Below are positions 1 to 64,000 of a DNA stretch of 64,000 nt, piece after piece; within the stretch, counting starts at the first letter, position 1; each line of letters opens with the position of its first letter. This DNA is from Alloacidobacterium dinghuense. GTDB lineage: Bacteria; Acidobacteriota; Terriglobia; Terriglobales; Acidobacteriaceae. The stretch spans positions 1,612,001 through 1,676,000 of the forward strand of contig NZ_CP060394.1 of NCBI RefSeq assembly GCF_014274465.1, read 5' to 3'. The notes beneath the pieces were generated by a model. That model was given only the letters and a program-made list of their open reading frames with translations, had not been told where the DNA came from and searched no databases. A program made the translations under genes and the position numbers.

Positions 1-1655
1 GCCGATACTTACGAAGCCAGCCGATCAACGCGCGACCCGACACTCTTGTCTATCGGATTACCAAGTTCGTACGTCGGAATCGCACCGTGGTAGTTCTGGC
101 GATGCTGGCGGTTGTAGCCTCGATGGCCGGCGTAATTGGAACCTTGATTCAGAGCCGCACTGCGCGCGCTGAACGCGACTTTGCGTTTGGGCAATTGTCA
201 CGCGCGGAAGCAGTCAACGATCTGAACGAGATTCTTCTTTCCGATGCGGCTCCTTCGGGCAAGCCTTTCACGGTGAACGACCTCCTCATGCGCGCGGAGC
301 ACATTGCTGAACGCCAGGAAAATAAGCATGATCCACAACGCGTAGAGATGCTCATTTCTCTGGGCCGTCAATATAACGTGCTGGACGAACAGGCAAAGTC
401 GCGTCATCTATTGAGTGAGGCATACGAGCTTTCCCGTCAGTTGACCGATCGCTCCATCCGTGCGCGAGCTTCCTGTGCGCTTGCGAGTGCCGTTGCCTTG
501 ACCGGTGAGCATGTCCGCGCGGAAAAGCTGGTCGAAGAGGGGCTTAATGAACTGGGTCAGGAATTACGGTTTGCTCCCGATCAGATGTTCTGCCTCATAC
601 GGGGAACCGAAGTCGCACGAGAGCGTGGCGATTCGCGTGAGGCAGTCACGCGCGTGGAGGCAGCTCAGAAGGTGCAGAAACGACTACCGTTTGAGTCTGG
701 CCTCGTAAATTCGCAACTCCTTATGGACATGGCTGAGTCATACCGTTACGCAGGCCGATACGAAGAAGCGAACGCTGCTTTTGCACGTGCGTCAGCGCAA
801 CTCACTGCGTTGGGACGCGACGAGACTCAGACTGCCGTAACGCTTCTAAACAACTGGGGCACTTTGTTAGTTTTGGCTGGGCGCCCGCGAGACAGCGAGA
901 TCGTTCTCTGGCGCGCGATCGAGATCAGTCGCGATGGCCAGACCGAAGATGCAGTGGCCCCGATGCTTCTTGTCAACTACGCGCGCTCGCTGCATGAATT
1001 GCATCAATTCGACAAGGCTGCCGATTACGCCGAGCGTGGTTACGCAAAGGCGAAAGAATCGGGAGCCGAAGTAGTCGTCGGCCAATCGTTGTTACTGCGT
1101 GCGCTGATTTATACCGACCGGAAGGATCTGGGACGTGCAACGGCGATGCTGAACGAGGTAGAGCCGAGGTTGCGGCGAGGTCTTCCTCCTGGACATATTG
1201 CCTTCGCCACTCTCGCATCGAATCGGGCACTCATTGCTCAGGCTCGCGGCGATTTGTCAGCGGCACTTGAAGACTCCAATGAAGCGGTGGCCATTTCAGA
1301 GGCAGCGATGAAAGCAGGCCATCTGGGCGGCGATTATCTGCCCATCTTCCTGGCTCGTCGATCCGATGTTGAACTGCAACTGGGCCATCTCGACCAGGCC
1401 GAAGCAGATGCGACTCGGGGATTGAGCATGTTGCAGGCTTCCGCCCAGGTAGGAATGTTTTCGAGCACGCTGGGACACACATATTTTACGCTGGGGAAAG
1501 TTCTGCAGGCAGAGGGCAAATCTCAAGAAGCTCACATTGCATTTCGTTCTGCGGCGGAACATCTGCAAAGTGCCCTTGGTCCCGATCATGTCGACACGCG
1601 CAGTGCTTTACAACTGGCAGAGTCCGGATCGCTACAACCGATGAGTTTCCGTTGA
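1..1655 (+). CDS. Ser/Thr protein kinase with TPR domain, C-terminal part (5' end outside window)
   Basis: The reading frame is open from base 3, so the gene starts before the window; about 550 residues are visible. A basic stretch (KFVRRNRT) leads into a membrane helix at about visible residues 29-48, then comes a juxtamembrane motif (RAERDFAFGQLSRAEAVNDL) and a long helical region of degenerate 34-40 residue TPR-like repeats (ALGRDETQTAVTLLNNWGTL, AARGDLSAALEDSNEAV and similar). In acidobacteria this arrangement follows an N-terminal Ser/Thr kinase domain, which I infer lies upstream but cannot see. The TPR part would be extracytoplasmic and probably binds protein partners. A standalone TPR protein is the alternative. 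The gene converges on the LacI-type gene with a 10-bp gap. Confidence 0.7.
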   Translation, partial: RYLRSQPINARPDTLVYRITKFVRRNRTVVVLAMLAVVASMAGVIGTLIQSRTARAERDFAFGQLSRAEAVNDLNEILLSDAAPSGKPFTVNDLLMRAEHIAERQENKHDPQRVEMLISLGRQYNVLDEQAKSRHLLSEAYELSRQLTDRSIRARASCALASAVALTGEHVRAEKLVEEGLNELGQELRFAPDQMFCLIRGTEVARERGDSREAVTRVEAAQKVQKRLPFESGLVNSQLLMDMAESYRYAGRYEEANAAFARASAQLTALGRDETQTAVTLLNNWGTLLVLAGRPRDSEIVLWRAIEISRDGQTEDAVAPMLLVNYARSLHELHQFDKAADYAERGYAKAKESGAEVVVGQSLLLRALIYTDRKDLGRATAMLNEVEPRLRRGLPPGHIAFATLASNRALIAQARGDLSAALEDSNEAVAISEAAMKAGHLGGDYLPIFLARRSDVELQLGHLDQAEADATRGLSMLQASAQVGMFSSTLGHTYFTLGKVLQAEGKSQEAHIAFRSAAEHLQSALGPDHVDTRSALQLAESGSLQPMSFR

Positions 1656-1665
1656 TTCTCTGGTC

Positions 1666-2688
1666 TCACGACGGAGCCGACGTCGACTCCCTGATCATTA
1701 ATTCGCCTGGAATTACAATTTGAGACTTCTTCGGGCCTTTTCCGTTCTGAGAAGGAGCCACGAGTTCAAGAAGCAATCGCATCGCGCGTTCGCCCATTTC
1801 GCGCATCGGTTGTCTGATCGTGGTCAATGATGGCTGCAGATGCGAGGAAAAAAACAGATCGTCGAAACCAGCAACCGAAATATCTTTGGAGACCCGAAGC
1901 CCGGCGGTGTGGATCGCCCGATACGCTCCAAGAGCCGTGATATCGTCATAGCAAAAAACTGCGGTTGGACGGGTCGGCAGTTCCAATAGATGCTGCATGC
2001 CCCTGTAGCCTCCGATAAGCGAGCTTTCCGTGTGAATCACGAACTCAGAAGAATACGCGGCTCGCGCCCTCCTGAACGCGGCCCGATAACCGCGAACGCG
2101 GTCTTTATCCGACTCTCCACCGAATTGGTTGCCGATATATCCAATCCGTATATGGCCCAGCTCAAGCAGATGCTCTGTAATCAGCCGTGCCCCCTCAAAA
2201 TTGGCCACGCCGATGGAGTGCACGAAGTTACCGGGATGGTGATTGTTGATAAGCACAATCGGTATCTCCCTCTCCGAGAAATAAGGAGACGATGCTCCGC
2301 CAGCGGTTGATGCGATGACCAGAACGCCATCGATGGCCCTCTCCACGAGGGAACGGACAGCTCTCATTTCTCGTTCCGGGTCGCCTCCGGCAATTGTCAG
2401 GATGATCGAGTAGTCATGCTGTGCCGCAACCTGTTCCACAGCACTGATGACCTCGCTGATAAAGGGATCTGCAATATCTGTTACGACGCAACCAATCGAA
2501 TTCGATCGTTGTGTAACCAGACTGCGTGCGTTCCTGTTCGGCTGGTATCCATGTTGGGCAGCGATCTTATGAATCAGGTCTTTGGTGCTTTGGCTGACCA
2601 GTGGGCTGTTTTTGAGGGCACGCGACACCGTTGGATGAGAGACATGAGCCAGCCGCGCAATTTCTTTGAGTGAGATCGCCTTCCGCAT
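1666..2688 (-). CDS. LacI/GalR family transcriptional regulator
   Basis: A 340-residue DNA-binding repressor or activator, the usual LacI length. The N-terminal helix-turn-helix and hinge are clear (ISLKEIARLAHVSHPTVSRA, residues 5-24). A periplasmic-binding-protein-like effector domain follows (SIGCVVTDIADPFISEV near residue 64, later VAGFDDLFFSSHLQPSLTTI). The frame stays open upstream, but that extension is not LacI-like; the ATG at 2688 gives the canonical MRKAISLKEIARLAHVS start. The effector is probably a sugar, but no sugar operon lies next to it; the divergent gene is a rhodanese. A perfect palindrome 38 bp upstream suggests autoregulation. Confidence 0.9.
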   Translation of the reverse strand: MRKAISLKEIARLAHVSHPTVSRALKNSPLVSQSTKDLIHKIAAQHGYQPNRNARSLVTQRSNSIGCVVTDIADPFISEVISAVEQVAAQHDYSIILTIAGGDPEREMRAVRSLVERAIDGVLVIASTAGGASSPYFSEREIPIVLINNHHPGNFVHSIGVANFEGARLITEHLLELGHIRIGYIGNQFGGESDKDRVRGYRAAFRRARAAYSSEFVIHTESSLIGGYRGMQHLLELPTRPTAVFCYDDITALGAYRAIHTAGLRVSKDISVAGFDDLFFSSHLQPSLTTIRQPMREMGERAMRLLLELVAPSQNGKGPKKSQIVIPGELMIRESTSAPS

Positions 2689-2995
2689 AGTGGTCGATAA
2701 ACTGTTGCTTTGATCCCTTAGTATCGCACACGTGTGCATAAATAATTGGACTCGATGCAAATGACAGGGAAAAGAGAAGCAGCTCATCTTTTAGTGTTTG
2801 TTCGTCTAAGTTCATGGATCGAGCTTTTGGAATCGAATGACGCCGTTCCGGGCCGGCTTCTGCCTCTGTGCCTTGTAGTTTCCGGGCTGCCGATCATCCA
2901 GGTACAATCCGGGAGACGAATGCTGATCGGCCGTTTGCTGCGGTGATGAATCCTTTGAGGTCTGCAGTGAATCTCGTTATTCTGGGAGAACAGAG
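2689..2995. other. Divergent intergenic region between lacI-type gene and rhodanese gene
   Basis: About 307 bp without a credible gene. It holds the palindrome at 2726-2737 and presumably two divergent promoters. A GGGAGAACAGAG stretch directly precedes the rhodanese ATG and serves as its ribosome binding site. Nothing else was recognised. Confidence 0.5.
2726..2737. promoter_or_regulatory. Palindromic candidate operator of the LacI-type regulator
   Basis: GCACACGTGTGC is a perfect 12-bp inverted repeat, 38 bp upstream of the regulator's ATG in the divergent region to the rhodanese gene. LacI-family proteins bind even palindromes of this kind with a central CG, often upstream of their own gene. 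Binding is inference. I saw no second copy near the rhodanese start. Confidence 0.45.
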
Positions 2996-3439
2996 ATGGC
3001 CATTATTCTCGCCGCTGTTTGCGCTTTCGGGTTGTTGCTCGTTCTTTGGGTCAAACGCCGGAAAGACCGGCAGGAGATGGAGCAGCACTCCATCACTCCG
3101 GAACTCCTGCATACGTTGTTGACTTCACATCAAGATTTGCTTCTCTTTGATGTTCGTCTTCCGCTCGACCTCTTAGCTGATTCCGAGATCATTCCTGGCG
3201 CAATGCGGCTTTCACCAAAAGAAATCCTTGAGAATCCCTCGCTCATCCCGAAAGACAAAGACACGGTCGTTTACTGTACGTGCCCGAGTGATAAAACCAG
3301 TCGCAACATCCTGCATCGAGCTCTAGCGATGGGCTTTTTACGGGTCAAGTTCCTCAAAGGTGGCGTAGAGGGGTGGAAAGCAATGGGTTATCCTGTCGAG
3401 CCATACCAGGAATCTTTTCATCTGGACACAGGCACGTAA
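2996..3439 (+). CDS. Membrane-anchored single-domain rhodanese
   Basis: 147 residues. An N-terminal membrane helix (residues 2-19, AIILAAVCAFGLLLVLWV) followed by KRRK places the rest in the cytoplasm. The rhodanese fold is shown by LLLFDVRLPLD (48-58), IIPGAMRLSP (65-74), the active-site strand VVYCTCPSDKTS (91-102) and the closing LKGGVEGWKAMGYPV (120-134). The loop is C-x-C-P-x3-T-S instead of the usual C-R-x-G-x-R-[ST]; C94 fits the catalytic strand position and C96 is an extra cysteine. A sulfurtransferase or redox role is likely; the substrate is unknown. The start is supported by a GGGAG/AGAG ribosome binding site. Confidence 0.8.
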   Translation: MAIILAAVCAFGLLLVLWVKRRKDRQEMEQHSITPELLHTLLTSHQDLLLFDVRLPLDLLADSEIIPGAMRLSPKEILENPSLIPKDKDTVVYCTCPSDKTSRNILHRALAMGFLRVKFLKGGVEGWKAMGYPVEPYQESFHLDTGT

Positions 3440-3671
3440 GCCTCTGCAATGGGCGCAAACCGATCGTGACCCGTCACCACTGCATCGTGCCAGGTTTGTC
3501 GGCAACTCGAGGAGGACAGTCGCAACGCGCCATTGTGATAGAACCATCCTGCAAAAAGGTCACAAGCAGTCATCGCGGGGCGATGCATGCCAAGCCCTCA
3601 GGCCGCTCGGCAGCAGCGAGTAACTGCGTCGCGCCCAGACGTGCTGCTTTTCTTGCCCATAAAATGCAGCT

Positions 3672-4985
3672 ATGCGATCGGTCTCTGAAATCCCGTCGTC
3701 CATTCGCGGTCTGCGCGAGCAATACCGCACACACCAAGCGAGCCCTCGCAAAGTGGTCGAGTTGGCTCTCAAGCGAGCCAACTCAAATGCCAGCCACAAC
3801 GTGTATCTCGCTCGCGATGACGACTGGACCCGAAATGAGTTAGAACAACTGCTGGCACAAGATCCCGGAGACTCCGAAGCATTTGAGAAACAGCCTCTTT
3901 GGGGTGTGCCGGTTTCCCTGAAAGACTGCTTCGACCTCGAAGGGTATATAACGACCTGCGGATCGCGATTCCTCGGCGCATCGCGCACGCCGGCGTCGGC
4001 TGACTCGTCCGTCGCCTCAAGGCTAAAGCGCGCCGGTGCAATCATCACCGGCAAGACCCATCTTCATCAGCTTGCATACGGCATCACTGGAGAAAACCGG
4101 GACTTCGGCAACTGTCTTCAGCCAGCCCACGCACGGCTGCTGACCGGCGGCTCATCCAGTGGAGCCGCCGCAAGCGTGCAGGAGGGCTCGGCGATGGCAG
4201 CGATCGGAACAGATACCGGAGGCTCGATACGCGTTCCTGCCGCTCTATGCGGGCTTGCCGGATACCGCTGCTCGATCACCCTGAGCACAGCCAATGAATT
4301 CGAGATCTGGCGCGGCGGCGATCATCTTGCACTGAGCTTCGACACCATCGGCTGGCTCTACCGCGATCTTGGCGACGGGCCGTTACTGGGTGCAGCTTTG
4401 TTCGGCCTTTTGCATGCAAAAGCGCCCGATCCGCAAGGCCTACGCATCGGAATGCCGAACGCTTCATTTTTGCACGACTGCGAAGAAGAAGTGCTCGCAG
4501 CTCTCGAACATTGGGCGTCGCTGCTGCGAAGTCGAGGCGCACAGGTTGTGCCGTTCGATGCAGGCATCTGGCGCGAAGCGATGGATCTATATGCACCGTT
4601 GCAGGCAAACGAAGCGGCGGCATTACACCCAGAACCCCGCGACGGTTTCGAGCCGGTGATCGCAGAACGCCTCCGGTGGGGAGGGTCCCTTTCAGCGAGT
4701 GAACTTGCAGAATTTCGCAGGAGACTCACATCCTTCTGTCAGACAAGCGAACAGAAACTTAAAGACATCGATTTCGTCTTATTGCCATGCTCCCCGACCG
4801 CGGAGTTGCGGGCCGATGAGAATCAGTCCGCAACGCGGCTGCAAATTCTGCGTTACACCACGCCCGTGAGCTTGTTGGGATGGCCTGCGGTCACGCTTCC
4901 TGGCCGTCGCGGAGGCCCGCAGCTTGTCGGCAAGCTGGATGCAGACGCAGAACTTCTGGCTCTAAGCGCAGCGCTCCCCCACTAA
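3672..4985 (+). CDS. Amidase signature family enzyme
   Basis: A 437-residue amidase. The Ser-cisSer-Lys triad can be placed: K84 (PVSLKDCFD), cis-Ser S161 in the glycine/serine motif TGGSSSGAAAS, and nucleophile S185 in TDTGGSIRVPA. The 24-residue spacing between the serines is that of the family. This group includes GatA-like, AtzF/allophanate-hydrolase-like and nylon-type amidases. With no gatB/gatC nearby and a divergent C-terminal half, a catabolic amidase (amide to acid plus ammonia) is likelier than the Glu-tRNA amidotransferase. It is cytoplasmic, with no signal peptide. The substrate cannot be read from the sequence. Confidence 0.85.
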   Translation: MRSVSEIPSSIRGLREQYRTHQASPRKVVELALKRANSNASHNVYLARDDDWTRNELEQLLAQDPGDSEAFEKQPLWGVPVSLKDCFDLEGYITTCGSRFLGASRTPASADSSVASRLKRAGAIITGKTHLHQLAYGITGENRDFGNCLQPAHARLLTGGSSSGAAASVQEGSAMAAIGTDTGGSIRVPAALCGLAGYRCSITLSTANEFEIWRGGDHLALSFDTIGWLYRDLGDGPLLGAALFGLLHAKAPDPQGLRIGMPNASFLHDCEEEVLAALEHWASLLRSRGAQVVPFDAGIWREAMDLYAPLQANEAAALHPEPRDGFEPVIAERLRWGGSLSASELAEFRRRLTSFCQTSEQKLKDIDFVLLPCSPTAELRADENQSATRLQILRYTTPVSLLGWPAVTLPGRRGGPQLVGKLDADAELLALSAALPH

Positions 4986-5070
4986 GCATTCACCACGCAG
5001 TTTCTCAAGTAAGGACAACACGTTAACCATCCTGTTGCTGCCAGCCGTGACCTCAGCTTAGTCTTAGGCG

Positions 5071-6066
5071 ATGAATACGATCGCTGATTTGGGAACCGCT
5101 ACGCGCGCTCACCGCCTTCGCGAGCAAAACAATGGCATGTCCCTTCTGCTACGCGGAGTGCGAAAGGCATTCGCAGACGTGGTTGCCGTCGATGGTCTCG
5201 ACCTCGAAGTAAAGCGAGGAGAGTGCTTCGGTCTGCTGGGACCGAACGGTGCAGGAAAGACAACGACCATCGAAATCTGCGAAGGCCTCACAGCGCCCGA
5301 TGCCGGAACCATCGAACTGCTCGGACTGACGTGGGCGAAGTCAGCCAACGAACTACGCCAGCGCATCGGCATACAGCTGCAGGAAACGCAATTCCCCGAA
5401 AAATTAACGGTAGAAGAAACTCTGCGACTCTTCCGCAGTTTCTTCCACCGTGGCATCTCAGTCGACGAATCCATCCGCACAGCGCAGCTCGAAGAGAAGC
5501 GCAGCTCACGCGTCGGCGGACTCTCCGGCGGTCAAAAGCAACGTCTCGCCATGGCCTGTGCGCTGGTTGGCGATCCCGAGCTGCTCTTTCTCGATGAGCC
5601 GACAACGGGCCTCGATCCGCAGGCGCGGCGTCATCTATGGGATCTGGTCGATCAGCTCAAGCAGGCAGGGCGTACCATCATCCTCACCACCCACTATATG
5701 GATGAGGCCGAGCGCCTCTGCGACCGCGTCGCCATCATGGACCACGGGCGCATCATCGCGCTCGGGACTCCGCCGCAGCTGATTGCTTCCATCGGCGGCG
5801 AGCATATCGTGGAGTTCGCCATTACGAGTCATGATGCGGCACGCGTTGTCGATGTGACGGTGCTGACCGCCATAGCCGGTGTGCAATCGCATCGCGTCGA
5901 TGCAGGACAGCATCAGCTCACCGTTCGCGATCTGCATTCGACCGTGCCGCACATCTTTGCCGCGCTGCACAATCAGGGACTGCACCTGAGCGATTTCCGC
6001 ACCCACTCCGCAACGCTTGAAGATGTCTTTGTCGGCCTCACAGGGAGGAATCTGCGCGATGAATAA
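5071..6066 (+). CDS. ABC exporter ATP-binding subunit (ABC-2 / DrrA type)
   Basis: 331 residues with all nucleotide-binding motifs: Walker A GPNGAGKTT (57-65), Q-loop around QLQETQFPE (102-110), signature LSGGQKQRLAMA (151-162), Walker B LLFLDEPTTGLDP (171-183) and the H-loop in TTHYMDEAE. The C-terminal regulatory domain seen in DrrA/CcmA-like ATPases follows. It overlaps the permease start by 8 bp, so the two are translationally coupled and form one exporter of unknown cargo. The ATG at 5071 is used; an ATG at 5137 closer to the domain edge is a possible alternative. Confidence 0.9.
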   Translation: MNTIADLGTATRAHRLREQNNGMSLLLRGVRKAFADVVAVDGLDLEVKRGECFGLLGPNGAGKTTTIEICEGLTAPDAGTIELLGLTWAKSANELRQRIGIQLQETQFPEKLTVEETLRLFRSFFHRGISVDESIRTAQLEEKRSSRVGGLSGGQKQRLAMACALVGDPELLFLDEPTTGLDPQARRHLWDLVDQLKQAGRTIILTTHYMDEAERLCDRVAIMDHGRIIALGTPPQLIASIGGEHIVEFAITSHDAARVVDVTVLTAIAGVQSHRVDAGQHQLTVRDLHSTVPHIFAALHNQGLHLSDFRTHSATLEDVFVGLTGRNLRDE

Positions 6067-7090
6067 GTTGCAGCTGAGCAGCCTCTATCAATTAACGATG
6101 GTCCGCTTCCTGCTCTTCCTGCGCGAGCCCGAAGCCATCTTCTGGATCTTCATCTTTCCCATATTGCTCGCAGTGGGGCTCGGCATAGCTTTTCGCAACC
6201 GCCCCGCAGACGTGCTGCAAGTCGGCGCGACAACAACGCTGCTGACGCAGGCACTCAACGCCGACAAGGGCCTCACCGCGAAAATAATGAATCAGGCCGA
6301 GGGCACGCAGGAACTGGCGACAGGCAATATCCTGCTGCTCGCCATTCAAACGCCCGACGGCGTGACCTATAAATACGACGACACCAATCCGGATGCGCGC
6401 ACAGCACGCCTGGTCGCCGACCGCGCCGTCCAATCCGCAGCCGGCAGGCATGAGGCCGTGCACGCCGAGAATCAGCTGGTGCACGAAACAGGCGCGCGCT
6501 ATATCGACTTTGTCGTACCCGGTCTCTTGGGAATGAACCTGATGGGGTCAGCAATCTGGGGCCTGGGCTTTTCCGTCGTCGAAGCGAGGCAGAAGAAGCT
6601 TCTCAAAAGACTGGTGGCCTCGCCCATGCCGCGCTGGCAGTACCTGGCGGCCTACCTCCTGTCGCGTCTCGTGATGCTGGTCATCGAGGTCGTCGCGTTT
6701 CTGGGCTTTGCGCGGCTGGTCTTTGGAGTGCCGTTTCGCGGATCGATGTGGCAATTGGCATTCTTGTGCATTCTCACCTCGCTCTCGTTTTCCGCGCTGG
6801 GATTGTTGATCGCGTCGCGAGCCAGAACCATGGAAGCAGCGTCAGGATTGATGAATCTGGTCATGCTTCCCATGTGGATTCTTTCCGGCGTCTTCTTCTC
6901 CGCATCGCGCTTTCCGGCTGTCATTCAGCCGGTCGTGCGCGCCCTTCCGTTGACTGCTGCCATCGACGCGCTCCGCGGAAATATGTTGCAAGGCATAGGC
7001 CTGGCGCAGCTCATGGCCCCTGTCGCAATTCTCCTTACATGGCTTGTCTTGCCGTTTGTCGTAGCCCTGCGCATCTTCCGCTGGAGATAA
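6059..7090 (+). CDS. ABC-2 type permease, partner of the preceding ATPase
   Basis: 343 residues. The N-terminal membrane helix (FWIFIFPILLAVGLGIAF) is followed by a large extracytoplasmic loop (about residues 45-150, RNRPADVLQVG onward). Five hydrophobic segments follow (VVPGLLGMNLMGSAIWGLGF onward), the layout of ABC-2 permeases. I placed the start at the ATG at 6059 because a strong GGAGGAA ribosome binding site (6043-6049) sits 9 bp before it. The frame is open further upstream, but that part lies inside the ATPase gene. The stop is 3 bp from the convergent GH2 gene. Confidence 0.88.
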   Translation: MNKLQLSSLYQLTMVRFLLFLREPEAIFWIFIFPILLAVGLGIAFRNRPADVLQVGATTTLLTQALNADKGLTAKIMNQAEGTQELATGNILLLAIQTPDGVTYKYDDTNPDARTARLVADRAVQSAAGRHEAVHAENQLVHETGARYIDFVVPGLLGMNLMGSAIWGLGFSVVEARQKKLLKRLVASPMPRWQYLAAYLLSRLVMLVIEVVAFLGFARLVFGVPFRGSMWQLAFLCILTSLSFSALGLLIASRARTMEAASGLMNLVMLPMWILSGVFFSASRFPAVIQPVVRALPLTAAIDALRGNMLQGIGLAQLMAPVAILLTWLVLPFVVALRIFRWR

Positions 7091-7093
7091 AAA

Positions 7094-9211
7094 TCAAACA
7101 GCCCGCTCAATCGTCGCGGCAGAAAAGCCGGTGGGACGAAGGATATCGACCACGATGCGCCGCGCATCTTCGAAACGAAGCTCCGCAACCATCGTGTGCG
7201 AATCGCCCGGATGCAAATCCGGCAGAGCCTGCAGCATTCCATGCATAGGAAGGTCGTCGTAGCCATATACAACCCACCGTGCTTGATAATTGCGAAGCGT
7301 GTAGCCGGGTAGTTGTTTACGCGTGGTGATTTGCAGCTTGTAATTGCCGGCGTCTGCCTTAGTGAGCGACAGTTTCTCAATCGGGCTCGCCTGATCGCGC
7401 AGTGCAGCAAACGAGGGCTTCCGCCGCGCGTAGAGATCCACCACTCCATGCACGCGCTGCCGCATAGCGCCTGTACCTTTATCTCCCACCAACGTTCTGT
7501 AGTCGTTGTAGTCAAAGTAGATCGCGCCAGTCACAGCCGGAAACTCGCGGAAGACTTCTGTATGCGAATTCACAATCGTCACGCGACTCTCATCGCCCGG
7601 CGGAATGGAAGGCTGGCATTCGCACCAGCCGTACTCCGAGATCACAATCGGCTTCGACGGAAAAGCATCGTGAATCCCTTTGAGGTATGTGCGAACCTGC
7701 GGTAGTCCGCCGGGTGCCCAACTGCCGTAATATTCATTGGCTGAGACGAAGTCGAAGTCGCCCGCCATGTCCGCTCCCGGATTCGAATCAAGCGAGTTTG
7801 AGGCGTAGGTAAGCAGACGTGAAGGATCGAGCCGTCGGGCTTCATCGGCTAACGCATGCGCGAACTGTCGCGTGCGCGGGTTCTGGCCGATGACCTCATT
7901 GCACAGCCCCCAGGCGACAACGCAAGGATGGTTCCGGTCGCGGGCGATCATCTCGCGCAGTTGTTCAAGGCCATTTTGCTCCAGCGCGTGCTGAAGCTCG
8001 TCACTGGTCTCGTGAAAAGTCTCCCATCCCCATGCTGGCACTTCTTCCTGCATAAGAATTCCGTGGCGATCGCAAAAGTCCAGCACACGCCTGTCCTGCG
8101 CCCAATGTACGCGTGTGAACACGCAGTTCAGCTCCTTCATGTCCTCATGATTGCCGCGAATCCAATCCGACGTCTCCGCCATGCCGAGGTCGGGATTGCT
8201 GCCTGCCATTCGCTCCACGCCCATCAGGGAAACCTTCTCGCCGTTGAGATAGAACGCCGTACTTCGAACCTCAAAGCGACGAATGCCGAAGTTTTCTTCG
8301 TACCAATGTTCCCCCAACGCACTCTTGACTCGCAGACGAGCGATGTAGAGATTCGGAGAATCGAAATGCCAGAGCGTCGGAGAAGCAATGGTGACGGCCG
8401 GGACTTCAACGACAAGCGATTTGCCCGCCGCAATTTTCTGCTGAATATGCTCGACGCTGTGCGTCACAGGCGATTGTTCGGGTCTTAGCACAGCATCAAG
8501 ACTGATTGCCTGCTCCTGATCGGTGATATTCCGCACAACAGCGCGAATCGCCACCCGCGCTTCCATTTTGTCGAGGTCCGGCACAGCATCGATTTCGATT
8601 CGCTCAATGAAAACCCGCGGAGTAATCAGCAGATTGACCGGACGAATGAGGCCGCCATCGTCGGCCCAGTCATAGCTGTTGTTGCGCGGCAGCATCGTGT
8701 CAGAAGGCCGGTTGTCAACGCGTACCATCAAATCAGCGGTCTCGTGCTCAAGATGTGGCGAAAGATCGAAGGCGAAAGCGGTATACCCTTTGCCGGCATG
8801 CCGACCAATCAATTTCCCATTCAGGAAAACGTCAGCGGTGTGCGTTGCCGCTTCAAATTCAATCCTTAGAAATTGCTCAAGCCACTCCTGCGGCATCAAG
8901 AGTTCGTATTTGTACCAGCCAACGCCCACATAGCCTGGATCTCCACCCATCGCCTGCCACGTATGCGGTACTCGAACAGACTCCCAACGCAAATTCGCCA
9001 CCGCTCGATCGGTCGGCAGCAACGAAGAGTCCGGATCGTACGCAAACGACCATCCTCGCTCCAGCGCAACCGAGCCCGCAATCGAGATGTCGGTGCGTTG
9101 TGCCTCATCGCCATTTGCGGGTGCTTGGCCGTAAAGACTCTCTGCGCATCCGATGGAACTCACTCCACCCACAATGAGAGAAGTGACAAAAGCGCGTCTG
9201 GAGTAGGGCAT
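7094..9211 (-). CDS. Glycoside hydrolase family 2 protein (beta-galactosidase/beta-glucuronidase-like), Tat-exported
   Basis: 705 residues. The N-terminus MPYSRRAFVTSLIVGG is a twin-arginine signal, so the enzyme should be folded before export. The GH2 order is complete: a sugar-binding jelly roll (VPHTWQAMGGDPGYVGVGWY, 81-100; VFLNGKLIGRHAGKGY, 128-143), an Ig-like domain (about 190-310), then the TIM barrel. The acid/base glutamate is E439 in VAWGLCNE and the nucleophile E526 in PIVISEYGW. Retaining hydrolysis of beta-galactosides, glucuronides or mannosides is expected; the exact sugar is unknown. Nothing in the neighbourhood names a pathway. Confidence 0.9.
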   Translation of the reverse strand: MPYSRRAFVTSLIVGGVSSIGCAESLYGQAPANGDEAQRTDISIAGSVALERGWSFAYDPDSSLLPTDRAVANLRWESVRVPHTWQAMGGDPGYVGVGWYKYELLMPQEWLEQFLRIEFEAATHTADVFLNGKLIGRHAGKGYTAFAFDLSPHLEHETADLMVRVDNRPSDTMLPRNNSYDWADDGGLIRPVNLLITPRVFIERIEIDAVPDLDKMEARVAIRAVVRNITDQEQAISLDAVLRPEQSPVTHSVEHIQQKIAAGKSLVVEVPAVTIASPTLWHFDSPNLYIARLRVKSALGEHWYEENFGIRRFEVRSTAFYLNGEKVSLMGVERMAGSNPDLGMAETSDWIRGNHEDMKELNCVFTRVHWAQDRRVLDFCDRHGILMQEEVPAWGWETFHETSDELQHALEQNGLEQLREMIARDRNHPCVVAWGLCNEVIGQNPRTRQFAHALADEARRLDPSRLLTYASNSLDSNPGADMAGDFDFVSANEYYGSWAPGGLPQVRTYLKGIHDAFPSKPIVISEYGWCECQPSIPPGDESRVTIVNSHTEVFREFPAVTGAIYFDYNDYRTLVGDKGTGAMRQRVHGVVDLYARRKPSFAALRDQASPIEKLSLTKADAGNYKLQITTRKQLPGYTLRNYQARWVVYGYDDLPMHGMLQALPDLHPGDSHTMVAELRFEDARRIVVDILRPTGFSAATIERAV

Positions 9212-9330
9212 TCCATATCCTAAGGTAACGCTATAGTCGCAGGCCGGTCCGATCCAGCGGTTATCAAGAGCGAATCAGCTTTTCTACAGGGCGACCTTTC
9301 ATTCTCATCTCAGCCCGCTTTCTTGGGCAA

Positions 9331-9369
9331 TTCACAGAACAGTAAAGTGTTGTTAACAATTGGTCCACA
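9331..9369 (+). promoter_or_regulatory. Candidate Pho box upstream of pstS
   Basis: Three related hexamers lie in 11-bp phase: TTCACA (9331-9336), TTAACA (9353-9358, two periods later) and TCCACA (9364-9369), 32-70 bp before the pstS GTG. PhoB and PhoP response regulators bind direct repeats with 11-bp periodicity; TTAACA-type hexamers are the Bacillus form. The 10-bp palindrome TTGTTAACAA (9350-9359) lies inside. The match is short and no phoB/phoR gene is in the window, so this is an inference from position and spacing. Confidence 0.4.
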
Positions 9370-9400
9370 GAATCGACAGTAGTTTTCCGAGGGGGAGTCA

Positions 9401-10408
9401 GTGAAAAAGAGTACGTTTTTGGCTGCTGCGCTTATCGTGTGCACAGCTTCTGCAGGTTTTTCCCAGAAAATCAACGGGGCTGGGGCGACGTTTCCGTATC
9501 CCATTTATTCCAAATGGTTCAGCGAATACAGCGCGGCGCATCCCGGTGTTGAAATCAACTATCAGTCCATCGGCAGCGGCGGTGGCATCCGTCAGGTCAC
9601 CAGCGGCGTCGTCGACTTCGGCGCCAGTGATGGCCCGATGACCGATGAGCAACTCAAAGGTTCCAAGGTCAAGATTGTCCACATCCCCACCGTTCTGGGT
9701 GCGGTTGTTCCTATTTACAACCTTCCCGGCGTCTCGACCGAGTTGAAGTTTTCTCCCGATGTTCTTGCCGATATCTACCTGGGCAAGATCTCCAACTGGA
9801 GCGACGCCCGCATCGCCAAGGACAATCCCGGCGTCAAGTTGCCCAGCACAGATATTGTCGTTGTGCATCGCTCTGACGGCAGCGGCACAACCTACATTTT
9901 CACTGACTACCTCTCCAAGGTCAGCAATGACTGGAAGAACTCGGTCGGAAGAAACAGCGCAGTGCCGTGGCCCAAAGGAATCGGCGGCAAGGGCAATGAA
10001 AACGTTGCTGCCATGGTTCGCCAAATGCCCGGCTCAATCGGTTATGTCGAGCTGATTTACGCCATGCAGAACAAGATCGCCTTCGGCTACATCAAGAATG
10101 CCGCTGGTAACTGGGTGAAGGGCAGCATCGATGGCGTTACCGAGGCTGCGGCCACCGTGAAGCAGATGCCCGCCGACTACCGCGTCTCCATCACCAATGC
10201 ACCCGGCCCGAATGCTTACCCGATCTCCAGCTTCACCTGGCTGCTGATTCCCATACCTCCCAAGGATGCCGGCAACGGTAAGGTTATCAAGGACTTCCTC
10301 GGCTGGATGCTGGATCACGGCCAATCCGAAACCTCGGGGCTCTACTATGCTCCGCTGCCGAAGTCGGTTTCCGACAAGGTCCGCGGCACCATCAGCCAGC
10401 TGCAGTAG
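9401..10408 (+). CDS. pstS: Phosphate ABC transporter substrate-binding protein PstS
   Basis: 335 residues, the usual PstS length. The signal peptide is residues 1-21 (MKKSTFLAAALIVCTASAGFS), with no lipobox, so the protein is a free periplasmic binder. Phosphate-binding loops are recognisable: GAGATFPYPIY near the mature N-terminus, SIGSGGGIRQV, and SDGSGTTYIFTDYL. FGASDGPMTDE and GSIGYVELIYA are also PstS hallmarks. The GTG start at 9401 is chosen because GGGGGAG (9391-9397) precedes it. It is the first gene of pstSCAB-phoU; a hairpin with a U-tract directly after it should give an excess of pstS transcript. Confidence 0.96.
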   Translation: MKKSTFLAAALIVCTASAGFSQKINGAGATFPYPIYSKWFSEYSAAHPGVEINYQSIGSGGGIRQVTSGVVDFGASDGPMTDEQLKGSKVKIVHIPTVLGAVVPIYNLPGVSTELKFSPDVLADIYLGKISNWSDARIAKDNPGVKLPSTDIVVVHRSDGSGTTYIFTDYLSKVSNDWKNSVGRNSAVPWPKGIGGKGNENVAAMVRQMPGSIGYVELIYAMQNKIAFGYIKNAAGNWVKGSIDGVTEAAATVKQMPADYRVSITNAPGPNAYPISSFTWLLIPIPPKDAGNGKVIKDFLGWMLDHGQSETSGLYYAPLPKSVSDKVRGTISQLQ

Positions 10409-10424
10409 AACTGCTGCAAGCCAG

Positions 10425-10464
10425 GTGCAAAGGGCAGGCGTTTCATACCTGCCCTCGCACTTTT
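10425..10464 (+). terminator. Hairpin attenuator between pstS and pstC
   Basis: GGGCAGG (10432-10438) pairs with CCTGCCC (10448-10454) across a 9-nt loop. The helix is extended by GTGC/GCAC after a small internal loop and followed by TTTT at 10461-10464. This is a Rho-independent-like structure inside an operon. It would let some polymerase read on to pstCAB while enriching pstS mRNA, as expected for a binding protein needed in excess. Confidence 0.6.
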
Positions 10465-10564
10465 CTGCCCTCTTTCCACTACAATGGACCTCCAAAGGCA
10501 CGATTATTTCCTTATTTTTCAAAGCGTTTAACGCTCTATTCAAAATCGCTGACTAAGGTATTGA

Positions 10565-11623
10565 GTGGTGAATCCCAAGCTTCAACAGGAAGTTCGCGTG
10601 TCCGGTCCGCCTATCGTTCCAATCCCATCGCCGGCGACCTCGACCACGGAGGCAGCAAGCTCCGCCCCATCGCCTGTCCGCAAATTCCTGACTGAACGGG
10701 GCAGTTCCGCCCTGGGTGACCACGCTTTTCGCTGGATCATGCTGCTCTGCGCCCTCGTGATCTTCGCCATTGTCGGCCTGATCCTCTGGGAACTCGTTGC
10801 CCGATCCCAGCTGACGATCTCAAAGTTCGGCTTGAGTTTCTTCTTCAAGCAGGCGTGGGACCCGGTCAGCGGCGATTACGGCGCATGGCCCTTTATCTAC
10901 GGGACGCTGGTGTCCTCGTTGGTCTCCCTGATCATCGCCGTACCGCTCGCCGTGGGCGTTGCCGTCTTCCTCACCGAGATGTGCCCCAAATTCCTGCGCG
11001 GCCCGCTGTCCTTCCTTACCGAGTTGCTCGCAGCAATTCCCAGCGTTGTCTACGGCCTCTGGGCAGTATTTGTCCTCGTGCCGCTTCTTCGCGAGCATGT
11101 GAATCCGGTGCTGATGAAGACCCTCGGCTGGACCGGCTTCTTCGCCGGGCCCAATTACGGCATTGGCATGCTGGCTGCCGGAGTCATCCTCGCCATCATG
11201 ATTCTCCCCATCATTTCGTCGCTCACGCGCGAAGTGATGACCGCCGTGCCGCATACGCAGCGTGAAGCCGTGCTGGCGCTCGGCGCAACCCGATGGGAGA
11301 TGATCCGCATGGGCGTGCTGCGCAATGCGCGCATCGGCATCGTCGGATCCATCATTCTCGGCCTTGGCCGCGCCCTCGGCGAGACGATGGCCGTCACCAT
11401 GGTCATTGGTAACCGGCCCGAAATCGTCAAGTCGCTCCTCGGCCTCGGTTACAGCATGTCCAGCGTCATCGCCAACGAGTTCAGCGAAGCCTCTGACGAT
11501 TTGTACCTCAGTGCGTTGATCGAGATCGGTCTTGCGCTCTTCATCGTCACCATTATTGTAAACGCAATCGCGCGCCTGCTGGTGTGGGCCGTCACGCGCG
11601 GTGCGCCGCCTCGGGTCGCTTAA
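10565..11623 (+). CDS. pstC: Phosphate ABC transporter permease PstC
   Basis: 352 residues, inner-membrane permease. A proline/serine-rich cytoplasmic N-terminus (residues 1-40) precedes the first helix (WIMLLCALVIFAIVGLILW). The binding-protein-dependent transport domain follows with about five further helices, and the EAA-type loop contacting PstB is seen in REAVLALGATRWEMI. The PstC hallmark IPSVVYGLWAVFVLVP is present. Two adjacent GTG codons (10565 and 10568) could both start it; AAGG at 10555-10558 fits either. Second gene of the pst operon, 156 bp after pstS with the attenuator between. Confidence 0.95.
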   Translation: MVNPKLQQEVRVSGPPIVPIPSPATSTTEAASSAPSPVRKFLTERGSSALGDHAFRWIMLLCALVIFAIVGLILWELVARSQLTISKFGLSFFFKQAWDPVSGDYGAWPFIYGTLVSSLVSLIIAVPLAVGVAVFLTEMCPKFLRGPLSFLTELLAAIPSVVYGLWAVFVLVPLLREHVNPVLMKTLGWTGFFAGPNYGIGMLAAGVILAIMILPIISSLTREVMTAVPHTQREAVLALGATRWEMIRMGVLRNARIGIVGSIILGLGRALGETMAVTMVIGNRPEIVKSLLGLGYSMSSVIANEFSEASDDLYLSALIEIGLALFIVTIIVNAIARLLVWAVTRGAPPRVA

Positions 11624-11644
11624 CAGGAACGGAAAACAGTAGTC

Positions 11645-12520
11645 ATGGCTTTACCGCAAAAATCGAGCAAAGCGAACCAAGCCTGGCGCATGTTTGCCAA
11701 TCATGCCGCTACGGGGCTAGCCATTCTGAGCACGATTCTCGTAGTCGCGCCCCTGGTCGCCATCTTTGCCTATCTGCTCTACAAAGGAGCCAGCTCACTC
11801 AATCTGGCTTTCTTCACCCAGGTTCCCAAGCCCGTTGGAGAAGCGGGTGGCGGCATGGCCAACGCCATCCTCGGCTCAGGAATTCTTCTCGCGCTTGGCA
11901 GCCTTCTCGGCGTTCCGGTTGGCATCGCCGCCGGCATCTATCTAGCCGAGTTCGGACGAGGCGGCAGGCTAGCCAATTTCGTTCGCTTCACCGCCGACGT
12001 CCTCAACGGCGTGCCGTCAATCGTCATGGGCATCTCGGTCTACTCTCTGATCGTATTGCCGCAGAAACATTTTTCCGCGCTCTCCGGTGGCGTAGCGCTC
12101 GGCATCATGATGATCCCCACCATCACGCGCACCACGGAAGAAATGCTGCTGATGGTTCCCAATGCGATCCGCGAAGCCGCTCTCGGTCTTGGCGTTCCCA
12201 ACTGGCGATCGGTGCTCTCGATCACCCTCAAGACCGCATCCCCCGGCGTTATCACCGGATGCATGCTTGCCTTCGCGCGCGTCGCCGGTGAAACCGCGCC
12301 GCTGCTCTTCACCGCGTTCGGCAACCAGTTCTGGAGCGCGAACGTCAACCAGCCCATCGCTGCGCTGCCGCTGCAAATCTACGTCTACGCCATCTCCCCC
12401 TATGACGAATGGCACCGCCTGGCATGGGCCGGCGCTTTGGTGCTTATTCTGTTAATCGTCGTCTCAGTGTCGCTCGTGCGTTATGTCACCACGCGCGGCG
12501 TCTTGAAGGGAGCAAGTTAA
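11645..12520 (+). CDS. pstA: Phosphate ABC transporter permease PstA
   Basis: 291 residues with about six membrane helices (ILSTILVVAPLVAIFAYLLY first). PstA features include the periplasmic stretch after helix 1, DVLNGVPSIVMGISVYSLIV and the EAA-like loop REAALGLGVPNWRSVLSIT. It pairs with PstC to form the membrane channel. An AGGAACGG sequence right after the pstC stop can serve as the ribosome binding site. It is followed immediately by pstB with no intergenic base. Confidence 0.95.
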   Translation: MALPQKSSKANQAWRMFANHAATGLAILSTILVVAPLVAIFAYLLYKGASSLNLAFFTQVPKPVGEAGGGMANAILGSGILLALGSLLGVPVGIAAGIYLAEFGRGGRLANFVRFTADVLNGVPSIVMGISVYSLIVLPQKHFSALSGGVALGIMMIPTITRTTEEMLLMVPNAIREAALGLGVPNWRSVLSITLKTASPGVITGCMLAFARVAGETAPLLFTAFGNQFWSANVNQPIAALPLQIYVYAISPYDEWHRLAWAGALVLILLIVVSVSLVRYVTTRGVLKGAS

Positions 12521-13279
12521 GTGAGTGTCGGAATCCAAGTTTCACAGTTCAATGCGTGGTACGGGACCAACCACGCGCTGCACGACATCAACCTGAACAT
12601 TCCGGCAAATCAAGCCACGGCGCTCATCGGCCCTTCCGGTTGCGGCAAGTCCACCTTCGTGCGCTGCATCAACCGCATGCATGAGACGAACCCCATCGCA
12701 AGAGCCGCCGGTACCATCCGCATTGGCGACCTCGACATCTATAACGACGTCTCGCCAGTCGAGGTCCGCCGCCGCATCGGCATGGTCTTCCAGCGCCCCA
12801 ATCCATTTCCCACCATGTCCATTTACGACAATGTAGCCTCTGGCCTGCGTTTAAATGGCTACCGCAATCGTCGAGTACTCGATGAAGTAGTGGAGCGCTC
12901 GCTGAAGCAGGCTGCACTTTTTGACGAAGTCAAAGACGATTTGAAGAAGAAATCCGGTGCCAGCCTCTCCGGTGGACAGCAACAGCGCCTCTGCATCGCC
13001 CGCGCCCTTGCTGTCGATCCCGAAGTCCTGCTCATGGATGAGCCGGCTTCAGCACTCGATCCTGTTTCAACGGCGAAAATTGAAGACTTGATTTTCCAGC
13101 TCAAATCGCAGTACACCATCGTCATCGTGACCCACAACATGCAGCAGGCCGCGCGTGTGGCCGAGCGCACTGGTTTCTTTTTGAACGGCAGACTTGTTGA
13201 GTTTGATTCGACTCACAAGATTTTCACAAATCCCGGGGACAAGAGGACGGAAGATTACATTACGGGTAGATTTGGATGA
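12521..13279 (+). CDS. pstB: Phosphate ABC transporter ATPase PstB
   Basis: 252 residues. Walker [10 protein letters not shown] (37-45), signature [16 protein letters not shown] (149-164) and Walker [14 protein letters not shown] (169-181) are intact. The PstB-specific stretches [13 protein letters not shown] and [19 protein letters not shown] are present. It hydrolyses ATP to drive phosphate uptake through PstCA. The GTG start abuts the pstA stop codon, and the gene overlaps phoU by ATGA, so all three are translationally coupled. Confidence 0.97.
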
Positions 13280-13956
13280 TGCGTCTTCGTTTTCACAAGA
13301 GCCTTGATGATCTCAAAGAAAAACTGCTGATCGTAGCCGGCATGGCCGAGCAGGCGATCCAGCGTGCAGTAGAAGCCTATCGCACGCGCGACCTTTCCAT
13401 CTGCGATCTCGTCGATCGCAGCGAAATGGCCATCAATCGCCTCGAGCGCGAGATCGACCAGATGGCGCTCGATCTCCTTGCCATGGAACAGCCCATGGCC
13501 ATCGACCTCCGCTTCATTCTTGCCGTCATCAAAATCAATGCCGACGTCGAGCGCGTCGGAGATTCCGCCGTCAACATCATCGAGCGCGTCCGCGATCTGC
13601 AGGCGTATCCGGCCGTCGATCTTCCCATCGACATTCCGCGCATGGCGAACCTCGCAGCGGGGATGGTGCGCAAGTCGCTGCAGTCCTTTATCGAAGCCGA
13701 TGCCGCGATGGCGAATTCCGTTCTCTCCATGGACGACGACGTCGACAAGCTGAACGAGACAACTTACTACGCTCTGCTGAATGTGATGAAGGAGCAGCCG
13801 CAGCTTACGCCGCAGGCGCTAGACGCGCTGGTCATCGCCCGCAGCCTCGAACGCGTCGCCGACCACGCCACCAACATTGCCGAAGATGTCATCTTCTGGG
13901 TACAGGGCTCCGACGTGCGCCACCACATGAGCGTAGTCGACGGCTCCCGCCGCTGA
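13276..13956 (+). CDS. phoU: Phosphate-specific transport accessory protein PhoU
   Basis: 226 residues made of two three-helix PhoU repeats. The metal-binding-type motifs of the family are visible in each half (E-D/x3-D pattern: [20 protein letters not shown], and [15 protein letters not shown]). [22 protein letters not shown]-type C-terminal residues are also diagnostic. PhoU passes the phosphate status of PstSCAB to the PhoR sensor kinase and limits uptake. It is cytoplasmic or peripheral to the membrane. Start overlaps the pstB stop (ATGA). It ends the operon, with a hairpin 17 bp downstream. Confidence 0.95.
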
Positions 13957-13972
13957 CACCAACCAGAGTTGT

Positions 13973-14007
13973 CCGTTGGTTTGAGTCGTCATTCTGACGA
14001 CCAACGG
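13973..14007. terminator. Hairpin downstream of phoU
   Basis: CCGTTGG (13973-13979) pairs with CCAACGG (14001-14007), and an inner stem TCGTCA/TGACGA closes a TTC loop. There is no U-tract, so it may stabilise the mRNA end or act as a weak terminator of the pst operon rather than a classical terminator. Confidence 0.4.
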
Positions 14008-14030
14008 GAGGAAGAATCTCATCGATGAAG

Positions 14031-14381
14031 AATCAGCCTCACAGACAGCGTCTTGCGGCACGAAAATGGGTGCCCCATCCTTTGCGTAGCAAAGGGTGGG
14101 AAAGCACGAACCCGAATCAGCCTCACAGACAGCGTCTTGCAGCACGAAAATGGGTGCCCCATCCTTTGCGTAGCAAAGGGTGGGAAAGCACGAACCCGAA
14201 TCAGCCTCACAGACAGCGTCTTGCAGCACGAAAATGGGTGCCCCATCCTTTGCGTAGCAAAGGGTGGGAAAGCACGAACCCGAATCAGCCTCACAGGACA
14301 GCGTCTTGCAATACGAAAAACGGGTGCCCCATCCTTTGCATAGCAAAGGGTGGGAAAGCACGAACCCAAATCAGCCTCACA
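14031..14381. repeat. 84-bp tandem repeat, four units plus a partial fifth
   Basis: Units start at 14031, 14115, 14199 and 14283. The first three periods are exactly 84 bp; the last unit is 86 bp and diverged, and a 13-bp remnant follows at 14369. Each unit carries CCCATCCTTTGC and GCAAAGGGTGGG around a GTA/ATA loop, a 12-bp hairpin with one wobble pair, preceded by GGTG. Because 84 is a multiple of three, long spurious frames run through it on both strands. The stop codon of the NUDIX gene lies inside the last remnant. A single relative sits at about 14911-14958. It resembles bacterial REP/dispersed palindromic elements. Confidence 0.9.
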
Positions 14382-14832
14382 CTAACTCAATCAATCTTTC
14401 CAGAAAAGCCCTCTGTCCAGCCAGTATCCGCTCCCGAGCCGCATCCAGAGAGAACCACCCCCACCGATCCACCTCGGGAAACTCAGCCATGCGCCCAGAG
14501 CGCGGCGGCCACTCCATTGAAAACGTATTACTCTTGAGCGCAGACGAATCGCAATCTCCCTCAACACCCCACGCCGTCACAATCTTTCCGCCAGCCTGCT
14601 TCACCTCACCCAGCGCAACAAAATCGCCAGAAGGCACAACGCCGGACTCTTCCTCGAACTCGCGCTTCGCAGCCTGCAGCGCATCCTCGTCGGAATCAAA
14701 CTCGCCTTTCGGAATCGACCACGCGCCCAAATCCTTCTTCGCCCAGAAGGGCCCACCCGGATGCGCCAGCAAAACTTCCATCCGGTCTTCGCGGCGACGA
14801 TACATCAATAAACCCGCACTGCGCTTCGGCAT
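14377..14832 (-). CDS. NUDIX hydrolase
   Basis: 151 residues, one NUDIX domain. The box is complete at residues 43-65: G-x5-E-x7-R-E-x-x-E-E-x-G-V (GEFDSDEDALQAAKREFEEE then SGV). The N-terminus SAGLLMYRRREDRMEVLLAH and the stretch GAWSIPKGE match the NUDIX subgroup related to Ap4A/dinucleotide hydrolases and MutT-like NTP pyrophosphohydrolases. The substrate is not deducible. The ATG at 14832 begins the domain; the frame continues upstream only through repeat DNA. The last codons sit in the tandem repeat remnant. Confidence 0.85.
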   Translation of the reverse strand: MPKRSAGLLMYRRREDRMEVLLAHPGGPFWAKKDLGAWSIPKGEFDSDEDALQAAKREFEEESGVVPSGDFVALGEVKQAGGKIVTAWGVEGDCDSSALKSNTFSMEWPPRSGRMAEFPEVDRWGWFSLDAARERILAGQRAFLERLIELV

Positions 14833-14853
14833 AACAGCCAGTATCCCAAAAAT

Positions 14854-14958
14854 CTCGTCATCCCGAGCGAAGCCGAAGGACCTGCGGTTTGCATCGAGCG
14901 GCACGAAAAGCGAGTGCCCCATCCTTTGCATAGCAAAGGGTGGGAAAGTACGAACCCA
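14854..14958. repeat. Composite dispersed repeat upstream of the NUDIX gene
   Basis: The left part reads CTCGTCATCCCGAGCGAAG, then AAGGACCTGCGG, which I recognise as a common acidobacterial intergenic sequence. The right part is another copy of the hairpin found in the 84-bp array (CCCCATCCTTTGC, then a three-base loop, then GCAAAGGGTGGG). It lies between the start of the NUDIX gene and the RMD1-like gene and adds a false N-terminal extension to the NUDIX frame. Confidence 0.7.
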
Positions 14959-15033
14959 ACCTCACCAGTCCATCGCAGCCAAAGTTGGATGCCTCTATAG
15001 AATGAGTCTGACAGACAGAACTGAGGACACCAC

Positions 15034-16140
15034 ATGGAGACAACTCCAACCACGCACAATGACCAGCTATGTGGCTCTGTCCTCGTCCTCATTCAGTTCG
15101 ACGTGTGCGAAGAGATCCGCCTCGACCGCCTGCGCGAAATCTTCAGTGCCCAAACCGTGCAAAAGCCGCCGCTCAAGCACGCGCTCCCCAACTACGTCCG
15201 CTACCAGCGCCCGCCCGTTATCGAAACAGCAGAAACACTCGTGCTCGAAACCGGAGAACGCCTCCACGGACAGATGAAGTATTACGACTATGGCGTCGTC
15301 AGCGTCATCTTCGAACTCCCGTTTGTCGGCGACTGGCAAAAGCTCGTCCAGCTTTCCAGCCGATGGGTCTGGGATGTGGACTTCTCCGCGCACGCCCGGC
15401 GTATCGCGCAAAAGCGCCTGGAACAGGCAACAGCAGCGCTGGTGAAACCCTACAAGGAATGGCTCGATGAAGACTACTTCATCTTCCACGTGCGCGAGTT
15501 GTCCGAATCCCCCACGGCAACTGCTTTAGTACAGCATCGCGGAAAAGAGATCTCCCAGATCGTGCGCGGCGACCTGACCGAATTGTCAGAAAGCGAGCGG
15601 CAGGAGGTCCTGCAATCGGGAATTTCCTACAGCGTCAAAGACCTCGCCGTCATTGGCTGGAACGCGGCGTTTCTCTACGACACGCCTGTCGGAGCCGAAA
15701 CCGCGATCCAACTCCTCGAATACGCAAATTCCCAGCTCCTCGAATTCCGCCACTACGACGACCTGCTCACAAATGAACTCGACGGCGTCTACAACTCACT
15801 CGAAGAGGGAACCGGCATCTTCGCCCGCTGGCGGCTGGCACGCTCCGCCACAAAGCTGAATACCGTCCTGCTCGAAGTCACCGAATTAACCGAACACGCC
15901 GACAACGCCATCAAGTTTCTCAGCGACATGTTCTCGGCGCGTCTCTACAAACTGGCCGCCTCCAAGGTCGGCGTGCCCGACTACAAGAACCTCGTCACCA
16001 ACAAAGTCCAGACCGCCCGCGAGCTCTATCACTTCATGGTCGACCAGTTCAATCAGAGCCGAGCTTTCTTCCTCGAACTCACCGTCGTCATCATCCTGGT
16101 CATCGAGCTCTTCTATCTCTTCCGCGGCCATCCCATGTAG
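15034..16140 (+). CDS. RMD1/YagE (DUF155)-like membrane-anchored protein
   Basis: 368 residues. The N-terminal half contains a YDYGVVSVIFELPF strand region (near 85-100). The conserved DUF155 core appears as SVKDLAVIGWNAAFLYDT and AIQLLEYANSQLLEFRHYDD, followed by a helical region and a single C-terminal membrane helix (ELTVVIILVIELFYLFRG) that tail-anchors it. Members of this family in yeast (Rmd1, Sif2/3) affect mitosis, meiosis and mitochondria; the bacterial function is unknown. Family membership rests on this architecture and these motifs only. It is a single gene, with repeat-rich DNA on both sides. Confidence 0.6.
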   Translation: METTPTTHNDQLCGSVLVLIQFDVCEEIRLDRLREIFSAQTVQKPPLKHALPNYVRYQRPPVIETAETLVLETGERLHGQMKYYDYGVVSVIFELPFVGDWQKLVQLSSRWVWDVDFSAHARRIAQKRLEQATAALVKPYKEWLDEDYFIFHVRELSESPTATALVQHRGKEISQIVRGDLTELSESERQEVLQSGISYSVKDLAVIGWNAAFLYDTPVGAETAIQLLEYANSQLLEFRHYDDLLTNELDGVYNSLEEGTGIFARWRLARSATKLNTVLLEVTELTEHADNAIKFLSDMFSARLYKLAASKVGVPDYKNLVTNKVQTARELYHFMVDQFNQSRAFFLELTVVIILVIELFYLFRGHPM

Positions 16141-16227
16141 GTGCTCGATCCCAAAAAGCTTGTCAAGCCCCTGGCAGCAAAGAAAATAATGGTGATCCCT
16201 TTGACTGAGGTTGGAGTTGAACCGTTT

Positions 16228-16318
16228 GTCCTGCGAAGCAGGACGGCGGTGAAAGAGCGGGCTTCAGCCCCGCGTTAGGCCCAACAATGAAGGGGCTTCA
16301 GCCCCCGGGCTTTTGCCC
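16228..16318. repeat. Cluster of four short hairpins (GGGGCTTCAGCCCC-type dispersed repeat)
   Basis: In the region between the RMD1-like gene and the convergent AddA gene there are four successive hairpins: GTCCTGC-GAA-GCAGGAC (16228-16244), a bulged GCGGGCT/AGCCCCGC (about 16257-16273), GGGGCT-TC-AGCCCC (16292-16305) and GGGC-TTTT-GCCC (16307-16318). This looks like a dispersed intergenic palindrome cluster, possibly also a terminator or mRNA-end stabiliser for the upstream gene. Confidence 0.6.
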
Positions 16319-16486
16319 TGCCTCTCCTTTGTCAAGGGGATGATCAATAAGAAAATTCCTAACTGAAACAAAAGAAACGAGATAAATCGCCACTCGTTTG
16401 GCGTGTTATTTCGCTAAAGTTGCTACCATAGAAATAGGGGACGAATTTTCACGGAGCTGTCAGGGCGAAATACGCGGACCCTCCGC

Positions 16487-16608
16487 TAAGTCATTGAAAA
16501 CACTATAACCCACTTAACCCTTTTCGAATCATATACATGAGGGGGGATGATCCCCCCGTAAGTGATTGAAAAATATGGAAAGAGGAACCGAAACATGGGG
16601 GAGGGGGA
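16487..16608. repeat. Dispersed TAAGTNATTGAAAA element with G/C-tract hairpin
   Basis: Two copies of the motif (TAAGTCATTGAAAA at 16487-16500; TAAGTGATTGAAAA from 16559) flank the hairpin GGGGGGATGATCCCCCC (16541-16557). A GGGGGAGGGGGAGG tract follows. Related words occur again at 26804, 26833 and 26946, next to another C-rich tract. It occupies the convergent gap between the RMD1-like gene and AddA; together with 16228-16318 it accounts for most of this 470-bp non-coding stretch. Confidence 0.6.
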
Positions 16609-16610
16609 GG

Positions 16611-19600
16611 TCAGCCCGCCCAATGCCTGAATCGACCCATTCGAGGAAAATAAAGCCCAAACCGCAATGCTAGATTCTTTCCGTGAAGCTGGCAAAGTGC
16701 GCGTCCATACGACGCAAGCTGTGGTTCATAGAACGTGCGCTGCTCGGCAAGAAAGCCCTCAATATCAGTCCCGGAATAAAGCGCAGTCTTGTAATCCACT
16801 ATCCAGAAATAGTCCGAACCTTCCTGGAGCGGTTCAGCCCCCGCGCGAAAGACGCGGTCCGCCCGAAGCGTCTGCAATCTGCCATCGACCCACCCTGTCC
16901 ACGATGCCTCCGACTGCGCCCCCGGATGCGGACCGAGCAGCCAGCGTCCAGTCGCGTCCGCAGCCGATGACTCCGCCGCGGCGAGGATATCGGTCAGTGT
17001 TGCCGCCGACTGATCTGCAGGAAAGGCGGCAGCCCGTAGCATGGTTGTAGCCTGCGGCTGAAGCAGCGTGCGTATTTCACCGCCTGAAATCCCCGGATTT
17101 TGCACGAAAAGCCTGCTTAAACGCTCCAAAAGTGCATGAATCACGCTGCCAATGACGCGTTGTTGACGCGACCCTTCCGGTCGTTCGAACGGTTCACGAT
17201 CATCCGCAATACCGGACAATGTGCTCGCGACAGTTACATTTGCTCTAGCGGCCGGAATGACGAGATCGGAGGGCAAGCGCCGCAAAACGAGCGGAGGATG
17301 CGCCGGAGCAGCAACCGCCGCAATGTCCACCACGCCCGGCTGCGGAGCCGACGGAAACGGAATGACAATCTGCTTCGACTGTGCCTGATAGACCGATTCA
17401 AACTCCGTCTGTAGAGCAGGCCACGCTGTAGCCAGCAAGCTGTCCGGCCATCCAGGCTCAAGCGAGCCTTTGAGGCCAATCACTGCTGTGCCGAAGAGAT
17501 GCAGTTCGCGCCGCGCCCGCGTGCAGGCAACATAGAAGACGCGCTTGCGCTCTTCATCCTCGCGCATCTGGCGCTGCTTCCGCACCCACTGATACAGCGG
17601 ATGCGTATCCTCGCCCTTGCTGCCGATGGGCGCCACCAGCAACTCATCCACATCCGGATTGTCGATACTCACCCGCTCCAGCATGCAGATCAGCTGCTGC
17701 CGGTCACGGCCAGTGCTTCGATCCAGGCCCGGCGCCAGCACCACATCAAACCCCAATCCCTTGGCCTTATGGATGGTCATCAACTGCACCCCGAACCGCT
17801 CGCTGGCACGCGGGTCAGGCTGGGAGAACAGGCGGCTGAGCTTATGATCGAACCCTTCGCTCAGGCACTCAATCCCATCCGGCGCGACGGTATCGAGCAT
17901 TGTGAAGAAGACGCGCACATTCTCCCGCTGCTGCTCGTCCAGGCAAAGGGGGCCACCCAGGCTATGCCACACCCGCTCAATCCACCCCGCCAATGAAGGA
18001 GATTGATCCATCCGATAGCGAACCTCAAGCGCCCGCGTCAGCACAGCGTATGTGCGACGCAACCGCTCCTGTCCATCCTCGCTTAGCAGTGGCAAACGTT
18101 CTTCGATGAGTTGCTGCACTGGATGAAGGGCAAACTGCTTGTCATCGCTCCCGCAGAGAATATACAGATCCTGCAGCGTCAGTCCGCACCATGGCGCACG
18201 CAACACTGACAGCCACGCAATGCGATCCATCGGATGCAGCAGTGCGCGGATCAGTGAAAGCAGGTCGAGAATCTCCTGCCGCTCAGAAAGTGTCTCCAGC
18301 TCAACGGAGCGAAAGGGAATATTGTTCTCATGCAGCTTCTGCGCAATCAACGCCAGATGTTGTCGCGCACGCGCCAGCACCGCAACCGTGTAGGACTTAT
18401 CGGGATCCGCAGTAAGTGCCGCTTTCTGGACACGTGGCAGATGTTCCTGAATCGTGCACAGTAGTTGCTCTGCTTCATGCTCACGCGCTTCAGCAAGCGC
18501 ATCTTCGTCTCCGCGTGGCACGAACTGTGGATGAAGATGAATGGATTTCCCGGGAAGCGCCTTGCTGACAGCCTGGGACGCAGAGAACGGAACAGCGGCA
18601 GCGCCTGCCGTACGAGTTCTGGCGAAGATCTTGTCAAAGTAATCGTTCAAAGGATCGGTCAGTCCGCCATGCGATCGAAAATTCGCAGTGAGTTGAAGTG
18701 GTGTGCAAGGATGCTGCTGCCCGGCAGTCACGACGCCATGCTGTCGCACTTGTTCAAACAACTCGACCTCGGCCTGGCGAAACATGTAGATCGACTGCAT
18801 TGGATCGCCTACAAAAAAACAGGTGCGCCCGTCCCCTTGATTCCATGCGCGGAGCAGCGCGCGCACGAGCAAGTGTTGGCGGCGTGATGTGTCTTGAAAC
18901 TCGTCTACGAGCAAGTGCCTCACACGCTCGCTGACGCTGAGAACACGTTCGCTCGGATGCTCCTGCTCAAGTACATGCAGCGCGGATATCCCGAGTTCTA
19001 CGAAGTCGACTGCGTTCTCTTCCGCAAAAAGAACACGCAATTCAGCGGCTGCGTAGTGAAGAACTGTAAATAGATTCCGTAGTGTTTGCCACTGATCGCT
19101 GTCATATCGAGGTGGTGGTAAATTACGGATGGCGCAAAGAGACTCGCGCAGTCCATCGTACTGTGAAAGACGGCCGATGAGCGACATCATCCGATCTTTG
19201 TATTGCTGTTCGACCGAATCTTTGCGGCGGATTGTTGATGGAGGGAATCCTTCTTTCGCTGTGACTTGCTTGCGCCATGCATCGTTGCTCTTCGTCAGCA
19301 GAAGACAGCAAATACATATCCACTGATCAAAGAACTTTTCATTCGGCCCGGGTAAAGTGCGTATGTGAGAGATCGCTCGAAGATCGATATCTGACTGGTT
19401 TCGAGCCGCATAGCTTGCCAATTCGACCAACTCATCTGCAACGATCGCTTCTGAGCTGAGAATGGTATGAACCTTCCTCAGAACGCGATTGATCGCACGA
19501 CGGAAGGGCGCTTCGAATTGCAAGCGTGCCTCATCCCAGTCTTCTGCGGTGAGTTGACGATTCAGCGGGAGCGTGTGGATCCACTGATCTCTGTGCGCCA

Positions 19601-20186
19601 GCATTTCCGCGATGAGGCGCTGCGTATCTTGCAGATTGTTATCGCGCAACTGAAGAAACTGCGTGAGTGCGGCATGCAACTCACGATTCCGTCCACCAAG
19701 GTTGGCAAGCGTGCGACGTGCCGCATTCTGATAAAGTGGCAGCGCATTTTCCTGCGGTTGTAGCTGCCCACCCATGCGTGCCAGCAACGGTTGTTCGTGG
19801 GCGACGCGCATGCAGAGCGAGTCAATCGTCTGGATGTCGAGACGGTGAGGCTGGTCCAGCAGATTCCAGCCTCGCTTCTCGGCGTGCGCCAGCGCGGCCC
19901 GCGCCGATACGAGAAGGACATCATCGGCATCCGAAACACGGCTGCTGGCCGCCTCTTCCAGTTTCTTCAGCACGCGTGAGCGCATTTCTGCTGTTGCCGC
20001 GCGAGTGAAAGTGATGGCCAAAATCTGTTCCGGTTCATCCACATGTGCAAGCAGCTTGAGAAAGCGATGCGTAAGCAGCTCAGTCTTGCCAGAGCCGGCG
20101 GGTGCCTGCACAATATAGGACGCCTCAGTGCTCAGCGCTTCGTCGCGTGCGCCTTGGTCAGGAGGCGTAAGGCGAAGGTCAGGCAT
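16611..20186 (-). CDS. AddA-like UvrD/Rep-family helicase-nuclease
   Basis: 1191 residues. Superfamily 1 helicase motifs are in order: Walker A QAPAGSGKTELLT (about 27-39), motif Ia ITFTRAATAEMRSRV, Walker B HLLVDEFQDTSRRQ (about 424-437), motif III/IV FVGDPMQSIYMFRQAEVELF, and motifs V-VI (LMTIHKAKGLGFDVVLAPGL; RVFYVACTRARREL). The C-terminus carries a RecB-type PD-(D/E)XK nuclease remnant (WIVDYKTAL, then YEPQLASYGRAL). It should unwind and degrade DNA ends for recombinational repair. The ATG at 20186 overlaps the AddB-like stop by 8 bp; upstream codons belong to the partner gene. Confidence 0.88.
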   Translation of the reverse strand: MPDLRLTPPDQGARDEALSTEASYIVQAPAGSGKTELLTHRFLKLLAHVDEPEQILAITFTRAATAEMRSRVLKKLEEAASSRVSDADDVLLVSARAALAHAEKRGWNLLDQPHRLDIQTIDSLCMRVAHEQPLLARMGGQLQPQENALPLYQNAARRTLANLGGRNRELHAALTQFLQLRDNNLQDTQRLIAEMLAHRDQWIHTLPLNRQLTAEDWDEARLQFEAPFRRAINRVLRKVHTILSSEAIVADELVELASYAARNQSDIDLRAISHIRTLPGPNEKFFDQWICICCLLLTKSNDAWRKQVTAKEGFPPSTIRRKDSVEQQYKDRMMSLIGRLSQYDGLRESLCAIRNLPPPRYDSDQWQTLRNLFTVLHYAAAELRVLFAEENAVDFVELGISALHVLEQEHPSERVLSVSERVRHLLVDEFQDTSRRQHLLVRALLRAWNQGDGRTCFFVGDPMQSIYMFRQAEVELFEQVRQHGVVTAGQQHPCTPLQLTANFRSHGGLTDPLNDYFDKIFARTRTAGAAAVPFSASQAVSKALPGKSIHLHPQFVPRGDEDALAEAREHEAEQLLCTIQEHLPRVQKAALTADPDKSYTVAVLARARQHLALIAQKLHENNIPFRSVELETLSERQEILDLLSLIRALLHPMDRIAWLSVLRAPWCGLTLQDLYILCGSDDKQFALHPVQQLIEERLPLLSEDGQERLRRTYAVLTRALEVRYRMDQSPSLAGWIERVWHSLGGPLCLDEQQRENVRVFFTMLDTVAPDGIECLSEGFDHKLSRLFSQPDPRASERFGVQLMTIHKAKGLGFDVVLAPGLDRSTGRDRQQLICMLERVSIDNPDVDELLVAPIGSKGEDTHPLYQWVRKQRQMREDEERKRVFYVACTRARRELHLFGTAVIGLKGSLEPGWPDSLLATAWPALQTEFESVYQAQSKQIVIPFPSAPQPGVVDIAAVAAPAHPPLVLRRLPSDLVIPAARANVTVASTLSGIADDREPFERPEGSRQQRVIGSVIHALLERLSRLFVQNPGISGGEIRTLLQPQATTMLRAAAFPADQSAATLTDILAAAESSAADATGRWLLGPHPGAQSEASWTGWVDGRLQTLRADRVFRAGAEPLQEGSDYFWIVDYKTALYSGTDIEGFLAEQRTFYEPQLASYGRALCQLHGKNLALRFGLYFPRMGRFRHWAG

Positions 20187-22932
20187 TCTCGGTCTCCGAC
20201 TCATCGGGTTCATTCGCCAGACCGGCTTCTGCCACACGACACAAACCCGGCAGCTCGCAATACATGCAGGTGTCGGCGCGGCGTTTGGGATCCACGGATG
20301 CCTCACCGTGCAGGAATTCTTCTGCCAGCTGGTGCAGCGCCTGTTGCCACGCATCATGCATGTTGTTGTCATAGGGCTGACTGACGAGTGAGCTCGACGC
20401 AGTCAAATCAGCCATCAGATTTTGATGTGCATTTGCGGCGCGACCAACGAATACTGGTTTGCCAGCTCGAATCTGCGCAAAAACAAGTCCGCTGACTCGC
20501 TCGACGTTTCCGTGCACCGCGTAGAGAGGGAGCTGCGGCTCATCGAGTCGCTCTCCCTTCCATGCTGACGGTGATACTTCCCCGGTCTTGTAATCAATGA
20601 GAACGTGCGAACTGTCAGGAAGCTCGTCGATGCGATCAGCGCGCAGGTTCAGCTTCAACTCACCGACGCTTACGTCTCTCAATCTCTCCTCTCGTTTCGC
20701 AACAATGAAAGGCTGACGCATTGCTTCGTACATCATCCAATCGTGCAGACGGACAAGTAATCTCTGCTGTTCAGACTCAAGGTAAGCCTGCATCCAGCTA
20801 TCTTCTGAATGCTCATGAACGAGTCTCCGAAAAGCATTTCCGATGTGATAGCGTAAGGCTTCATCGAGACGTTGCGCTGCTACCACACTCTTGAGGTCGT
20901 CGAGAGAGATCATGCGAAACGGCTCAGGCGTCTCAGGAGACCAGATGGCTTCCAGAATGGAATGCAGTAAGCTTCCGCGTTGCGCCGCATCAAGACCCCA
21001 CTCCGTGCGGTTCAGCGGCTGCGCGGCTAGTCTGCGCATGCCAAATGCGCGAAACGGGCAAGCCGACTGATCTCTCAGTACGTCCGCACCGCCCGCGACG
21101 CGCTCGACTGGCCAAGCTGCAATCTGCGAGGCAACGATCGCCGACTCGGACTCAAGATGTAAAGGTTTGGATTCTGGGACACCGATTCGCGCGCGAAACT
21201 CGGCAGCCGAGACCGCATCTATGTTGTCGTCGAAGATCGCAGCAAGGATTGGAGAGGGTCGAAGCTCACCCTCCTTGTTCTGCCGCGCATAGCTGAAAAT
21301 GCACTCCCGAGCGTTGTCCGCGATCCGCCGCGTCACGATGAGAGCGATTTCGGTGTCGGTGGCGGCATCACAGTGCGGCATCCTTGCCTGTCGCTGCAGT
21401 GTAAGCGGCAGCAGCGGATGTGGCCTACCCGTCTGCGGCCACCGGGTATCATCGACACCGAGAAACCAGATTGCGTCGAACGTCTGCCCAGATGATTCAA
21501 AAGCGCCAAGGATCTGTATCGGAGCGTGATGGGACTCCGCGGAAAAAGTCGTCTCATTGGCGTGCCTGTCCAGAGTACGTAGAAATTCTGAATAAGTGAT
21601 TGTCCGGCCAGCGAAGTCGAGTAGAGAGATTTCGTCCAGCAGTCTGAGCCAGCGTTGTTGTGCCTGGAATTGCACGCTATCGGGAGCGCGGAAACCGGGC
21701 CATTCCGCGAGTTGCAGGAATCGAGTAACCAGTTCGCTCCAACTCCCATAGGCGTGAGTGCTCGTCTGCATGCGGCCTTCGTCAGTCGCTTTCAGCAGTT
21801 TTGCCAGACATTTGGAAAAATGAGTTGAAGCATTGCGCTTAACGAAGGCTCTGAGCGAGACTTCAGGGGACAATGCCCCGGAATCGCGTTGCTTAAAATC
21901 CTGCTTTGCCAGATCGAGAATCTCGCCACGGTTGCCGTGAAAGAAACCCGAGAGCAGGAGCCACGAAATGTCTTCTTCGAGCAGCGGTTCGCTGATCCAA
22001 CGCAACAGAAGGAGTGCTGCGCGGATAAGGGGGATCGTTGCCAGTGGTGTGCCGAGCGAAAATTCAAACGGCATCGCCGCCGTGTCATTTGCCAGATCGA
22101 GAGATTGTGGCATCAACACGTTGCGGAAGACACGATCAGCTTCTGCGCGAATATTACTGACATCCGGCGCGACCACACCAATACGGATATTTGGGTCGCT
22201 CTCCAGTCTTTGCCTGCACCACTCGGCACACGTGAGCAATTCTTCGCGGGCTTCGTTTGCGACAAGAAGCAACTTGTTAGCGGTCTTCACAGGTGCTGGC
22301 AGGGCTACGTCAACCACGATACCGGCATCGCGGAGGTGTTGTAGTAGTGATTGTTGGGCCGGTGTGAAATGATCGAAGCCCACCAGAAGAACGTGTTTGG
22401 GCAGAGTGTCGGCTCGGTATGCTTGAGAGACTAGAGATTCGATTTTGCTGCGACTCACCCAGTTGTGATTGCTACAGAGTTGATCGAATTGTTTTGTCCA
22501 TTGGCGAAAGTGTTCTGCATCCGACTCAAACCAGGCGTTGCTTCGTCTCTCATGCTGCTGATACTCACTGAGGCGCGCATAGGCGCTTTGAGCCAGGGAG
22601 GCTAGTGCTTCGGGTGACACGACAAGATTTGCATCGCTTTGTTGCACATGCATCCATAAGGTCTGTTCCTGAAGCGACGTAAGCAACAGAGGAGCACTTG
22701 TGTCTAAAAAGCTGTATTCCTGCCAAAGACGAGCCAGCCAGGTATCCCAATCGAAAATTGCCGGCGTCGACCACATTGAGAGACGAGCTGCTCGCTGGTG
22801 CTCTCCATGTCTCAGTATCAAAGCACGTGCCGCGCGGGCATTTGCTGTGATCACCACTGCACCGCCTGCGAGAGCATTCAGAATGTCATCCGTCAAGTTT
22901 GGCGGTGGCTGCGAGTCAAATAGTGGGAGCAC
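20179..22932 (-). CDS. AddB-like PD-(D/E)XK nuclease (DNA repair cassette partner)
   Basis: About 917 residues. The first two thirds resemble an inactivated helicase fold; the C-terminal third is a RecB/Cas4-type nuclease (LIDYKTGEVSPSAW, EPQLPLYA). Four cysteines suited to an iron-sulfur staple are present: one in SACPFRAFGMRRL and three in CMYCELPGLC. The set fits the 'probable DNA repair protein' family that accompanies a UvrD-like helicase in two-gene cassettes. The frame is open to an ATG at 23025, but that would run into the divergent SCO gene and codes an unlikely N-terminus. I prefer the GTG at 22932 (MLPLFDSQPPPNLTDDI). Confidence 0.8.
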   Translation of the reverse strand: MLPLFDSQPPPNLTDDILNALAGGAVVITANARAARALILRHGEHQRAARLSMWSTPAIFDWDTWLARLWQEYSFLDTSAPLLLTSLQEQTLWMHVQQSDANLVVSPEALASLAQSAYARLSEYQQHERRSNAWFESDAEHFRQWTKQFDQLCSNHNWVSRSKIESLVSQAYRADTLPKHVLLVGFDHFTPAQQSLLQHLRDAGIVVDVALPAPVKTANKLLLVANEAREELLTCAEWCRQRLESDPNIRIGVVAPDVSNIRAEADRVFRNVLMPQSLDLANDTAAMPFEFSLGTPLATIPLIRAALLLLRWISEPLLEEDISWLLLSGFFHGNRGEILDLAKQDFKQRDSGALSPEVSLRAFVKRNASTHFSKCLAKLLKATDEGRMQTSTHAYGSWSELVTRFLQLAEWPGFRAPDSVQFQAQQRWLRLLDEISLLDFAGRTITYSEFLRTLDRHANETTFSAESHHAPIQILGAFESSGQTFDAIWFLGVDDTRWPQTGRPHPLLPLTLQRQARMPHCDAATDTEIALIVTRRIADNARECIFSYARQNKEGELRPSPILAAIFDDNIDAVSAAEFRARIGVPESKPLHLESESAIVASQIAAWPVERVAGGADVLRDQSACPFRAFGMRRLAAQPLNRTEWGLDAAQRGSLLHSILEAIWSPETPEPFRMISLDDLKSVVAAQRLDEALRYHIGNAFRRLVHEHSEDSWMQAYLESEQQRLLVRLHDWMMYEAMRQPFIVAKREERLRDVSVGELKLNLRADRIDELPDSSHVLIDYKTGEVSPSAWKGERLDEPQLPLYAVHGNVERVSGLVFAQIRAGKPVFVGRAANAHQNLMADLTASSSLVSQPYDNNMHDAWQQALHQLAEEFLHGEASVDPKRRADTCMYCELPGLCRVAEAGLANEPDESETENA

Positions 22933-22953
22933 TCTAAAAGTGTAAACTGAGCT

Positions 22954-23871
22954 GTGACCCGGTCTTTTTTGTCCTTGTGTGTAGCTGTTGCAGTTCTTTG
23001 CGTGCTTCCAATCGGTTGCCGCCAACCTACGAATTCAGAAGTTGCGCAGTCAGCGTCGGGTGAGGCTAACGCAAAGCACTATCCCGTGCGCGGCAAGATT
23101 GTGACCGTTGATGCGACGCATGGTGAGATTGTTCTGGATGCAGCTGCGATTCCCGGCTTTATGGACGCAATGACGATGCCATACAAACTCAAGAATCCCT
23201 CGATCATCAGCGAACTTCATCCCGGCGACAGCATCACGGCTACGCTGATCGCGACGGATAAGTCAGACTTGCTGGATGAGATTGTCGTCATTGCGCAGGC
23301 TAAGCCAGACTACAAGCCCAGCTTCTTTTACCATCCGATTCAGCCTGGCGATCAGCTGCCTGATTTCCACCTGCTGAACCAGAGCGATAAGCAGATTCGT
23401 CTGGCGCAGTTTCGAGGCAAGGTGCTGCTGATGACGTTCATCTATACGCGCTGTCCGCTAGCGGATTTCTGTCCGCGGATGAGCCGCAACTTTGCGCAGA
23501 TCGATAAAGCGCTTGCCGCAGACCCGGCACTCTACAAAAAAACCCACCTGCTGAGTGTGAGCTTCGATCCCGATTACGACACGCCCCAGGTATTGCGCAG
23601 CTATGGCTCCTCTTACACTGGCAAATATACGAACGAGACGTTTGATCATTGGGATTTTGCCGCGCCGAGCAAAGCCGACTTGGCTCCTGTGCTGCGGTTC
23701 TTTGACGTGGGCGCGACGCCTGAGAAAGATCGCACGATTACGCATTCGCTCTCGACGCTTGTGATCGGGCCGGACGGTAAGGTTTTCAAGTGGTATCCAA
23801 CGAATGACTGGACACCAGATCAGATTGTGAACGATGTGAAGCAGTTGGTTGGGCAGCAGGGGAAAGCATGA
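22954..23871 (+). CDS. CusF-like/SCO1 fusion lipoprotein (copper handling, cytochrome oxidase assembly)
   Basis: 305 residues. The signal peptide ends in a lipobox (LPIGC, Cys about 23), so it is a periplasmic lipoprotein. Residues 45-110 form a CusF-type copper-binding domain (YPVRGKIVTVDATHGEIVLD, with methionines in FMDAMTMPYKL). Residues 120-300 are a thioredoxin-like SCO domain (GDQLPDFHLLNQSDKQIRL; redox loop TRCPLADFCPRM, a C-x5-C variant of the usual C-x3-C; later ITHSLSTLVIGPDGKV with the copper-ligand His). Proposed role is copper delivery to cytochrome oxidase or periplasmic thiol chemistry. GTG start; it overlaps gntK by 4 bp. Confidence 0.85.
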   Translation: MTRSFLSLCVAVAVLCVLPIGCRQPTNSEVAQSASGEANAKHYPVRGKIVTVDATHGEIVLDAAAIPGFMDAMTMPYKLKNPSIISELHPGDSITATLIATDKSDLLDEIVVIAQAKPDYKPSFFYHPIQPGDQLPDFHLLNQSDKQIRLAQFRGKVLLMTFIYTRCPLADFCPRMSRNFAQIDKALAADPALYKKTHLLSVSFDPDYDTPQVLRSYGSSYTGKYTNETFDHWDFAAPSKADLAPVLRFFDVGATPEKDRTITHSLSTLVIGPDGKVFKWYPTNDWTPDQIVNDVKQLVGQQGKA

Positions 23872-24377
23872 TCCTTATCGTGATGGGTGTGAGTGGTTCG
23901 GGGAAGACGACGTTGGCGCAGATGCTCGTGAAGCTTACCGGTTGGCAGTTTGCTGAGGGTGATGATTATCACAGCGAAGCGAACCGACAAAAGATGCACT
24001 CTGGTATTCCTCTTACGGACGAAGATCGCGCACCTTGGCTGGCGACACTGCATGAGTTGATTTCTAAGTGGCATCTTCGCGGTGAAGACGGCATATTGAC
24101 GTGCTCGGCGCTGAAGCAGACGTATCGCGAGACCCTGACGGCTGATCTGCCCATCGAGGCGTATCGATTTATCCTGACCGAAGCTCCGAAGGAAGTCATC
24201 TCGCAGCGGATGCATGCGCGGCACCATTTCATGCCCGCGGAATTGCTTGACAGCCAGATTGCAACGCTGGAACTTCCAGCAAATGCGCTGCGTGTGTCCG
24301 CTTTAGAGCCCCCTGAAGTCGCGGGTCGCAAGGTTCTGGAGACACTGGGGATTGCGACTTCGACTACAACAAATTGA
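23868..24377 (+). CDS. gntK: Gluconokinase
   Basis: 169 residues, the normal GntK length. P-loop GVSGSGKTT (7-15), then the gluconokinase signature FAEGDDYHSEANRQKMHSGI with PLTDEDRAPWL, the substrate/lid region CSALKQTYRE and QRMHARHHFMP. It phosphorylates D-gluconate to 6-phosphogluconate with ATP, feeding the pentose phosphate or Entner-Doudoroff route. Cytoplasmic. ATGA overlap with the SCO gene suggests cotranscription, although the functions are unrelated. No gluconate transporter is nearby. Confidence 0.93.
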   Translation: MILIVMGVSGSGKTTLAQMLVKLTGWQFAEGDDYHSEANRQKMHSGIPLTDEDRAPWLATLHELISKWHLRGEDGILTCSALKQTYRETLTADLPIEAYRFILTEAPKEVISQRMHARHHFMPAELLDSQIATLELPANALRVSALEPPEVAGRKVLETLGIATSTTTN

Positions 24378-24460
24378 GTCTTGCGGCCTTCCGGTGCGTC
24401 TGGAGAGTGTGCGCCTTCCGATGCTCTATGCTTAGATGAGCGGAGGCGTTCTCTTAAGGC

Positions 24461-24835
24461 ATGGCAAAAACTACGGTCTGCTACGGCGTTGTCCTGATTC
24501 TTCTTGGCATCTTCGGCTTTGTTGCTACGGGGCATCATGCTCCAACGGCTCTGATTCCTGCTTTTGTAGGTTTGATTCTTGCGATCCTTGGTTTCCTTGC
24601 GATTACTGAGGATGCGAAGAAGCGCATGCTTTTCATGCATATTGCGGTGACTGTGGGGCTATTGGGTTTTCTGTCAACCATTCCATATGTTTACAAGTAC
24701 ATTCGCATGTTGCAGGGATGGCAATATCCTCGGCCAAGAGCCATTGAAGAAGCTACGGCAATGTCGGTCTTGCTGCTGATTTTTGTCATTTTCTGTGTGC
24801 GTTCGTTTATAGCCGCGCGCAGGGCGCGGGCTTAG
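24461..24835 (+). CDS. Small four-helix membrane protein of unknown function
   Basis: 124 residues with four predicted membrane helices: VCYGVVLILLGIFGFVATG, ALIPAFVGLILAILGFLAI, LFMHIAVTVGLLGFLSTIPYV and a last one near MSVLLLIFVIFCVRSFIAA, ending in a basic RRARA tail. The conserved-looking loop ITEDAKKRMLFMH sits between helices 2 and 3. I do not recognise the family. It lies 6 bp before the MsbA-type exporter in the same direction and may be cotranscribed. A TAAGG ribosome binding site directly precedes the ATG. Confidence 0.7.
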   Translation: MAKTTVCYGVVLILLGIFGFVATGHHAPTALIPAFVGLILAILGFLAITEDAKKRMLFMHIAVTVGLLGFLSTIPYVYKYIRMLQGWQYPRPRAIEEATAMSVLLLIFVIFCVRSFIAARRARA

Positions 24836-24841
24836 GTTTCT

Positions 24842-26728
24842 ATGGGTTCTATGCGGCCGGGTTCGATGTCGATGAAGGCTGAGCGCAGCGGCGGACACCG
24901 GAGCGCTATTCGCGCGGCGGCGGGTGATCAGCCGAAGAAAAAAACCGATTTCAAGAAGGTGCTTCCGGAAATCTGGAAGCTGGTTCGTCCGCGACGCGGC
25001 CTGCTGCTGTTCGGTCTCTGCCTGATGGCCGTGAATCGCGTGGCTGGACTGGTACTGCCGGCTTCTACCAAGTACCTCATCGACTCGGTTTTGCGCCCGC
25101 ATCACCCTGAAAAGCTGCTTCCTCTCGTCGGTGTCGTCTTTGCGGCAACCGCGATTCAGGCGGCCACATCGTTCTCACTCACACAACTCCTCTCAAAGGC
25201 GGCACAGCGGATGATCGCTGAGCTGCGCAAGCAGGTGCAGCAGCATATCGGGCTGCTTCCGGTCAGTTTCTATGACAGCAACCGCACAGGCAATCTGGTC
25301 TCGCGCATCATGACGGATGTGGAAGGCGTCCGGAACCTGATTGGAACGGGGCTGGTCGACTTTCTGGGCGGCATTATGACGGCGATTCTGGCGTTTGGTC
25401 TGCTGATGCATACGAGCCGCAAGATCACGCTGATCGTGTTCGCTATCATCAGCTTTTTCGTTCTCATACTGCGGCGGGCCTTCAAGACGATTCGTCCCAT
25501 CTTCCGCGAGCGTGGCAAGATCAATGCGGAAGTGACGGGGCGGCTGACTGAATCGCTTGGCGGTGTGCGGGTGGTGAAGGGCTACCATGCCGAATCGCGC
25601 GAGGCCGGGGTTTTTGCCCAGGGAGTGCAGCGGCTGCTCGACAATGTGATGCGCTCGCTGACGGCTACGAGCGCCATGTCGTTTATGGCGACGACTGTCA
25701 TGGGGATCGTGGGCGCCATCGTGATGCTGCTGGGCGGGCGCGAGGTGCTGGCGCAGCGGATAACGCTTGGCGACTACTTCCAGTTCAACATGTTTCTCGC
25801 CTTCATGATCGCTCCGGTCTTTCAAATCGTGAACGTTGGCACGCAACTCACGGAGGCAGTTGCCGGGATGGATCGAACGGTCGAGATCCTGAACGAGATG
25901 GATGAGTTCAGCGACCCTCACCGCACGGAAACACTCGCTGAAATCAACGGTGACGTTGCGTTCGACGACGTCCGCTTCAGCTATGAGAAGGACAAGCCGG
26001 TGCTGCATGGCATCTCGTTTGAGGCACGGCCGGGCACGGTAACGGCTCTGGTTGGGTCGTCGGGTTCGGGGAAGTCGACGATCATCAGCCTGGTTTGCGG
26101 CTTCCATAACCCGGATTCAGGGCGGGTGCTGGTAGACGGTATTGATCTTTCGACGGTCAAGCTGGACTACTATCGCAGCCAGCTTGGCGTGGTGCTGCAG
26201 GAGTCGTTTCTTTTCGACGGGACCATTCGGGAGAATGTGGTGTTCTCGTATCCGGACGCGACCGAGCGGCAGTTTCTTGAAGCTTGCCGCATCGCCCGCG
26301 TCGACGAGTTTGCCGAGCGTTTTCCCGATGGCTACGACACGATCATCGGCGAGCGCGGTGTGAAGCTTTCAGGCGGGCAGCGCCAGCGGCTTTCGATTGC
26401 GCGCGCGATTCTTGCCGACCCGCGGATTCTGATTCTGGACGAGGCGACCTCGTCGCTCGATTCAGAGTCCGAGCAGATGATTCAGCACGGGCTGAGCTAC
26501 CTGATGCAGGGGCGCACTACCTTTGTGATTGCGCACCGCCTGTCGACCATTCGCCGTGCCGACCAGATTCTGGTCGTCGAGGGCGGTTCAATTATCGAGC
26601 GTGGAACGCATGAGAGCCTGTATGCCCTTGGCGGGCGGTACTACGATCTCTACACGCGGCAACATGGGCTGGAGGCGAATCTGTTTCTTGCTCCAGGCGA
26701 GGGCGATACGGTCGAGGAGACTACCTGA
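24842..26728 (+). CDS. MsbA-type ABC exporter, fused permease and ATPase
   Basis: 628 residues, a half-transporter expected to dimerise. A basic N-terminal tail (1-45) precedes six membrane helices (about 55-330, from GLLLFGLCLMAVNRVAGLVL). The nucleotide-binding domain has Walker A VGSSGSGKSTI, Q-loop VVLQESFLFDGTIRENV, signature LSGGQRQRLSIARAIL, Walker B ILILDEATSSLDS and H-loop IAHRLSTIRRADQI. The class exports lipids, lipid A precursors or drugs; the substrate is unknown. An internal ATG at 24869 could also start it. It is followed by a repeat-rich gap. Confidence 0.9.
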   Translation: MGSMRPGSMSMKAERSGGHRSAIRAAAGDQPKKKTDFKKVLPEIWKLVRPRRGLLLFGLCLMAVNRVAGLVLPASTKYLIDSVLRPHHPEKLLPLVGVVFAATAIQAATSFSLTQLLSKAAQRMIAELRKQVQQHIGLLPVSFYDSNRTGNLVSRIMTDVEGVRNLIGTGLVDFLGGIMTAILAFGLLMHTSRKITLIVFAIISFFVLILRRAFKTIRPIFRERGKINAEVTGRLTESLGGVRVVKGYHAESREAGVFAQGVQRLLDNVMRSLTATSAMSFMATTVMGIVGAIVMLLGGREVLAQRITLGDYFQFNMFLAFMIAPVFQIVNVGTQLTEAVAGMDRTVEILNEMDEFSDPHRTETLAEINGDVAFDDVRFSYEKDKPVLHGISFEARPGTVTALVGSSGSGKSTIISLVCGFHNPDSGRVLVDGIDLSTVKLDYYRSQLGVVLQESFLFDGTIRENVVFSYPDATERQFLEACRIARVDEFAERFPDGYDTIIGERGVKLSGGQRQRLSIARAILADPRILILDEATSSLDSESEQMIQHGLSYLMQGRTTFVIAHRLSTIRRADQILVVEGGSIIERGTHESLYALGGRYYDLYTRQHGLEANLFLAPGEGDTVEETT

Positions 26729-26969
26729 AAACCCTCCCCCCATATTTTTGCTATATTCCTGATCCGAAGCGAGTTATGGGAGAATCTACTTGAGGTTTCA
26801 CCTGTAAATTATTGAAAATACGTAGCGCCCGCGTAAATTATTGATTCTGCTTGGGTTGATCTTTTCCACGTTGCCGACTGGATAAATTCTCCCCTTATCT
26901 CTATTGTAAAGAATTGTGCGAATAAACACGCCAAATTGCGCTTGCGTTAAGTGATTGATCTAGTGCGAC
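26729..26969. repeat. Intergenic region with diverged copies of the ATTGAAAA element
   Basis: It begins with a C-tract (CCCTCCCCCCATATTTTTGC from about 26733), comparable with the reverse complement of the element at about 16570-16608. It then holds GTAAATTATTGAAAATA (26804-26820), GTAAATTATTGATTCTG (26833-26849) and GTTAAGTGATTGATC (26946-26960). No gene is seen. The AT-rich character differs from the flanking genes. Confidence 0.5.
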
Positions 26970-26996
26970 TTGCAAATTTTCTTTCAGGAAGTGGGC

Positions 26997-27479
26997 TTGA
27001 CAAGATTTATCGGCCTGTCGTTTAGCGGCCCATCGAGGCACACCGCAATTCCAGGGATTGTCTTTCTCGCGATCATCTTCTGGTTGAGTTGCGTGGCGGT
27101 GATTACCTGGATTTACGGCCCGGGCAAGCCTCCACAAGCCTACCTTGCCGCACCGATTGAAATGGCGTGTGCGATCACATTGATTGCACTTCCTACGTGG
27201 ATTCGCCCCATGTTTTTTCCGGAGCCAGGACGACGCTGGAACCCGTTGGCGATCGCAATTGCAATGCAATCCTTTGTACTGCTTGAACTGTATGCGGTAG
27301 CGATTTACTGGGCTGGAGCGGATTCACCTGTTGTAACGGTTTTCGGTTTCTCAGCGACGCGGATATTCAGAGAGGATTCCTGGGCAGTCTTTCCATTGAT
27401 ATGTGTTCCAATCATGTCCTGTATTTCCGGCATTTTTTGTGCGACTGCCAGTTGGATGATGACCAGGCTTCTGAGATGA
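26997..27479 (+). CDS. Membrane protein of unknown function
   Basis: About 160 residues with roughly four hydrophobic segments (AIPGIVFLAIIFWLSCVAVI, IEMACAITLIALPTWI, IAIAMQSFVLLELYAVAIYWA, and a last one from WAVFPLICVPIMSCI onward). No family is recognised. The start is uncertain because no ATG is available. TTG at 26997 is preferred because AGGAAG lies 5 bp upstream; a TTG at 26970 would add nine residues. It stands alone between the exporter gene and the decarboxylase. Confidence 0.55.
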   Translation: MTRFIGLSFSGPSRHTAIPGIVFLAIIFWLSCVAVITWIYGPGKPPQAYLAAPIEMACAITLIALPTWIRPMFFPEPGRRWNPLAIAIAMQSFVLLELYAVAIYWAGADSPVVTVFGFSATRIFREDSWAVFPLICVPIMSCISGIFCATASWMMTRLLR

Positions 27480-27638
27480 GCAGGTCCTGCCCCTTCATTC
27501 CATTTCAGGGTCAGGATGACAATCTTAGCGGGCGATCCAAAACAAAATTTAACGTGCTGTTCAAGAAGCTGGAGAATCCCTGCGCCGCTTGAGCGCATAG
27601 AGTAGGAAAGTAGGAAAACGAGGTTGAGATATAGATAC

Positions 27639-30011
27639 ATGGAAGAAGGCCGGTGGGTTCTGCTCATCGCGAGTGAAGCAGGCGGGACCGATTCTGTCTC
27701 TGACCGCGCCATGGAGCGGTTGGTGGAGGCGATCGAAAAAGAAGGCTTTCGCGTGGTGCGAACCGCTACACCCGAGGACGGGCTGGCGCTGGTGAATTCC
27801 GACCCGTCGCAGAGCGCCGTGTTGCTGGACTGGGATCTTCCGGAGAACAAAGAATTTGACGAGCGCTCGGCGTTGCGCATCATCCGCGCAGTGCGTCGCC
27901 GCAACAAGAAGCTGCCGATTTTCCTGATTGCCGACCGCACGCTGGTGAGCGAGCTGCCGCTCGAAGTGGTGAAGCAGGTGCACGAGTACATTCACCTGTT
28001 CGGCGATACTCCGGCGTTTATTGCCAACCGCGTGGACTTTGCCGTGGAGCGGTACGAGGAGCAGCTTCTGCCGCCGTACTTCCGCGAGTTGGTGAAGTAC
28101 ACGGACCAGGGCGCGTATTCGTGGGATGCGCCGGGACACATGGGCGGCGTGGCCTTCCTGAAGCATCCGGTGGGGATGGCCTTTCACAAGTTTTTTGGCG
28201 AGAACCTGCTGCGGTCCGATCTGGGCATTTCAACGGCGCAGCTTGGCTCGTGGCTCGACCACATCGGGCCTCCGGCGGAGTCGGAGCGGAATGCGGCGCG
28301 CATCTTTGGCGCGGACTGGACCTTCTATGTGCTGAATGGATCGTCGACTTCGAACCAGATTGTTGGGCAGGGCGTGATTGCGCACGATGAGATGGTGCTG
28401 GCCGATCTGAATTGTCACAAGTCCATTTGCCACTCGTTGACTGCGACCGGCGCGCGGCCGGTGTACTTCAAGCCGACGCGCAATGGCTTCGGCATGATTG
28501 GATTGGTGCCGCTGGCGCGTTTTCGTCCGGAGAATATCCAGGCGATGATCGATAAGAGCCCGTTTGCGCAAGGCGCGGTTTCGAAGAGCCCGAGCTATGC
28601 GGTAGTGACCAATTCCACGTATGACGGGTTCTGTTATCACGTAAATTCTGTAGTGGAGCAGCTGGCGAAGAGCACGCCGCGCGTGCATTTTGACGAGGCG
28701 TGGTATGCGTATGCGAAGTTCCATCCGCTTTACCGCGGGCGCTTTGCCATGGATGTGCCGGATGAGATGCCGGAGCGTCCGTTGCTGTTTGCCACGCAGT
28801 CGACGCACAAGATGCTGCCCGCGTTTTCGATGGCTTCGATGATTCACGTGAAGCTGAGCCCGAGGGCTCCTCTCGAATTCGACCAATTCAACGAGTCGTT
28901 TATGATGCGCGGCACGACGTCGCCGTTCTATCCGATGATTGCCTCGATTGATGTGGCGACGGCGATGATGGACGAGCCTGCGGGATCGACGCTGATGACG
29001 GAGACGATTCAGGATGCGATCACGTTCCGCAAGGCGATGGCCTCGGTGGCGCACCGCCTGAAAGCGGAAGAGGGTGGCGGCTGGTTCTTTGGCATGTTCC
29101 AGCCGGATTATGTGAAGGATGCGGCGAACGGGGAGACCTTCCGCTTTGAAGACGCTCCGGACAGTCTGCTGTCGCAGTCTTCGCAGTGCTGGACGCTGAA
29201 GGAGGGCGAGACGTGGCACGGCTATCGCGACGAAGATATTGCCGACGATTACGTGCTGCTGGACCCGACGAAGGTCACGATCCTGACTCCGGGGATCGAC
29301 GCACAGGGGAATATGAGCGACTGGGGCATTCCCGCGACGATTCTGACGGCGTTTCTGGATTCGCGGCGCGTGGAGATTGCGCGTACCGGCGATTACACGA
29401 TCCTGACGCTTTTCTCAGTCGGCACCAGTAAAGGCAAGTGGGGAAGCCTGCTGGAGACGCTCTTTGAGTTTCGCCGGCTGTACGACCAGGAGGGAGCGCT
29501 GAGCGATGCGCTGCCACAGCTGGTGGCGAAGTATCCAGAGCGCTACGGCACGATGGACCTGAAACAGCTGAGCGACGAGATGCACGCGATGATGAAGGAG
29601 ATGAACCTGCCGGGGCTGCTACACGAGGCGTTTGACGTGGAGTCGAATCCGGTGATGACGCCGGCGGCGGCTTACCAGAAGCTGATTCGAGAAGGCACGG
29701 AGAAGGTGAAGCTGACGGAGATGGCGGGGCGCATTCCGGCGGTGATGCTGGTGCCGTATCCGCCGGGGATTCCGATCAGCATGCCGGGCGAAAGGCTGGG
29801 CGATGCGAACAGTCCGGTGATCCGGTTTCTACTGGCGCAGGAAGAATTCAGCAAGAAGTTTCCGGGCTTCGAGCGCGAGGTGCATGGCATCGAAGTCGAT
29901 CCGGAAGGGAACTTCTGGATGCGGGGCATTATTGAGACGCCGGGAAAGCGCGCTAACGGCAAGAAGCCGAGGACGCATCCTTCATCGAGGGCTGCGAAGA
30001 AGACGCTGTAA
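27639..30011 (+). CDS. Orn/Lys/Arg decarboxylase (PLP-dependent, likely arginine or lysine)
   Basis: About 790 residues, the long form of fold-I basic amino-acid decarboxylases. The N-terminal wing resembles a response-regulator receiver fold (SAVLLDWDLPENKEF, PIFLIADRTLVSELP, near 60-110). The PLP core includes DAPGHMGGVAFLKHPVG, VLNGSSTSNQIVGQG, ADLNCHKSICHSL, VHFDEAWYAYAKFHP, and the Schiff-base lysine in FATQSTHKMLPAFSMAS. The C-terminal domain contains PYPPGIPISMPGE. It releases CO2 from a basic amino acid to give a diamine (agmatine, cadaverine or putrescine), used in acid resistance or polyamine synthesis. ATG at 27639 is preferred over the in-frame TTG at 27624. A terminator follows. 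Confidence 0.9.
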   Translation: MEEGRWVLLIASEAGGTDSVSDRAMERLVEAIEKEGFRVVRTATPEDGLALVNSDPSQSAVLLDWDLPENKEFDERSALRIIRAVRRRNKKLPIFLIADRTLVSELPLEVVKQVHEYIHLFGDTPAFIANRVDFAVERYEEQLLPPYFRELVKYTDQGAYSWDAPGHMGGVAFLKHPVGMAFHKFFGENLLRSDLGISTAQLGSWLDHIGPPAESERNAARIFGADWTFYVLNGSSTSNQIVGQGVIAHDEMVLADLNCHKSICHSLTATGARPVYFKPTRNGFGMIGLVPLARFRPENIQAMIDKSPFAQGAVSKSPSYAVVTNSTYDGFCYHVNSVVEQLAKSTPRVHFDEAWYAYAKFHPLYRGRFAMDVPDEMPERPLLFATQSTHKMLPAFSMASMIHVKLSPRAPLEFDQFNESFMMRGTTSPFYPMIASIDVATAMMDEPAGSTLMTETIQDAITFRKAMASVAHRLKAEEGGGWFFGMFQPDYVKDAANGETFRFEDAPDSLLSQSSQCWTLKEGETWHGYRDEDIADDYVLLDPTKVTILTPGIDAQGNMSDWGIPATILTAFLDSRRVEIARTGDYTILTLFSVGTSKGKWGSLLETLFEFRRLYDQEGALSDALPQLVAKYPERYGTMDLKQLSDEMHAMMKEMNLPGLLHEAFDVESNPVMTPAAAYQKLIREGTEKVKLTEMAGRIPAVMLVPYPPGIPISMPGERLGDANSPVIRFLLAQEEFSKKFPGFEREVHGIEVDPEGNFWMRGIIETPGKRANGKKPRTHPSSRAAKKTL

Positions 30012-30036
30012 GCGACGACGACCAAGATTTGTGATG

Positions 30037-30070
30037 AAAGCCTCTTCCACTGGGATGGAAGGGGCTTTTT
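30037..30070 (+). terminator. Rho-independent terminator after the decarboxylase gene
   Basis: A 13-bp stem (AAAGCCTCTTCCA at 30037-30049 with TGGAAGGGGCTTT at 30056-30068, one T-G wobble) closes a 6-nt loop and runs into a T-tract to 30070. It lies 26 bp after the stop codon. Confidence 0.85.
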
Positions 30071-30134
30071 CATGTTTAGAGCCATCCGCGTGTCGGGTAC
30101 AATCGCTGACTGACTTCGAGAGAGGGGACGACAG

Positions 30135-30587
30135 ATGCTTGAGACGCGAAAGGTGCGGCTGAATTATCTTGCGATTCTGGTGTCGGCGCTTGTGTATTTC
30201 GGCATGCAGGCGGTGTGGTTCACCGTGTTCATGAATGAATGGCTGGCGGGAATTGGAAAAACTGCGGAGCAGCTGCACCAGGAGGGAGCGAGCGTGGCGC
30301 TTGCTTACTTGATTGCATTCTTCGCAGACCTGGTGATGGCGGCGGCGATTTCGTGGTTTACGCAGATGACGGGGAAGCAGAATGTCTTTCGCGGCGCGAT
30401 GGTGGCTATCGTCGCGTGGATTGGATTTGTGCTCACAACATGGTCGGCGGAATATGCGTTTGAGGAGAAAGGCCTGCGGATTCTCGCGGTCAACACAGGC
30501 ATTTCTCTAATCGGCATGGTGGTTATGGGTGTGATTCTAGGAGCGTGGAAGGCGAAGTCGACGACAATTCAAGTCGATGCGGTTTAG
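30135..30587 (+). CDS. DUF1761-like membrane protein
   Basis: 150 residues with four membrane helices: LNYLAILVSALVYFGMQAVW, VALAYLIAFFADLVMAAAIS, AMVAIVAWIGFVLTTWSAEY and LAVNTGISLIGMVVMGVILG. The loop WFTVFMNEWLAGIGKT after helix 1 and the helix-2 pattern match DUF1761, a family of small bacterial and eukaryotic membrane proteins of unknown function. A strong GAGAGAGGGGACGACAG region precedes the ATG. Monocistronic between a terminator and the convergent radical SAM gene. Confidence 0.75.
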   Translation: MLETRKVRLNYLAILVSALVYFGMQAVWFTVFMNEWLAGIGKTAEQLHQEGASVALAYLIAFFADLVMAAAISWFTQMTGKQNVFRGAMVAIVAWIGFVLTTWSAEYAFEEKGLRILAVNTGISLIGMVVMGVILGAWKAKSTTIQVDAV

Positions 30588-30708
30588 TCACTCACCTATG
30601 TCTTCTGCACGAAGAGGCCAGAGAAGCATTGGTGGACCGATCCCAAGCACAACTACGCGCCTGTGGCGCTTCGCTCACGATGACAAATCATGTCTACGCG
30701 CTGCGGAG

Positions 30709-32196
30709 TTAGAGGTATTCGCGTTCCTGGCGGCGGATTTCCTTGTAGCGGCTGAAGGCTTTTCTGTCGCTTTCAAGGCCCAGCACGTTGCGCCAGGTGC
30801 TGCCGCGATAGGTGTGCTTCATCATTTTTCGGCCGTTGCGGAGGACGAACCACGGGTCGTGGACGATGACGGGAAGGATGTGCTTGGTCTTGATGCCGCG
30901 CTCGCCCTTCCAGCGCAGATATTCGATCTGGTCGGCGGAGAGGTGCTTGGTGCGGACGACAGCGGTGGTGCCGTCGTATTCATGGAGCTGCTCGTTGGCG
31001 ATGAGGCCCTGGTCGCGAAAGTCTTTGGTCATGGGAGTGCGCGGGTAGGGCGTGGGGTGCTGAATGTAAGGCCAGTCGACGTATTTCTTGGCGAACTCCA
31101 TGTTGGCTTCGATGGATTCGAGGGTGTCGTCGGGGCTGCCGACGATGAGGCCGCCGACCACAAACATGTGGTTCTTGTGCAGGTAGTCGATGGCTTTGAG
31201 CGTGGCGTTGCCGACTTTCTTGCCTTTGTCTCTCGCCGTATTTTTCGAAGACGCTTTGAGGAAAGTCAGATCGCTTTCAAGGATGTTTTCGATGCCGAGG
31301 AAGACGTAGCGGAAGCCGGCTTTATGCATGAGCGGGGCAAGGGTTTCGCCGTGGTTGGCGATGGCGGAAGTCATGCCCTGGACGAAGTAGTCGATCTTGT
31401 TGAGGCCGGCCTCGATAATGGCGTTACAGAAGCCCTCAAAGCGGTGGACGTCGAGGGTAATGTTGTCGTCGACGAGGAAGATGGTTTCGGCGCCATGGTC
31501 GCGGGCGTCTCGAATGTCTGCAATGACGCGGTCGAACGAGTAGGTATGGAAGTTGCGGCCACGCATTTCGATGATGGAACAGAAACTGCAATCGAAGGTG
31601 CAGCCGCGCGAGGTCTCGATTACGTCGGCCTGGCGCCCCATGATGGTGTAGCCCGACAGGACGCGCGCCTTGCGGTTGGGCAGGCGGATTTCGTTGTCCT
31701 CAAGGCGATGAATGGCGCGATTCGTATTGTGGACCCAGCGATCGTTTTCCCTGTGCGATAGACCGGCGATGAAGTGGAGCGACGATTTGTTTTCGAGGGC
31801 GCGCAGCAACTCGCGGAAGGTCACTTCGCCTTCGCCGCGCACGATGAAATCGACGGGAAGGGCGGTATAGTCTTCGAAGGCTAGGCTCGGGTCGTATCCT
31901 CCGGCGACGATTTTCGTATCCGGTTTCAGGGTCTTGACGAGGTCGGCTATGCGGGCCGCAGTGCGGCGCTGAAAGGTCATAACAGACATGCCGACGACGT
32001 CAGGCTTGTGTTCTTTGACCAGTCTCGTGACTGTCTCGCGTACCCTGTCCTGGCAGAGAATGAGATCGGCCACGGCCACGTTGTGGTGCGGATCGACATT
32101 GCCGGCGAGGGAGACGAGCGCGCCGTTGGGCATACGGATGGCGACCGTCGGCATGTGTTCGAAGGAGTCCGGCATGGAGAGGAGCAGAATGTTCAT
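30709..32196 (-). CDS. B12-binding domain radical SAM enzyme
   Basis: 495 residues. The N-terminal ~140 residues form a cobalamin-binding Rossmann domain (MNILLLSMPDSF, KPDVVGMSVMTFQRRTA, IVAGGYDPSLAFED, VDFIVRGEGEVTFREL). The radical SAM barrel starts with the 4Fe-4S motif SRGCTFDCSFCS (C-x3-C-x2-C), followed by ETIFLVDDNITLDVHRFEGF and the GGLIVGSPDDTLESI strand. Such enzymes methylate or rearrange unactivated carbons in lipids, hopanoids, antibiotics and tetrapyrroles. Which one cannot be decided here, since no tailored substrate pathway is adjacent. Cytoplasmic; the gene stands alone. Confidence 0.88.
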   Translation of the reverse strand: MNILLLSMPDSFEHMPTVAIRMPNGALVSLAGNVDPHHNVAVADLILCQDRVRETVTRLVKEHKPDVVGMSVMTFQRRTAARIADLVKTLKPDTKIVAGGYDPSLAFEDYTALPVDFIVRGEGEVTFRELLRALENKSSLHFIAGLSHRENDRWVHNTNRAIHRLEDNEIRLPNRKARVLSGYTIMGRQADVIETSRGCTFDCSFCSIIEMRGRNFHTYSFDRVIADIRDARDHGAETIFLVDDNITLDVHRFEGFCNAIIEAGLNKIDYFVQGMTSAIANHGETLAPLMHKAGFRYVFLGIENILESDLTFLKASSKNTARDKGKKVGNATLKAIDYLHKNHMFVVGGLIVGSPDDTLESIEANMEFAKKYVDWPYIQHPTPYPRTPMTKDFRDQGLIANEQLHEYDGTTAVVRTKHLSADQIEYLRWKGERGIKTKHILPVIVHDPWFVLRNGRKMMKHTYRGSTWRNVLGLESDRKAFSRYKEIRRQEREYL

Positions 32197-32598
32197 CTAT
32201 GGCTTGTCTCGAAAATCCCGAGTTTGGTCTGACGACTCTCAACAGTACAGCAAAAACGTGCACCCATTGGTAGCACGATTGAGGTTAGAACTTCAATGGA
32301 ATACGGATCTTGGGCGGTGTGTCAATTTGAGTCTCTACCAGGTTTTTAATTACCGATAACCCCATTTCATGCTCTAGACGCCAATTCAGGACCCTCATTC
32401 GGCGATGCCGTTTCTGGTTTGGCGGCAAGCAGGAGTTAACGAGAAGGGCGTTATTCATTGCTAATAGATTCTGAGTTGTTAGGCCTGCCATGCTGGGCGA
32501 ATACTATGGACTCACGGATTGCAGCTTCTACTCAATCACCATGAGCCTGACGGACCGACAAAACGCAAAGATTGTGCGTAACAGGTGCTGATCCACGA
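32197..32598. other. Divergent intergenic region, about 400 bp, no gene recognised
   Basis: It separates the radical SAM gene (minus strand) from the secreted alpha/alpha-barrel gene (plus strand). A 68-codon frame on the minus strand (32285-32491) has no recognisable family and no good start, so I do not call it. No clear palindrome or repeat was seen. It presumably carries two divergent promoters. Confidence 0.4.
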
Positions 32599-34662
32599 AT
32601 GAAGAAATGGATGAAGAAATCTACTGGATTGGCGAGGGTGTTGATTGCAGTCTTTTTAAGCGTGCCGCCGGTTGTTGGACAGCAGCCTTTTCCCGTCATC
32701 TCGACGGTAGACGAGTCAACTATCGCGGGGCGTCCCGTTGCATTGGACAGCGAAGGAAAGCTGCTGCCGTGGCCGATGCCGGATAACACTGGATACTCCT
32801 ATTCCGCATATTTTCTCTCGCAGTGGGCGATTGTGTGGGACCAATACAATCGTCAGAGGCTGCCCTACTATTTCTGCTGTTTCGATTTTGACCGCACGAC
32901 ATTTGAATTGATCCCCGACCCGCACTGGGTCAATTCGACGGGCTATCTACGTGCGATGATGCAGGGTTTTATCGAACGTCTGTATCCCTATGCGGGTGAC
33001 CCGCACACGCTGGAGTTCCTTGAGAACTTCGTCGATTACGAACTGGAGAATGGCACAACTCCCGAAGGCTATGCCTGGTCCCAGGTGCCTTATCCGTCGG
33101 CAAATCCCGGCAGCAAACGCTACACCGGCTGGAGCCAGCATGGAGAGGATTTTGTAGAACCCCACGTCGTCGGGGAAGATGGCTATGCCTATCTCCGGTT
33201 CTACGAGATGACGGGGAACACGAAGTATCTGCACGCGGCGATTCGTTGCGCCGACGCTCTGGTCAAGAACTTCAAGCCGGGCGATGAAAACAATTCGCCA
33301 TGGCCGTATCGATGCCATGCGCGCGACGGCAGTCTAAAAAACGGAAAAGGGATGTTTCCCTACTCCGCAAACGTTGTTGAGCCGGTCATGCTGTTCGACG
33401 AATTGCTTCGACTGGATCAGGGAGATACTGCCTCGTATAAGCGGGTTCGTGAGGGTGCATGGGCGTGGCTGATGAAATACCCGATGCGCAACAACCTTTG
33501 GGTTGGCTACTTTGAGGACGTGGCGGGCAGCATGGATAACATGAACCAGGTCATTCCGCTGGAATTTGCGCGCTATGTTCTCCTGCACCCCGAGAAGGAC
33601 CCTGAGTGGCGCGAGCATGCGCGACACCTGATTGACTGGGTGAAGACCACACCGAAGTGGCCCAAATATATGGTGCACGGCGCGATGGTCACAACCGAGC
33701 AGGGGAGCGGAAAAGAATTCTGCTGCAATCTGCCGAACCAGTGCTGTGACAGCCATAGCTCAAGGCTTGCTGCCGTTGAAGCCCTCTACTACGCCAAGAC
33801 CGGAGACATCGCTTACAAGCAGGCTGCATATCGCACTTACAACTGGGTCACATATTTTCAGGGACTTCCTGCCGCAGCGCACGCTCCCTTCAGCACGCAG
33901 TGGTGGTTTACGGATGAATTTGCGGATGGGCCGCGCAGGATGATGGATGCCTTCTGGGCCGTACCCGAATGGGCTCCGGCCGACGAGTCGCATCTGCTCG
34001 GCTCTCTCTCCGTGGTCACAAAAATTGCGTACGGTGCAGGCAGAATCACGTATTCCACTTTCGACATGGATTCGACGGATGTACTTCGCCTGAACTTTGT
34101 TCCTGATTCCATAAATGTCGGTGGAAGGCCGATCTCTCGGCACGATGATTTGCAGCGCGAGGGATATACCTTTGACGAAAAAACACACGCGCTCTCCATA
34201 CGCCACACCAGCTCCAGAGATGTAGACATTCAGGGAAAGAGCGAACAGGCTCCGCCTTCTTTCATCACCTTTGACGATCCTCATCTTCCTGCGGGAACAC
34301 CCCTGCTCGGTCAATATCCTTCCGGTGTGATTGATTGGGGAAGCGGCGAGTGGAAGACTGGCACGCCATTCGGAAAGTTCGGAACCTTTACGCTTGTCAC
34401 GTCGGATCCAAAAGCGACGCAGGCAGAATTTAAGTTTTATGCGCCGCGCATCTTTGCAGGCGTGGATGTTTATAACGACGCAGATAAGGATGCAACATTG
34501 ACGGTGCATGCGCCGGAGAATCGCGAAGTTTCCTTCACGATCAAGGCAAAACAGCTTATTCGTTTGAGGACAGACTGGCGCGACCCATGTTCTCAGGTGG
34601 TATTCGACTTTACAAACGGTCATGCATTGCGCTTCGACAACCTGGCCTATGGTTATCCATGA
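32599..34662 (+). CDS. Secreted alpha/alpha-barrel glycosidase-like protein with double-cysteine motifs
   Basis: 687 residues. The signal peptide (KKSTGLARVLIAVFLSVPPVVG) ends near QQPFP. The central part looks like an (alpha/alpha)6 toroid (QHGEDFVEPHVVGEDGYAYL, YEMTGNTKYLHAAIRCADAL, LDQGDTASYKRVREGAWAWL, YAKTGDIAYKQAAYRTYNWV), as in several glycoside hydrolase and polysaccharide lyase families. The C-terminal 200 residues are beta-rich (DVYNDADKDATLTVHAPENR). Unusual cysteine pairs occur (YYFCCFDFD, EFCCNLPNQCCDSHSS). The reaction is unknown; a polysaccharide-active periplasmic or secreted enzyme is a guess. ATG at 32599 begins the signal peptide; an upstream in-frame start at 32572 is less likely. 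Confidence 0.65.
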   Translation: MKKWMKKSTGLARVLIAVFLSVPPVVGQQPFPVISTVDESTIAGRPVALDSEGKLLPWPMPDNTGYSYSAYFLSQWAIVWDQYNRQRLPYYFCCFDFDRTTFELIPDPHWVNSTGYLRAMMQGFIERLYPYAGDPHTLEFLENFVDYELENGTTPEGYAWSQVPYPSANPGSKRYTGWSQHGEDFVEPHVVGEDGYAYLRFYEMTGNTKYLHAAIRCADALVKNFKPGDENNSPWPYRCHARDGSLKNGKGMFPYSANVVEPVMLFDELLRLDQGDTASYKRVREGAWAWLMKYPMRNNLWVGYFEDVAGSMDNMNQVIPLEFARYVLLHPEKDPEWREHARHLIDWVKTTPKWPKYMVHGAMVTTEQGSGKEFCCNLPNQCCDSHSSRLAAVEALYYAKTGDIAYKQAAYRTYNWVTYFQGLPAAAHAPFSTQWWFTDEFADGPRRMMDAFWAVPEWAPADESHLLGSLSVVTKIAYGAGRITYSTFDMDSTDVLRLNFVPDSINVGGRPISRHDDLQREGYTFDEKTHALSIRHTSSRDVDIQGKSEQAPPSFITFDDPHLPAGTPLLGQYPSGVIDWGSGEWKTGTPFGKFGTFTLVTSDPKATQAEFKFYAPRIFAGVDVYNDADKDATLTVHAPENREVSFTIKAKQLIRLRTDWRDPCSQVVFDFTNGHALRFDNLAYGYP

Positions 34663-34809
34663 TCTCGTAGAGTTGCCGCTCCGGGATGAGTAACCCCAAG
34701 TCGGCACTGCGAAAGCGATTTGCCGTCGTACTTGCGGGGTTACTACCCAGACTTGGCCGATTGTTTCCCTTGTTATTGTGACTGGCGACACCATCGGGAG
34801 AGATTGTTC

Positions 34810-35139
34810 ATGAAAATGGCGCGCGTGATTCTGTTTACCGCACAGATGGATGCGATGAGTAAGTTCTACGGTCAGGTGCTTGCGCTGGAGCAAGTCTCGA
34901 TTGAAAAAGGTTGGAGGGAGTTTGCAGCAGGCGGAGCAACGATCGCGCTGCACTCCGGGCCTTCGTCGCCGGGGCGTAAGGGGCCAAAGATTGTGTTCCA
35001 CGCCGAGGATGTTGCTGCTCTACGAGAAACGCTGGTGAAGCGGGGTGCGAAATTCGGGAAGGTGCGTCAGGGGGAAGTGTTCTGTCTTTGCGATGGCAAA
35101 GATCCGGATGGAAATCCGATTCAATTATCCGATCGCTGA
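34810..35139 (+). CDS. VOC (glyoxalase/bleomycin-resistance) superfamily protein
   Basis: 109 residues, a single VOC unit of two beta-alpha-beta-beta-beta modules. Visible landmarks are VILFTAQMDAMSKFYGQVLALE at the N-terminus, GATIALHSGPSSPG, KIVFHAEDVAALRETLVKRG, and the final CLCDGKDPDGNPIQLSDR, which is the typical metal-site strand of the family. Enzymes of this type use a divalent metal for isomerase, dioxygenase or resistance functions; the specific one is unknown. The ATG at 34810 fits the domain and has GGGAG 9 bp before it; upstream codons are non-domain. Confidence 0.8.
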   Translation: MKMARVILFTAQMDAMSKFYGQVLALEQVSIEKGWREFAAGGATIALHSGPSSPGRKGPKIVFHAEDVAALRETLVKRGAKFGKVRQGEVFCLCDGKDPDGNPIQLSDR

Positions 35140-35152
35140 GCTTTTGATTTTT

Positions 35153-35345
35153 TCAACGCTTGCCTAGCCAGTGTGTCATCGCTTCTGTGACGGCGGAGTT
35201 GGGTTGGCCATCTGTGGCCCAGGCGAAGCCGTCCGGTTTCGAGAACTAGGACGGTAACGCCCGCGAGACGGAGTTCACAGGACAGAAATAAGGCGACTGG
35301 GCCGCCGCCCACGATGACTACGTCATAGATCAAATCACGGATCAA
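35153..35345 (-). pseudogene. Internally deleted FAD-dependent monooxygenase remnant
   Basis: The 5' part encodes a perfect FAD-binding start (YDVVIVGGGPVALFLSCELR, then LAGVTVLVLE), as in PheA/MhpA-type aromatic monooxygenases of about 500 residues. After about 36 codons the frame breaks. In the next frame the DNA encodes a typical C-terminal end of the same family (KPDGFAWATDGQPNSAVTEA, then MTHWLGKR and a stop at 35153-35155). The middle, more than 400 codons, is missing, so a large internal deletion joined the two ends. The start region contains a short duplication of GTGATTTGATC. It is not expected to give a functional product. Confidence 0.75.
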
Positions 35346-35505
35346 ATCACGCTCCCAACGAAAAACGCCTTAGTGCTTCGTTTATGAACGAAGGTTGCAC
35401 CGGCCCTTGCTTTTTTAACATAAGCCTGAACTTAGTCGTGAATTAACACGGCTGTAACTCGCACTCGATTGCTTCAAGGCATCTCGGCTTCTAGAGGGCC
35501 TTGTT

Positions 35506-36885
35506 ATGGCACATGCTTCCACTGCACCGGACTTCTCGGAAATGGATAACGCGGGGATCTCAAGCCACCACTGGAAGATTATGTTTATCTCGGGCATGGG
35601 CTTCTTTACCGATGCCTACGACCTGTTCATCATCGGCGTCGTCATGACGCTGCTCAAGGAAACATGGAAGGTCGGACACCTCGAAGAAAGTCTCGTGGAA
35701 TCGACTGCGCTGCTGGCCTCTGCGCTGGGCGCTTTGCTGTTTGGCAGAGTCGCGGACATGGTTGGGCGCAAGCGAATTTATGGGGTTGAGGTTCTGGTGC
35801 TTGCCGCGGGGGCGATTGCCTGTGCTTTTGCGCCGAACATTCTGTGGCTTATCGGTCTGCGCTTCGTTCTTGGAATTGGCATCGGCGGCGATTACCCGGT
35901 CAGTGCGACGATCATGAGCGAGTATGCGGGCAAGAATCACCGGGGGATGATGGTGACACTTGTTTTCGCGATGCAGGCTGCTGGTCTGGTTGTGGGACCG
36001 CTCTTTGCTTCCGCTTTGCTTACGACGCATCTCTCGCATGACATCATCTGGCGCATTCTGGTTGCCTTCGGCGCCGTGCCTGCGTTGGCGGTTTATTGGC
36101 AAAGGCGCAAGCTGAAGGAGACGCCGCGTTTCCTGCAGGCGAACGGAAAACAAGAAGACGAATCGGGAAAGATCGTGGACATCGCTACAGGGCAGCCTGT
36201 GAGCCAATCGGTCTCTTTCTGGGATGGATTCCATCGGCTGGCCACTGATGAAAAGCTGCTCTTGCGGCTTGTGGGCGCGAGTGCGGCGTGGTTTCTGATG
36301 GACGCGGCCTATTACGGCAATACCGTTTCGAGCCCTCTGGTGCTTTCCGCGCTGAGCAGCGACCATACGTTGTTACAGAAGACGCTGACGCAGCTTGGGA
36401 TCTTTGCGGTCTTCGCGGTCCCAGGATATGCGATTGCAGCATTGACGATGGATCGGCTCGGGCGAAAGACGATCCAGTGCCTTGGCTTCTCCATGATGGC
36501 GGTGACCTTCGCGCTGCTCGCTTTTATTCCGGATGTTCAGAAGATGGCGATTCCGTTTCTCTGTATCTACGGGTTGAGTTTCTTCTTTACCGAGTTTGGG
36601 CCGAATGCCACGACCTTTGTGTATCCTTCGGAGATTTTTCCGGTGCGGGTGCGAACGACCGCGCATGGGGTTGCTGCTGCAATGGGTAAACTGGGAGGGT
36701 TTCTCGGGGTGTTTCTTTTTCCTTATCTCATGCACTGGAAAGGGCTGCTGGCGGCGGAATCGGCTGCGGCGGTGGCCAGCTTATTAGGCTTGTTGGTGAC
36801 GGCCTTCACGCTGCCTGAGACGAAGGGCAAGAGCCTCGAGGAACTATCTACGGAGCGAACGCCGGTGGAGCGGGCGGCTGCGTGA
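35506..36885 (+). CDS. MFS transporter of the phosphate:H+ symporter (PHS/Pho84-like) family
   Basis: 459 residues, twelve membrane helices. The opening SGMGFFTDAYDLFIIGVV is characteristic of the PHS family. The MFS A-motif appears in GRVADMVGRKRIYG, the helix-4/5 motif GIGIGGDYPVSATIMSEYAG carries the Asp proposed to bind phosphate or protons, and LTMDRLGRKTIQ repeats motif A in the second half. The end is PETKGKSLEEL. Phosphate or an organic anion is the likely substrate; the family also includes aromatic-acid carriers, so this is not certain. Not linked to the pst operon in this window. Confidence 0.82.
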   Translation: MAHASTAPDFSEMDNAGISSHHWKIMFISGMGFFTDAYDLFIIGVVMTLLKETWKVGHLEESLVESTALLASALGALLFGRVADMVGRKRIYGVEVLVLAAGAIACAFAPNILWLIGLRFVLGIGIGGDYPVSATIMSEYAGKNHRGMMVTLVFAMQAAGLVVGPLFASALLTTHLSHDIIWRILVAFGAVPALAVYWQRRKLKETPRFLQANGKQEDESGKIVDIATGQPVSQSVSFWDGFHRLATDEKLLLRLVGASAAWFLMDAAYYGNTVSSPLVLSALSSDHTLLQKTLTQLGIFAVFAVPGYAIAALTMDRLGRKTIQCLGFSMMAVTFALLAFIPDVQKMAIPFLCIYGLSFFFTEFGPNATTFVYPSEIFPVRVRTTAHGVAAAMGKLGGFLGVFLFPYLMHWKGLLAAESAAAVASLLGLLVTAFTLPETKGKSLEELSTERTPVERAAA

Positions 36886-36922
36886 GCCGGGCTCTTCGTT
36901 ACCGTCTCGCGCACTCCGCCGC

Positions 36923-37453
36923 TCATTTTGAAGCTGTTTCACAAGGCTGGGGCTTCTGAGTCGAAGCCAGCGAAGCGAATTGAGGACTGAGTCCGGCGAG
37001 AACTTTTCGTAATCCGGCATCGTCCTCGCCTGATTTGTAAAAGACGATCTTTCCCTGTGCGTCGATCAGTACAACGAGCGGTATTCCCAGCTTCTTAAAA
37101 GCATCGCCGATCTTTCCGTCGTCGTGGGTATTGGGCCACGTGTACTGGTGTTTGGCCAGGAAATCCGTCGCCGTCTTTTCTTCCTCATCCTCGTCCACTG
37201 ACAGCAGCACCAGGCCCTTCGACGCGGCATCATGATTAAGGTCAGCCAGTTTGGGCATACTCACTACGCATGGTGTACACCATGTTGCCCAGAAATCCAG
37301 TAACACTGGCTTGCCTCGATACGACGAGAGTGGTGTCCGCTTGCCATCGGCTGCGACGAGTTGTACGTCAGGCGCGGTTTCACCTGTCATGTCCGGGCCG
37401 AACGGGTTATCGCTGAACTTTGCGATCAGCTTCGCATCGGGGGGGAGGCTCAA
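36923..37453 (-). CDS. TlpA-type thioredoxin domain, C-terminal half of a frameshifted fusion protein
   Basis: About 176 codons encoding a TlpA/ResA-like thiol-disulfide domain: GETAPDVQLVAADGKRTPLS, then KPVLLDFWATWCTPCVVSMP with the WCTPC active site, and the cis-Pro loop GIPLVVLIDAQGKIV. It has no signal peptide of its own and begins within the end of the preceding gene, in another frame. Removing one C from a run of seven at 37439-37445 would join the two frames as ...FHFEPPPDAKLIAKFSDNPF. I infer one original ~422-residue secreted protein. A separate TTG start at 37453 is formally possible. Confidence 0.75.
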   Translation of the reverse strand: MSLPPDAKLIAKFSDNPFGPDMTGETAPDVQLVAADGKRTPLSSYRGKPVLLDFWATWCTPCVVSMPKLADLNHDAASKGLVLLSVDEDEEEKTATDFLAKHQYTWPNTHDDGKIGDAFKKLGIPLVVLIDAQGKIVFYKSGEDDAGLRKVLAGLSPQFASLASTQKPQPCETASK

Positions 37454-38192
37454 AGTGGAAAAGCGTTTCCGGTACAGGAGAGTTCAACTGGGCTGTTTCA
37501 TATGTGGTCACTGTATCTTCGACCAAAGGGACTTGAGCGGAACCTGAAAAAAGGAAGGTGTTGGTATGTTCAACGGTCTTTCTTACTGTCCATGTGGCTT
37601 TGTCAATCCACAGAGTTTCGTCGCGCGAAGTTTCCGCTGACTGTTGGCCCTTCCGCTGTGCCTGCGTAACCTGCACTACATAAGAAGGAATCTCAGATCC
37701 GTTCAGGGAGATGACTTCGTCCGGCAGGCGGGTAGCGGAATTGTAGTGCTTGGAAAACCCTGCAAATTTTTTCTTCAGATATATCGCCTGTTGCGCGGTC
37801 TGGTCATTTATCGGCCATCCTTTGGGCTGCTGATAACCATTGGCAGGTGCCGGTGCCTGTGTGTACTCATGCTCGTTTAGACGGAGATCCCAAGCTGTCT
37901 TGCCATCGGAGATGTGGAGGGCCGACCCGAATTCCGAACGGCCCTCGTAGTGGTACCTGTTGCCGGATGCGGCTCCAATCAAGATTGTTTTCGCCCACTG
38001 GCGGCTATAGTCAGTTGTTGTCGTTTGCTCTTCCGTGGCTTGGATATACCAGTCGCTGGCTTTGGCGTAGTGATCGCTCATTTGCTGCAGAATCGTGAAG
38101 CCATCCGGTTGAGTGTCTGCGTTCTGTGCTGAAAGAGCCGTAGCTGTGAGAAGGGCGAAAAGGACCAGCCGCGCCGGATGCATAGGGCACAC
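37407..38192 (-). CDS. LolA/DUF2092-like secreted domain, N-terminal half of a frameshifted TlpA fusion
   Basis: 261 codons as read. A signal peptide (ARLVLFALLTATALSAQ) is followed by a LolA-like fold: ILQQMSDHYAKASDWYIQAT, YEGRSEFGSALHISDGKTAW, then DETLWIDKATWTVRKTVEHT and FHFEPPP. It then runs into a non-homologous tail (RCEADRKVQR) after a seven-cytosine run, while the +1 frame carries an in-register TlpA domain. Acidobacteria have proteins combining a lipoprotein-sorting-like region with a TlpA domain, so the split is probably a frameshift (mutation, phase-variable tract or sequencing error). Function: periplasmic redox protein, substrate unknown. Confidence 0.7.
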   Translation of the reverse strand: MCPMHPARLVLFALLTATALSAQNADTQPDGFTILQQMSDHYAKASDWYIQATEEQTTTTDYSRQWAKTILIGAASGNRYHYEGRSEFGSALHISDGKTAWDLRLNEHEYTQAPAPANGYQQPKGWPINDQTAQQAIYLKKKFAGFSKHYNSATRLPDEVISLNGSEIPSYVVQVTQAQRKGQQSAETSRDETLWIDKATWTVRKTVEHTNTFLFSGSAQVPLVEDTVTTYETAQLNSPVPETLFHFEPPPRCEADRKVQR

Positions 38193-38277
38193 CTCCCATC
38201 CCCGCGAAACAGGATATACGCGAATGTTTGACGTGCAGGACCGGTCATTCGCTCATCTGTAGTTCAGGACAAGTTAT

Positions 38278-38326
38278 CCCAGGTCTCAAAATCGAGACCT
38301 GGGGCACCCGGAGACCTGGGGCACCC
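38278..38326. repeat. Dispersed palindrome CCCAGGTCTC...GAGACCTGGG with direct repeat
   Basis: CCCAGGTCTC (38278-38287) and GAGACCTGGG (38294-38303) form a perfect 10-bp stem with a 6-nt loop. GAGACCTGGGGCACCC then occurs twice in tandem (38294-38309 and 38311-38326). It shares the GGGGCACCC core with the repeats near 14 kb. It lies 3' of the M28 peptidase gene and may cap its mRNA. Confidence 0.75.
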
Positions 38327-38343
38327 TCACTTCATTCATCTCT

Positions 38344-40488
38344 TCATTTTGCGGCTGTCTCCAGTGTAGAGGCGGCGCGGTTGATGGCTTCAGTCAGCGC
38401 GGTGAGTTGGGCTGCACCACGGGCGCTGTCTTTGGCGTCGATGGCTTCATTTACGCCGGGGATGACAACGGCGGCGTAGCCGGTGTATTCGCCGGGAGCG
38501 TAGATGGTGTGCTTGTACCAGGTGCGGTTGGGCAGGCCTGCCTGTGAGAGCAGATCTCCTTCCACCTGGCGCAGCTGTGTATTCAGGTCTGCTGGATTGG
38601 CGGGGAGGCTTTGCTGTTTCTTGTAGACGGCCTCAGCGGCGGCGGTGAAGTGTTTTGCTGCGGCGAGTGCAGGGGCGAAGTCGAGTCCGGTGACCTTGGA
38701 TTCGTCGGCTTTCTTTTTCGCGGCTTCAAGATACTCGGTGATCTCTTTACCGTAGGTTACGTAGTCGTATGGAAGTACATCGGTGTCGGCCATGTGCAGA
38801 ATTTCGATGCCGAAGACCCGCGCTTGCTGCTGCTCGTAGATGAAGGTTGGGTCGGCGTTCTTGATGAACCAGTTGTAATTGTCGAAGACGGAGTGATAGA
38901 CGCCGTAGGGGCCGCTGGAGCCGATGTCGGTTGATGGTACCCCTAGATGCTGGATGAAGGGCGTGTAGTCGGAGCCGCTGCCTAGGTCGCCAATTTCGAC
39001 GTCTGGATTCTGATGCGCGCCCTGTCCCAGGTGTTCGTTGGCAGAGTGGCGGCGCGATTCGCCTTCCGACTGGCTCTTCTTCCACGCGTCGTAAACGTTT
39101 CCGCCTTTGGCGGCGGGGACTTCCTTTGTGACCACGCGCACGAACTCTTTGAGCGATGGAACGGCGGAGGCGTCGAAGTTTGGTCCGGCTACTCCAACAT
39201 CGGTATTGAAGTAGGCGACGGCGTGGCTGAGCGCAGCGGCGTTGTCTTCAGCCCACTCGGTTGAGCCGATCAGGCCTTCTTCTTCCGCGTCCCAGCTACC
39301 GAAGATGATGGTGCGCTTCGGCTTCCATCCCGATTTGAGAAGGGCGCCGATGCCGTGCACGGCTTCTAACATGGCGGCGGTTCCGCTGTTGGGATCGACT
39401 GCGCCGTAGACCCAGGCATCACGATGGTTTCCGGCGACGACCCAGTCATCGGGCCAATCGGTTCCGGGGATTTTGCCGATCACGTCCCAGATGTCGCGGT
39501 AGGCGAAGTCCTGCTTGAGGTCCATGTGGACTTTCACGCCGCCGGGGCCGACGTGATAAGCGAAGGGCAAAGCGCCCTGCCATTCATGGGGAACATTTGG
39601 GCCTGTGAGGGCTGCAAGGATGGGCGCGGCGTCGTGATAGGAGATGGGCGTGGACGGGATCTGCGGCATGTTGGGCGCAGTTGCCGGGTTCAGACGCTGG
39701 GATTCGGGCAGATCAGGCGTGGAGGCGGTGCCGGGAGTGCTGGCGTCGCCGGGATACTTGAAGAGGTACTGCACCGCGCCGCGCTGAACTCCGGTATCGG
39801 GGCGGTAGGGGCCTTTGGGATACTTGTCGCCCTTGAAGTAGCCGTCGTCGGCGGGATCGGAGTAAATGATGACCCCGGCTGCGCCGCGCTCCTGCGCAAT
39901 GTAGACCTTGACGCCGCGGAAGTTGCCTCCATAGCGGGTGAGAACGATTTTGCCTTTGACGCTGATGCCGAGGTCGTCGAGCTTTTTGAAGTCTTCTGGA
40001 CGGCCGTAGTTGGCGTAGACGACTTCGGCGGTCACGTCTCCGGAAGGTGAAGAGCCGTTGAAGGCGGTGACCACGCGCGGATCGTCGTCGAAAGGATCGC
40101 CGTCAACGTGTTCGGGAGTGGGGCCGTTCATGAGCACTTTGCCGTTGGCGTCGGTTGCGGTGACGTGGATCTCTTTGGGCAGGTTCATCCATGCCTTGTA
40201 GGTCACGATAGAGGTGTCGAGGCCGGCGGCTTTGAATTTCTCTGCAACGTAGAGGGCGGTGTCGTGGTCTTCCTTCGATCCGGCAATGTGCGGCGCCGCG
40301 GTGAGCGTTTTCAATTCTTCGCCGGCGAGTTTCGCATCGGGAACAGCGAGGAACTGCTGATCGATTTTTGCCTGCGCTGAGAAATCGGGATAACCGAAGA
40401 CGGATTGAGGCGCCCCGGTATTTTGCGCGGAAAGGGTAACGGCGAGAGCGGACAGGCAAAGGGAACTGGCGAGAGCACGACGGGTCAA
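38344..40488 (-). CDS. M28 family metallopeptidase (glutamate carboxypeptidase II/PSMA-like), secreted
   Basis: About 714 residues with the three-domain PSMA plan. A PA domain (GDVTAEVVYANYGRPEDFKK, KGKIVLTRYGGNFRGVKVYI) is inserted before the di-zinc peptidase core: GNHRDAWVYGAVDPNSGTA (His and Asp ligands), SWDAEEEGLIGSTEW (Glu-Glu), FNTDVG, and YHSVFDNYNWF (His). A C-terminal transferrin-receptor-like helical dimerisation domain follows. It removes residues from peptides in the periplasm or outside. The start is TTG at 40488, giving signal peptide MTRRALASSLCLSALAV..LSAQ, because GAGGAG lies 7 bp upstream; the ATG at 40530 has no such site. Confidence 0.9.
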   Translation of the reverse strand: MTRRALASSLCLSALAVTLSAQNTGAPQSVFGYPDFSAQAKIDQQFLAVPDAKLAGEELKTLTAAPHIAGSKEDHDTALYVAEKFKAAGLDTSIVTYKAWMNLPKEIHVTATDANGKVLMNGPTPEHVDGDPFDDDPRVVTAFNGSSPSGDVTAEVVYANYGRPEDFKKLDDLGISVKGKIVLTRYGGNFRGVKVYIAQERGAAGVIIYSDPADDGYFKGDKYPKGPYRPDTGVQRGAVQYLFKYPGDASTPGTASTPDLPESQRLNPATAPNMPQIPSTPISYHDAAPILAALTGPNVPHEWQGALPFAYHVGPGGVKVHMDLKQDFAYRDIWDVIGKIPGTDWPDDWVVAGNHRDAWVYGAVDPNSGTAAMLEAVHGIGALLKSGWKPKRTIIFGSWDAEEEGLIGSTEWAEDNAAALSHAVAYFNTDVGVAGPNFDASAVPSLKEFVRVVTKEVPAAKGGNVYDAWKKSQSEGESRRHSANEHLGQGAHQNPDVEIGDLGSGSDYTPFIQHLGVPSTDIGSSGPYGVYHSVFDNYNWFIKNADPTFIYEQQQARVFGIEILHMADTDVLPYDYVTYGKEITEYLEAAKKKADESKVTGLDFAPALAAAKHFTAAAEAVYKKQQSLPANPADLNTQLRQVEGDLLSQAGLPNRTWYKHTIYAPGEYTGYAAVVIPGVNEAIDAKDSARGAAQLTALTEAINRAASTLETAAK

Positions 40489-40724
40489 AAGGCTGCTCCT
40501 CGAAAGGAATTGAATTGATGTGTAAAACACAAAGATTACACTAAGAGGATGGGGAAATAGCTAATAGCCGAACGCAGACAAGAAATCGGCTGGTCGCCTT
40601 ACAAACACTTCCTGACAACTTTTTACAAGTTATGACAAATTCCCGCCGGGATTTGCTGCAATCTAAGAGAGACCTATGCCGATGCTGAAATCACGATGTA
40701 GACGGTTGGAAAGCGAGCGGAGTC

Positions 40725-42014
40725 TTGGCTGAAGAGACTATCCAGGCCGAGCTTGAGCCCGAGCTGAAGGCCGATATTGCGCTGGATCTGCCGGTGGCCG
40801 GCAAGCGGTGGCCCCCGATTGTGCGCGCCCTGCGGAATGAGGACTATCGGCTGTTCTGGAGTGGCTGCCTGGTCTCAAATGTGGGCACCTGGATGCAGAA
40901 TGTGGCGCAGGGCTGGCTGGTGCTGGAGCTGTCGAACTCATCGTTCTGGCTTGGCATGGTGGGGTTTGCTGCTTCGTTTCCGTTCCTGCTCTTTACCTTG
41001 CTTGGCGGTGTGATTGCGGACCGCGTGAGCAAACGGCATTTGCTGATCGCCGCGCAGACGGGGCAGATGGTTCTTGCGTTTGTCCTTGCGGCGCTGACTT
41101 ATTTCAAAGTCGTCACCATCGACCAACTAGCGTTGATCGCCTTCCTGGTTGGCGTGTCGAACGCGGTGGGAGCGCCCGCGTATCAGGCGATGGTGCCGCG
41201 GCTGGTTCCACCAGAGGATCTGCAGAATGCCATTGCGCTGAATTCCGCCCAATTCAACATGTCGCGCATTATCGGCCCGACGCTGGGCGGCTACTCGATG
41301 GCCTGGTTCGGCATGGCGGGGAACTTTTTCCTCAATGGCCTTAGCTTTCTCGCGGTACTCTGGCCGCTGCATCGCATGCGGTATCCGGTGGAAAAGCAGG
41401 AGCGGCATACGAGCGTGGTGCAAAGCCTGCGCGATGGTCTGGTTTATGTCAACCGGTCGCCGCAGATGCGGGCGATTGTGATGCTGATTGCCAGCGCGAG
41501 CCTGTTGCTGCTTCCATTCATCACGTTCATCCCGTATTTCGCGAAAGACGTGCTTAAGGTTGGCGAACGCGGTCTTGGATTCCTGATGGCGTGCTCGGGC
41601 ATTGGCGCTCTGCTGGCGGCGGCTGTGATTGCTTCGTTCCCAAGGATTCGCTGGCGCGGTCGCGTGATTGTTTTTTTTGGGTTGTTTGTGATGACCGCCG
41701 TGATCGTCTTCTGCTATTCGCGCATTTTTGCTTTGTCTGCGGCAATGTCGTTTTGTGAGGGCTTTGGCATGATCATCAGCCTATCGACGGTAAACGTGAC
41801 CATGCAGCAGCTTTCAAGCGATGAGATGCGCGGACGCGTGATGAGCATCTATGCGACAAGCTTTCTTGGGCTGCCGCCTTTGGGATGTCTTGTGATCGGC
41901 GAGATGTCGCGGTTTATGCCGACCGAGCACGCCATCGCCATCCTGACGGGCCTGGCAATGGTGTGCTATCTCGGGTTCTTCGTGCGGTCGCAGGCGCTGC
42001 GCGAACTGGACTAA
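40725..42014 (+). CDS. MFS efflux transporter (EntS/MFS_3-like)
   Basis: 429 residues, about twelve membrane helices after a 35-residue acidic cytoplasmic N-terminus. The opening NEDYRLFWSGCLVSNVGTWM and QNVAQGWLVLELSNSSFWLG are the hallmark of the EntS-like MFS_3 family, with motif A as GGVIADRVSKRHLLI and then AYQAMVPRLVPPEDLQNAIA. Members export siderophores or drugs; the substrate here is unknown. The TTG start at 40725 is preceded by a GCGGAG site and there is no better start upstream of the family's first residues. Confidence 0.85.
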   Translation: MAEETIQAELEPELKADIALDLPVAGKRWPPIVRALRNEDYRLFWSGCLVSNVGTWMQNVAQGWLVLELSNSSFWLGMVGFAASFPFLLFTLLGGVIADRVSKRHLLIAAQTGQMVLAFVLAALTYFKVVTIDQLALIAFLVGVSNAVGAPAYQAMVPRLVPPEDLQNAIALNSAQFNMSRIIGPTLGGYSMAWFGMAGNFFLNGLSFLAVLWPLHRMRYPVEKQERHTSVVQSLRDGLVYVNRSPQMRAIVMLIASASLLLLPFITFIPYFAKDVLKVGERGLGFLMACSGIGALLAAAVIASFPRIRWRGRVIVFFGLFVMTAVIVFCYSRIFALSAAMSFCEGFGMIISLSTVNVTMQQLSSDEMRGRVMSIYATSFLGLPPLGCLVIGEMSRFMPTEHAIAILTGLAMVCYLGFFVRSQALRELD

Positions 42015-42086
42015 GCCATCGCAATCTAGAATCAAAATGTACGCAGGGATATTCGAGGACTGCGCTGCAACCTCTGATTGAGTGGA

Positions 42087-42509
42087 TTAGCTCTGAGGTA
42101 GTTGTGTCACGCCGAGCTGAGTGAACATGCCAAGCTGATCCGAGCTTCCCCAACGCTCGACCATCTTGCCATCTTTGAATTTGGCGAGCTGCACACCTCT
42201 TATCTTGATTTGCCTTCCAGTTGGCGTAATTTCGCCAAGGGGTCCCTGATGCGTGCCGGTCAAAGTATAGGCAATAGCGATTGACTCGTCATCCGCAACC
42301 AACCCTTCCAAGGCAACCTTGAGATCCGGGAACGCTGTACGCATTTGAGAAAAGAACATCCTATAACCATCTGGGCCAGCCACCTGCCCTGGAGCGGGAT
42401 CATGATCCACGCATTCGGCTGCAACAGTTTCTTTGAACAGGTCAAAGTTTCCTGTGTTCACCGCTTCGGCGAATCTGCCCAATGTCGCGAGATTTGCATC
42501 TTTGCTCAT
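42087..42509 (-). CDS. SnoaL-like/ester cyclase family protein
   Basis: 140 residues. Starts with the typical cone-fold helix (NLATLGRFAEAVNTGNFDLF), then CVDHDPAPGQVAGPDGYRMF with the HDP motif of the SnoaL/ester-cyclase group, FPDLKVALEGLVADDESIAI, and the two closing strands GVQLAKFKDGKMVERWGSSD. The family includes polyketide cyclases, dehydratases and many proteins of unknown role. Cytoplasmic. Same strand as the catalase-like gene upstream (65-bp gap), so they may be cotranscribed. Confidence 0.8.
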   Translation of the reverse strand: MSKDANLATLGRFAEAVNTGNFDLFKETVAAECVDHDPAPGQVAGPDGYRMFFSQMRTAFPDLKVALEGLVADDESIAIAYTLTGTHQGPLGEITPTGRQIKIRGVQLAKFKDGKMVERWGSSDQLGMFTQLGVTQLPQS

Positions 42510-42574
42510 AAAGCGCTTCTCCTCTCACCCTATCTCGGGTTCTTTTTGCTATCGAAACCGCTGCGCGAATCGGA

Positions 42575-43534
42575 TTAACCGCCTTGGCCACCTGCGCGAC
42601 GTCGGCGGCCGCTCATGAGATAGATCGTTGCTCGCGGCTCGAATAAGGGATCGCCCGCGGTGTCGAGGCCGTCTACGCCTGGCCGAGGGTCGAAGATGAG
42701 GTGGCGCTGCTCGGCTTCGTTGTCTGGCGCCACTGCAGTCAGCGTGATTTCACCCAACTTCATCTGCTTGCGGTCTTCCGGCCACTGAACCGTTGCGTCA
42801 TCGGTCACGTCGCCTTTCTCTCCGAGTTGGACGAAGATGTGGAATTTGACCGGACCGGCTGCGATTCTTTCCTTTAGTTCATCGAAGAGATAATTCGGGC
42901 CTTTCGCTGCGGCCGCGTCTGCGTCGAGGTATTCTGTTCCGAGATCGGGAACAATGCGGTAGCGGCCATGGCGTTCACTCCCTTCTGCGTTGATGAATTT
43001 GAATGCGCTGATGGCGAAGAAGTGCTCCCGGGCGAAGCTTGTGGGAAAGGGCTTGGGCATTTGTACGAAGGCGAGTGCTGCGGGATGCGAGCCAAGAAAC
43101 TGCTCAATCGGACTCGGGTGCGGAACATCGGGCCCGCTGGCGATCACGGCGTGTAAAAATCCGAGGAACTCCTCGGCAGTGCGGCTCGGGAAGGCATTTG
43201 CGGAGTGGGCGACGATGTCGGTGTGCGAGTGCTCGGCAAGATGGAAGCGAAGGGCAAAGCCGCGAGGGCTGGCTCCTTCCGGATGGTTATCAGGGACATT
43301 GGGAATGCCGGCAAAATCGGAAAAACGCACCGATACAGGAGTGGAACTGCGTGTGATGTGCGGCGCTTTGCTTAACGAGGCCGCTTCCGCAGTGGGCACG
43401 AAAGTCCCGGTGAGGAGCAGGCCTTTCGCGTGAGCGGCGCGATAGCCCGCGTGGGGGCCTCCACCGACGGTATCAAATGCCTTCAACAAAGCTCTGCCGA
43501 GAGCTAGTTCTTTTTCATCTGTAGGGAGCGGCAT
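42575..43534 (-). CDS. Small catalase-related peroxidase (SrpA-like)
   Basis: 319 residues, the short monofunctional heme catalase fold lacking the C-terminal extensions. The distal histidine is in RAAHAKGLLLTGTF (H35). SVRFSDFAGIPNVPDNHPEG matches the conserved SVRFS strand, AHSANAFPSRTAEEF holds the distal region, and the proximal heme ligand tyrosine is in EPRATIYLMS near the C-terminus (R-x-x-x-Y). Such proteins have peroxidase rather than strong catalase activity. No signal peptide. It ends in an arginine/glycine-rich tail (GRRRRAGGQGG). Confidence 0.88.
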   Translation of the reverse strand: MPLPTDEKELALGRALLKAFDTVGGGPHAGYRAAHAKGLLLTGTFVPTAEAASLSKAPHITRSSTPVSVRFSDFAGIPNVPDNHPEGASPRGFALRFHLAEHSHTDIVAHSANAFPSRTAEEFLGFLHAVIASGPDVPHPSPIEQFLGSHPAALAFVQMPKPFPTSFAREHFFAISAFKFINAEGSERHGRYRIVPDLGTEYLDADAAAAKGPNYLFDELKERIAAGPVKFHIFVQLGEKGDVTDDATVQWPEDRKQMKLGEITLTAVAPDNEAEQRHLIFDPRPGVDGLDTAGDPLFEPRATIYLMSGRRRRAGGQGG

Positions 43535-43646
43535 TACTGATTTCTCCTTTGATTAACAGGGAATAGCCTTCACTGTAATGGCAAATGATGCCGAGCGTGT
43601 TACGAAGTCGCAAAAACCTGAGAAGGGACTGAAGTGGGTTACATGC

Positions 43647-43668
43647 GCATACCTCGAATGAGGTACGC
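43647..43668. promoter_or_regulatory. Candidate operator of the DUF433/DUF5615 pair
   Basis: GCATACCTC and GAGGTACGC form a nine-base inverted repeat with one mismatch around GAAT, centred about 53 bp before the antitoxin GTG. Toxin-antitoxin operons are usually autorepressed through such palindromes. Binding is inferred from position and symmetry. Confidence 0.4.
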
Positions 43669-43710
43669 TTAAGTCAAGGCTGTTGACGCAGGCTGAGCTG
43701 CGGAGGGCAT

Positions 43711-43941
43711 GTGGACCTTTTAAATCGCATTACGCAGCACCCTGAAGTGATGGGTGGCAAAGCATGTATTCGGGGCATGCGGGTAACTGTAGGCATGATC
43801 GTGGGCCAGATCGGTGAGGGCCGTAGCATCGAAGAAATCCTCGCTGACTACCCGTATATCGAGAGGGAAGACATTCTCCAGGCACTTCGCTATGCGGCGT
43901 GGCTTGCCGAAGAGCGTGAGGTTACACTGGCGAGCGCATGA
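43711..43941 (+). CDS. DUF433 antitoxin
   Basis: 76 residues, a full DUF433 domain: ITQHPEVMGGKACIRGMRVT, then VGMIVGQIGEGRSIEEILAD and YPYIEREDILQALRYAAWLA. This is a winged-helix-like domain found as the antitoxin in front of PIN-like DUF5615 toxins. It should bind the toxin and its own promoter. The start is GTG at 43711, with CGGAGGG just before it; the ATG at 43709 is in another frame. Overlaps the toxin gene by ATGA, the usual antitoxin-first arrangement. Confidence 0.85.
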   Translation: MDLLNRITQHPEVMGGKACIRGMRVTVGMIVGQIGEGRSIEEILADYPYIEREDILQALRYAAWLAEEREVTLASA

Positions 43942-44324
43942 AAGTTCTCATCGACATGAACTTGTCACCACGATGGGTTCTGTTGTTGCAAGCTTCGGGA
44001 TTTGAAGGTTGCCATTGGTCGGAAAAAGGTCAAGCAACTGCGAGAGACACGGAGATCATGACTTACGCAGTTGCAAATGATTTCGTTATCCTCACGCACG
44101 ATCTCGACTTCAGCGCCATTCTGGCAGTGACACACGGAAGCAAACCGAGCGTCGTTCAAATTCGAGGCGACGACCTTCGCCCCGAGGCCATCGCTGATAG
44201 CGTAGTTCGCGCATTTCGTCAGATGCAATCTGAGTTGGAAGCCGGAGCGTTGCTTACGATTGATCCTAAACGTACTCGTTTGCGGGTACTGCCGCTCCTC
44301 CTGCAAGAGAAGACGGATATTTAA
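43938..44324 (+). CDS. DUF5615 PIN-like toxin
   Basis: 128 residues. PIN-like nuclease features: first acidic strand MKVLIDMNLSPRW (D6), then GQATARDTEIMTYA, and the central strand FVILTHDLDFSAIL with two aspartates, followed by SVVQIRGDDLRPEAIADSV. The family is thought to be a metal-dependent RNase toxin, the partner of DUF433. ATGA overlap with the antitoxin couples translation. Its TAA stop shares the palindrome TTAA (44321-44324) with the stop of the convergent mscL gene. Confidence 0.85.
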   Translation: MKVLIDMNLSPRWVLLLQASGFEGCHWSEKGQATARDTEIMTYAVANDFVILTHDLDFSAILAVTHGSKPSVVQIRGDDLRPEAIADSVVRAFRQMQSELEAGALLTIDPKRTRLRVLPLLLQEKTDI

Positions 44325-44722
44325 GCGACGAGTTGCGTGCAGTGAGAGCAACGCTTTGCATCGAGTGGAATATCGCTGAGGCATTGCGGGCACGGATGCG
44401 TTTTGGGCGGCTCGGCCTTCGCAGGGAAGAAGCGTGCCATGAGCTTGTTAATCGGCAATACGAAGATGAAATAAACCGAAGCGGCGATGAGCATGAAGGA
44501 AATGAGTTGGTTGAGGAAATTGCCGTAGGTGATCTTTCCACCGTTGACTTCGAGCACAAGATAAGAGAAATCGGGCTTCTTGAAGATTGCGGCGATCAGA
44601 GGGTTGATGATGTCCTTTACCAGTGAGTTGACGATGCCGGTAAAGGCCGCACCGATGACGACTGCTACTGCCAGATCTATAACATTTCCACGCAGAACAA
44701 AGTCACGAAATCCCTTTAGCAT
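44321..44722 (-). CDS. mscL: Large-conductance mechanosensitive channel MscL
   Basis: 133 residues. The N-terminal amphipathic helix and pore helix are diagnostic (MLKGFRDFVLRGNVIDLAVA, then VVIGAAFTGIVNSLVKDIIN). The periplasmic loop is followed by TM2 (LNQLISFMLIAASVYFIFVL). The pentameric channel opens under membrane tension to release solutes in hypo-osmotic shock. The C-terminus carries CPQCLSDIPLDAKRCSHC, a C-x2-C / C-x2-C zinc-ribbon-like tail absent from the E. coli protein but found in other phyla. The ATG at 44722 has a perfect GGAGGAAA site; longer frames upstream are not coding. Confidence 0.95.
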   Translation of the reverse strand: MLKGFRDFVLRGNVIDLAVAVVIGAAFTGIVNSLVKDIINPLIAAIFKKPDFSYLVLEVNGGKITYGNFLNQLISFMLIAASVYFIFVLPINKLMARFFPAKAEPPKTHPCPQCLSDIPLDAKRCSHCTQLVA

Positions 44723-44918
44723 GCTTGTTTCCTCCGGTTTCGCAATACGCTGACATGCTACAGCACATCTGTCTCGAACTGTGAAGGGGAAGATGTGCGT
44801 TCGCTGCATCCGCCTAGCGGGCTGGTTGACGTCAAACTGCGTTTGTCGGGAGCGTCGCGCGTCCAGTATTCTGCTGAGTGCTCCGCGTCAAACGGAGCGT
44901 AGAAAGAGCAGGTACGTA

Positions 44919-45614
44919 TTGAAAAAAGTTGTTGCGAGCGCAGACGAGGCGGTGCGGGATATTTTCGAGGGCGCGACGATCATGATTGGCGGCTTCGGAC
45001 TATGCGGCATTCCCGAAGGTTTGATTGAAGCGCTGGTGCGCCTCGGAGTGAAGGGATTGCGCACCATCAGCAACAACATGGGAGTGGACGGCTACGGCAT
45101 GGGAAAGATGCTGGAGTCGGGCATGATCACGTCGCACACCGGCAGCTATGTGGGCGAGAACAAGCTGCTGGAAGACAAGGTGCTCAAGGGCGAACTGGAC
45201 CTAACACTCATCCCGCAAGGAACGCTCTCAGAACGCATTCGCGCAGGCGGCGCCGGTATTCCGGCGTTCTTTACTCCAGCGGGAGTTGGAACGCTGGTGG
45301 CAGAAGGGAAAGAAGCACGGAATTTTGATGGCAAGCCGTATATCCTCGAACGCTGGCTGCGCGCCGATTTTGCGCTGGTGAGAGCCTGGAAGGGCGATAC
45401 GTCAGGAAATCTTGTGTATCGCAAGACCGCACGGAATTTCAATCCCATGATGGCGACGGCGGCGAAGATCACCATCGCCGAAGTGGAGCACCTTGTCGAG
45501 CCTGGTGAGATTGATCCTGATCATGTTGTCACTCCCGGAATCTACGTGAAACGCATTCTCGAGGCCGACAGCCGCGAAAAGAAGATCGAGCGCAGAACTC
45601 TTCGCCGGGCTTGA
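44919..45614 (+). CDS. scoA: 3-oxoacid CoA-transferase subunit A
   Basis: 231 residues. Typical alpha subunit: IFEGATIMIGGFGLCGIPEG near the N-terminus (GGFG loop), then TISNNMGVDGYGMGKMLESG with MITSHTGSYVGENK, GTLSERIRAGGAGIPAFFTP, and FALVRAWKGDTSGNLVYRKT. With subunit B it moves CoA from succinyl-CoA to acetoacetate (ketone-body use). The TTG at 44919 gives the canonical KKVVASADEAV start; the longer frame upstream is not homologous. Remarkably, subunit B lies on the opposite strand about 420 bp away instead of directly downstream. Confidence 0.92.
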   Translation: MKKVVASADEAVRDIFEGATIMIGGFGLCGIPEGLIEALVRLGVKGLRTISNNMGVDGYGMGKMLESGMITSHTGSYVGENKLLEDKVLKGELDLTLIPQGTLSERIRAGGAGIPAFFTPAGVGTLVAEGKEARNFDGKPYILERWLRADFALVRAWKGDTSGNLVYRKTARNFNPMMATAAKITIAEVEHLVEPGEIDPDHVVTPGIYVKRILEADSREKKIERRTLRRA

Positions 45615-45676
45615 GAAAATCAGACTCCTCAGCAGCGATGTTTTGGCGGGGTTGCGGAATACCGCTTAACGTTTTT

Positions 45677-46009
45677 TTAGTTTTGCGGTGTACTCATTTG
45701 CCGGATCTGCTCCTGCAACTGCGAGCAGAGGGCGCGATATTTGAGAACGAAGCGGGCATCGGCAAAAACGGTTGCACCTGCGATGAAAATGGCTATGGCC
45801 AGCACCCATTTTTCTGTTTTTCCTGCGGCTTTGGCTACTTGCCGGAAGGACAGGGCAATGACAAATGCCGACAACATTGCGCAAATCGTCATGGACGGCA
45901 GCCGCTCGCAAAAGATTCCCCCGGAGCCGAAGGCAAGCCACGCTGAGCCGCCTGCAATGATTGCAGAGAGGATAAGGGATACAGTAGATCTGGGTCTCAA
46001 CTGGGGCAT
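45677..46009 (-). CDS. Small membrane protein of unknown function between scoA and scoB
   Basis: 110 residues with three hydrophobic segments (VSLILSAIIAGGSAWLAFG, MTICAMLSAFVIALSF, WVLAIAIFIAGATVFADA) and a hydrophilic C-terminus (LCSQLQEQIRQMSTPQN). No family recognised. It follows scoB on the same strand after 22 bp, so it may be the distal gene of a scoB transcript. Coding support is moderate: membrane-like composition and a plausible start, but no recognised homolog. Confidence 0.5.
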   Translation of the reverse strand: MPQLRPRSTVSLILSAIIAGGSAWLAFGSGGIFCERLPSMTICAMLSAFVIALSFRQVAKAAGKTEKWVLAIAIFIAGATVFADARFVLKYRALCSQLQEQIRQMSTPQN

Positions 46010-46031
46010 ATAGGAGAATTGCAGCTACGCT

Positions 46032-46736
<705 letters not shown>

Positions 46737-46752
46737 AGTGGTTGTTTGGTCG

Positions 46753-47049
46753 ATGCCTCCGGCATTCTTCAATCTTCGAGCGCGGTCTCTGGCGCGTGGA
46801 ACCATTCTAGTCCTTGGAAGTCTGGTGATGTCGTTTCTGCTGTCAGGCTTCCCCAACACACATCCCTCGTTGAAACTCATGATCCCGGCCTTCGTGGCTC
46901 TCTATGGAACGTACGATACGGCGCGCTGTCTTCGGCTGCGTTGGAGCTTTTATCACGGCGGGGTACTGCTTCTTCTTTACACGGATGTCATGGCTCTGGC
47001 GATGATTTTTTTCCTGTTGCTCTATCCGTATGCGCAATGGATTCAGTAA
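46753..47049 (+). CDS. Small membrane protein of unknown function
   Basis: 99 residues with three hydrophobic stretches ([58 protein letters not shown]). Divergent from scoB, with only 16 bp between the two starts. An in-frame GTG at 46738 would extend it by five residues. Family not recognised; coding status is plausible but unproven. Confidence 0.5.
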
Positions 47050-47241
47050 GCCTGACTGTGACAAATAGGGGAAGGCATGTATGACGGCGTGTCAAAAGTG
47101 CATGTTAGTCGGTAAATCCTACCGCGGACGACGGGAATAGGTTGTATGCCTCGTCTCGCTATCCGGTACGAGGTGGGGTGTTTCTGCCGCTATCACAGTG
47201 CAGAAAACATGCCAAATTACTCCTTTTTACATATCCATCAG

Positions 47242-47264
47242 CTAATTCCCGAAATGGGAATTAG
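47242..47264. promoter_or_regulatory. Perfect inverted repeat in the repeat-gene promoter region
   Basis: CTAATTCCC (47242-47250) and GGGAATTAG (47256-47264) are exact complements around GAAAT. It could be a regulator operator or the terminator of the small membrane protein gene upstream; there is no T-tract, so an operator is slightly favoured. Confidence 0.35.
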
Positions 47265-47401
47265 GCATAACCTTAGGTACATCATATAGTTACATCCCTA
47301 AGTAACTTCGGAAGTAATAACACTTATAAGTCAATACTGAAATGGGTAACAAGTTGTTGTTTCAAAAGGCTTTTCGATCATTTACCTTTTTGGCATAGAG
47401 A

Positions 47402-47439
47402 ATGCTCCGCTAGGCTGTTCAAGTGTCGCCGGGGAGCAT
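47402..47439 (+). promoter_or_regulatory. Possible structured 5' leader of the repeat-protein mRNA
   Basis: ATGCTCC (47402-47408) pairs with GGAGCAT (47433-47439), with an inner GGC/GCC pairing around TGTTCAAGTGTC. Downstream, TAGGC and GCCTA can pair, as can AGGCA and TGCCT, giving mutually exclusive hairpins about 30-60 nt before the ribosome binding site. It matches no riboswitch class I know. A cis-acting RNA is only a hypothesis. Confidence 0.25.
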
Positions 47440-47499
47440 AGGCTCATCTAGAAGTCAGGCATCTGCCTAGTATCCCTCAATTCCAAAGGAGAGTTTCGG

Positions 47500-48189
47500 A
47501 TGAAAGTTTGGGCACAAAACATTTTGTGTGTTTTTTCTGCTTTGATTCTCAGCGTAGCCACAATTTATGCACATGCCGGAATTACCGGCAGTGACCCGCG
47601 TCCCCCGAAGAGTTCAGTAGTCGTAGCTGGAATCACGGGCAGTGACCCGCGCCCGCCCAATAGTTCAGTAGTCGTTGCCGGAATTACCGGCAGCGACCCG
47701 CGTCCGCCGAAGAGTTCAGTAGTCGTTGCTGGAATCACGGGCAGTGATCCCCGCCCGCCCAAGAGTTCAGTAGTCGTCGCTGGAATCACAGGCAGCGATC
47801 CACGCCCGCCCAAGAGTTCAGTAGTCGTTGCTGGAATCACCGGCAGTGACCCGCGTCCCCCCAAGAGTTCAGTCGTCGTTGCTGGAATCACGGGCAGCGA
47901 TCCGCGTCCGCCCAAGAGCTCGGTAGTCGTAGCTGGAATCACCGGCAGCGATCCGCGTCCCCCGAAGAGTTCGGTTGTCGTTGCCGGAATTACAGGCAGT
48001 GATCCGCGCCCGCCAAAGAGCTCGGTAGTCGTTGCCGGAATTACGGGTAGTGATCCGCGTCCGCCCAAAAGCTCAGTAGTCGTTGCCGGAATTACGGGTA
48101 GTGATCCGCGCCCGCCAAAGAGCAACGTAGTCGTCGCCGGGATTACCGGTAGTGATCCACGTCCGCCGAAGAGCAACCTGACTGCATAA
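47500..48189 (+). CDS. Secreted protein of twelve 17-residue GITGSDPRPPKSSVVVA repeats
   Basis: 229 residues: a 26-residue signal peptide ending ATIYAHA, then eleven 17-residue units and a final 16-residue unit ending NLTA. The first unit begins exactly after the AHA cleavage site, so the mature protein is nothing but repeats. Each unit alternates a hydrophobic strand (VVVAGIT) with a polar, proline-rich turn (GSDPRPPKSS). Codons vary widely at third positions between units, but residues change only in unit 2 (K to N), units 11-12 (S to N) and the tail. No cysteine, no known domain. Ideas: multi-copy peptide precursor, fibre or surface adhesin, or periplasmic spacer. The family is not recognised. 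Confidence 0.85.
   Translation: MKVWAQNILCVFSALILSVATIYAHAGITGSDPRPPKSSVVVAGITGSDPRPPNSSVVVAGITGSDPRPPKSSVVVAGITGSDPRPPKSSVVVAGITGSDPRPPKSSVVVAGITGSDPRPPKSSVVVAGITGSDPRPPKSSVVVAGITGSDPRPPKSSVVVAGITGSDPRPPKSSVVVAGITGSDPRPPKSSVVVAGITGSDPRPPKSNVVVAGITGSDPRPPKSNLTA
47578..48186 (+). repeat. 51-bp tandem coding repeat, 12 units
   Basis: Eleven 51-bp units plus a last 48-bp unit, each starting GGA/GGG for glycine. Units differ at many wobble positions (ACC/ACG/ACA for Thr, GAC/GAT for Asp, CGT/CGC for Arg, CCC/CCG/CCA/CCT-type changes for Pro) while the peptide is almost constant. So the array is not a fresh expansion. A long antisense frame exists only because 51 is divisible by three. Confidence 0.9.
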
Positions 48190-48236
48190 AATTCTTTTGA
48201 TCTGATAACTACAAAAGTGCGGAGTAAGATCATGCT

Positions 48237-49013
48237 GTGAAGTTTCCCCTCGCAGCTCTGGTCCTCTGGGCAGCTGGCTTTGTTGAACATGCTGGCGTTC
48301 TGCTTGTCCTGATTGTGCGTAAGCGCTGGAGGACGTTTCCGATTTTTACTGCGTTGATGGGGTTCAACGCGCTCCGCACAATTGTTCTGGTTCTGCTTTG
48401 GAGGCAAGGCAACACCCATCATTATTGGATTGCTTACTATTGGGCCTCCATTATTGACCTTGCACTCCAACTGGGCATCATTTTTGAGCTTGCGCGCGTC
48501 GTTTTGAAGCCTACCGGCACCTGGATTCGCGATGCCGGGTACACATTTCTACTGTGCGGCCTCGCGGGCGCCGCTGTTGCGGCTGGGATTGCGTACTTTA
48601 TCCATCCCATCTCTGACAACACGTTCGATGTCTGGGTGGAAAGAGGGCAGCTCTTTTCAGCCATGCTGACCCTGGAACTGTTCGCATCCATGCTGTTTGC
48701 CTCTACGCGGCTGGGTCTCCTGGGAACCAGCCACGTTATGCGACTTGGACAAGGATGGGCTGTCTGGGCGATCGCTGACCTGGTATCTGAAGGAATCTAC
48801 AGCCATTTCGGCCCGGATTGGCATTATTTAGGACTGATAGATAGCATTAGAATTTTGGCATATCAAGCGGTTACTATTTACTGGATAGTAACCCTCTGGC
48901 GTCCGGAGCCGATTCGTCGTACACTGTCTGCGGAAATGCAGGCCTATCTGGACGGCCTTCATGTACAATTGCAGTCTGATTTGAAACAAGTAAGCAGTAT
49001 CGAGAAACATTAA
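48237..49013 (+). CDS. Seven-helix integral membrane protein of unknown function
   Basis: 258 residues with about seven membrane helices, starting with FPLAALVLWAAGFVEHAGVL. Conserved-looking features are the FVEH motif in helix 1, FPIFTALMGFNALRTIVLVL in helix 2, WIAYYWASIIDLALQLGIIF in helix 3 and a C-terminal amphipathic tail (LSAEMQAYLDGLHVQLQSDL). I associate this layout with a common uncharacterised acidobacterial membrane family; no catalytic motif is visible. GTG start with a GGAG site 12 bp before it. It follows the repeat gene by 47 bp and precedes the next gene by 6 bp. Confidence 0.7.
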   Translation: MKFPLAALVLWAAGFVEHAGVLLVLIVRKRWRTFPIFTALMGFNALRTIVLVLLWRQGNTHHYWIAYYWASIIDLALQLGIIFELARVVLKPTGTWIRDAGYTFLLCGLAGAAVAAGIAYFIHPISDNTFDVWVERGQLFSAMLTLELFASMLFASTRLGLLGTSHVMRLGQGWAVWAIADLVSEGIYSHFGPDWHYLGLIDSIRILAYQAVTIYWIVTLWRPEPIRRTLSAEMQAYLDGLHVQLQSDLKQVSSIEKH

Positions 49014-49019
49014 ACTGCT

Positions 49020-49547
49020 ATGGCATATCTCGCGTTAGGTCTGTTTGGTTTCGTCGCGGTCGTTGCGCTCATTTATGCGCATGCACGGTCGCGAAAGCTG
49101 CTGGCCAAGGACTGGCAATCGCTGGTCACATCGATTGAACCCATGCACATGCGGGGACTTGAGATGGTTGCGCTCGATCATCTGGAGCCGCAAAAGAATC
49201 AGTTACGTCTAGAGCCCGACGAAATCTGGGGGCTGGTTGGTGGTAAGGAAGGTTTGCGGCGGATGGAGCACAACGCAGACTTAATGATTGCGCTGGCTGC
49301 CTACGTTCGCAACTGGAATTACGATCAGGCCATCATTGTGGCGGAGCGCATTCGCCATGACTCGGTCCAGTTGAAGCGGGCAGTTCGTAGAATTCGTTGG
49401 AACGCGCATATGCGCCGCGGTCAGATACGGATTCCGTTTTATGTTCATCAGGCGGCTGCGGCGTATTACCTGATGACCAAGCGTCTGCTGTCTCTCTACG
49501 AGACGAACCAATACCTTCTCTATCCGGTGCTGGCCGAGGCCCTGTAA
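49020..49547 (+). CDS. Membrane-anchored helical protein of unknown function
   Basis: 175 residues: an N-terminal membrane helix (YLALGLFGFVAVVALIYAHA), then a soluble, arginine-rich, mostly helical domain. Notable stretches are EPDEIWGLVGGKEGLRRMEH, YVRNWNYDQAIIVAERIRHD and VQLKRAVRRIRWNAHMRRGQ, ending with AAAYYLMTKRLLSLYETNQY. Family not recognised. It lies 6 bp after the seven-helix protein and is followed by a strong terminator, so the two (perhaps with the repeat gene) form one transcript. Confidence 0.7.
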   Translation: MAYLALGLFGFVAVVALIYAHARSRKLLAKDWQSLVTSIEPMHMRGLEMVALDHLEPQKNQLRLEPDEIWGLVGGKEGLRRMEHNADLMIALAAYVRNWNYDQAIIVAERIRHDSVQLKRAVRRIRWNAHMRRGQIRIPFYVHQAAAAYYLMTKRLLSLYETNQYLLYPVLAEAL

Positions 49548-49573
49548 AGAGCAGCTTATCTGATTTCAAGCTT

Positions 49574-49604
49574 GAAAAGCCCGGGTTCAGTTCCCGGGCT
49601 TTTC
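49574..49604. terminator. Bidirectional terminator between the membrane-protein gene and mtnA
   Basis: GAAAAGCCCGGG (49574-49585) and CCCGGGCTTTTC (49593-49604) form a perfect 12-bp stem with a 7-nt loop. The A/T base of the stem supplies a T-tract on both strands, suiting the convergent genes on either side. Confidence 0.9.
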
Positions 49605-49658
49605 TGCGTTGATATGGCGGAGCCTACCCCGAATGGCTCGCATGATGGATCAGCCTGC

Positions 49659-50717
49659 TTATCGGGCGGTTGGAATTGCCTCCAGCTCAGCCAAAGATTC
49701 CGCGTAGGGTGCGCGCAGCACGCCTCGTTCTGTAATGATGGCGGTGACGTATTTTGCCGGGGTTACGTCGAAGGCGGGGTTTTCGATGCCAACGCCGTGC
49801 GGAGTCAGCTGCTTGCCGGCATGGTGCGTGACCTCGCGCTCCGGGCGCTGTTCAATGGGAATGCCGTCGCCTGTTGGCGTGGCTGTGTCGATGGTGGACC
49901 AGGGCGCGGCCACGTAAAAGGGAATGCCGTGCTCCTTGGCCAGAATCGCTACGTTGTAGGTGCCGATCTTGTTGGCTACATCGCCGTTGGCAGCGATGCG
50001 GTCAGCGCCGACGACGACAGCTTTGATTTTCCCCTGGCGCATGAGGCTGGCAGCCATGTTGTCGCAAAGAACGGTTGTCGGAATGCCGTCGTGCATCAGT
50101 TCCCACGCTGTAAGACGAGCACCCTGCAGGAATGGGCGTGTTTCGTCGGCGTACACGTGGATAGCGCGTCCGCGTTCAACGGCAGCGCGGATGACACCGA
50201 GAGCCGTGCCGTAGCCGCAGGTGGCCAACGCTCCGGCATTGCAGTGGGTGAGCACCCCACCGGTTTCGGGAAGCAGTTCGGCGCCGTTTGCGCCCATGGT
50301 TTTGCACGCGGCGATGTCTTCGTCGTACATGACCTGAGCTTCCTTGATGAGAGCGTCGGCGATCCCTTCGCGAGTGATTCCGGGCTTTGAGGCAAGCGCA
50401 GAGAAGAGATCACGCATATGAGCGATGGCCCAGAAGAGGTTCACGGCCGTAGGACGCGTGGCGGCGAGCGTGTTGCAAATGGCGCCAAACTCTGTGGTCA
50501 GGTCGGAGATGCTTGTCGCTTTGCTCTCTTTCACTCCCAATGCGACGCCCATTGCCGCGGAAACACCAATGGCGGGCGCGCCGCGGACTACCATGGTGGT
50601 GATGACGTCAGCTACCTGCCGGTAGCTGGTGGCAAGCACATAGGTCTCTTCAAGCGGAAGCTTCGTCTGGTCCAGAAAGCGGACGCCATCCGCAGTCCAT
50701 TCAAGTGTAGGAATCAT
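49659..50717 (-). CDS. mtnA: S-methyl-5-thioribose-1-phosphate isomerase
   Basis: 352 residues, the normal MtnA length. N-terminal [20 protein letters not shown] (44-63), the catalytic cysteine C159 in [20 protein letters not shown], and the catalytic aspartate D239 in [20 protein letters not shown] are all in place. It converts 5-methylthioribose-1-phosphate to the ribulose form in methionine salvage. The related eIF2B-like family shares the fold, but these catalytic residues favour MtnA. No other mtn gene is in the window. Confidence 0.95.
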
Positions 50718-50771
50718 CTTAAGTACAGTTTACAGGGTGAGAGGCGCGCGGCTCAAAGGCTCGAGCCGGAC

Positions 50772-51116
50772 TTATTTCTTCTGATCCTGATGAGCTTTGA
50801 GGCTTCTGATTCTGAACCATTTTGCCATGCCAAGCAGCGAAAGCAGGAAGCCGAAAGGAAGGCACATCAAGGCGACAATGAGCGCAAGCCAGCCCGAATT
50901 TGTGTGCGGACCTTGCGGGCCGATTCCACCGAAAGCGAATTGCGTCAGCGCTGCTGCCAGGATGCCTGCCGCAAGTGTCCCGATGCCGGATTGCAGGAGT
51001 TGACGCGTGCCATCGCCCTGCTCCGGTGGGACGGCGACCTGCTCCCCGCTTTGGGTTAGCGGCTGATGCTCCGGCGATTGTTCAGTCACGAGCGGCATGT
51101 ATTCCCTCAGCGCCAT
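50772..51116 (-). CDS. Small two-helix membrane protein of unknown function
   Basis: 114 residues. A proline/glutamine-rich N-terminus (about 1-40) is followed by two membrane helices (IGTLAAGILAAALTQFAFGG; WLALIVALMCLPFGFLLSLL) and a basic tail (KAHQDQKK). No family recognised. Its ATG overlaps the end of the DUF420 gene by 10 bp, so it is probably the last gene of the ctaB-ABC-DUF420 cluster. An alternative start is the ATG at 51098. Confidence 0.6.
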   Translation of the reverse strand: MALREYMPLVTEQSPEHQPLTQSGEQVAVPPEQGDGTRQLLQSGIGTLAAGILAAALTQFAFGGIGPQGPHTNSGWLALIVALMCLPFGFLLSLLGMAKWFRIRSLKAHQDQKK

Positions 51117-51652
51117 GCGGCCAGCATGGCATAGACTACGACTCCGGTGACAGAGACGTACAGCCAGATGGGGTAGGTGTAGCGGGCGATCTTTTTATGT
51201 TGTGGAAACCTTCCCGACAACGAAAAGAAAAACGTGATCAATATCATTGGCAACGCTACGACTGACAGCAGCACATGGCTGGCAAGCAAAACGAGATAGG
51301 CAAAACGGATTGGTCCGTGACCGGGGAAGATCATTTCTCCATGCAGAGCATGGTTGGTGATATAGCTGACCAGAAATAAAGACGAGAAGACAAACGCGGT
51401 GAGCATCGAAGCGCGATGCGCCGCAATATTGCGCTTGCGAATATTAGAGAATCCGATAACCAGCGCCACGGCGCTCATGGTATTGAAGAGGGCATTGAGC
51501 GCGGGCAGAAAGAGCAGGCGAGAAGCGTACTCCTGTGATGCCGGATGCACGTAGACCAGCCAGATCAGAAAGAGCGTGGCGATGACGCTGATTCCGATGA
51601 TGGTTGCGATGGGTGCCCGGCTGGTGGTCTCGGCGGCTTGCATTTGGTTCAT
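51107..51652 (-). CDS. DUF420 (CtaM/YozB-like) membrane protein
   Basis: 181 residues, five membrane helices. The DUF420 signature is visible: LPALNALFNTMSAVALVIGF, NIRKRNIAAHRASMLTAFVF with conserved histidine, YITNHALHG, and the final helix pair with IARYTYPIWLYVSVTGVVVY. Gram-positive relatives (CtaM) are required for heme-copper oxidase maturation. Here the gene sits in one cluster with heme O synthase, which supports a cytochrome oxidase role. It lies 6 bp from the ABC permease. Confidence 0.82.
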   Translation of the reverse strand: MNQMQAAETTSRAPIATIIGISVIATLFLIWLVYVHPASQEYASRLLFLPALNALFNTMSAVALVIGFSNIRKRNIAAHRASMLTAFVFSSLFLVSYITNHALHGEMIFPGHGPIRFAYLVLLASHVLLSVVALPMILITFFFSLSGRFPQHKKIARYTYPIWLYVSVTGVVVYAMLAAWR

Positions 51653-51658
51653 CGTTCC

Positions 51659-52489
51659 TCAGGCTGGTGGTTTGCTCGTTCTACGGTTGACGATGGCCCA
51701 TGACGCGGCGAAGGTCAGCAGGCAGAAGCCGATTGTTACGGCCATGTTGGTGGTGAGTGAGAACTCTGTGTGCTGCGTTGGAAAAAGCGCGATGCGCAGC
51801 GCGTCGACACCATAGGTGAGGGGATTAGCCTGCATGAGCGTCCGCAGCCAGCCGGACGCTCCGCCGGCAGGGAAGAGCGCGCCGGAGAGCATCCAGAGCG
51901 GCAGCAGGATCAGGTTCACGATGGCGTGGAAAGCCTGTGGCGAATCCATGGGCCATGCGATGGCGAAGCCCAGAGCCGTTAGCTCGAAGCTGATCATGAT
52001 AATGGTGGCGATGCTGATGGCGATGGCTTGCAGGTCGGGATGCACGCCGATCAGCGGCGTGAAGACGAGGAAGACAATTCCCTGAATGGCAGCAAGCGTT
52101 GCGCCGCCGAGAACCTTCCCGAGAACAATGGACGAGCGACTGACGGGTGCGGCGAGGACCGAGAGCAGAAAGCCTTCGTTGCGATCCTGGATGAGCGACA
52201 TCATGCTGAAGATCGCGGTGAAGAGCACGATCATGACGACAGCGCCGGGAAAAAAATATCCTAAGTATTGATCGGAGCCTGCGCTTCCTCCGCGGAAGCT
52301 ATGCGCAAAGCCGGAACCGAGCACAAACCAGAAAAGCAGCGGCGACGCGATCACGCCGACAACGCGGGCTTTTTGGCGGTAGAAGCGGACGATCTCACGC
52401 AGCCAGAGCGTATAGGCAGGCGTCCAGATGCCGACCTTCCTTACCGCCTGAATGCGGGGTGCGGGAGCTGTTGTGGCGATCGTGGCCAT
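51659..52489 (-). CDS. ABC-2 type permease
   Basis: 276 residues with six membrane helices (from VVGVIASPLLFWFVLGSGFA). ABC-2 features include YLGYFFPGAVVMIVLFTAIF, the coupling region MSLIQDRNEGFLLSVLAAPV with SRSSIVLGKVLGG, and MWMLSGALFPAGG-like periplasmic entry (LLPLWMLSGALFPAGGASGW). It pairs with the ATPase 2 bp upstream. Possible cargo includes heme, oxidase parts or lipids, since the pair is embedded between ctaB and DUF420; the sequence itself does not tell. Confidence 0.88.
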   Translation of the reverse strand: MATIATTAPAPRIQAVRKVGIWTPAYTLWLREIVRFYRQKARVVGVIASPLLFWFVLGSGFAHSFRGGSAGSDQYLGYFFPGAVVMIVLFTAIFSMMSLIQDRNEGFLLSVLAAPVSRSSIVLGKVLGGATLAAIQGIVFLVFTPLIGVHPDLQAIAISIATIIMISFELTALGFAIAWPMDSPQAFHAIVNLILLPLWMLSGALFPAGGASGWLRTLMQANPLTYGVDALRIALFPTQHTEFSLTTNMAVTIGFCLLTFAASWAIVNRRTSKPPA

Positions 52490-52491
52490 GG

Positions 52492-53502
52492 TTATTCACG
52501 CTCCCTTGTATCTTCCGGAGACTCGGTCCAGAAGCGGTGGCCGGTTCGTTGAATGAAGACGTCTTCGAGGCTGGGCTTTGCAACAGAAACGCCTTCGACG
52601 ATTCCGGGAAAGGCTTCAACCACATCGGTGACGAATCGGTGACCCTGCTCGCGTTCAAGGCGGACGGTAGTGCCGAGCACGGCAGGGGAGATGATGAAGC
52701 GGTTCGCAATCTTTTGCGCCAGGGCTTCGGCATCGGCTTCGCTGGCTGTTTCAAAGGTCACGACATCGCCGCCGATCTCGGATTTCAGATCGAAGGGCGA
52801 ACCGAGTGCAACGAGTTTGCCTTCGTTCAAAATGGCCAGGCGGTCGCAGTGCTCGGCTTCTTCCATCAGGTGCGTGGTGACGAGGACGGTTACGCCTTCC
52901 TCGTCGCGCAGCATGCGCAGGTATTGCCAGACATCGCGGCGCGCGCCGGGATCTAGCCCTGTTGAGGGCTCGTCGAGGAGCAGGACCGATGGCGAGTGGA
53001 TGAGTCCTTTGGCCAGTTCGACGCGGCGCTGCATGCCTCCGGACAGCGTTTCAACGGAATCCTTTGCGCGGTCAAGCAGGCCGACGCGCGCGAGCACCTC
53101 GCTGATGCGGCGTTTGAGGTGCGCGCCCGTGAGTCCATACAAATGGCCCTGATGCTTCAGGTTCTCAGCGACGGTGAGCTTGATGTCCAGGCTGCGCGCC
53201 TGAAAGACGATTCCGATCTGCTGACGGACTTTGTTGGGCTCGCGTGCTGCGTCGAATCCCTGAATGTGGGCTTTGCCACCCGTTGGCACCATCAGGGTCG
53301 AAAGAATGCGAAACAGAGTAGTTTTGCCGCTGCCGTTGGGGCCGAGCAGGCCGAAGATTTCAGCGGGGCGCACGTCGAAGGTGAGATGGTCGAGCGCAAG
53401 ACGCGAACCGTAGTTATGCGAGAGAGCATTCAGGGCAATGGGCGCTGGAGCGGAACTGGCTCGATTGGTGTCTGTCACTGCGTAATCTGTCGTTGTTGCC
53501 AT
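52492..53502 (-). CDS. ABC transporter ATP-binding subunit
   Basis: 336 residues. Walker A GPNGSGKTT (54-62), Q-loop IGIVFQARSLDIKLTVAENL, signature ETLSGGMQRRVELAKGLIHS, Walker B VLLLDEPSTGLDPGARRDVW, H-loop TTHLMEEAEHCDRL. The C-terminal ~90 residues form the DrrA-type extension, ending in FIQRTGHRFW. It energises the permease immediately downstream. The start ATG at 53502 follows a short gap after ctaB. Confidence 0.92.
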   Translation of the reverse strand: MATTTDYAVTDTNRASSAPAPIALNALSHNYGSRLALDHLTFDVRPAEIFGLLGPNGSGKTTLFRILSTLMVPTGGKAHIQGFDAAREPNKVRQQIGIVFQARSLDIKLTVAENLKHQGHLYGLTGAHLKRRISEVLARVGLLDRAKDSVETLSGGMQRRVELAKGLIHSPSVLLLDEPSTGLDPGARRDVWQYLRMLRDEEGVTVLVTTHLMEEAEHCDRLAILNEGKLVALGSPFDLKSEIGGDVVTFETASEADAEALAQKIANRFIISPAVLGTTVRLEREQGHRFVTDVVEAFPGIVEGVSVAKPSLEDVFIQRTGHRFWTESPEDTRERE

Positions 53503-53574
53503 AATTACTTCTAGAATTTGTTACCTCAGGGGCTTGAGCCCTTTTTTTCTAAAGTTAAAGCTCTCGTTACCTGT

Positions 53575-54585
53575 TTACTTTCCCAAGGCGTTCAACATCA
53601 GCACCGTAAGCAGCACGGGAAGGTAGATAACGCTCACCTTCAGCAGGTCGCGTGCGTACATTTTTGACTCTACCGTGCTGCGTGCGCGCGTAATGCGGGC
53701 GAAACGGATGGTGTATCCGAGGTAGACGATTCCGAGCAGCAGGGCAGTAACGCCGTAAACGCGGCCCGCTATATGCAGATAAACAGGAAGCAGGCTCACT
53801 GGAATCATGAGCACGGCGTACGTCAATGCTTCGAGCACGGTGGACCATCCGTCGGGCTGCACTACAGGCAGCATGCGAATTCCGGCGCGGCCGTAGTCTT
53901 CTTTGTAGAGCCACGAGATGGCCATGAAGTGCGGAAACTGCCAGACGAAGAGAATCGCAAAGAGCGCAACAGCAGGCCATTCGATGGCGCCACGGGCGGC
54001 TGTCCAGCCAAGCAGTGGAGGCATGGCGCCGGGGAAGGCTCCGATGAAGGTTGCGAGCGTCGTGCGCTGTTTAAGCGGCGTATAGACTGCGACGTAGCTG
54101 AAAGCGGTAATAAGTGTCAGCGTTCCGGTGACGAGATTCGTTTCGTAGGTAAGCCAGAGCGCGCCGGCGATGACGGCGATCATGCCCAGCATCACGCCAT
54201 GCGGCAGGCTGATGCGGCCTGACGCCATGGGACGCTGCGCCGTACGAATCATCTTCGCGTCGAGCTTGCGTTCGAAAGCCTCATTTAATGCGGCGGAGCC
54301 GGCGGATACAAGTCCGATCCCGACGAGGGCTGCGACCAGCCCCGGCTGCATGCTGCTGATGCCGCTGTGCATCGATCCGAGATAGAAGCCGGCCCACGCG
54401 GTCATCACAACCAGTGCCGTGACGCGAAATTTGAATAATTCAGCGTAGTCGGCGATGCGCGAGGCGGTTTCGCCGGCACGCAGGTGCGGCTGAGCCTGCT
54501 CTCTTGCGGGAGCCTCGCTGGGGGCGACAACCTGTTCTTCAGCGACAGGGGCGATGATCGGGGATGCGGGTGCGGCTGGCGTCAT
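53575..54585 (-). CDS. ctaB: Protoheme IX farnesyltransferase (heme O synthase)
   Basis: 336 residues, UbiA superfamily with about nine membrane helices after a proline/alanine-rich N-terminus. The prenyl-diphosphate site is ALNEAFERKLDAKMIRTAQR followed by PMASGRISLPHGVML. The second acidic region is in the FPHFMAISWLYKEDYGRAGI loop, also typical of CyoE/CtaB. It attaches farnesyl to heme B, giving heme O for terminal oxidases. First gene of the cluster with an ABC transporter and DUF420. Confidence 0.95.
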   Translation of the reverse strand: MTPAAPASPIIAPVAEEQVVAPSEAPAREQAQPHLRAGETASRIADYAELFKFRVTALVVMTAWAGFYLGSMHSGISSMQPGLVAALVGIGLVSAGSAALNEAFERKLDAKMIRTAQRPMASGRISLPHGVMLGMIAVIAGALWLTYETNLVTGTLTLITAFSYVAVYTPLKQRTTLATFIGAFPGAMPPLLGWTAARGAIEWPAVALFAILFVWQFPHFMAISWLYKEDYGRAGIRMLPVVQPDGWSTVLEALTYAVLMIPVSLLPVYLHIAGRVYGVTALLLGIVYLGYTIRFARITRARSTVESKMYARDLLKVSVIYLPVLLTVLMLNALGK

Positions 54586-54693
54586 GATTGCGCTACTCGC
54601 AAAAAATTGGATTGTGCGCCGGGAGCCACTCCTTCATGATAGCAAGCGGCCGAGCGAGTGTGGCTTACGCGGGGTCGCGGGTGAAGAAAGTTT

Positions 54694-55797
54694 TCAAACT
54701 ATGGGTGAAGTCGTCTCGACCGGATGGTGCTCAGCGATGATTGCTTCGGGCACGACGGCGTACTCGTCCAGCAGAACCGCAACGAGAACAGCGGTGGGAA
54801 CCGCGACCATTGCGCCAACAATGCCGTCGAAGGCCGCGCCCAGCAGCAGAGCGACGATGATCGCCAGACCGGGCAGATCGACACTATGACGCATGATGCG
54901 CGGGGTCAGGAACGAAGTCTCAACCTGTGCATAGATGGCGTAGAAAATAGCAACGCCAAGCACACGCCCCCAGGAATCGATCGCGGCAACGAGCAAGGCG
55001 AGGGTAATGGTGATGACAGCTCCGGCGATAGGGATGATGTTGAAGGCTCCCATCAGGACCCCTAAAGCGTAAGCGTACCGCACATGCAGCGCCAGGAAGA
55101 GGACGGTGCTGGACAAACCGAGCACCAGCATCAGCGAGGCCTGACCGAGCAGCCACTTGCCCATGCGTATCTCCGCGCGCGCCAAAGTCACATCCAGTCG
55201 CTGGCGCATATCGACGGGGAAGAAGCTCAGAACCCACTGATAGGCCGCCTCGCCTTCGAGCATGAAATAAACGGTAAGAATGATGGCGGTAATGATGTCG
55301 AAGAGCTTGCTAGCCCAGTTGCGTATCGACAAAAGCAGGTATGTGGCGAAGTTGGCGGCAAAATCCTGCAATTTGTCATTGAGCGCGGCCACGTCGACAT
55401 GTTGCAGAAAGGGGATGCGGCGTATGCGTAAGAGGACTTGGGGGCCGCGTGTCGGAAGCTCGTTAACGAATTCGCGGATGTCGCGCACAACCGGCGGAAA
55501 AGCGAAGATGAAAAAGAGAGCTGCCAAGCTGACGACAGCGAGAAAAAGAATGAGGATTGCAACACCGCGACCTGGCTGCCACTTGCCGATGCGCAGCTTC
55601 ATAATTCCGCGAACGACGGGCAACAGCACAACTGCGAAGAGCGCGCTGACGTAGAGTAACACCAAGACGTTGCGCACCACCCATGCCAGGTAGAGACCGA
55701 TGGCAAGCGCGAAGGTGAAGACAATATCGCTGCGCAGGGACCGCTGTCGCTTCACTGTCCCGTTCGTTGCTCGAACAGCGATCGGGGAATCGGTCAT
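54694..55797 (-). CDS. AI-2E family transporter (PerM/YdiK-like permease)
   Basis: 367 residues, about eight membrane helices. The N-terminal pair (TFALAIGLYLAWVVRNVLVL; FAVVLLPVVRGIM), an amphipathic middle (REFVNELPTRGPQVLLRIRR) and the conserved C-terminal block (YAYALGVLMGAFNIIPIAGA, VETSFLTPRIMRHSVDLPGL) are typical. Members act as ion/proton antiporters or signal exporters; a role in AI-2 export is known only for TqsA. It overlaps the aroK start by 4 bp. Confidence 0.85.
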   Translation of the reverse strand: MTDSPIAVRATNGTVKRQRSLRSDIVFTFALAIGLYLAWVVRNVLVLLYVSALFAVVLLPVVRGIMKLRIGKWQPGRGVAILILFLAVVSLAALFFIFAFPPVVRDIREFVNELPTRGPQVLLRIRRIPFLQHVDVAALNDKLQDFAANFATYLLLSIRNWASKLFDIITAIILTVYFMLEGEAAYQWVLSFFPVDMRQRLDVTLARAEIRMGKWLLGQASLMLVLGLSSTVLFLALHVRYAYALGVLMGAFNIIPIAGAVITITLALLVAAIDSWGRVLGVAIFYAIYAQVETSFLTPRIMRHSVDLPGLAIIVALLLGAAFDGIVGAMVAVPTAVLVAVLLDEYAVVPEAIIAEHHPVETTSPIV

Positions 55798-56357
55798 GCC
55801 AGAGTGTTTTCCTTTAAGAAAGCGCTGACCGCCGCCAGGATCTGCTGCGACGTTTCGTCGGGCGTAAGCTGTGCGGTCTGTATTACCAGATGCGCATTTC
55901 TGTAATGGGGAAGGCGGTCCTCGAACCGGCTCCGCAGGCGCTCGCGGTCATTCAGCACGGGACGAAGTGCGGCTCCGGGTTGCTGCTCGCAGCGCGAAAT
56001 CATGATCTCCAGCGTAGCTTCAAGAAAAACGATGCACGTTTCGGGGCTATTGAGGAGAGCTTCGCGGGTAGCTGCCGTCTCAACCGCTCCACCACCTAGA
56101 GCGAGCACCAGATGATGTTCGCTGAGAAGATCCCTGATGACTTCACTTTCAAGCTGGCGGAAGGACGCTTCTCCCTGCTGGGCAAAAATTTCCGCTATCG
56201 TCGCCCTAACTCGCGTCTCGAGCACGGTGTCTGTGTCCAAAAATCGCCACCGCAACTGCTGCGCGAGAAGTGCGCCGACGGTCGACTTGCCGGCTCCCAT
56301 AAATCCCACGAGCACAATACGCGAGATGCAGGCTGGCAATTGTGGATTTGTCTTCAT
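55794..56357 (-). CDS. aroK: Shikimate kinase
   Basis: 187 residues. P-loop GFMGAGKSTVG (18-28), the Mg/shikimate pair FLDTDTVLE (D41, D43), GEASFRQLESEVIRDLL with the shikimate-binding arginine, LALGGGAV (the GGGxV loop), and the lid RPVLNDRERLRSRFEDRLPH. It phosphorylates shikimate at the 3-OH in aromatic amino-acid biosynthesis. Cytoplasmic. The ATG at 56357 gives ten residues before the core, normal for the family. ATGA overlap with the AI-2E permease gene. Confidence 0.94.
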   Translation of the reverse strand: MKTNPQLPACISRIVLVGFMGAGKSTVGALLAQQLRWRFLDTDTVLETRVRATIAEIFAQQGEASFRQLESEVIRDLLSEHHLVLALGGGAVETAATREALLNSPETCIVFLEATLEIMISRCEQQPGAALRPVLNDRERLRSRFEDRLPHYRNAHLVIQTAQLTPDETSQQILAAVSAFLKENTLA

Positions 56358-56394
56358 GCGTTCTCTGCATTATAAGAACGCTTTACACCGCGGG

Positions 56395-56682
56395 CTATGA
56401 CCGTTTGTCTGAAGGTACAGGAGCCTTGTGGTTCGTCTCGCTGCGAATCGCGTTCTGGATGTTATTCCAGACCCCGGGACTCGGGTCATGAATAGGGAGC
56501 AGCAGCTTGGCCTGCGATGCGATGTATTCGAGATCACGCACAAGAGCGGCACAATTTTCGCAGCCGAGAACATGCTCGTCAGCGCTGACGTTCGCGCCAG
56601 ATTCAAACAGCTCCGGCAGTCTTTCCTGAAATTCCACGCAATTCATTGATTTCCCAGTTTGCCTGTCGCGAGCGCCGCTCAT
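56395..56682 (-). CDS. Zinc-finger anti-sigma factor (zf-HC2/ZAS-type), soluble
   Basis: 95 residues. The ZAS zinc site H-x3-C-x2-C is seen in [14 protein letters not shown], with an upstream cysteine in [13 protein letters not shown]. No membrane helix follows, so this is a short, soluble anti-sigma factor and may respond to redox or stress in the cytoplasm. It overlaps the sigma factor gene by ATGA, so the two are made together. The ATG at 56682 is used; the second methionine (MNCVEF) is an alternative. Confidence 0.8.
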
Positions 56683-57311
56683 GCAATCGACTCCTCTTTC
56701 CGCTGTCCGGAACGCAGGAGGTCACGAAGCTTCATGCGCGCTTTATGTAGTTGCGATTTGCTATTGCCGATGGAACAGCTGAGCATGTCGGCAATTTCAT
56801 TGTGTTCGTAGCCTTCCACGTCGTGCAGCACGAAAACGAGCCGATAGCCGGGAGGCAAGTTTTCAACCGCGCGCTCAAGGGCGACGCGGTCAATCGAGCC
56901 GGAAAGCACCAGATCGCGCTCGCCGATATCTTTGCGAGGGCCGTCGTCCTGCGAAGGTTCCAGCGTTTCCTCAAGAGATACCTGCGGAAGTCCTTTCTTG
57001 CGCAGGTGCATGAGCACAACGTTTACTGCCAGACGATGCAACCAGGTAGAAAAGGCTGAATCACCACGAAACGTGCCAATTTTACGATAGAGCTGGAGAA
57101 ATGCTTCCTGCGTCAGGTCTTCGGCTTCAGCCACGTTACCGAGCATGCGAAGGCAAAGAGAGTACACCCTCCGTTTGTGGAGAGAATAGAGAATCTCGAA
57201 GGATGCCGCGTCGCCCTGCTGCGCTTTGGCGATCGCCTCCGCCTCTCCGGCAATCGGGGGATTTCGGCGCATGTGCTGCACTAATTTTGGTTGGGACGGT
57301 TCTACACTCAT
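56679..57311 (-). CDS. ECF sigma factor (RpoE/SigW-like)
   Basis: About 210 residues. Region 2: [20 protein letters not shown], then [20 protein letters not shown] and [20 protein letters not shown]. Region 4: [20 protein letters not shown] followed by [20 protein letters not shown]. The linker is acidic. It directs RNA polymerase to stress promoters and is held by the zinc-finger protein downstream. The ATG at 57311 is chosen because AGGTGAAG lies at a suitable distance; an ATG at 57395 would add 28 residues without a clear ribosome binding site. Confidence 0.92.
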
Positions 57312-57485
57312 CCGCACTTCACCTGTCTTGAAAATTCCACGCTTTGCGTCTCCCGTCAATCCACGGCTCAACTTTGTTTGTACGGCAACGGTCATAAGGG
57401 GTATCAGCCAACTGTCTTTGCGAGTTGTTTATGGGAAGGCAGTTCAGCGCAAATGGTTGCCAATCCGAAGGTTGGCGGACTTTGG

Positions 57486-58511
57486 TCAGGAGCCGATGTA
57501 GCGCGCATAGAGACTGCGGGCCTGGGTAACATCCGTTGTCCCCTGAATGAGCGCTCGCCCGTCGGCAAACAGTGTGATGACGTAGTCGCCGCGCGTGAAG
57601 CGGAGCAGGAGGTTGTTCGATCGTACCTCGCCGTGAGGCTTAAGCTTCGTTTCCATCTCAGCAAAATCAACTGGCCGATAGTGCTCGTGGATTTGCACCG
57701 AATTGCGCCCGCAGAGCGTAATGTGAGGACGGCCTTCGCCCCGCAGATGAGCGAAATTACGCTGTTGGCAAACTTCGCAATCGGAGCGGAAACGCGATGT
57801 GCTGACCTCGGATCGCTCGTTTGTCCATAAATCGAAGGACAGAAGACTGCGGCGCAGTTTCGTTGTCGCGCCGGTGAGCAGCTTAAACGCTTCCGTTACT
57901 TGAATCGAAGCTGCGAGGTTCACCGCGGAGTTCAGGATGCCCGCCGTGTCGCAGGTTTCAACTATACCGCCGGGCGGCTTAGGGAAGATGCAGGCGAGAC
58001 AGGCCGTTTCGCCGGGCAGAATGTTCATGGTGACAGCGTAAGAGCCGATGGCGGCGGCGTAGATCCACGGCTTGCCCTGCTCGATTGCGTAATCGTTCAC
58101 CAGGTAGCGTGTCTCGAAATTGTCCGTAGCGTCGAGAATCAGGTCAGCGCCGCGCATCAGTTCGTGGATATTCGCCGGAACCAGGTCGGCGATCTGGGCG
58201 TGTACGTTGATTTCACTGTTGAGCAGGGCGATTTTCCTACGGGCGGCTTCCGCTTTGGGCAGGGCAAGCGTGGCGTCCTGCTCATCGAAGAGGACCTGGC
58301 GCTGCAGATTGCTTGCCTCGACGTAGTCGCGGTCAATGATCGTGAGTGTGCCTACCCCGGCGCGCGCCAGAAGGCCGGCCGTGGCGGCGCCGGTGGCTCC
58401 GCAGCCTACAATCGCAATGTGAGCCGCCTCCAGCTTGTGTTGTCCCTCGACGCCTATTCCGGGAAACAATATCTGACGAGAGTATCTCTCTGTTAACTGC
58501 AAATTCTGCAT
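57486..58511 (-). CDS. ThiF/MoeB/HesA family adenylyltransferase (E1-like)
   Basis: 341 residues. The nucleotide fold IAIVGCGATGAATAGLLARA (33-52) and the DNLQRQ-like segment EASNLQRQVLFDEQDATLAL are intact; DATDNFETRYLVNDYAI matches the E1 acidic loop. Zinc cysteines come as ACLACIF and DCEVCQQ. The possible catalytic cysteine is in GGIVETCDTAGIL. About 85 extra C-terminal residues (from AHLRGEGRPHITLCGRNSVQ) form a small appended domain. It adenylates the C-terminus of a ubiquitin-like sulfur carrier for molybdopterin or thiamine synthesis; the partner is not in the window. Confidence 0.87.
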   Translation of the reverse strand: MQNLQLTERYSRQILFPGIGVEGQHKLEAAHIAIVGCGATGAATAGLLARAGVGTLTIIDRDYVEASNLQRQVLFDEQDATLALPKAEAARRKIALLNSEINVHAQIADLVPANIHELMRGADLILDATDNFETRYLVNDYAIEQGKPWIYAAAIGSYAVTMNILPGETACLACIFPKPPGGIVETCDTAGILNSAVNLAASIQVTEAFKLLTGATTKLRRSLLSFDLWTNERSEVSTSRFRSDCEVCQQRNFAHLRGEGRPHITLCGRNSVQIHEHYRPVDFAEMETKLKPHGEVRSNNLLLRFTRGDYVITLFADGRALIQGTTDVTQARSLYARYIGS

Positions 58512-58631
58512 CTGCTTGTATCTTCTATTCCTGATTAGTATAGAGAATTGATGGAGCCTTCAGCGGACATGGGAGGGTTCTTGAAGTGAGCGGGTCTGCA
58601 TCTCATTCTTTCGTGGATTTAGAGGGGCTGA

Positions 58632-61600
58632 TTGGATTTTCGCTGCAAATCCTCGACGAGCATCTATCGAAAAGCGCTGCGCTGGTTCAGCCTCATGGTG
58701 TTGGCAGGTCTTCAGCTCTTCGCTTCCCGGAGCCTTTGTCAAAGTGCTCAACAGCCGCCTTTGACGGCAAGGGATGCGGCGCAGCGCGATATTACGCTGC
58801 GCAGCTGGGCGGGTTTGCAGGTGGAAGCGGTTCAGTTTAAAGGCATTCCTCCTGAAAGGCTGGCCCCGCTGCCGGAGAGTTTAGCGTTGCAACCGCATCA
58901 GCCGCTCGATCCGCTGAAGGTGCGGGATAGCCTGCGCCGTCTCTATGAAACGGGCCTCTACAAGACCATTGTGGTCGAGGGGCTGCGTCATGGTGATGCC
59001 GTCACCATCATCTTCAGCGGTGTGCCGAACCTGTTTATTGGGCGCATAACGGTAAACGGAATCAATAATGAGCGGCTTTCCGGCGTGCTGGAGCGCTCGA
59101 CCCGCATGAATGCCGGAACGGTCTTTAACGATGCCAAATTCCTGCAGGCGCAGAAGCTTCTTCAGGAGACGCTCGAAGAAAACGGCTTTTACCAATCGAA
59201 AATTTTTGCCAGCACAGCGGTTGACTCGGCAAATTCACAGGTGAATATCGTTTTCGAGATTGTCCAAGGCAAACAGGCGCGCGTAGGTGCTGTGGCGGTA
59301 CAAGGTGACAGCGGAATGACGATCGACAGCTTCCGCAAAAAAGGCAAGCTGAAGGAAGACTCGAAGGTGTCGCGCGATACCGTGAGCAACGCGCTGTCGC
59401 GCCTGCGGAAAAACTACCAGAAACAAAACCGGCTGGAAGCGTCCCTCAAACTGGATTCGCACACCTACCAGCCGCCGGTGAATCACCTGGACTATGGATT
59501 TTCGGCAGATCGTGGCCCCCTCGTCGTGGTACTCGTTGAGGGCGCTTCACTCAGCAAGGGAAAGATTAGGAACCTGGTGCCCGTCTACGAGGAGGGCGCG
59601 GTAGACGAAGACCTGCTGAATGAAGGCGACCGGCGCATCCGCGACTATTATCAGCGGGCGGGTTACTTCAATGTAAAAGTGACGCACGACGAGCAGCTGA
59701 AAGACAAGCAGCATTCCATCATTACGTTTACTGTTTCGCTCGGAATGAAGCATGAAGTGGCTTCGGTGACGGTCAACGGAAACAAGTATTTTGGCACCGA
59801 TACAATCCTGCCGCGGTTGAGTGTTGTGAAGTCGAGCATTGTGAATCGCCACGGCATGTACAGCCAGGCACTGGCGCAGGCCGATGTGAACGCGATCACG
59901 GCTCTGTACCAGAGCAACGGCTTCAGCAATGTAAAAGTAACGCCGGAAGTGAAAGACGCTGACGTAAACACGAAAGGGAAGAAAACAAAAGACGCTCAAC
60001 TGAGCGTGAACTACACGATCGATGAAGGCGCGCAGCAGCGTATCGGGGCATACGTCATCAATGGGGCGAGCAAGGTTCAGCTCTCCGATTTAACGCCGCT
60101 GCTCAACACCCAGTCAGGCCAGCCGTACTCATCGCTCAATATCACGCAGGATCGTGATTCGATCCTGACCTTTTACCTTAGCCACGGTTTTGACAATGCG
60201 CAGATTAACCTGCTGCAGCGGCCATCGCCGAAGGACCCGAACCTGATCGATGTGACCATGAACGTGACGGAGGGTGACCAGTTTTTCGTCAATCGCGTGC
60301 TGATCTCCGGTCTGCACTACACGCGGCCCAGCACCGTGGAAGACCGTGTGCTGATTCATCCGGGCGATCCTTTGAACCAGACGGCTCTGTTGGAGACACA
60401 GCGCAAACTCTACGATCTGACGCTCTTCAATCAGGTCAATACAGCGGTACAGAACCCGTTAGGTGATGAACTGCGCAAGAACGTGCTGCTGCAGTTCACC
60501 GAGGCGCGTCGCTGGGATATCAGCTATGGATTCGGTTTCCAGGCACAGACAGGCAATCCCCAAAGCAATTGCGCCAATCTCACGCCGCAACAGCTCATTC
60601 AGCTCGGCATCAATCCATCCACCTACACGTGCAGTCCGAATGGAAAAACGGGCGTGAGTCCCGCGGTACTCTTCAATATTTCCCGCATCAATATACGCGG
60701 CACGGACAAGTCCGTCTCGCTCAACACAACGCTTGGCACGCTCGAACAGCGCATATTGATGAGTTTTTCCAATCCGCATTTTCTGGACAAGCCTAAATTG
60801 AACCTTATTCTCACCGGCGGCTACACGAATGCGCAGGACGTGACGACCTATGCTTCTTCCCGGCTGGAGGGAACGATCCGATTGACCGATCGCGTCAACA
60901 AGCCGAATACGCTGATCTACTCATTTGGCTATCGTCGCGTGAAAGTAGACCCGAACAGCGTGCAGGTGGCTCCGGACGAGATTCCGCTGGTCTCAGAGCC
61001 GGTGCGTGTTGGTGGACCGGGAATTACGTGGATTCGTGACACTCGCGTGCCGACTCCTCTCGATGCAACCAGCGGAACCTTCACTACGGTCATAGAGAAC
61101 TGGGCGGATTCGCATTTTGCCTCGCAGGCTGACTTCAACCGCATCGATGGGACCAATTCGAGCTACTACAAGTTCGGCAAGCTGAATACGTGGGTTGTGG
61201 CGCGCAACACTCGTATCGCCGCAGAGCACTCGTATGGCGGATCGGACTACAATCTGGTTCCGCTTCCGGAGCGTCTCTACGCTGGCGGCGCTCAGTCGCA
61301 TCGCGGCTTCGGGATTAACGCTGCCGGGCCGCGCGATTCGCTGACGGGGTTCCCCATTGGCGGCACTGGGGCGTTTATCAACAACACAGAACTGCGCATG
61401 CCGAATCCGATGCTCCCATATGTCGGCAACAGTCTGGGCTTTGTTTTGTTCGAGGACATGGGTAACGTCTTTGAGTACGCCAGAGATATCTGGCCCAGCT
61501 TTACTCGCTTCCGGCAACCGAATCGAGATGGCTGCAGGAACTTAAATGAACAAGAGCAGTCCGTGCCGCATCCAGGGTCTCCCATCAGCGCGGCGGGATT

Positions 61601-61814
61601 GTGCAGCTTCAATTATTTCTCGCATGCAGTCGGCATCGGCCTGCGCTATCACACTCCCGTTGGGCCCATCCGTCTGGATTTCAGCTACAACCTGAATCCG
61701 CCGATCTATCCTGTCATCATTGATTATTCCAGCACGCCGACGAACCCGATTCCGGCCCATGTCGGCGAGGCCGGGCACTTCAATTTCTTTTTCAGCATCG
61801 GGCAGGCATTCTGA
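58632..61814 (+). CDS. BamA/TamA family outer-membrane assembly protein
   Basis: 1060 residues. A signal region (FSLMVLAGLQLFASRSLCQS) is followed by several POTRA-type units (LQVEAVQFKGIPPERLAPLP; LFIGRITVNGINNERLSGVL; HEVASVTVNGNKYFGTDTIL; QRIGAYVINGASKVQLSDLT; FFVNRVLISGLHYTRPSTVE). The C-terminal ~430 residues form the Omp85 beta-barrel, with the lid-lock RGFGINAAGPRD replacing the usual RGF/Y motif, and ending in FFFSIGQAF with a terminal phenylalanine. It inserts proteins into the outer membrane. TTG start with GAGGGG upstream. It overlaps the surA-like gene by one base. Confidence 0.9.
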   Translation: MDFRCKSSTSIYRKALRWFSLMVLAGLQLFASRSLCQSAQQPPLTARDAAQRDITLRSWAGLQVEAVQFKGIPPERLAPLPESLALQPHQPLDPLKVRDSLRRLYETGLYKTIVVEGLRHGDAVTIIFSGVPNLFIGRITVNGINNERLSGVLERSTRMNAGTVFNDAKFLQAQKLLQETLEENGFYQSKIFASTAVDSANSQVNIVFEIVQGKQARVGAVAVQGDSGMTIDSFRKKGKLKEDSKVSRDTVSNALSRLRKNYQKQNRLEASLKLDSHTYQPPVNHLDYGFSADRGPLVVVLVEGASLSKGKIRNLVPVYEEGAVDEDLLNEGDRRIRDYYQRAGYFNVKVTHDEQLKDKQHSIITFTVSLGMKHEVASVTVNGNKYFGTDTILPRLSVVKSSIVNRHGMYSQALAQADVNAITALYQSNGFSNVKVTPEVKDADVNTKGKKTKDAQLSVNYTIDEGAQQRIGAYVINGASKVQLSDLTPLLNTQSGQPYSSLNITQDRDSILTFYLSHGFDNAQINLLQRPSPKDPNLIDVTMNVTEGDQFFVNRVLISGLHYTRPSTVEDRVLIHPGDPLNQTALLETQRKLYDLTLFNQVNTAVQNPLGDELRKNVLLQFTEARRWDISYGFGFQAQTGNPQSNCANLTPQQLIQLGINPSTYTCSPNGKTGVSPAVLFNISRINIRGTDKSVSLNTTLGTLEQRILMSFSNPHFLDKPKLNLILTGGYTNAQDVTTYASSRLEGTIRLTDRVNKPNTLIYSFGYRRVKVDPNSVQVAPDEIPLVSEPVRVGGPGITWIRDTRVPTPLDATSGTFTTVIENWADSHFASQADFNRIDGTNSSYYKFGKLNTWVVARNTRIAAEHSYGGSDYNLVPLPERLYAGGAQSHRGFGINAAGPRDSLTGFPIGGTGAFINNTELRMPNPMLPYVGNSLGFVLFEDMGNVFEYARDIWPSFTRFRQPNRDGCRNLNEQEQSVPHPGSPISAAGLCSFNYFSHAVGIGLRYHTPVGPIRLDFSYNLNPPIYPVIIDYSSTPTNPIPAHVGEAGHFNFFFSIGQAF

Positions 61815-62602
61815 TGATAAGAGGCAGGCACAGCAGAGGATCCGGATTGCTCGCCGCACTTCTGTTCTGCCTGTGCGCCAATGGCCATGCTCAGTCGTCT
61901 CCGACCTCAGACGCTCGGCCGCAAGCACAGCCAGCGAGCCAGACACCGATCATCCTGGATCGTGTGATCGCGATTGTGAATGGAGATGTGCTGCTTGAGA
62001 GCGATGTGCGCGAAGAAATGCGCGTTGCTGTGCTTCAGCCCCTCAGCGTCCCCCCCGGTCAAAATACTGAAGTGAATGCCGCGCAACGGCTGATCAGGCG
62101 CGCGCTGATTCTGGAGCAGATGAGAGCGCAGCAGCAGATCGACTACAGGGTCAGTGACGACGAGGTGAAGAAGAGCCTTGCAGAATTGCGCGCGCAGATT
62201 CCCATCTGCCGGCAGATACATTGCTCCACTGAAGAGGGTTGGAACGAATTCCTTAAGTCCAACGGCATCACCGAGCAGGAGGCTGAGGAGCGGTGGCGAC
62301 AGCGACTGGAGATTCTAAAGTTCATCAACATCCGGTTCGGGACGGGCATTCGTATTTCCCGGCAGGACATTCAGAAGTACTACCAGGCAACCGTGGTGCC
62401 TGCCTTTGAGAAGATGAAGGAGAAACCGCCTACGCTTGAGAGCGTAACGCCCCGCATCCAGGAAATATTGCTGCAACAGCAGGTAAACTCCCTGCTGCGT
62501 GATTGGCTGCAGAGCCTGCGCCAACAAGGGAGCGTGCAGATTCTGGATCCGGCCTATGGGCAGAGCAGCAACGCGGACGAGGATGAGGGAGGCGGAGCGT
62601 GA
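61814..62602 (+). CDS. SurA-like periplasmic chaperone (SurA N-domain)
   Basis: 262 residues. The signal peptide (LLAALLFCLCANGHAQ) is followed by the SurA N-terminal pattern: IILDRVIAIVNGDVLLESDV, then RLIRRALILEQMRAQQQIDY, VSDDEVKKSLAELRAQIP, and later GTGIRISRQDIQKYYQATVV with a C-terminal helix (LLRDWLQSLRQQGSVQI). No parvulin PPIase domain is present, so it should act as a chaperone only. TGATG coupling to the BamA-like gene implies joint action on outer-membrane proteins. Confidence 0.85.
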   Translation: MIRGRHSRGSGLLAALLFCLCANGHAQSSPTSDARPQAQPASQTPIILDRVIAIVNGDVLLESDVREEMRVAVLQPLSVPPGQNTEVNAAQRLIRRALILEQMRAQQQIDYRVSDDEVKKSLAELRAQIPICRQIHCSTEEGWNEFLKSNGITEQEAEERWRQRLEILKFINIRFGTGIRISRQDIQKYYQATVVPAFEKMKEKPPTLESVTPRIQEILLQQQVNSLLRDWLQSLRQQGSVQILDPAYGQSSNADEDEGGGA

Positions 62603-64000
62603 GTACACAGACTTCAAATGTTCCGGTCGCCGCGCCTCCACCCGCGCGAAAGCGAAGAATCGGCCTGTATATTCTCGCGGGGGTTGTCGTTGTCATCCTG
62701 CTCGCGGTTGCCGGAATTGCCTGGTATGCCTCGACTCCGGATTTTGCAAATCGGGTCCGCCTGAAACTCATTGCCACGCTGGAGCAGGCGACTGGTGGAC
62801 GCGTGGAGCTTGACGCGTTTCATTGGACTTTGCGAAACCTTGCATTTGAAGCGGATGGACTGACGATTCACGGCCTGGAAGCAGCCAACGAAGTTCCGTA
62901 TGCGCACGTGGATCGTATTTACGTCCGCGTGAAGATTCTTTCCTTCATCCATCCGAAGATCGACCTGAATTATCTGGAAGCCGATCGTCCTGTTTTTCAT
63001 CTCATCATTTATCCGGACGGGTCCACGAATCAGCCCACGCCCAAGACCCAGACCAGCAACAAGTCTGTGAAGGATACGATCTTCGATCTCAAGGTCGGCA
63101 GGACAGAGATCAAGAATGGCGTTGCTCTCATCAATCAACGGGCGTTGCCGTTTGATCTTGCCGCAAACGATCTTGGCGTTGTCGTCACCTACTCGGCTCC
63201 ACAGGATCACTACCTCGCGACGCTGCATGCTGCAGACGTCACCGCGCAGAGAGGGAAATACTCTCCCGTTCCATCCAGGCTGGATGTTTCGGCTGATATC
63301 GGCCGCAACACACTGAACGTGTCACAGCTACAGTTGCAAACTGGCGACTCGCTGTTGAAAGCAACTGCTACTCTTCAGGACTTCGCCAATCCTCACTGGA
63401 CTCTGACGGCCCAGGGGAAGGTGGACGTCAGGGAAGTGATGGCGCTTGCACCTGTGGACGGGGTGGATCGCGGCATGGTCGATGTTGATCTGAAAGGGCA
63501 GGGCACACAGACGCAACTTGTACTCGATGGACGAGCCAAGGTTGCCGACGCGGCCTACCACGTCAATGACGTCCATATTACTGGAGTAGATGTTGACACA
63601 GCGCTCCATGCAACAGAAGACGACCTCGTCTTCAGCGGTGTTCGTGCAAGGATCAGACGCGGCGGGAGCGTCGATGCCGAGATGCGCGTCGCGCACTGGC
63701 TGGGCACAATGTTTGCGAAGCCCGGCACACCGCCCACCGAGACGGTGATGCGCGGAACGATTCGCGCAAAGCTGCACGGAATAACGCTGCGCACGACAAT
63801 GGCTTTCGTTGCTTCCAAAGAATATAACGAGCTTGGTTTCGATACTGTTACCTCTGGAGATGGCAGTGTCGACTGGACTGGTGATGCGTCAGACCTGACA
63901 GCGAAAGCGAATGTGACGTTTGTGCCATCGGCGCAGACGCCCGACGGTGAAGTTCCCATGACGGGCACGCTGGAAGGAACATATTTCCAGAGAAATGGCA
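62599..64000 (+). CDS. AsmA/TamB-like large envelope protein, N-terminal part (runs past window end)
   Basis: The frame is open from the GTG at 62599 to the window end, 467 codons. A short cytoplasmic basic segment (PPPARKRRIG) and one membrane helix (LYILAGVVVVILLAVAGIAW) lead into a periplasmic beta-rich domain: TLEQATGGRVELDAFHWTLR, GLTIHGLEAANEVPYAHVDR, VKILSFIHPKIDLNYLEADR. This is the N-terminal pattern of AsmA/TamB/DUF748 proteins, which bridge inner and outer membranes for lipid or protein transport. GGCGGAG is the ribosome binding site, and GTGA overlaps the SurA-like stop. Confidence 0.8.
   Translation, partial: MSTQTSNVPVAAPPPARKRRIGLYILAGVVVVILLAVAGIAWYASTPDFANRVRLKLIATLEQATGGRVELDAFHWTLRNLAFEADGLTIHGLEAANEVPYAHVDRIYVRVKILSFIHPKIDLNYLEADRPVFHLIIYPDGSTNQPTPKTQTSNKSVKDTIFDLKVGRTEIKNGVALINQRALPFDLAANDLGVVVTYSAPQDHYLATLHAADVTAQRGKYSPVPSRLDVSADIGRNTLNVSQLQLQTGDSLLKATATLQDFANPHWTLTAQGKVDVREVMALAPVDGVDRGMVDVDLKGQGTQTQLVLDGRAKVADAAYHVNDVHITGVDVDTALHATEDDLVFSGVRARIRRGGSVDAEMRVAHWLGTMFAKPGTPPTETVMRGTIRAKLHGITLRTTMAFVASKEYNELGFDTVTSGDGSVDWTGDASDLTAKANVTFVPSAQTPDGEVPMTGTLEGTYFQRNG

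Follow-up and report, generated by a model that had tools for sequence, protein, structure and literature searches.

The yeast alpha-factor with its receptor Ste2 is the closest described pair of a repeat peptide and a seven-transmembrane (7TM) protein, and Agr, ComX and RRNPP are the peptide pheromone systems of Gram-positive bacteria. To our knowledge, a peptide/7TM pair with multi-copy precursors has so far been known only from eukaryotes. Fungal Kex2-processed repeat proteins have been described as precursors of repeat peptides (PMC7329392). In this study, we analysed a window of Alloacidobacterium dinghuense (the whole stretch of 64,000 nucleotides, positions 1,612,001 to 1,676,000 of contig NZ_CP060394.1), in which one gene has the layout of the alpha-factor and Kex2-processed precursors, that is, a signal peptide and then a short variable core that recurs many times and is under purifying selection. 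As in the alpha-factor/Ste2 pair, its partner is a 7TM protein with a predicted N-out/C-in orientation. The literature available as open-licence papers yielded no peptide signalling system for the Acidobacteriaceae, an abundant soil family, and no description of the three-gene module reported here.

The repeat gene and its peptide unit

The ORF at 47500-48189 (+) encodes 229 aa, namely a 26-residue signal peptide ending in YAHA and, immediately after it, an array of twelve 17-residue units that ends with a shortened one (GITGSDPRPPKSNLTA). The array was detected independently by TRF (period 51, 11.8 copies, 85% matches, score 738), which agrees with the original prediction that the mature part of this secreted protein consists only of twelve repeats. 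The peptide is identical in nine of the first 11 units, the exceptions being K11N in unit 2 and S13N in unit 11, and unit 12 carries S13N and a terminal LTA. The pS and pN of units 1-11 (NG86) were 0.52 and 0.016, respectively, a ratio of 0.03 and thus far below 1. Because the silent sites have drifted far and pN is tiny, we consider that the peptide has been kept constant, and the predicted selection on a fixed peptide with wobble divergence is borne out.

One antisense frame reads ATTTEL[L/F]GGRGSLPVIP, and the wobble changes of the array are nearly silent there too, so the codon pattern alone is insufficient to decide the strand. What fixes the sense strand is the AAGGAG site, together with the signal peptide and the homologues that other genomes have on that strand. 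The antisense frame is open through the entire array (47565-48470, 301 aa), is conserved because the wobble positions coincide, and is probably functionless; its product was rejected as a candidate, as a signal peptide is not evident in it and the frame starts inside the next gene. A DNA or RNA element was also rejected, since the single Rfam match was below gathering level and outside the array, and the promoter and terminator counts were shuffle-like. The promoter scan of 47000-49700 gave three hits against a shuffle mean of 2.1, i.e., not above the shuffles, and Rfam gave nothing at gathering level in the region upstream of the module, where alignment with Acidobacterium sp. S8 showed conserved patches. 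The window contains one other tandem array, at 14030-14381 (84-bp unit, 4.2 copies, 97% matches).

No convincing family was found for the repeat protein in Pfam, NCBIfam, PHROGs or PADLOC, and the unit is still without a described family, as had been expected. For the three window proteins together, PADLOC matched no anti-phage defence model at E 0.1, PHROGs gave marginal matches only (E 0.016-0.064), and NCBIfam gave stray single-member matches only.

Table 1. Coordinates of the module and its upstream region within the window.
Feature	Position	Strand	Basis
Intergenic region 5' of the module, presumed promoter region	47050..47499	+	sequence, alignment
Shine-Dalgarno-like AAGGAG	47486..47491	+	sequence
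Signal peptide MKVWAQNILCVFSALILSVATIYAHA	47500..47577	+	sequence reading
Twelve units GITGSDPRPPKSSVVVA, last ending NLTA	47578..48186; stop 48187-48189	+	TRF, sequence
Proposed receptor, a 7TM protein of 258 aa with a predicted N-out/C-in orientation and its helices arranged as in GPCRs	48237..49013	+	
Proposed transducer, a partner of 175 aa with a single TM helix at the N-terminus and a helical domain that is probably in the cytoplasm	49020..49547	+	

A three-gene cassette in the Acidobacteriaceae

The repeat gene is followed after 47 nt by the 258-aa ORF and, after a further 6 nt, by the 175-aa ORF. The original prediction had missed this operon, which is conserved and headed by the repeat gene, and which therefore points to the likely function of the repeat protein. 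The cassette consists of a small secreted Pro-x-Pro (PxP) precursor, a 7TM protein of ~258 aa and a partner of ~175 aa. A profile search with the 7TM protein (E 1e-6) gave matches in 313 of 398 family genomes and in 213 of the 256 high-quality ones. When the phylum was sampled, 31 of 297 genomes had a 7TM match, and 30 of the 31 (the window's own included) belong to the same family; the one match outside it (G566, L190) was weak, and a scan upstream of it revealed no peptide gene. A total of 110 7TM loci were read, of which 30 were taken automatically and 80 were picked by hand from the best listed 7TM-profile matches, passing over those with stops, at contig ends or of lower rank. The 175-aa homologue was directly after the 7TM gene in 92 of these loci, within ~0.6 kb in six, and absent there in 12. 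The profile search with the 175-aa partner itself gave five loci.

By a strict automatic rule (a start with a ribosome site, a basic N-region, a hydrophobic core, a small-x-small site and PxP in the mature part), 94 of the 105 distinct 7TM genes with enough sequence upstream are preceded by a secreted PxP ORF, compared with nine of 190 control ORFs (every ORF of at least 150 aa from six contexts, spurious ones included), and six of these nine were the module itself. Among the 11 misses, L056, L134 and L147 have a precursor by eye; near the remaining eight of the 105 genes no precursor was seen, and L089 has one farther upstream of a tandem 7TM pair. Adjacent paired 7TM genes occur in one locus each at L089, L142 and L153, an arrangement that suggests local duplication of the putative receptor. 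In nine wider contexts (eight genomes, with both systems of this genome), only the 7TM gene and the partner were common to all. No other ORF of at least 110 aa was present in three or more of the nine, except three repeat precursors and antisense shadows, and these contexts contained no linked protease gene and no common exporter or modification gene. Within the operon, we recognised neither a kinase or cyclase nor a transcription factor. The three-gene set is undescribed and found across the family, with the repeat peptide as its variable part.

The direct search of the 398 family genomes with the repeat protein gave a match in eight, including the window's own, and those in G147, G208 and G253 were chance matches; of the nine places found, L004, L007 and L008 were rejected as relatives because they have no such repeat, and L002 as the antisense of the array itself. 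A search with the unit pattern gave 17 genomes, with a secreted repeat precursor only in G000, G070, G218 and G262. The units of the true relatives are GIIGSLPRPAGTLQAK (G017), VSGTDPRPKGTIVAA (G070, Acidobacterium sp. S8), VSGSDPRPA (G218) and GVTGTDPRPQ (G262, uncultured Terriglobus), and homologues of both downstream genes come immediately after the precursor in all four; in G070, the array is divided between two contigs and the membrane genes begin the second. The single-protein search of general genome contigs matched 218 stretches without a confirmed relative, and the search of viral contigs confirmed none.

The commonest core of the family precursors is xxG[ST][DN]PxP, and the further PxP classes include GPMTPAPTP and SPATPRPLP. 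Two or more core copies were present in at least 33 of the 97 precursors and four or more in 22, the maximum being 19, and at other loci the core is multiplied by tandem genes, for example at L051 (five), L119 (seven) and L054 (three). Of the seven rows of the 7TM clade to which the window belongs, four have repeats, namely the window (12), L053 (10), L046 (8) and L052 (4), two have the tandem genes just named (L051 and L054), and L055 has a single gene. In a quick tree of 91 7TM proteins (91 of the 97 loci, with repeat and tandem labels assigned by hand and L080 and L134 added as repeat-bearing), the state of four or more repeats required at least eight changes. Since repeats and tandem genes alternate in one clade, we believe that selection on peptide number fits better than a long polymer. 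Among the functions offered in the original prediction, a multi-copy peptide precursor or processed signal gains support from this multiplication of the core, and a fibre-forming or ice/surface-binding protein is not favoured, because the copy-number pattern fits short peptides better.

The pN was below 0.1 in 17 of 22 arrays, with units of unrelated cores; for example, the pS and pN were 0.37 and 0.000 in L156 (19 copies), 0.42 and 0.017 in L144 (16 copies), and 0.39 and 0.000 in L133, respectively. The pN was high (0.14-0.42) in the other five arrays (L049, L053, L137, L138 and L145); at least part of this comes from units of mixed length, which do not stay in the fixed register. In addition, several arrays are too young to inform (pS 0.09-0.18). 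The junctions of 20 repeat precursors chosen by hand were scored by reading the table. In 13 of the precursors, most or all of the internal junctions carried Ala or Ser at -1 and a residue at -3 that was small or aliphatic; two precursors had this pattern partly and five did not. The internal junctions had no long hydrophobic stretch. The predicted likeness of the junctions to signal-peptidase sites thus stands for most of these precursors and fails for five, and cutting at them is a putative step. A hydrophobic C-terminal stretch (at least 1.5 KD) was found in 38 of 62 single-copy precursors compared with 0 of 22 precursors with four or more copies. Therefore, the product of many single-copy precursors may stay in the membrane and not diffuse. 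The 64 single-copy tails listed have mostly no basic cluster beyond the hydrophobic stretch.

The genome of the window carries a second full module (L192/L082, G000:C1, ~5.78 Mb) with the unit FGPGGGMPSPIGQTGLIA in ~12 copies (pS 0.21, pN 0.037), and a third, distant 7TM-like gene (L191), for which an upstream scan showed no peptide gene. A divergent group of ~300-aa 7TM proteins (L171-L189) comes with secreted precursors at most loci. These precursors are small, carry two Cys close to their C-terminus (e.g., MPIPMCDPDDPNACGM) and in some cases are arranged in tandem; no 175-aa partner was seen within the ~1.5 kb examined, except for a weak match at L179.

Copies were also observed on mobile elements. 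In the 309-kb Tunturiibacter phage Tunturi_5 (PP885688.1, L197), gp204 is a homologue of the 7TM protein (profile E 6.6e-37). An unannotated secreted-looking ORF lies immediately upstream of its gene and overlaps it, the two covering 2631-2942 and 2905-3834 of L197. This ORF contains TVCDPTDPSC, resembling the Cys-type host precursors, and the neighbour gp205 is annotated as an ADP-ribosyltransferase. The 175-aa partner as a query had no match among the phage collection. The main text of the phage paper (PMC11924767) has no mention of gp204 or ORF204, quorum, signal peptide or transmembrane. The plasmid pACPOL1 of Acidisarcina polymorpha (L198, 2209-3846) carries a module-like triple of a precursor with AVGGTNPRPGRG, a 7TM gene and a 175-aa-like gene, all annotated as 'hypothetical protein'; its 7TM gene is perhaps broken, because the first helix is in another frame. 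A second plasmid, NZ_CP030844.1, also has a 7TM match.

Fold of the 7TM protein and covariation with the peptide core

The AlphaFold2 model of the 7TM protein (pLDDT 92, pTM 0.85) has seven long helices and a C-terminal helix. The model supports an orientation with the N-terminus outside and the C-terminus inside, and the charge bias agrees, with 3.2, 3.3 and 1.9 K+R per inner loop compared with 1.2, 0.9 and 1.0 per outer loop in 103 sequences. Conservation in the TM region was 0.50 for the inner half vs 0.40 for the outer half, and that of the loops was 0.53, 0.54 and 0.62 inside vs 0.34, 0.30 and 0.35 outside. With Foldseek, GPCRs and rhodopsins were the top matches of the model, with a best E of 0.028 and none below 0.001. 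The 50 VIA-align matches shown were titled GPCRs or GPR155 (one just 'a receptor'), with an rmsd of 3.4-4.5 over 181-199 residues and Z 11.1-12.7, and helical bundles can reach Z ~13 by arrangement alone. Because the Foldseek matches are weak and the Z values lie within the range of common bundles, we claim a topology and not a kinship with GPCRs. The 258-aa window protein matched no Pfam family, one stray GPCR-named match (BILF1, E 0.0032) occurred among the 103 members, and the sequence-profile search of the PDB with the 7TM protein gave no match. In the model of the 175-aa partner (pLDDT 88), a single TM helix is accompanied by a helical domain; a fold assignment for it was not used, as it had weak helical-bundle matches only (FAT, vinculin and designed bundles, Z at most 9.7).

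The covariation analysis was run on 84 of the 97 core-bearing loci, namely the ones found in the 7TM alignment as well as in the partner alignment, and the divergent ~300-aa 7TM group was left out. The 7TM alignment held 103 of 109 distinct sequences (omitted were the near-duplicates L064 and L108, and L125, L143, L154 and L158, which are of odd length), and the partner alignment held 94 of 95 (L108 omitted); the window stands for L047 in both. Regular expressions were used to extract the core segments, of which a few (L080, L109, L113 and L134) are doubtful. In pairwise distances, the 10-residue core followed the outer half of the 7TM protein, given the inner half and the partner, with a partial r of 0.34 (0 of 2000 permutations), in Mantel tests on related sequences that correct for descent only in part. 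The corresponding values for the inner half and the partner were 0.02 (p 0.36) and -0.01, respectively. The relation with the outer half persisted in rate-matched columns (0.344) and in the xxG class alone (0.322). As a control, the signal peptide of the same precursors tracked the partner most (0.19), and the outer half (0.10) and the inner half (0.12) weakly.

Random splits of the columns equalled the outer/inner contrast in 25 of 1000 cases. The first per-column test favours outer columns because it was conditioned on the inner half. With the partner-only control, the median per column was 0.060 for the outer half vs 0.028 for the inner half (p 0.0009, the columns not being independent), and of the 20 columns with the strongest tie to the core, nine were outer and nine inner. 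In the same-genus pair of the window and S8, the units differ in sequence and length, most flanking genes are 66-90% identical, and the identities of the partner, the 7TM inner half and the 7TM outer half are 86%, 59% and 47%, respectively. We regard the evidence that the core would meet the outer face of the 7TM protein as real but moderate, and the way in which the two vary suggests recognition of the peptide by the membrane protein.

Proposed function and comparison with known systems

We consider it somewhat better than an even bet that the repeat gene is a ligand gene, and that the operon is an undescribed bacterial signalling module of a secreted multi-copy ligand, a 7TM receptor and a cytoplasmic transducer. 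From the sequence, Sec would export the precursor and signal peptidase would remove the leader. The repeats would be cut at the small-residue junctions (between ..VVVA and GITG..), giving about twelve 17-residue peptides. The core xxG[ST][DN]PxP may then bind the 258-aa 7TM protein at its outer half, as the covariation suggests, and the 7TM protein may hand its state to the partner, whose helical domain is probably cytoplasmic, a step that gene pairing, the conserved inner face and the topology point to. The dose would be set by the copy number of the core, via repeats or tandem genes. As the peptide diverges from species to species together with the outer face, the likeliest use would be species-specific signalling, either from cell to cell or to self. 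A fuller version is held more tentatively, at rather less than an even chance: a cell-cell system of the Acidobacteriaceae with alpha-factor-like Pro-x-Pro peptides, a 7TM protein of GPCR topology and a cytoplasmic transducer, co-diversified into private channels (two in this genome), present on plasmids, and with a receptor homologue and its own peptide-like gene in at least one jumbo phage.

Insects have multi-copy Pro-rich antimicrobials such as apidaecin, and the peptide might likewise be a Pro-rich, bacteriocin-like antimicrobial, with the 7TM protein and its partner as self-immunity. It would fit that the secreted peptides are Pro-rich, hypervariable and multi-copy, that membrane proteins are encoded beside them, and that the outer face varies with the peptide. 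However, bacteriocin loci are sporadic in distribution, unlike a 7TM family found in most high-quality genomes of the family; the nine contexts share no exporter or modification gene, PADLOC was empty, and immunity alone leaves the conserved inner face and the partner unexplained, so we think this unlikely. It is likewise improbable that the 7TM protein and the partner process, anchor or export the peptide in an AgrB-like or exosortase-like manner, with the receptor elsewhere. The genes do form one apparent operon, and the single-copy PxP precursors with a hydrophobic tail recall PEP-CTERM proteins, but the 103 7TM sequences have no Cys conserved above 70%, a sole His at that level (H166, 0.70) and one near-invariant charged residue (E84); none of the 103 members matched the AgrB or exosortase Pfam models at E 0.01, and the single-copy tails mostly lack the basic cluster.

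If the product were a small envelope or surface component with no signal role, whether a structural polymer or a tethered subunit of a 7TM complex, the purely repetitive product would be accounted for, single-copy forms could remain membrane-anchored, and cutting, which is a putative step, would be dispensable. Against this, intragenic repeats and tandem short genes interchange within one clade, and the fast divergence of the core suits recognition better than structure; we judge such a role quite improbable.

If the signalling reading is true, this would be a bacterial pair of peptide and 7TM receptor in which the precursors are multi-copy. The 97 precursors, for 84 of which both membrane proteins are aligned, would make its specificity readable and testable by swaps between soil strains, and the phage copy would open the question of phage use of the same signal. 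Even as immunity or processing, an unnamed conserved three-gene module in hundreds of genomes merits annotation.

Compared with the Kex2-processed repeat proteins, the window unit has no KR or RR dibasic sites, and its junctions are of small residues. The pair also differs from alpha-factor/Ste2 in being bacterial and in having the peptide and 7TM genes in one apparent operon; the 7TM protein has no sequence match to Ste2 or the GPCRs of the PDB, and no G protein is known. As in Agr, ComX and RRNPP, a small peptide gene adjoins the gene of the proposed receptor and both diverge together, but no histidine kinase, TPR receptor or AgrB-like peptidase was recognised in the module, which has a 7TM protein and a helical partner instead, along with a multi-copy precursor. 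AgrB is further set apart by its catalytic Cys and His, which are not conserved in the 7TM protein, and by its Pfam model, which matched none of the 103 members. The single-copy precursors share PxP (some PEP) followed by a hydrophobic stretch with the PEP-CTERM/exosortase system, but mostly have no basic tail, and their 7TM protein has no conserved Cys and no Pfam match. Microbial rhodopsins and GPCRs share the predicted seven-helix N-out/C-in bundle. Unlike the rhodopsins, the window protein has no retinal Lys in TM7 (200-221), and no Lys is conserved above 70% in the 103 sequences; unlike the GPCRs, it matches no GPCR family, and the likeness may be one of common arrangement only.
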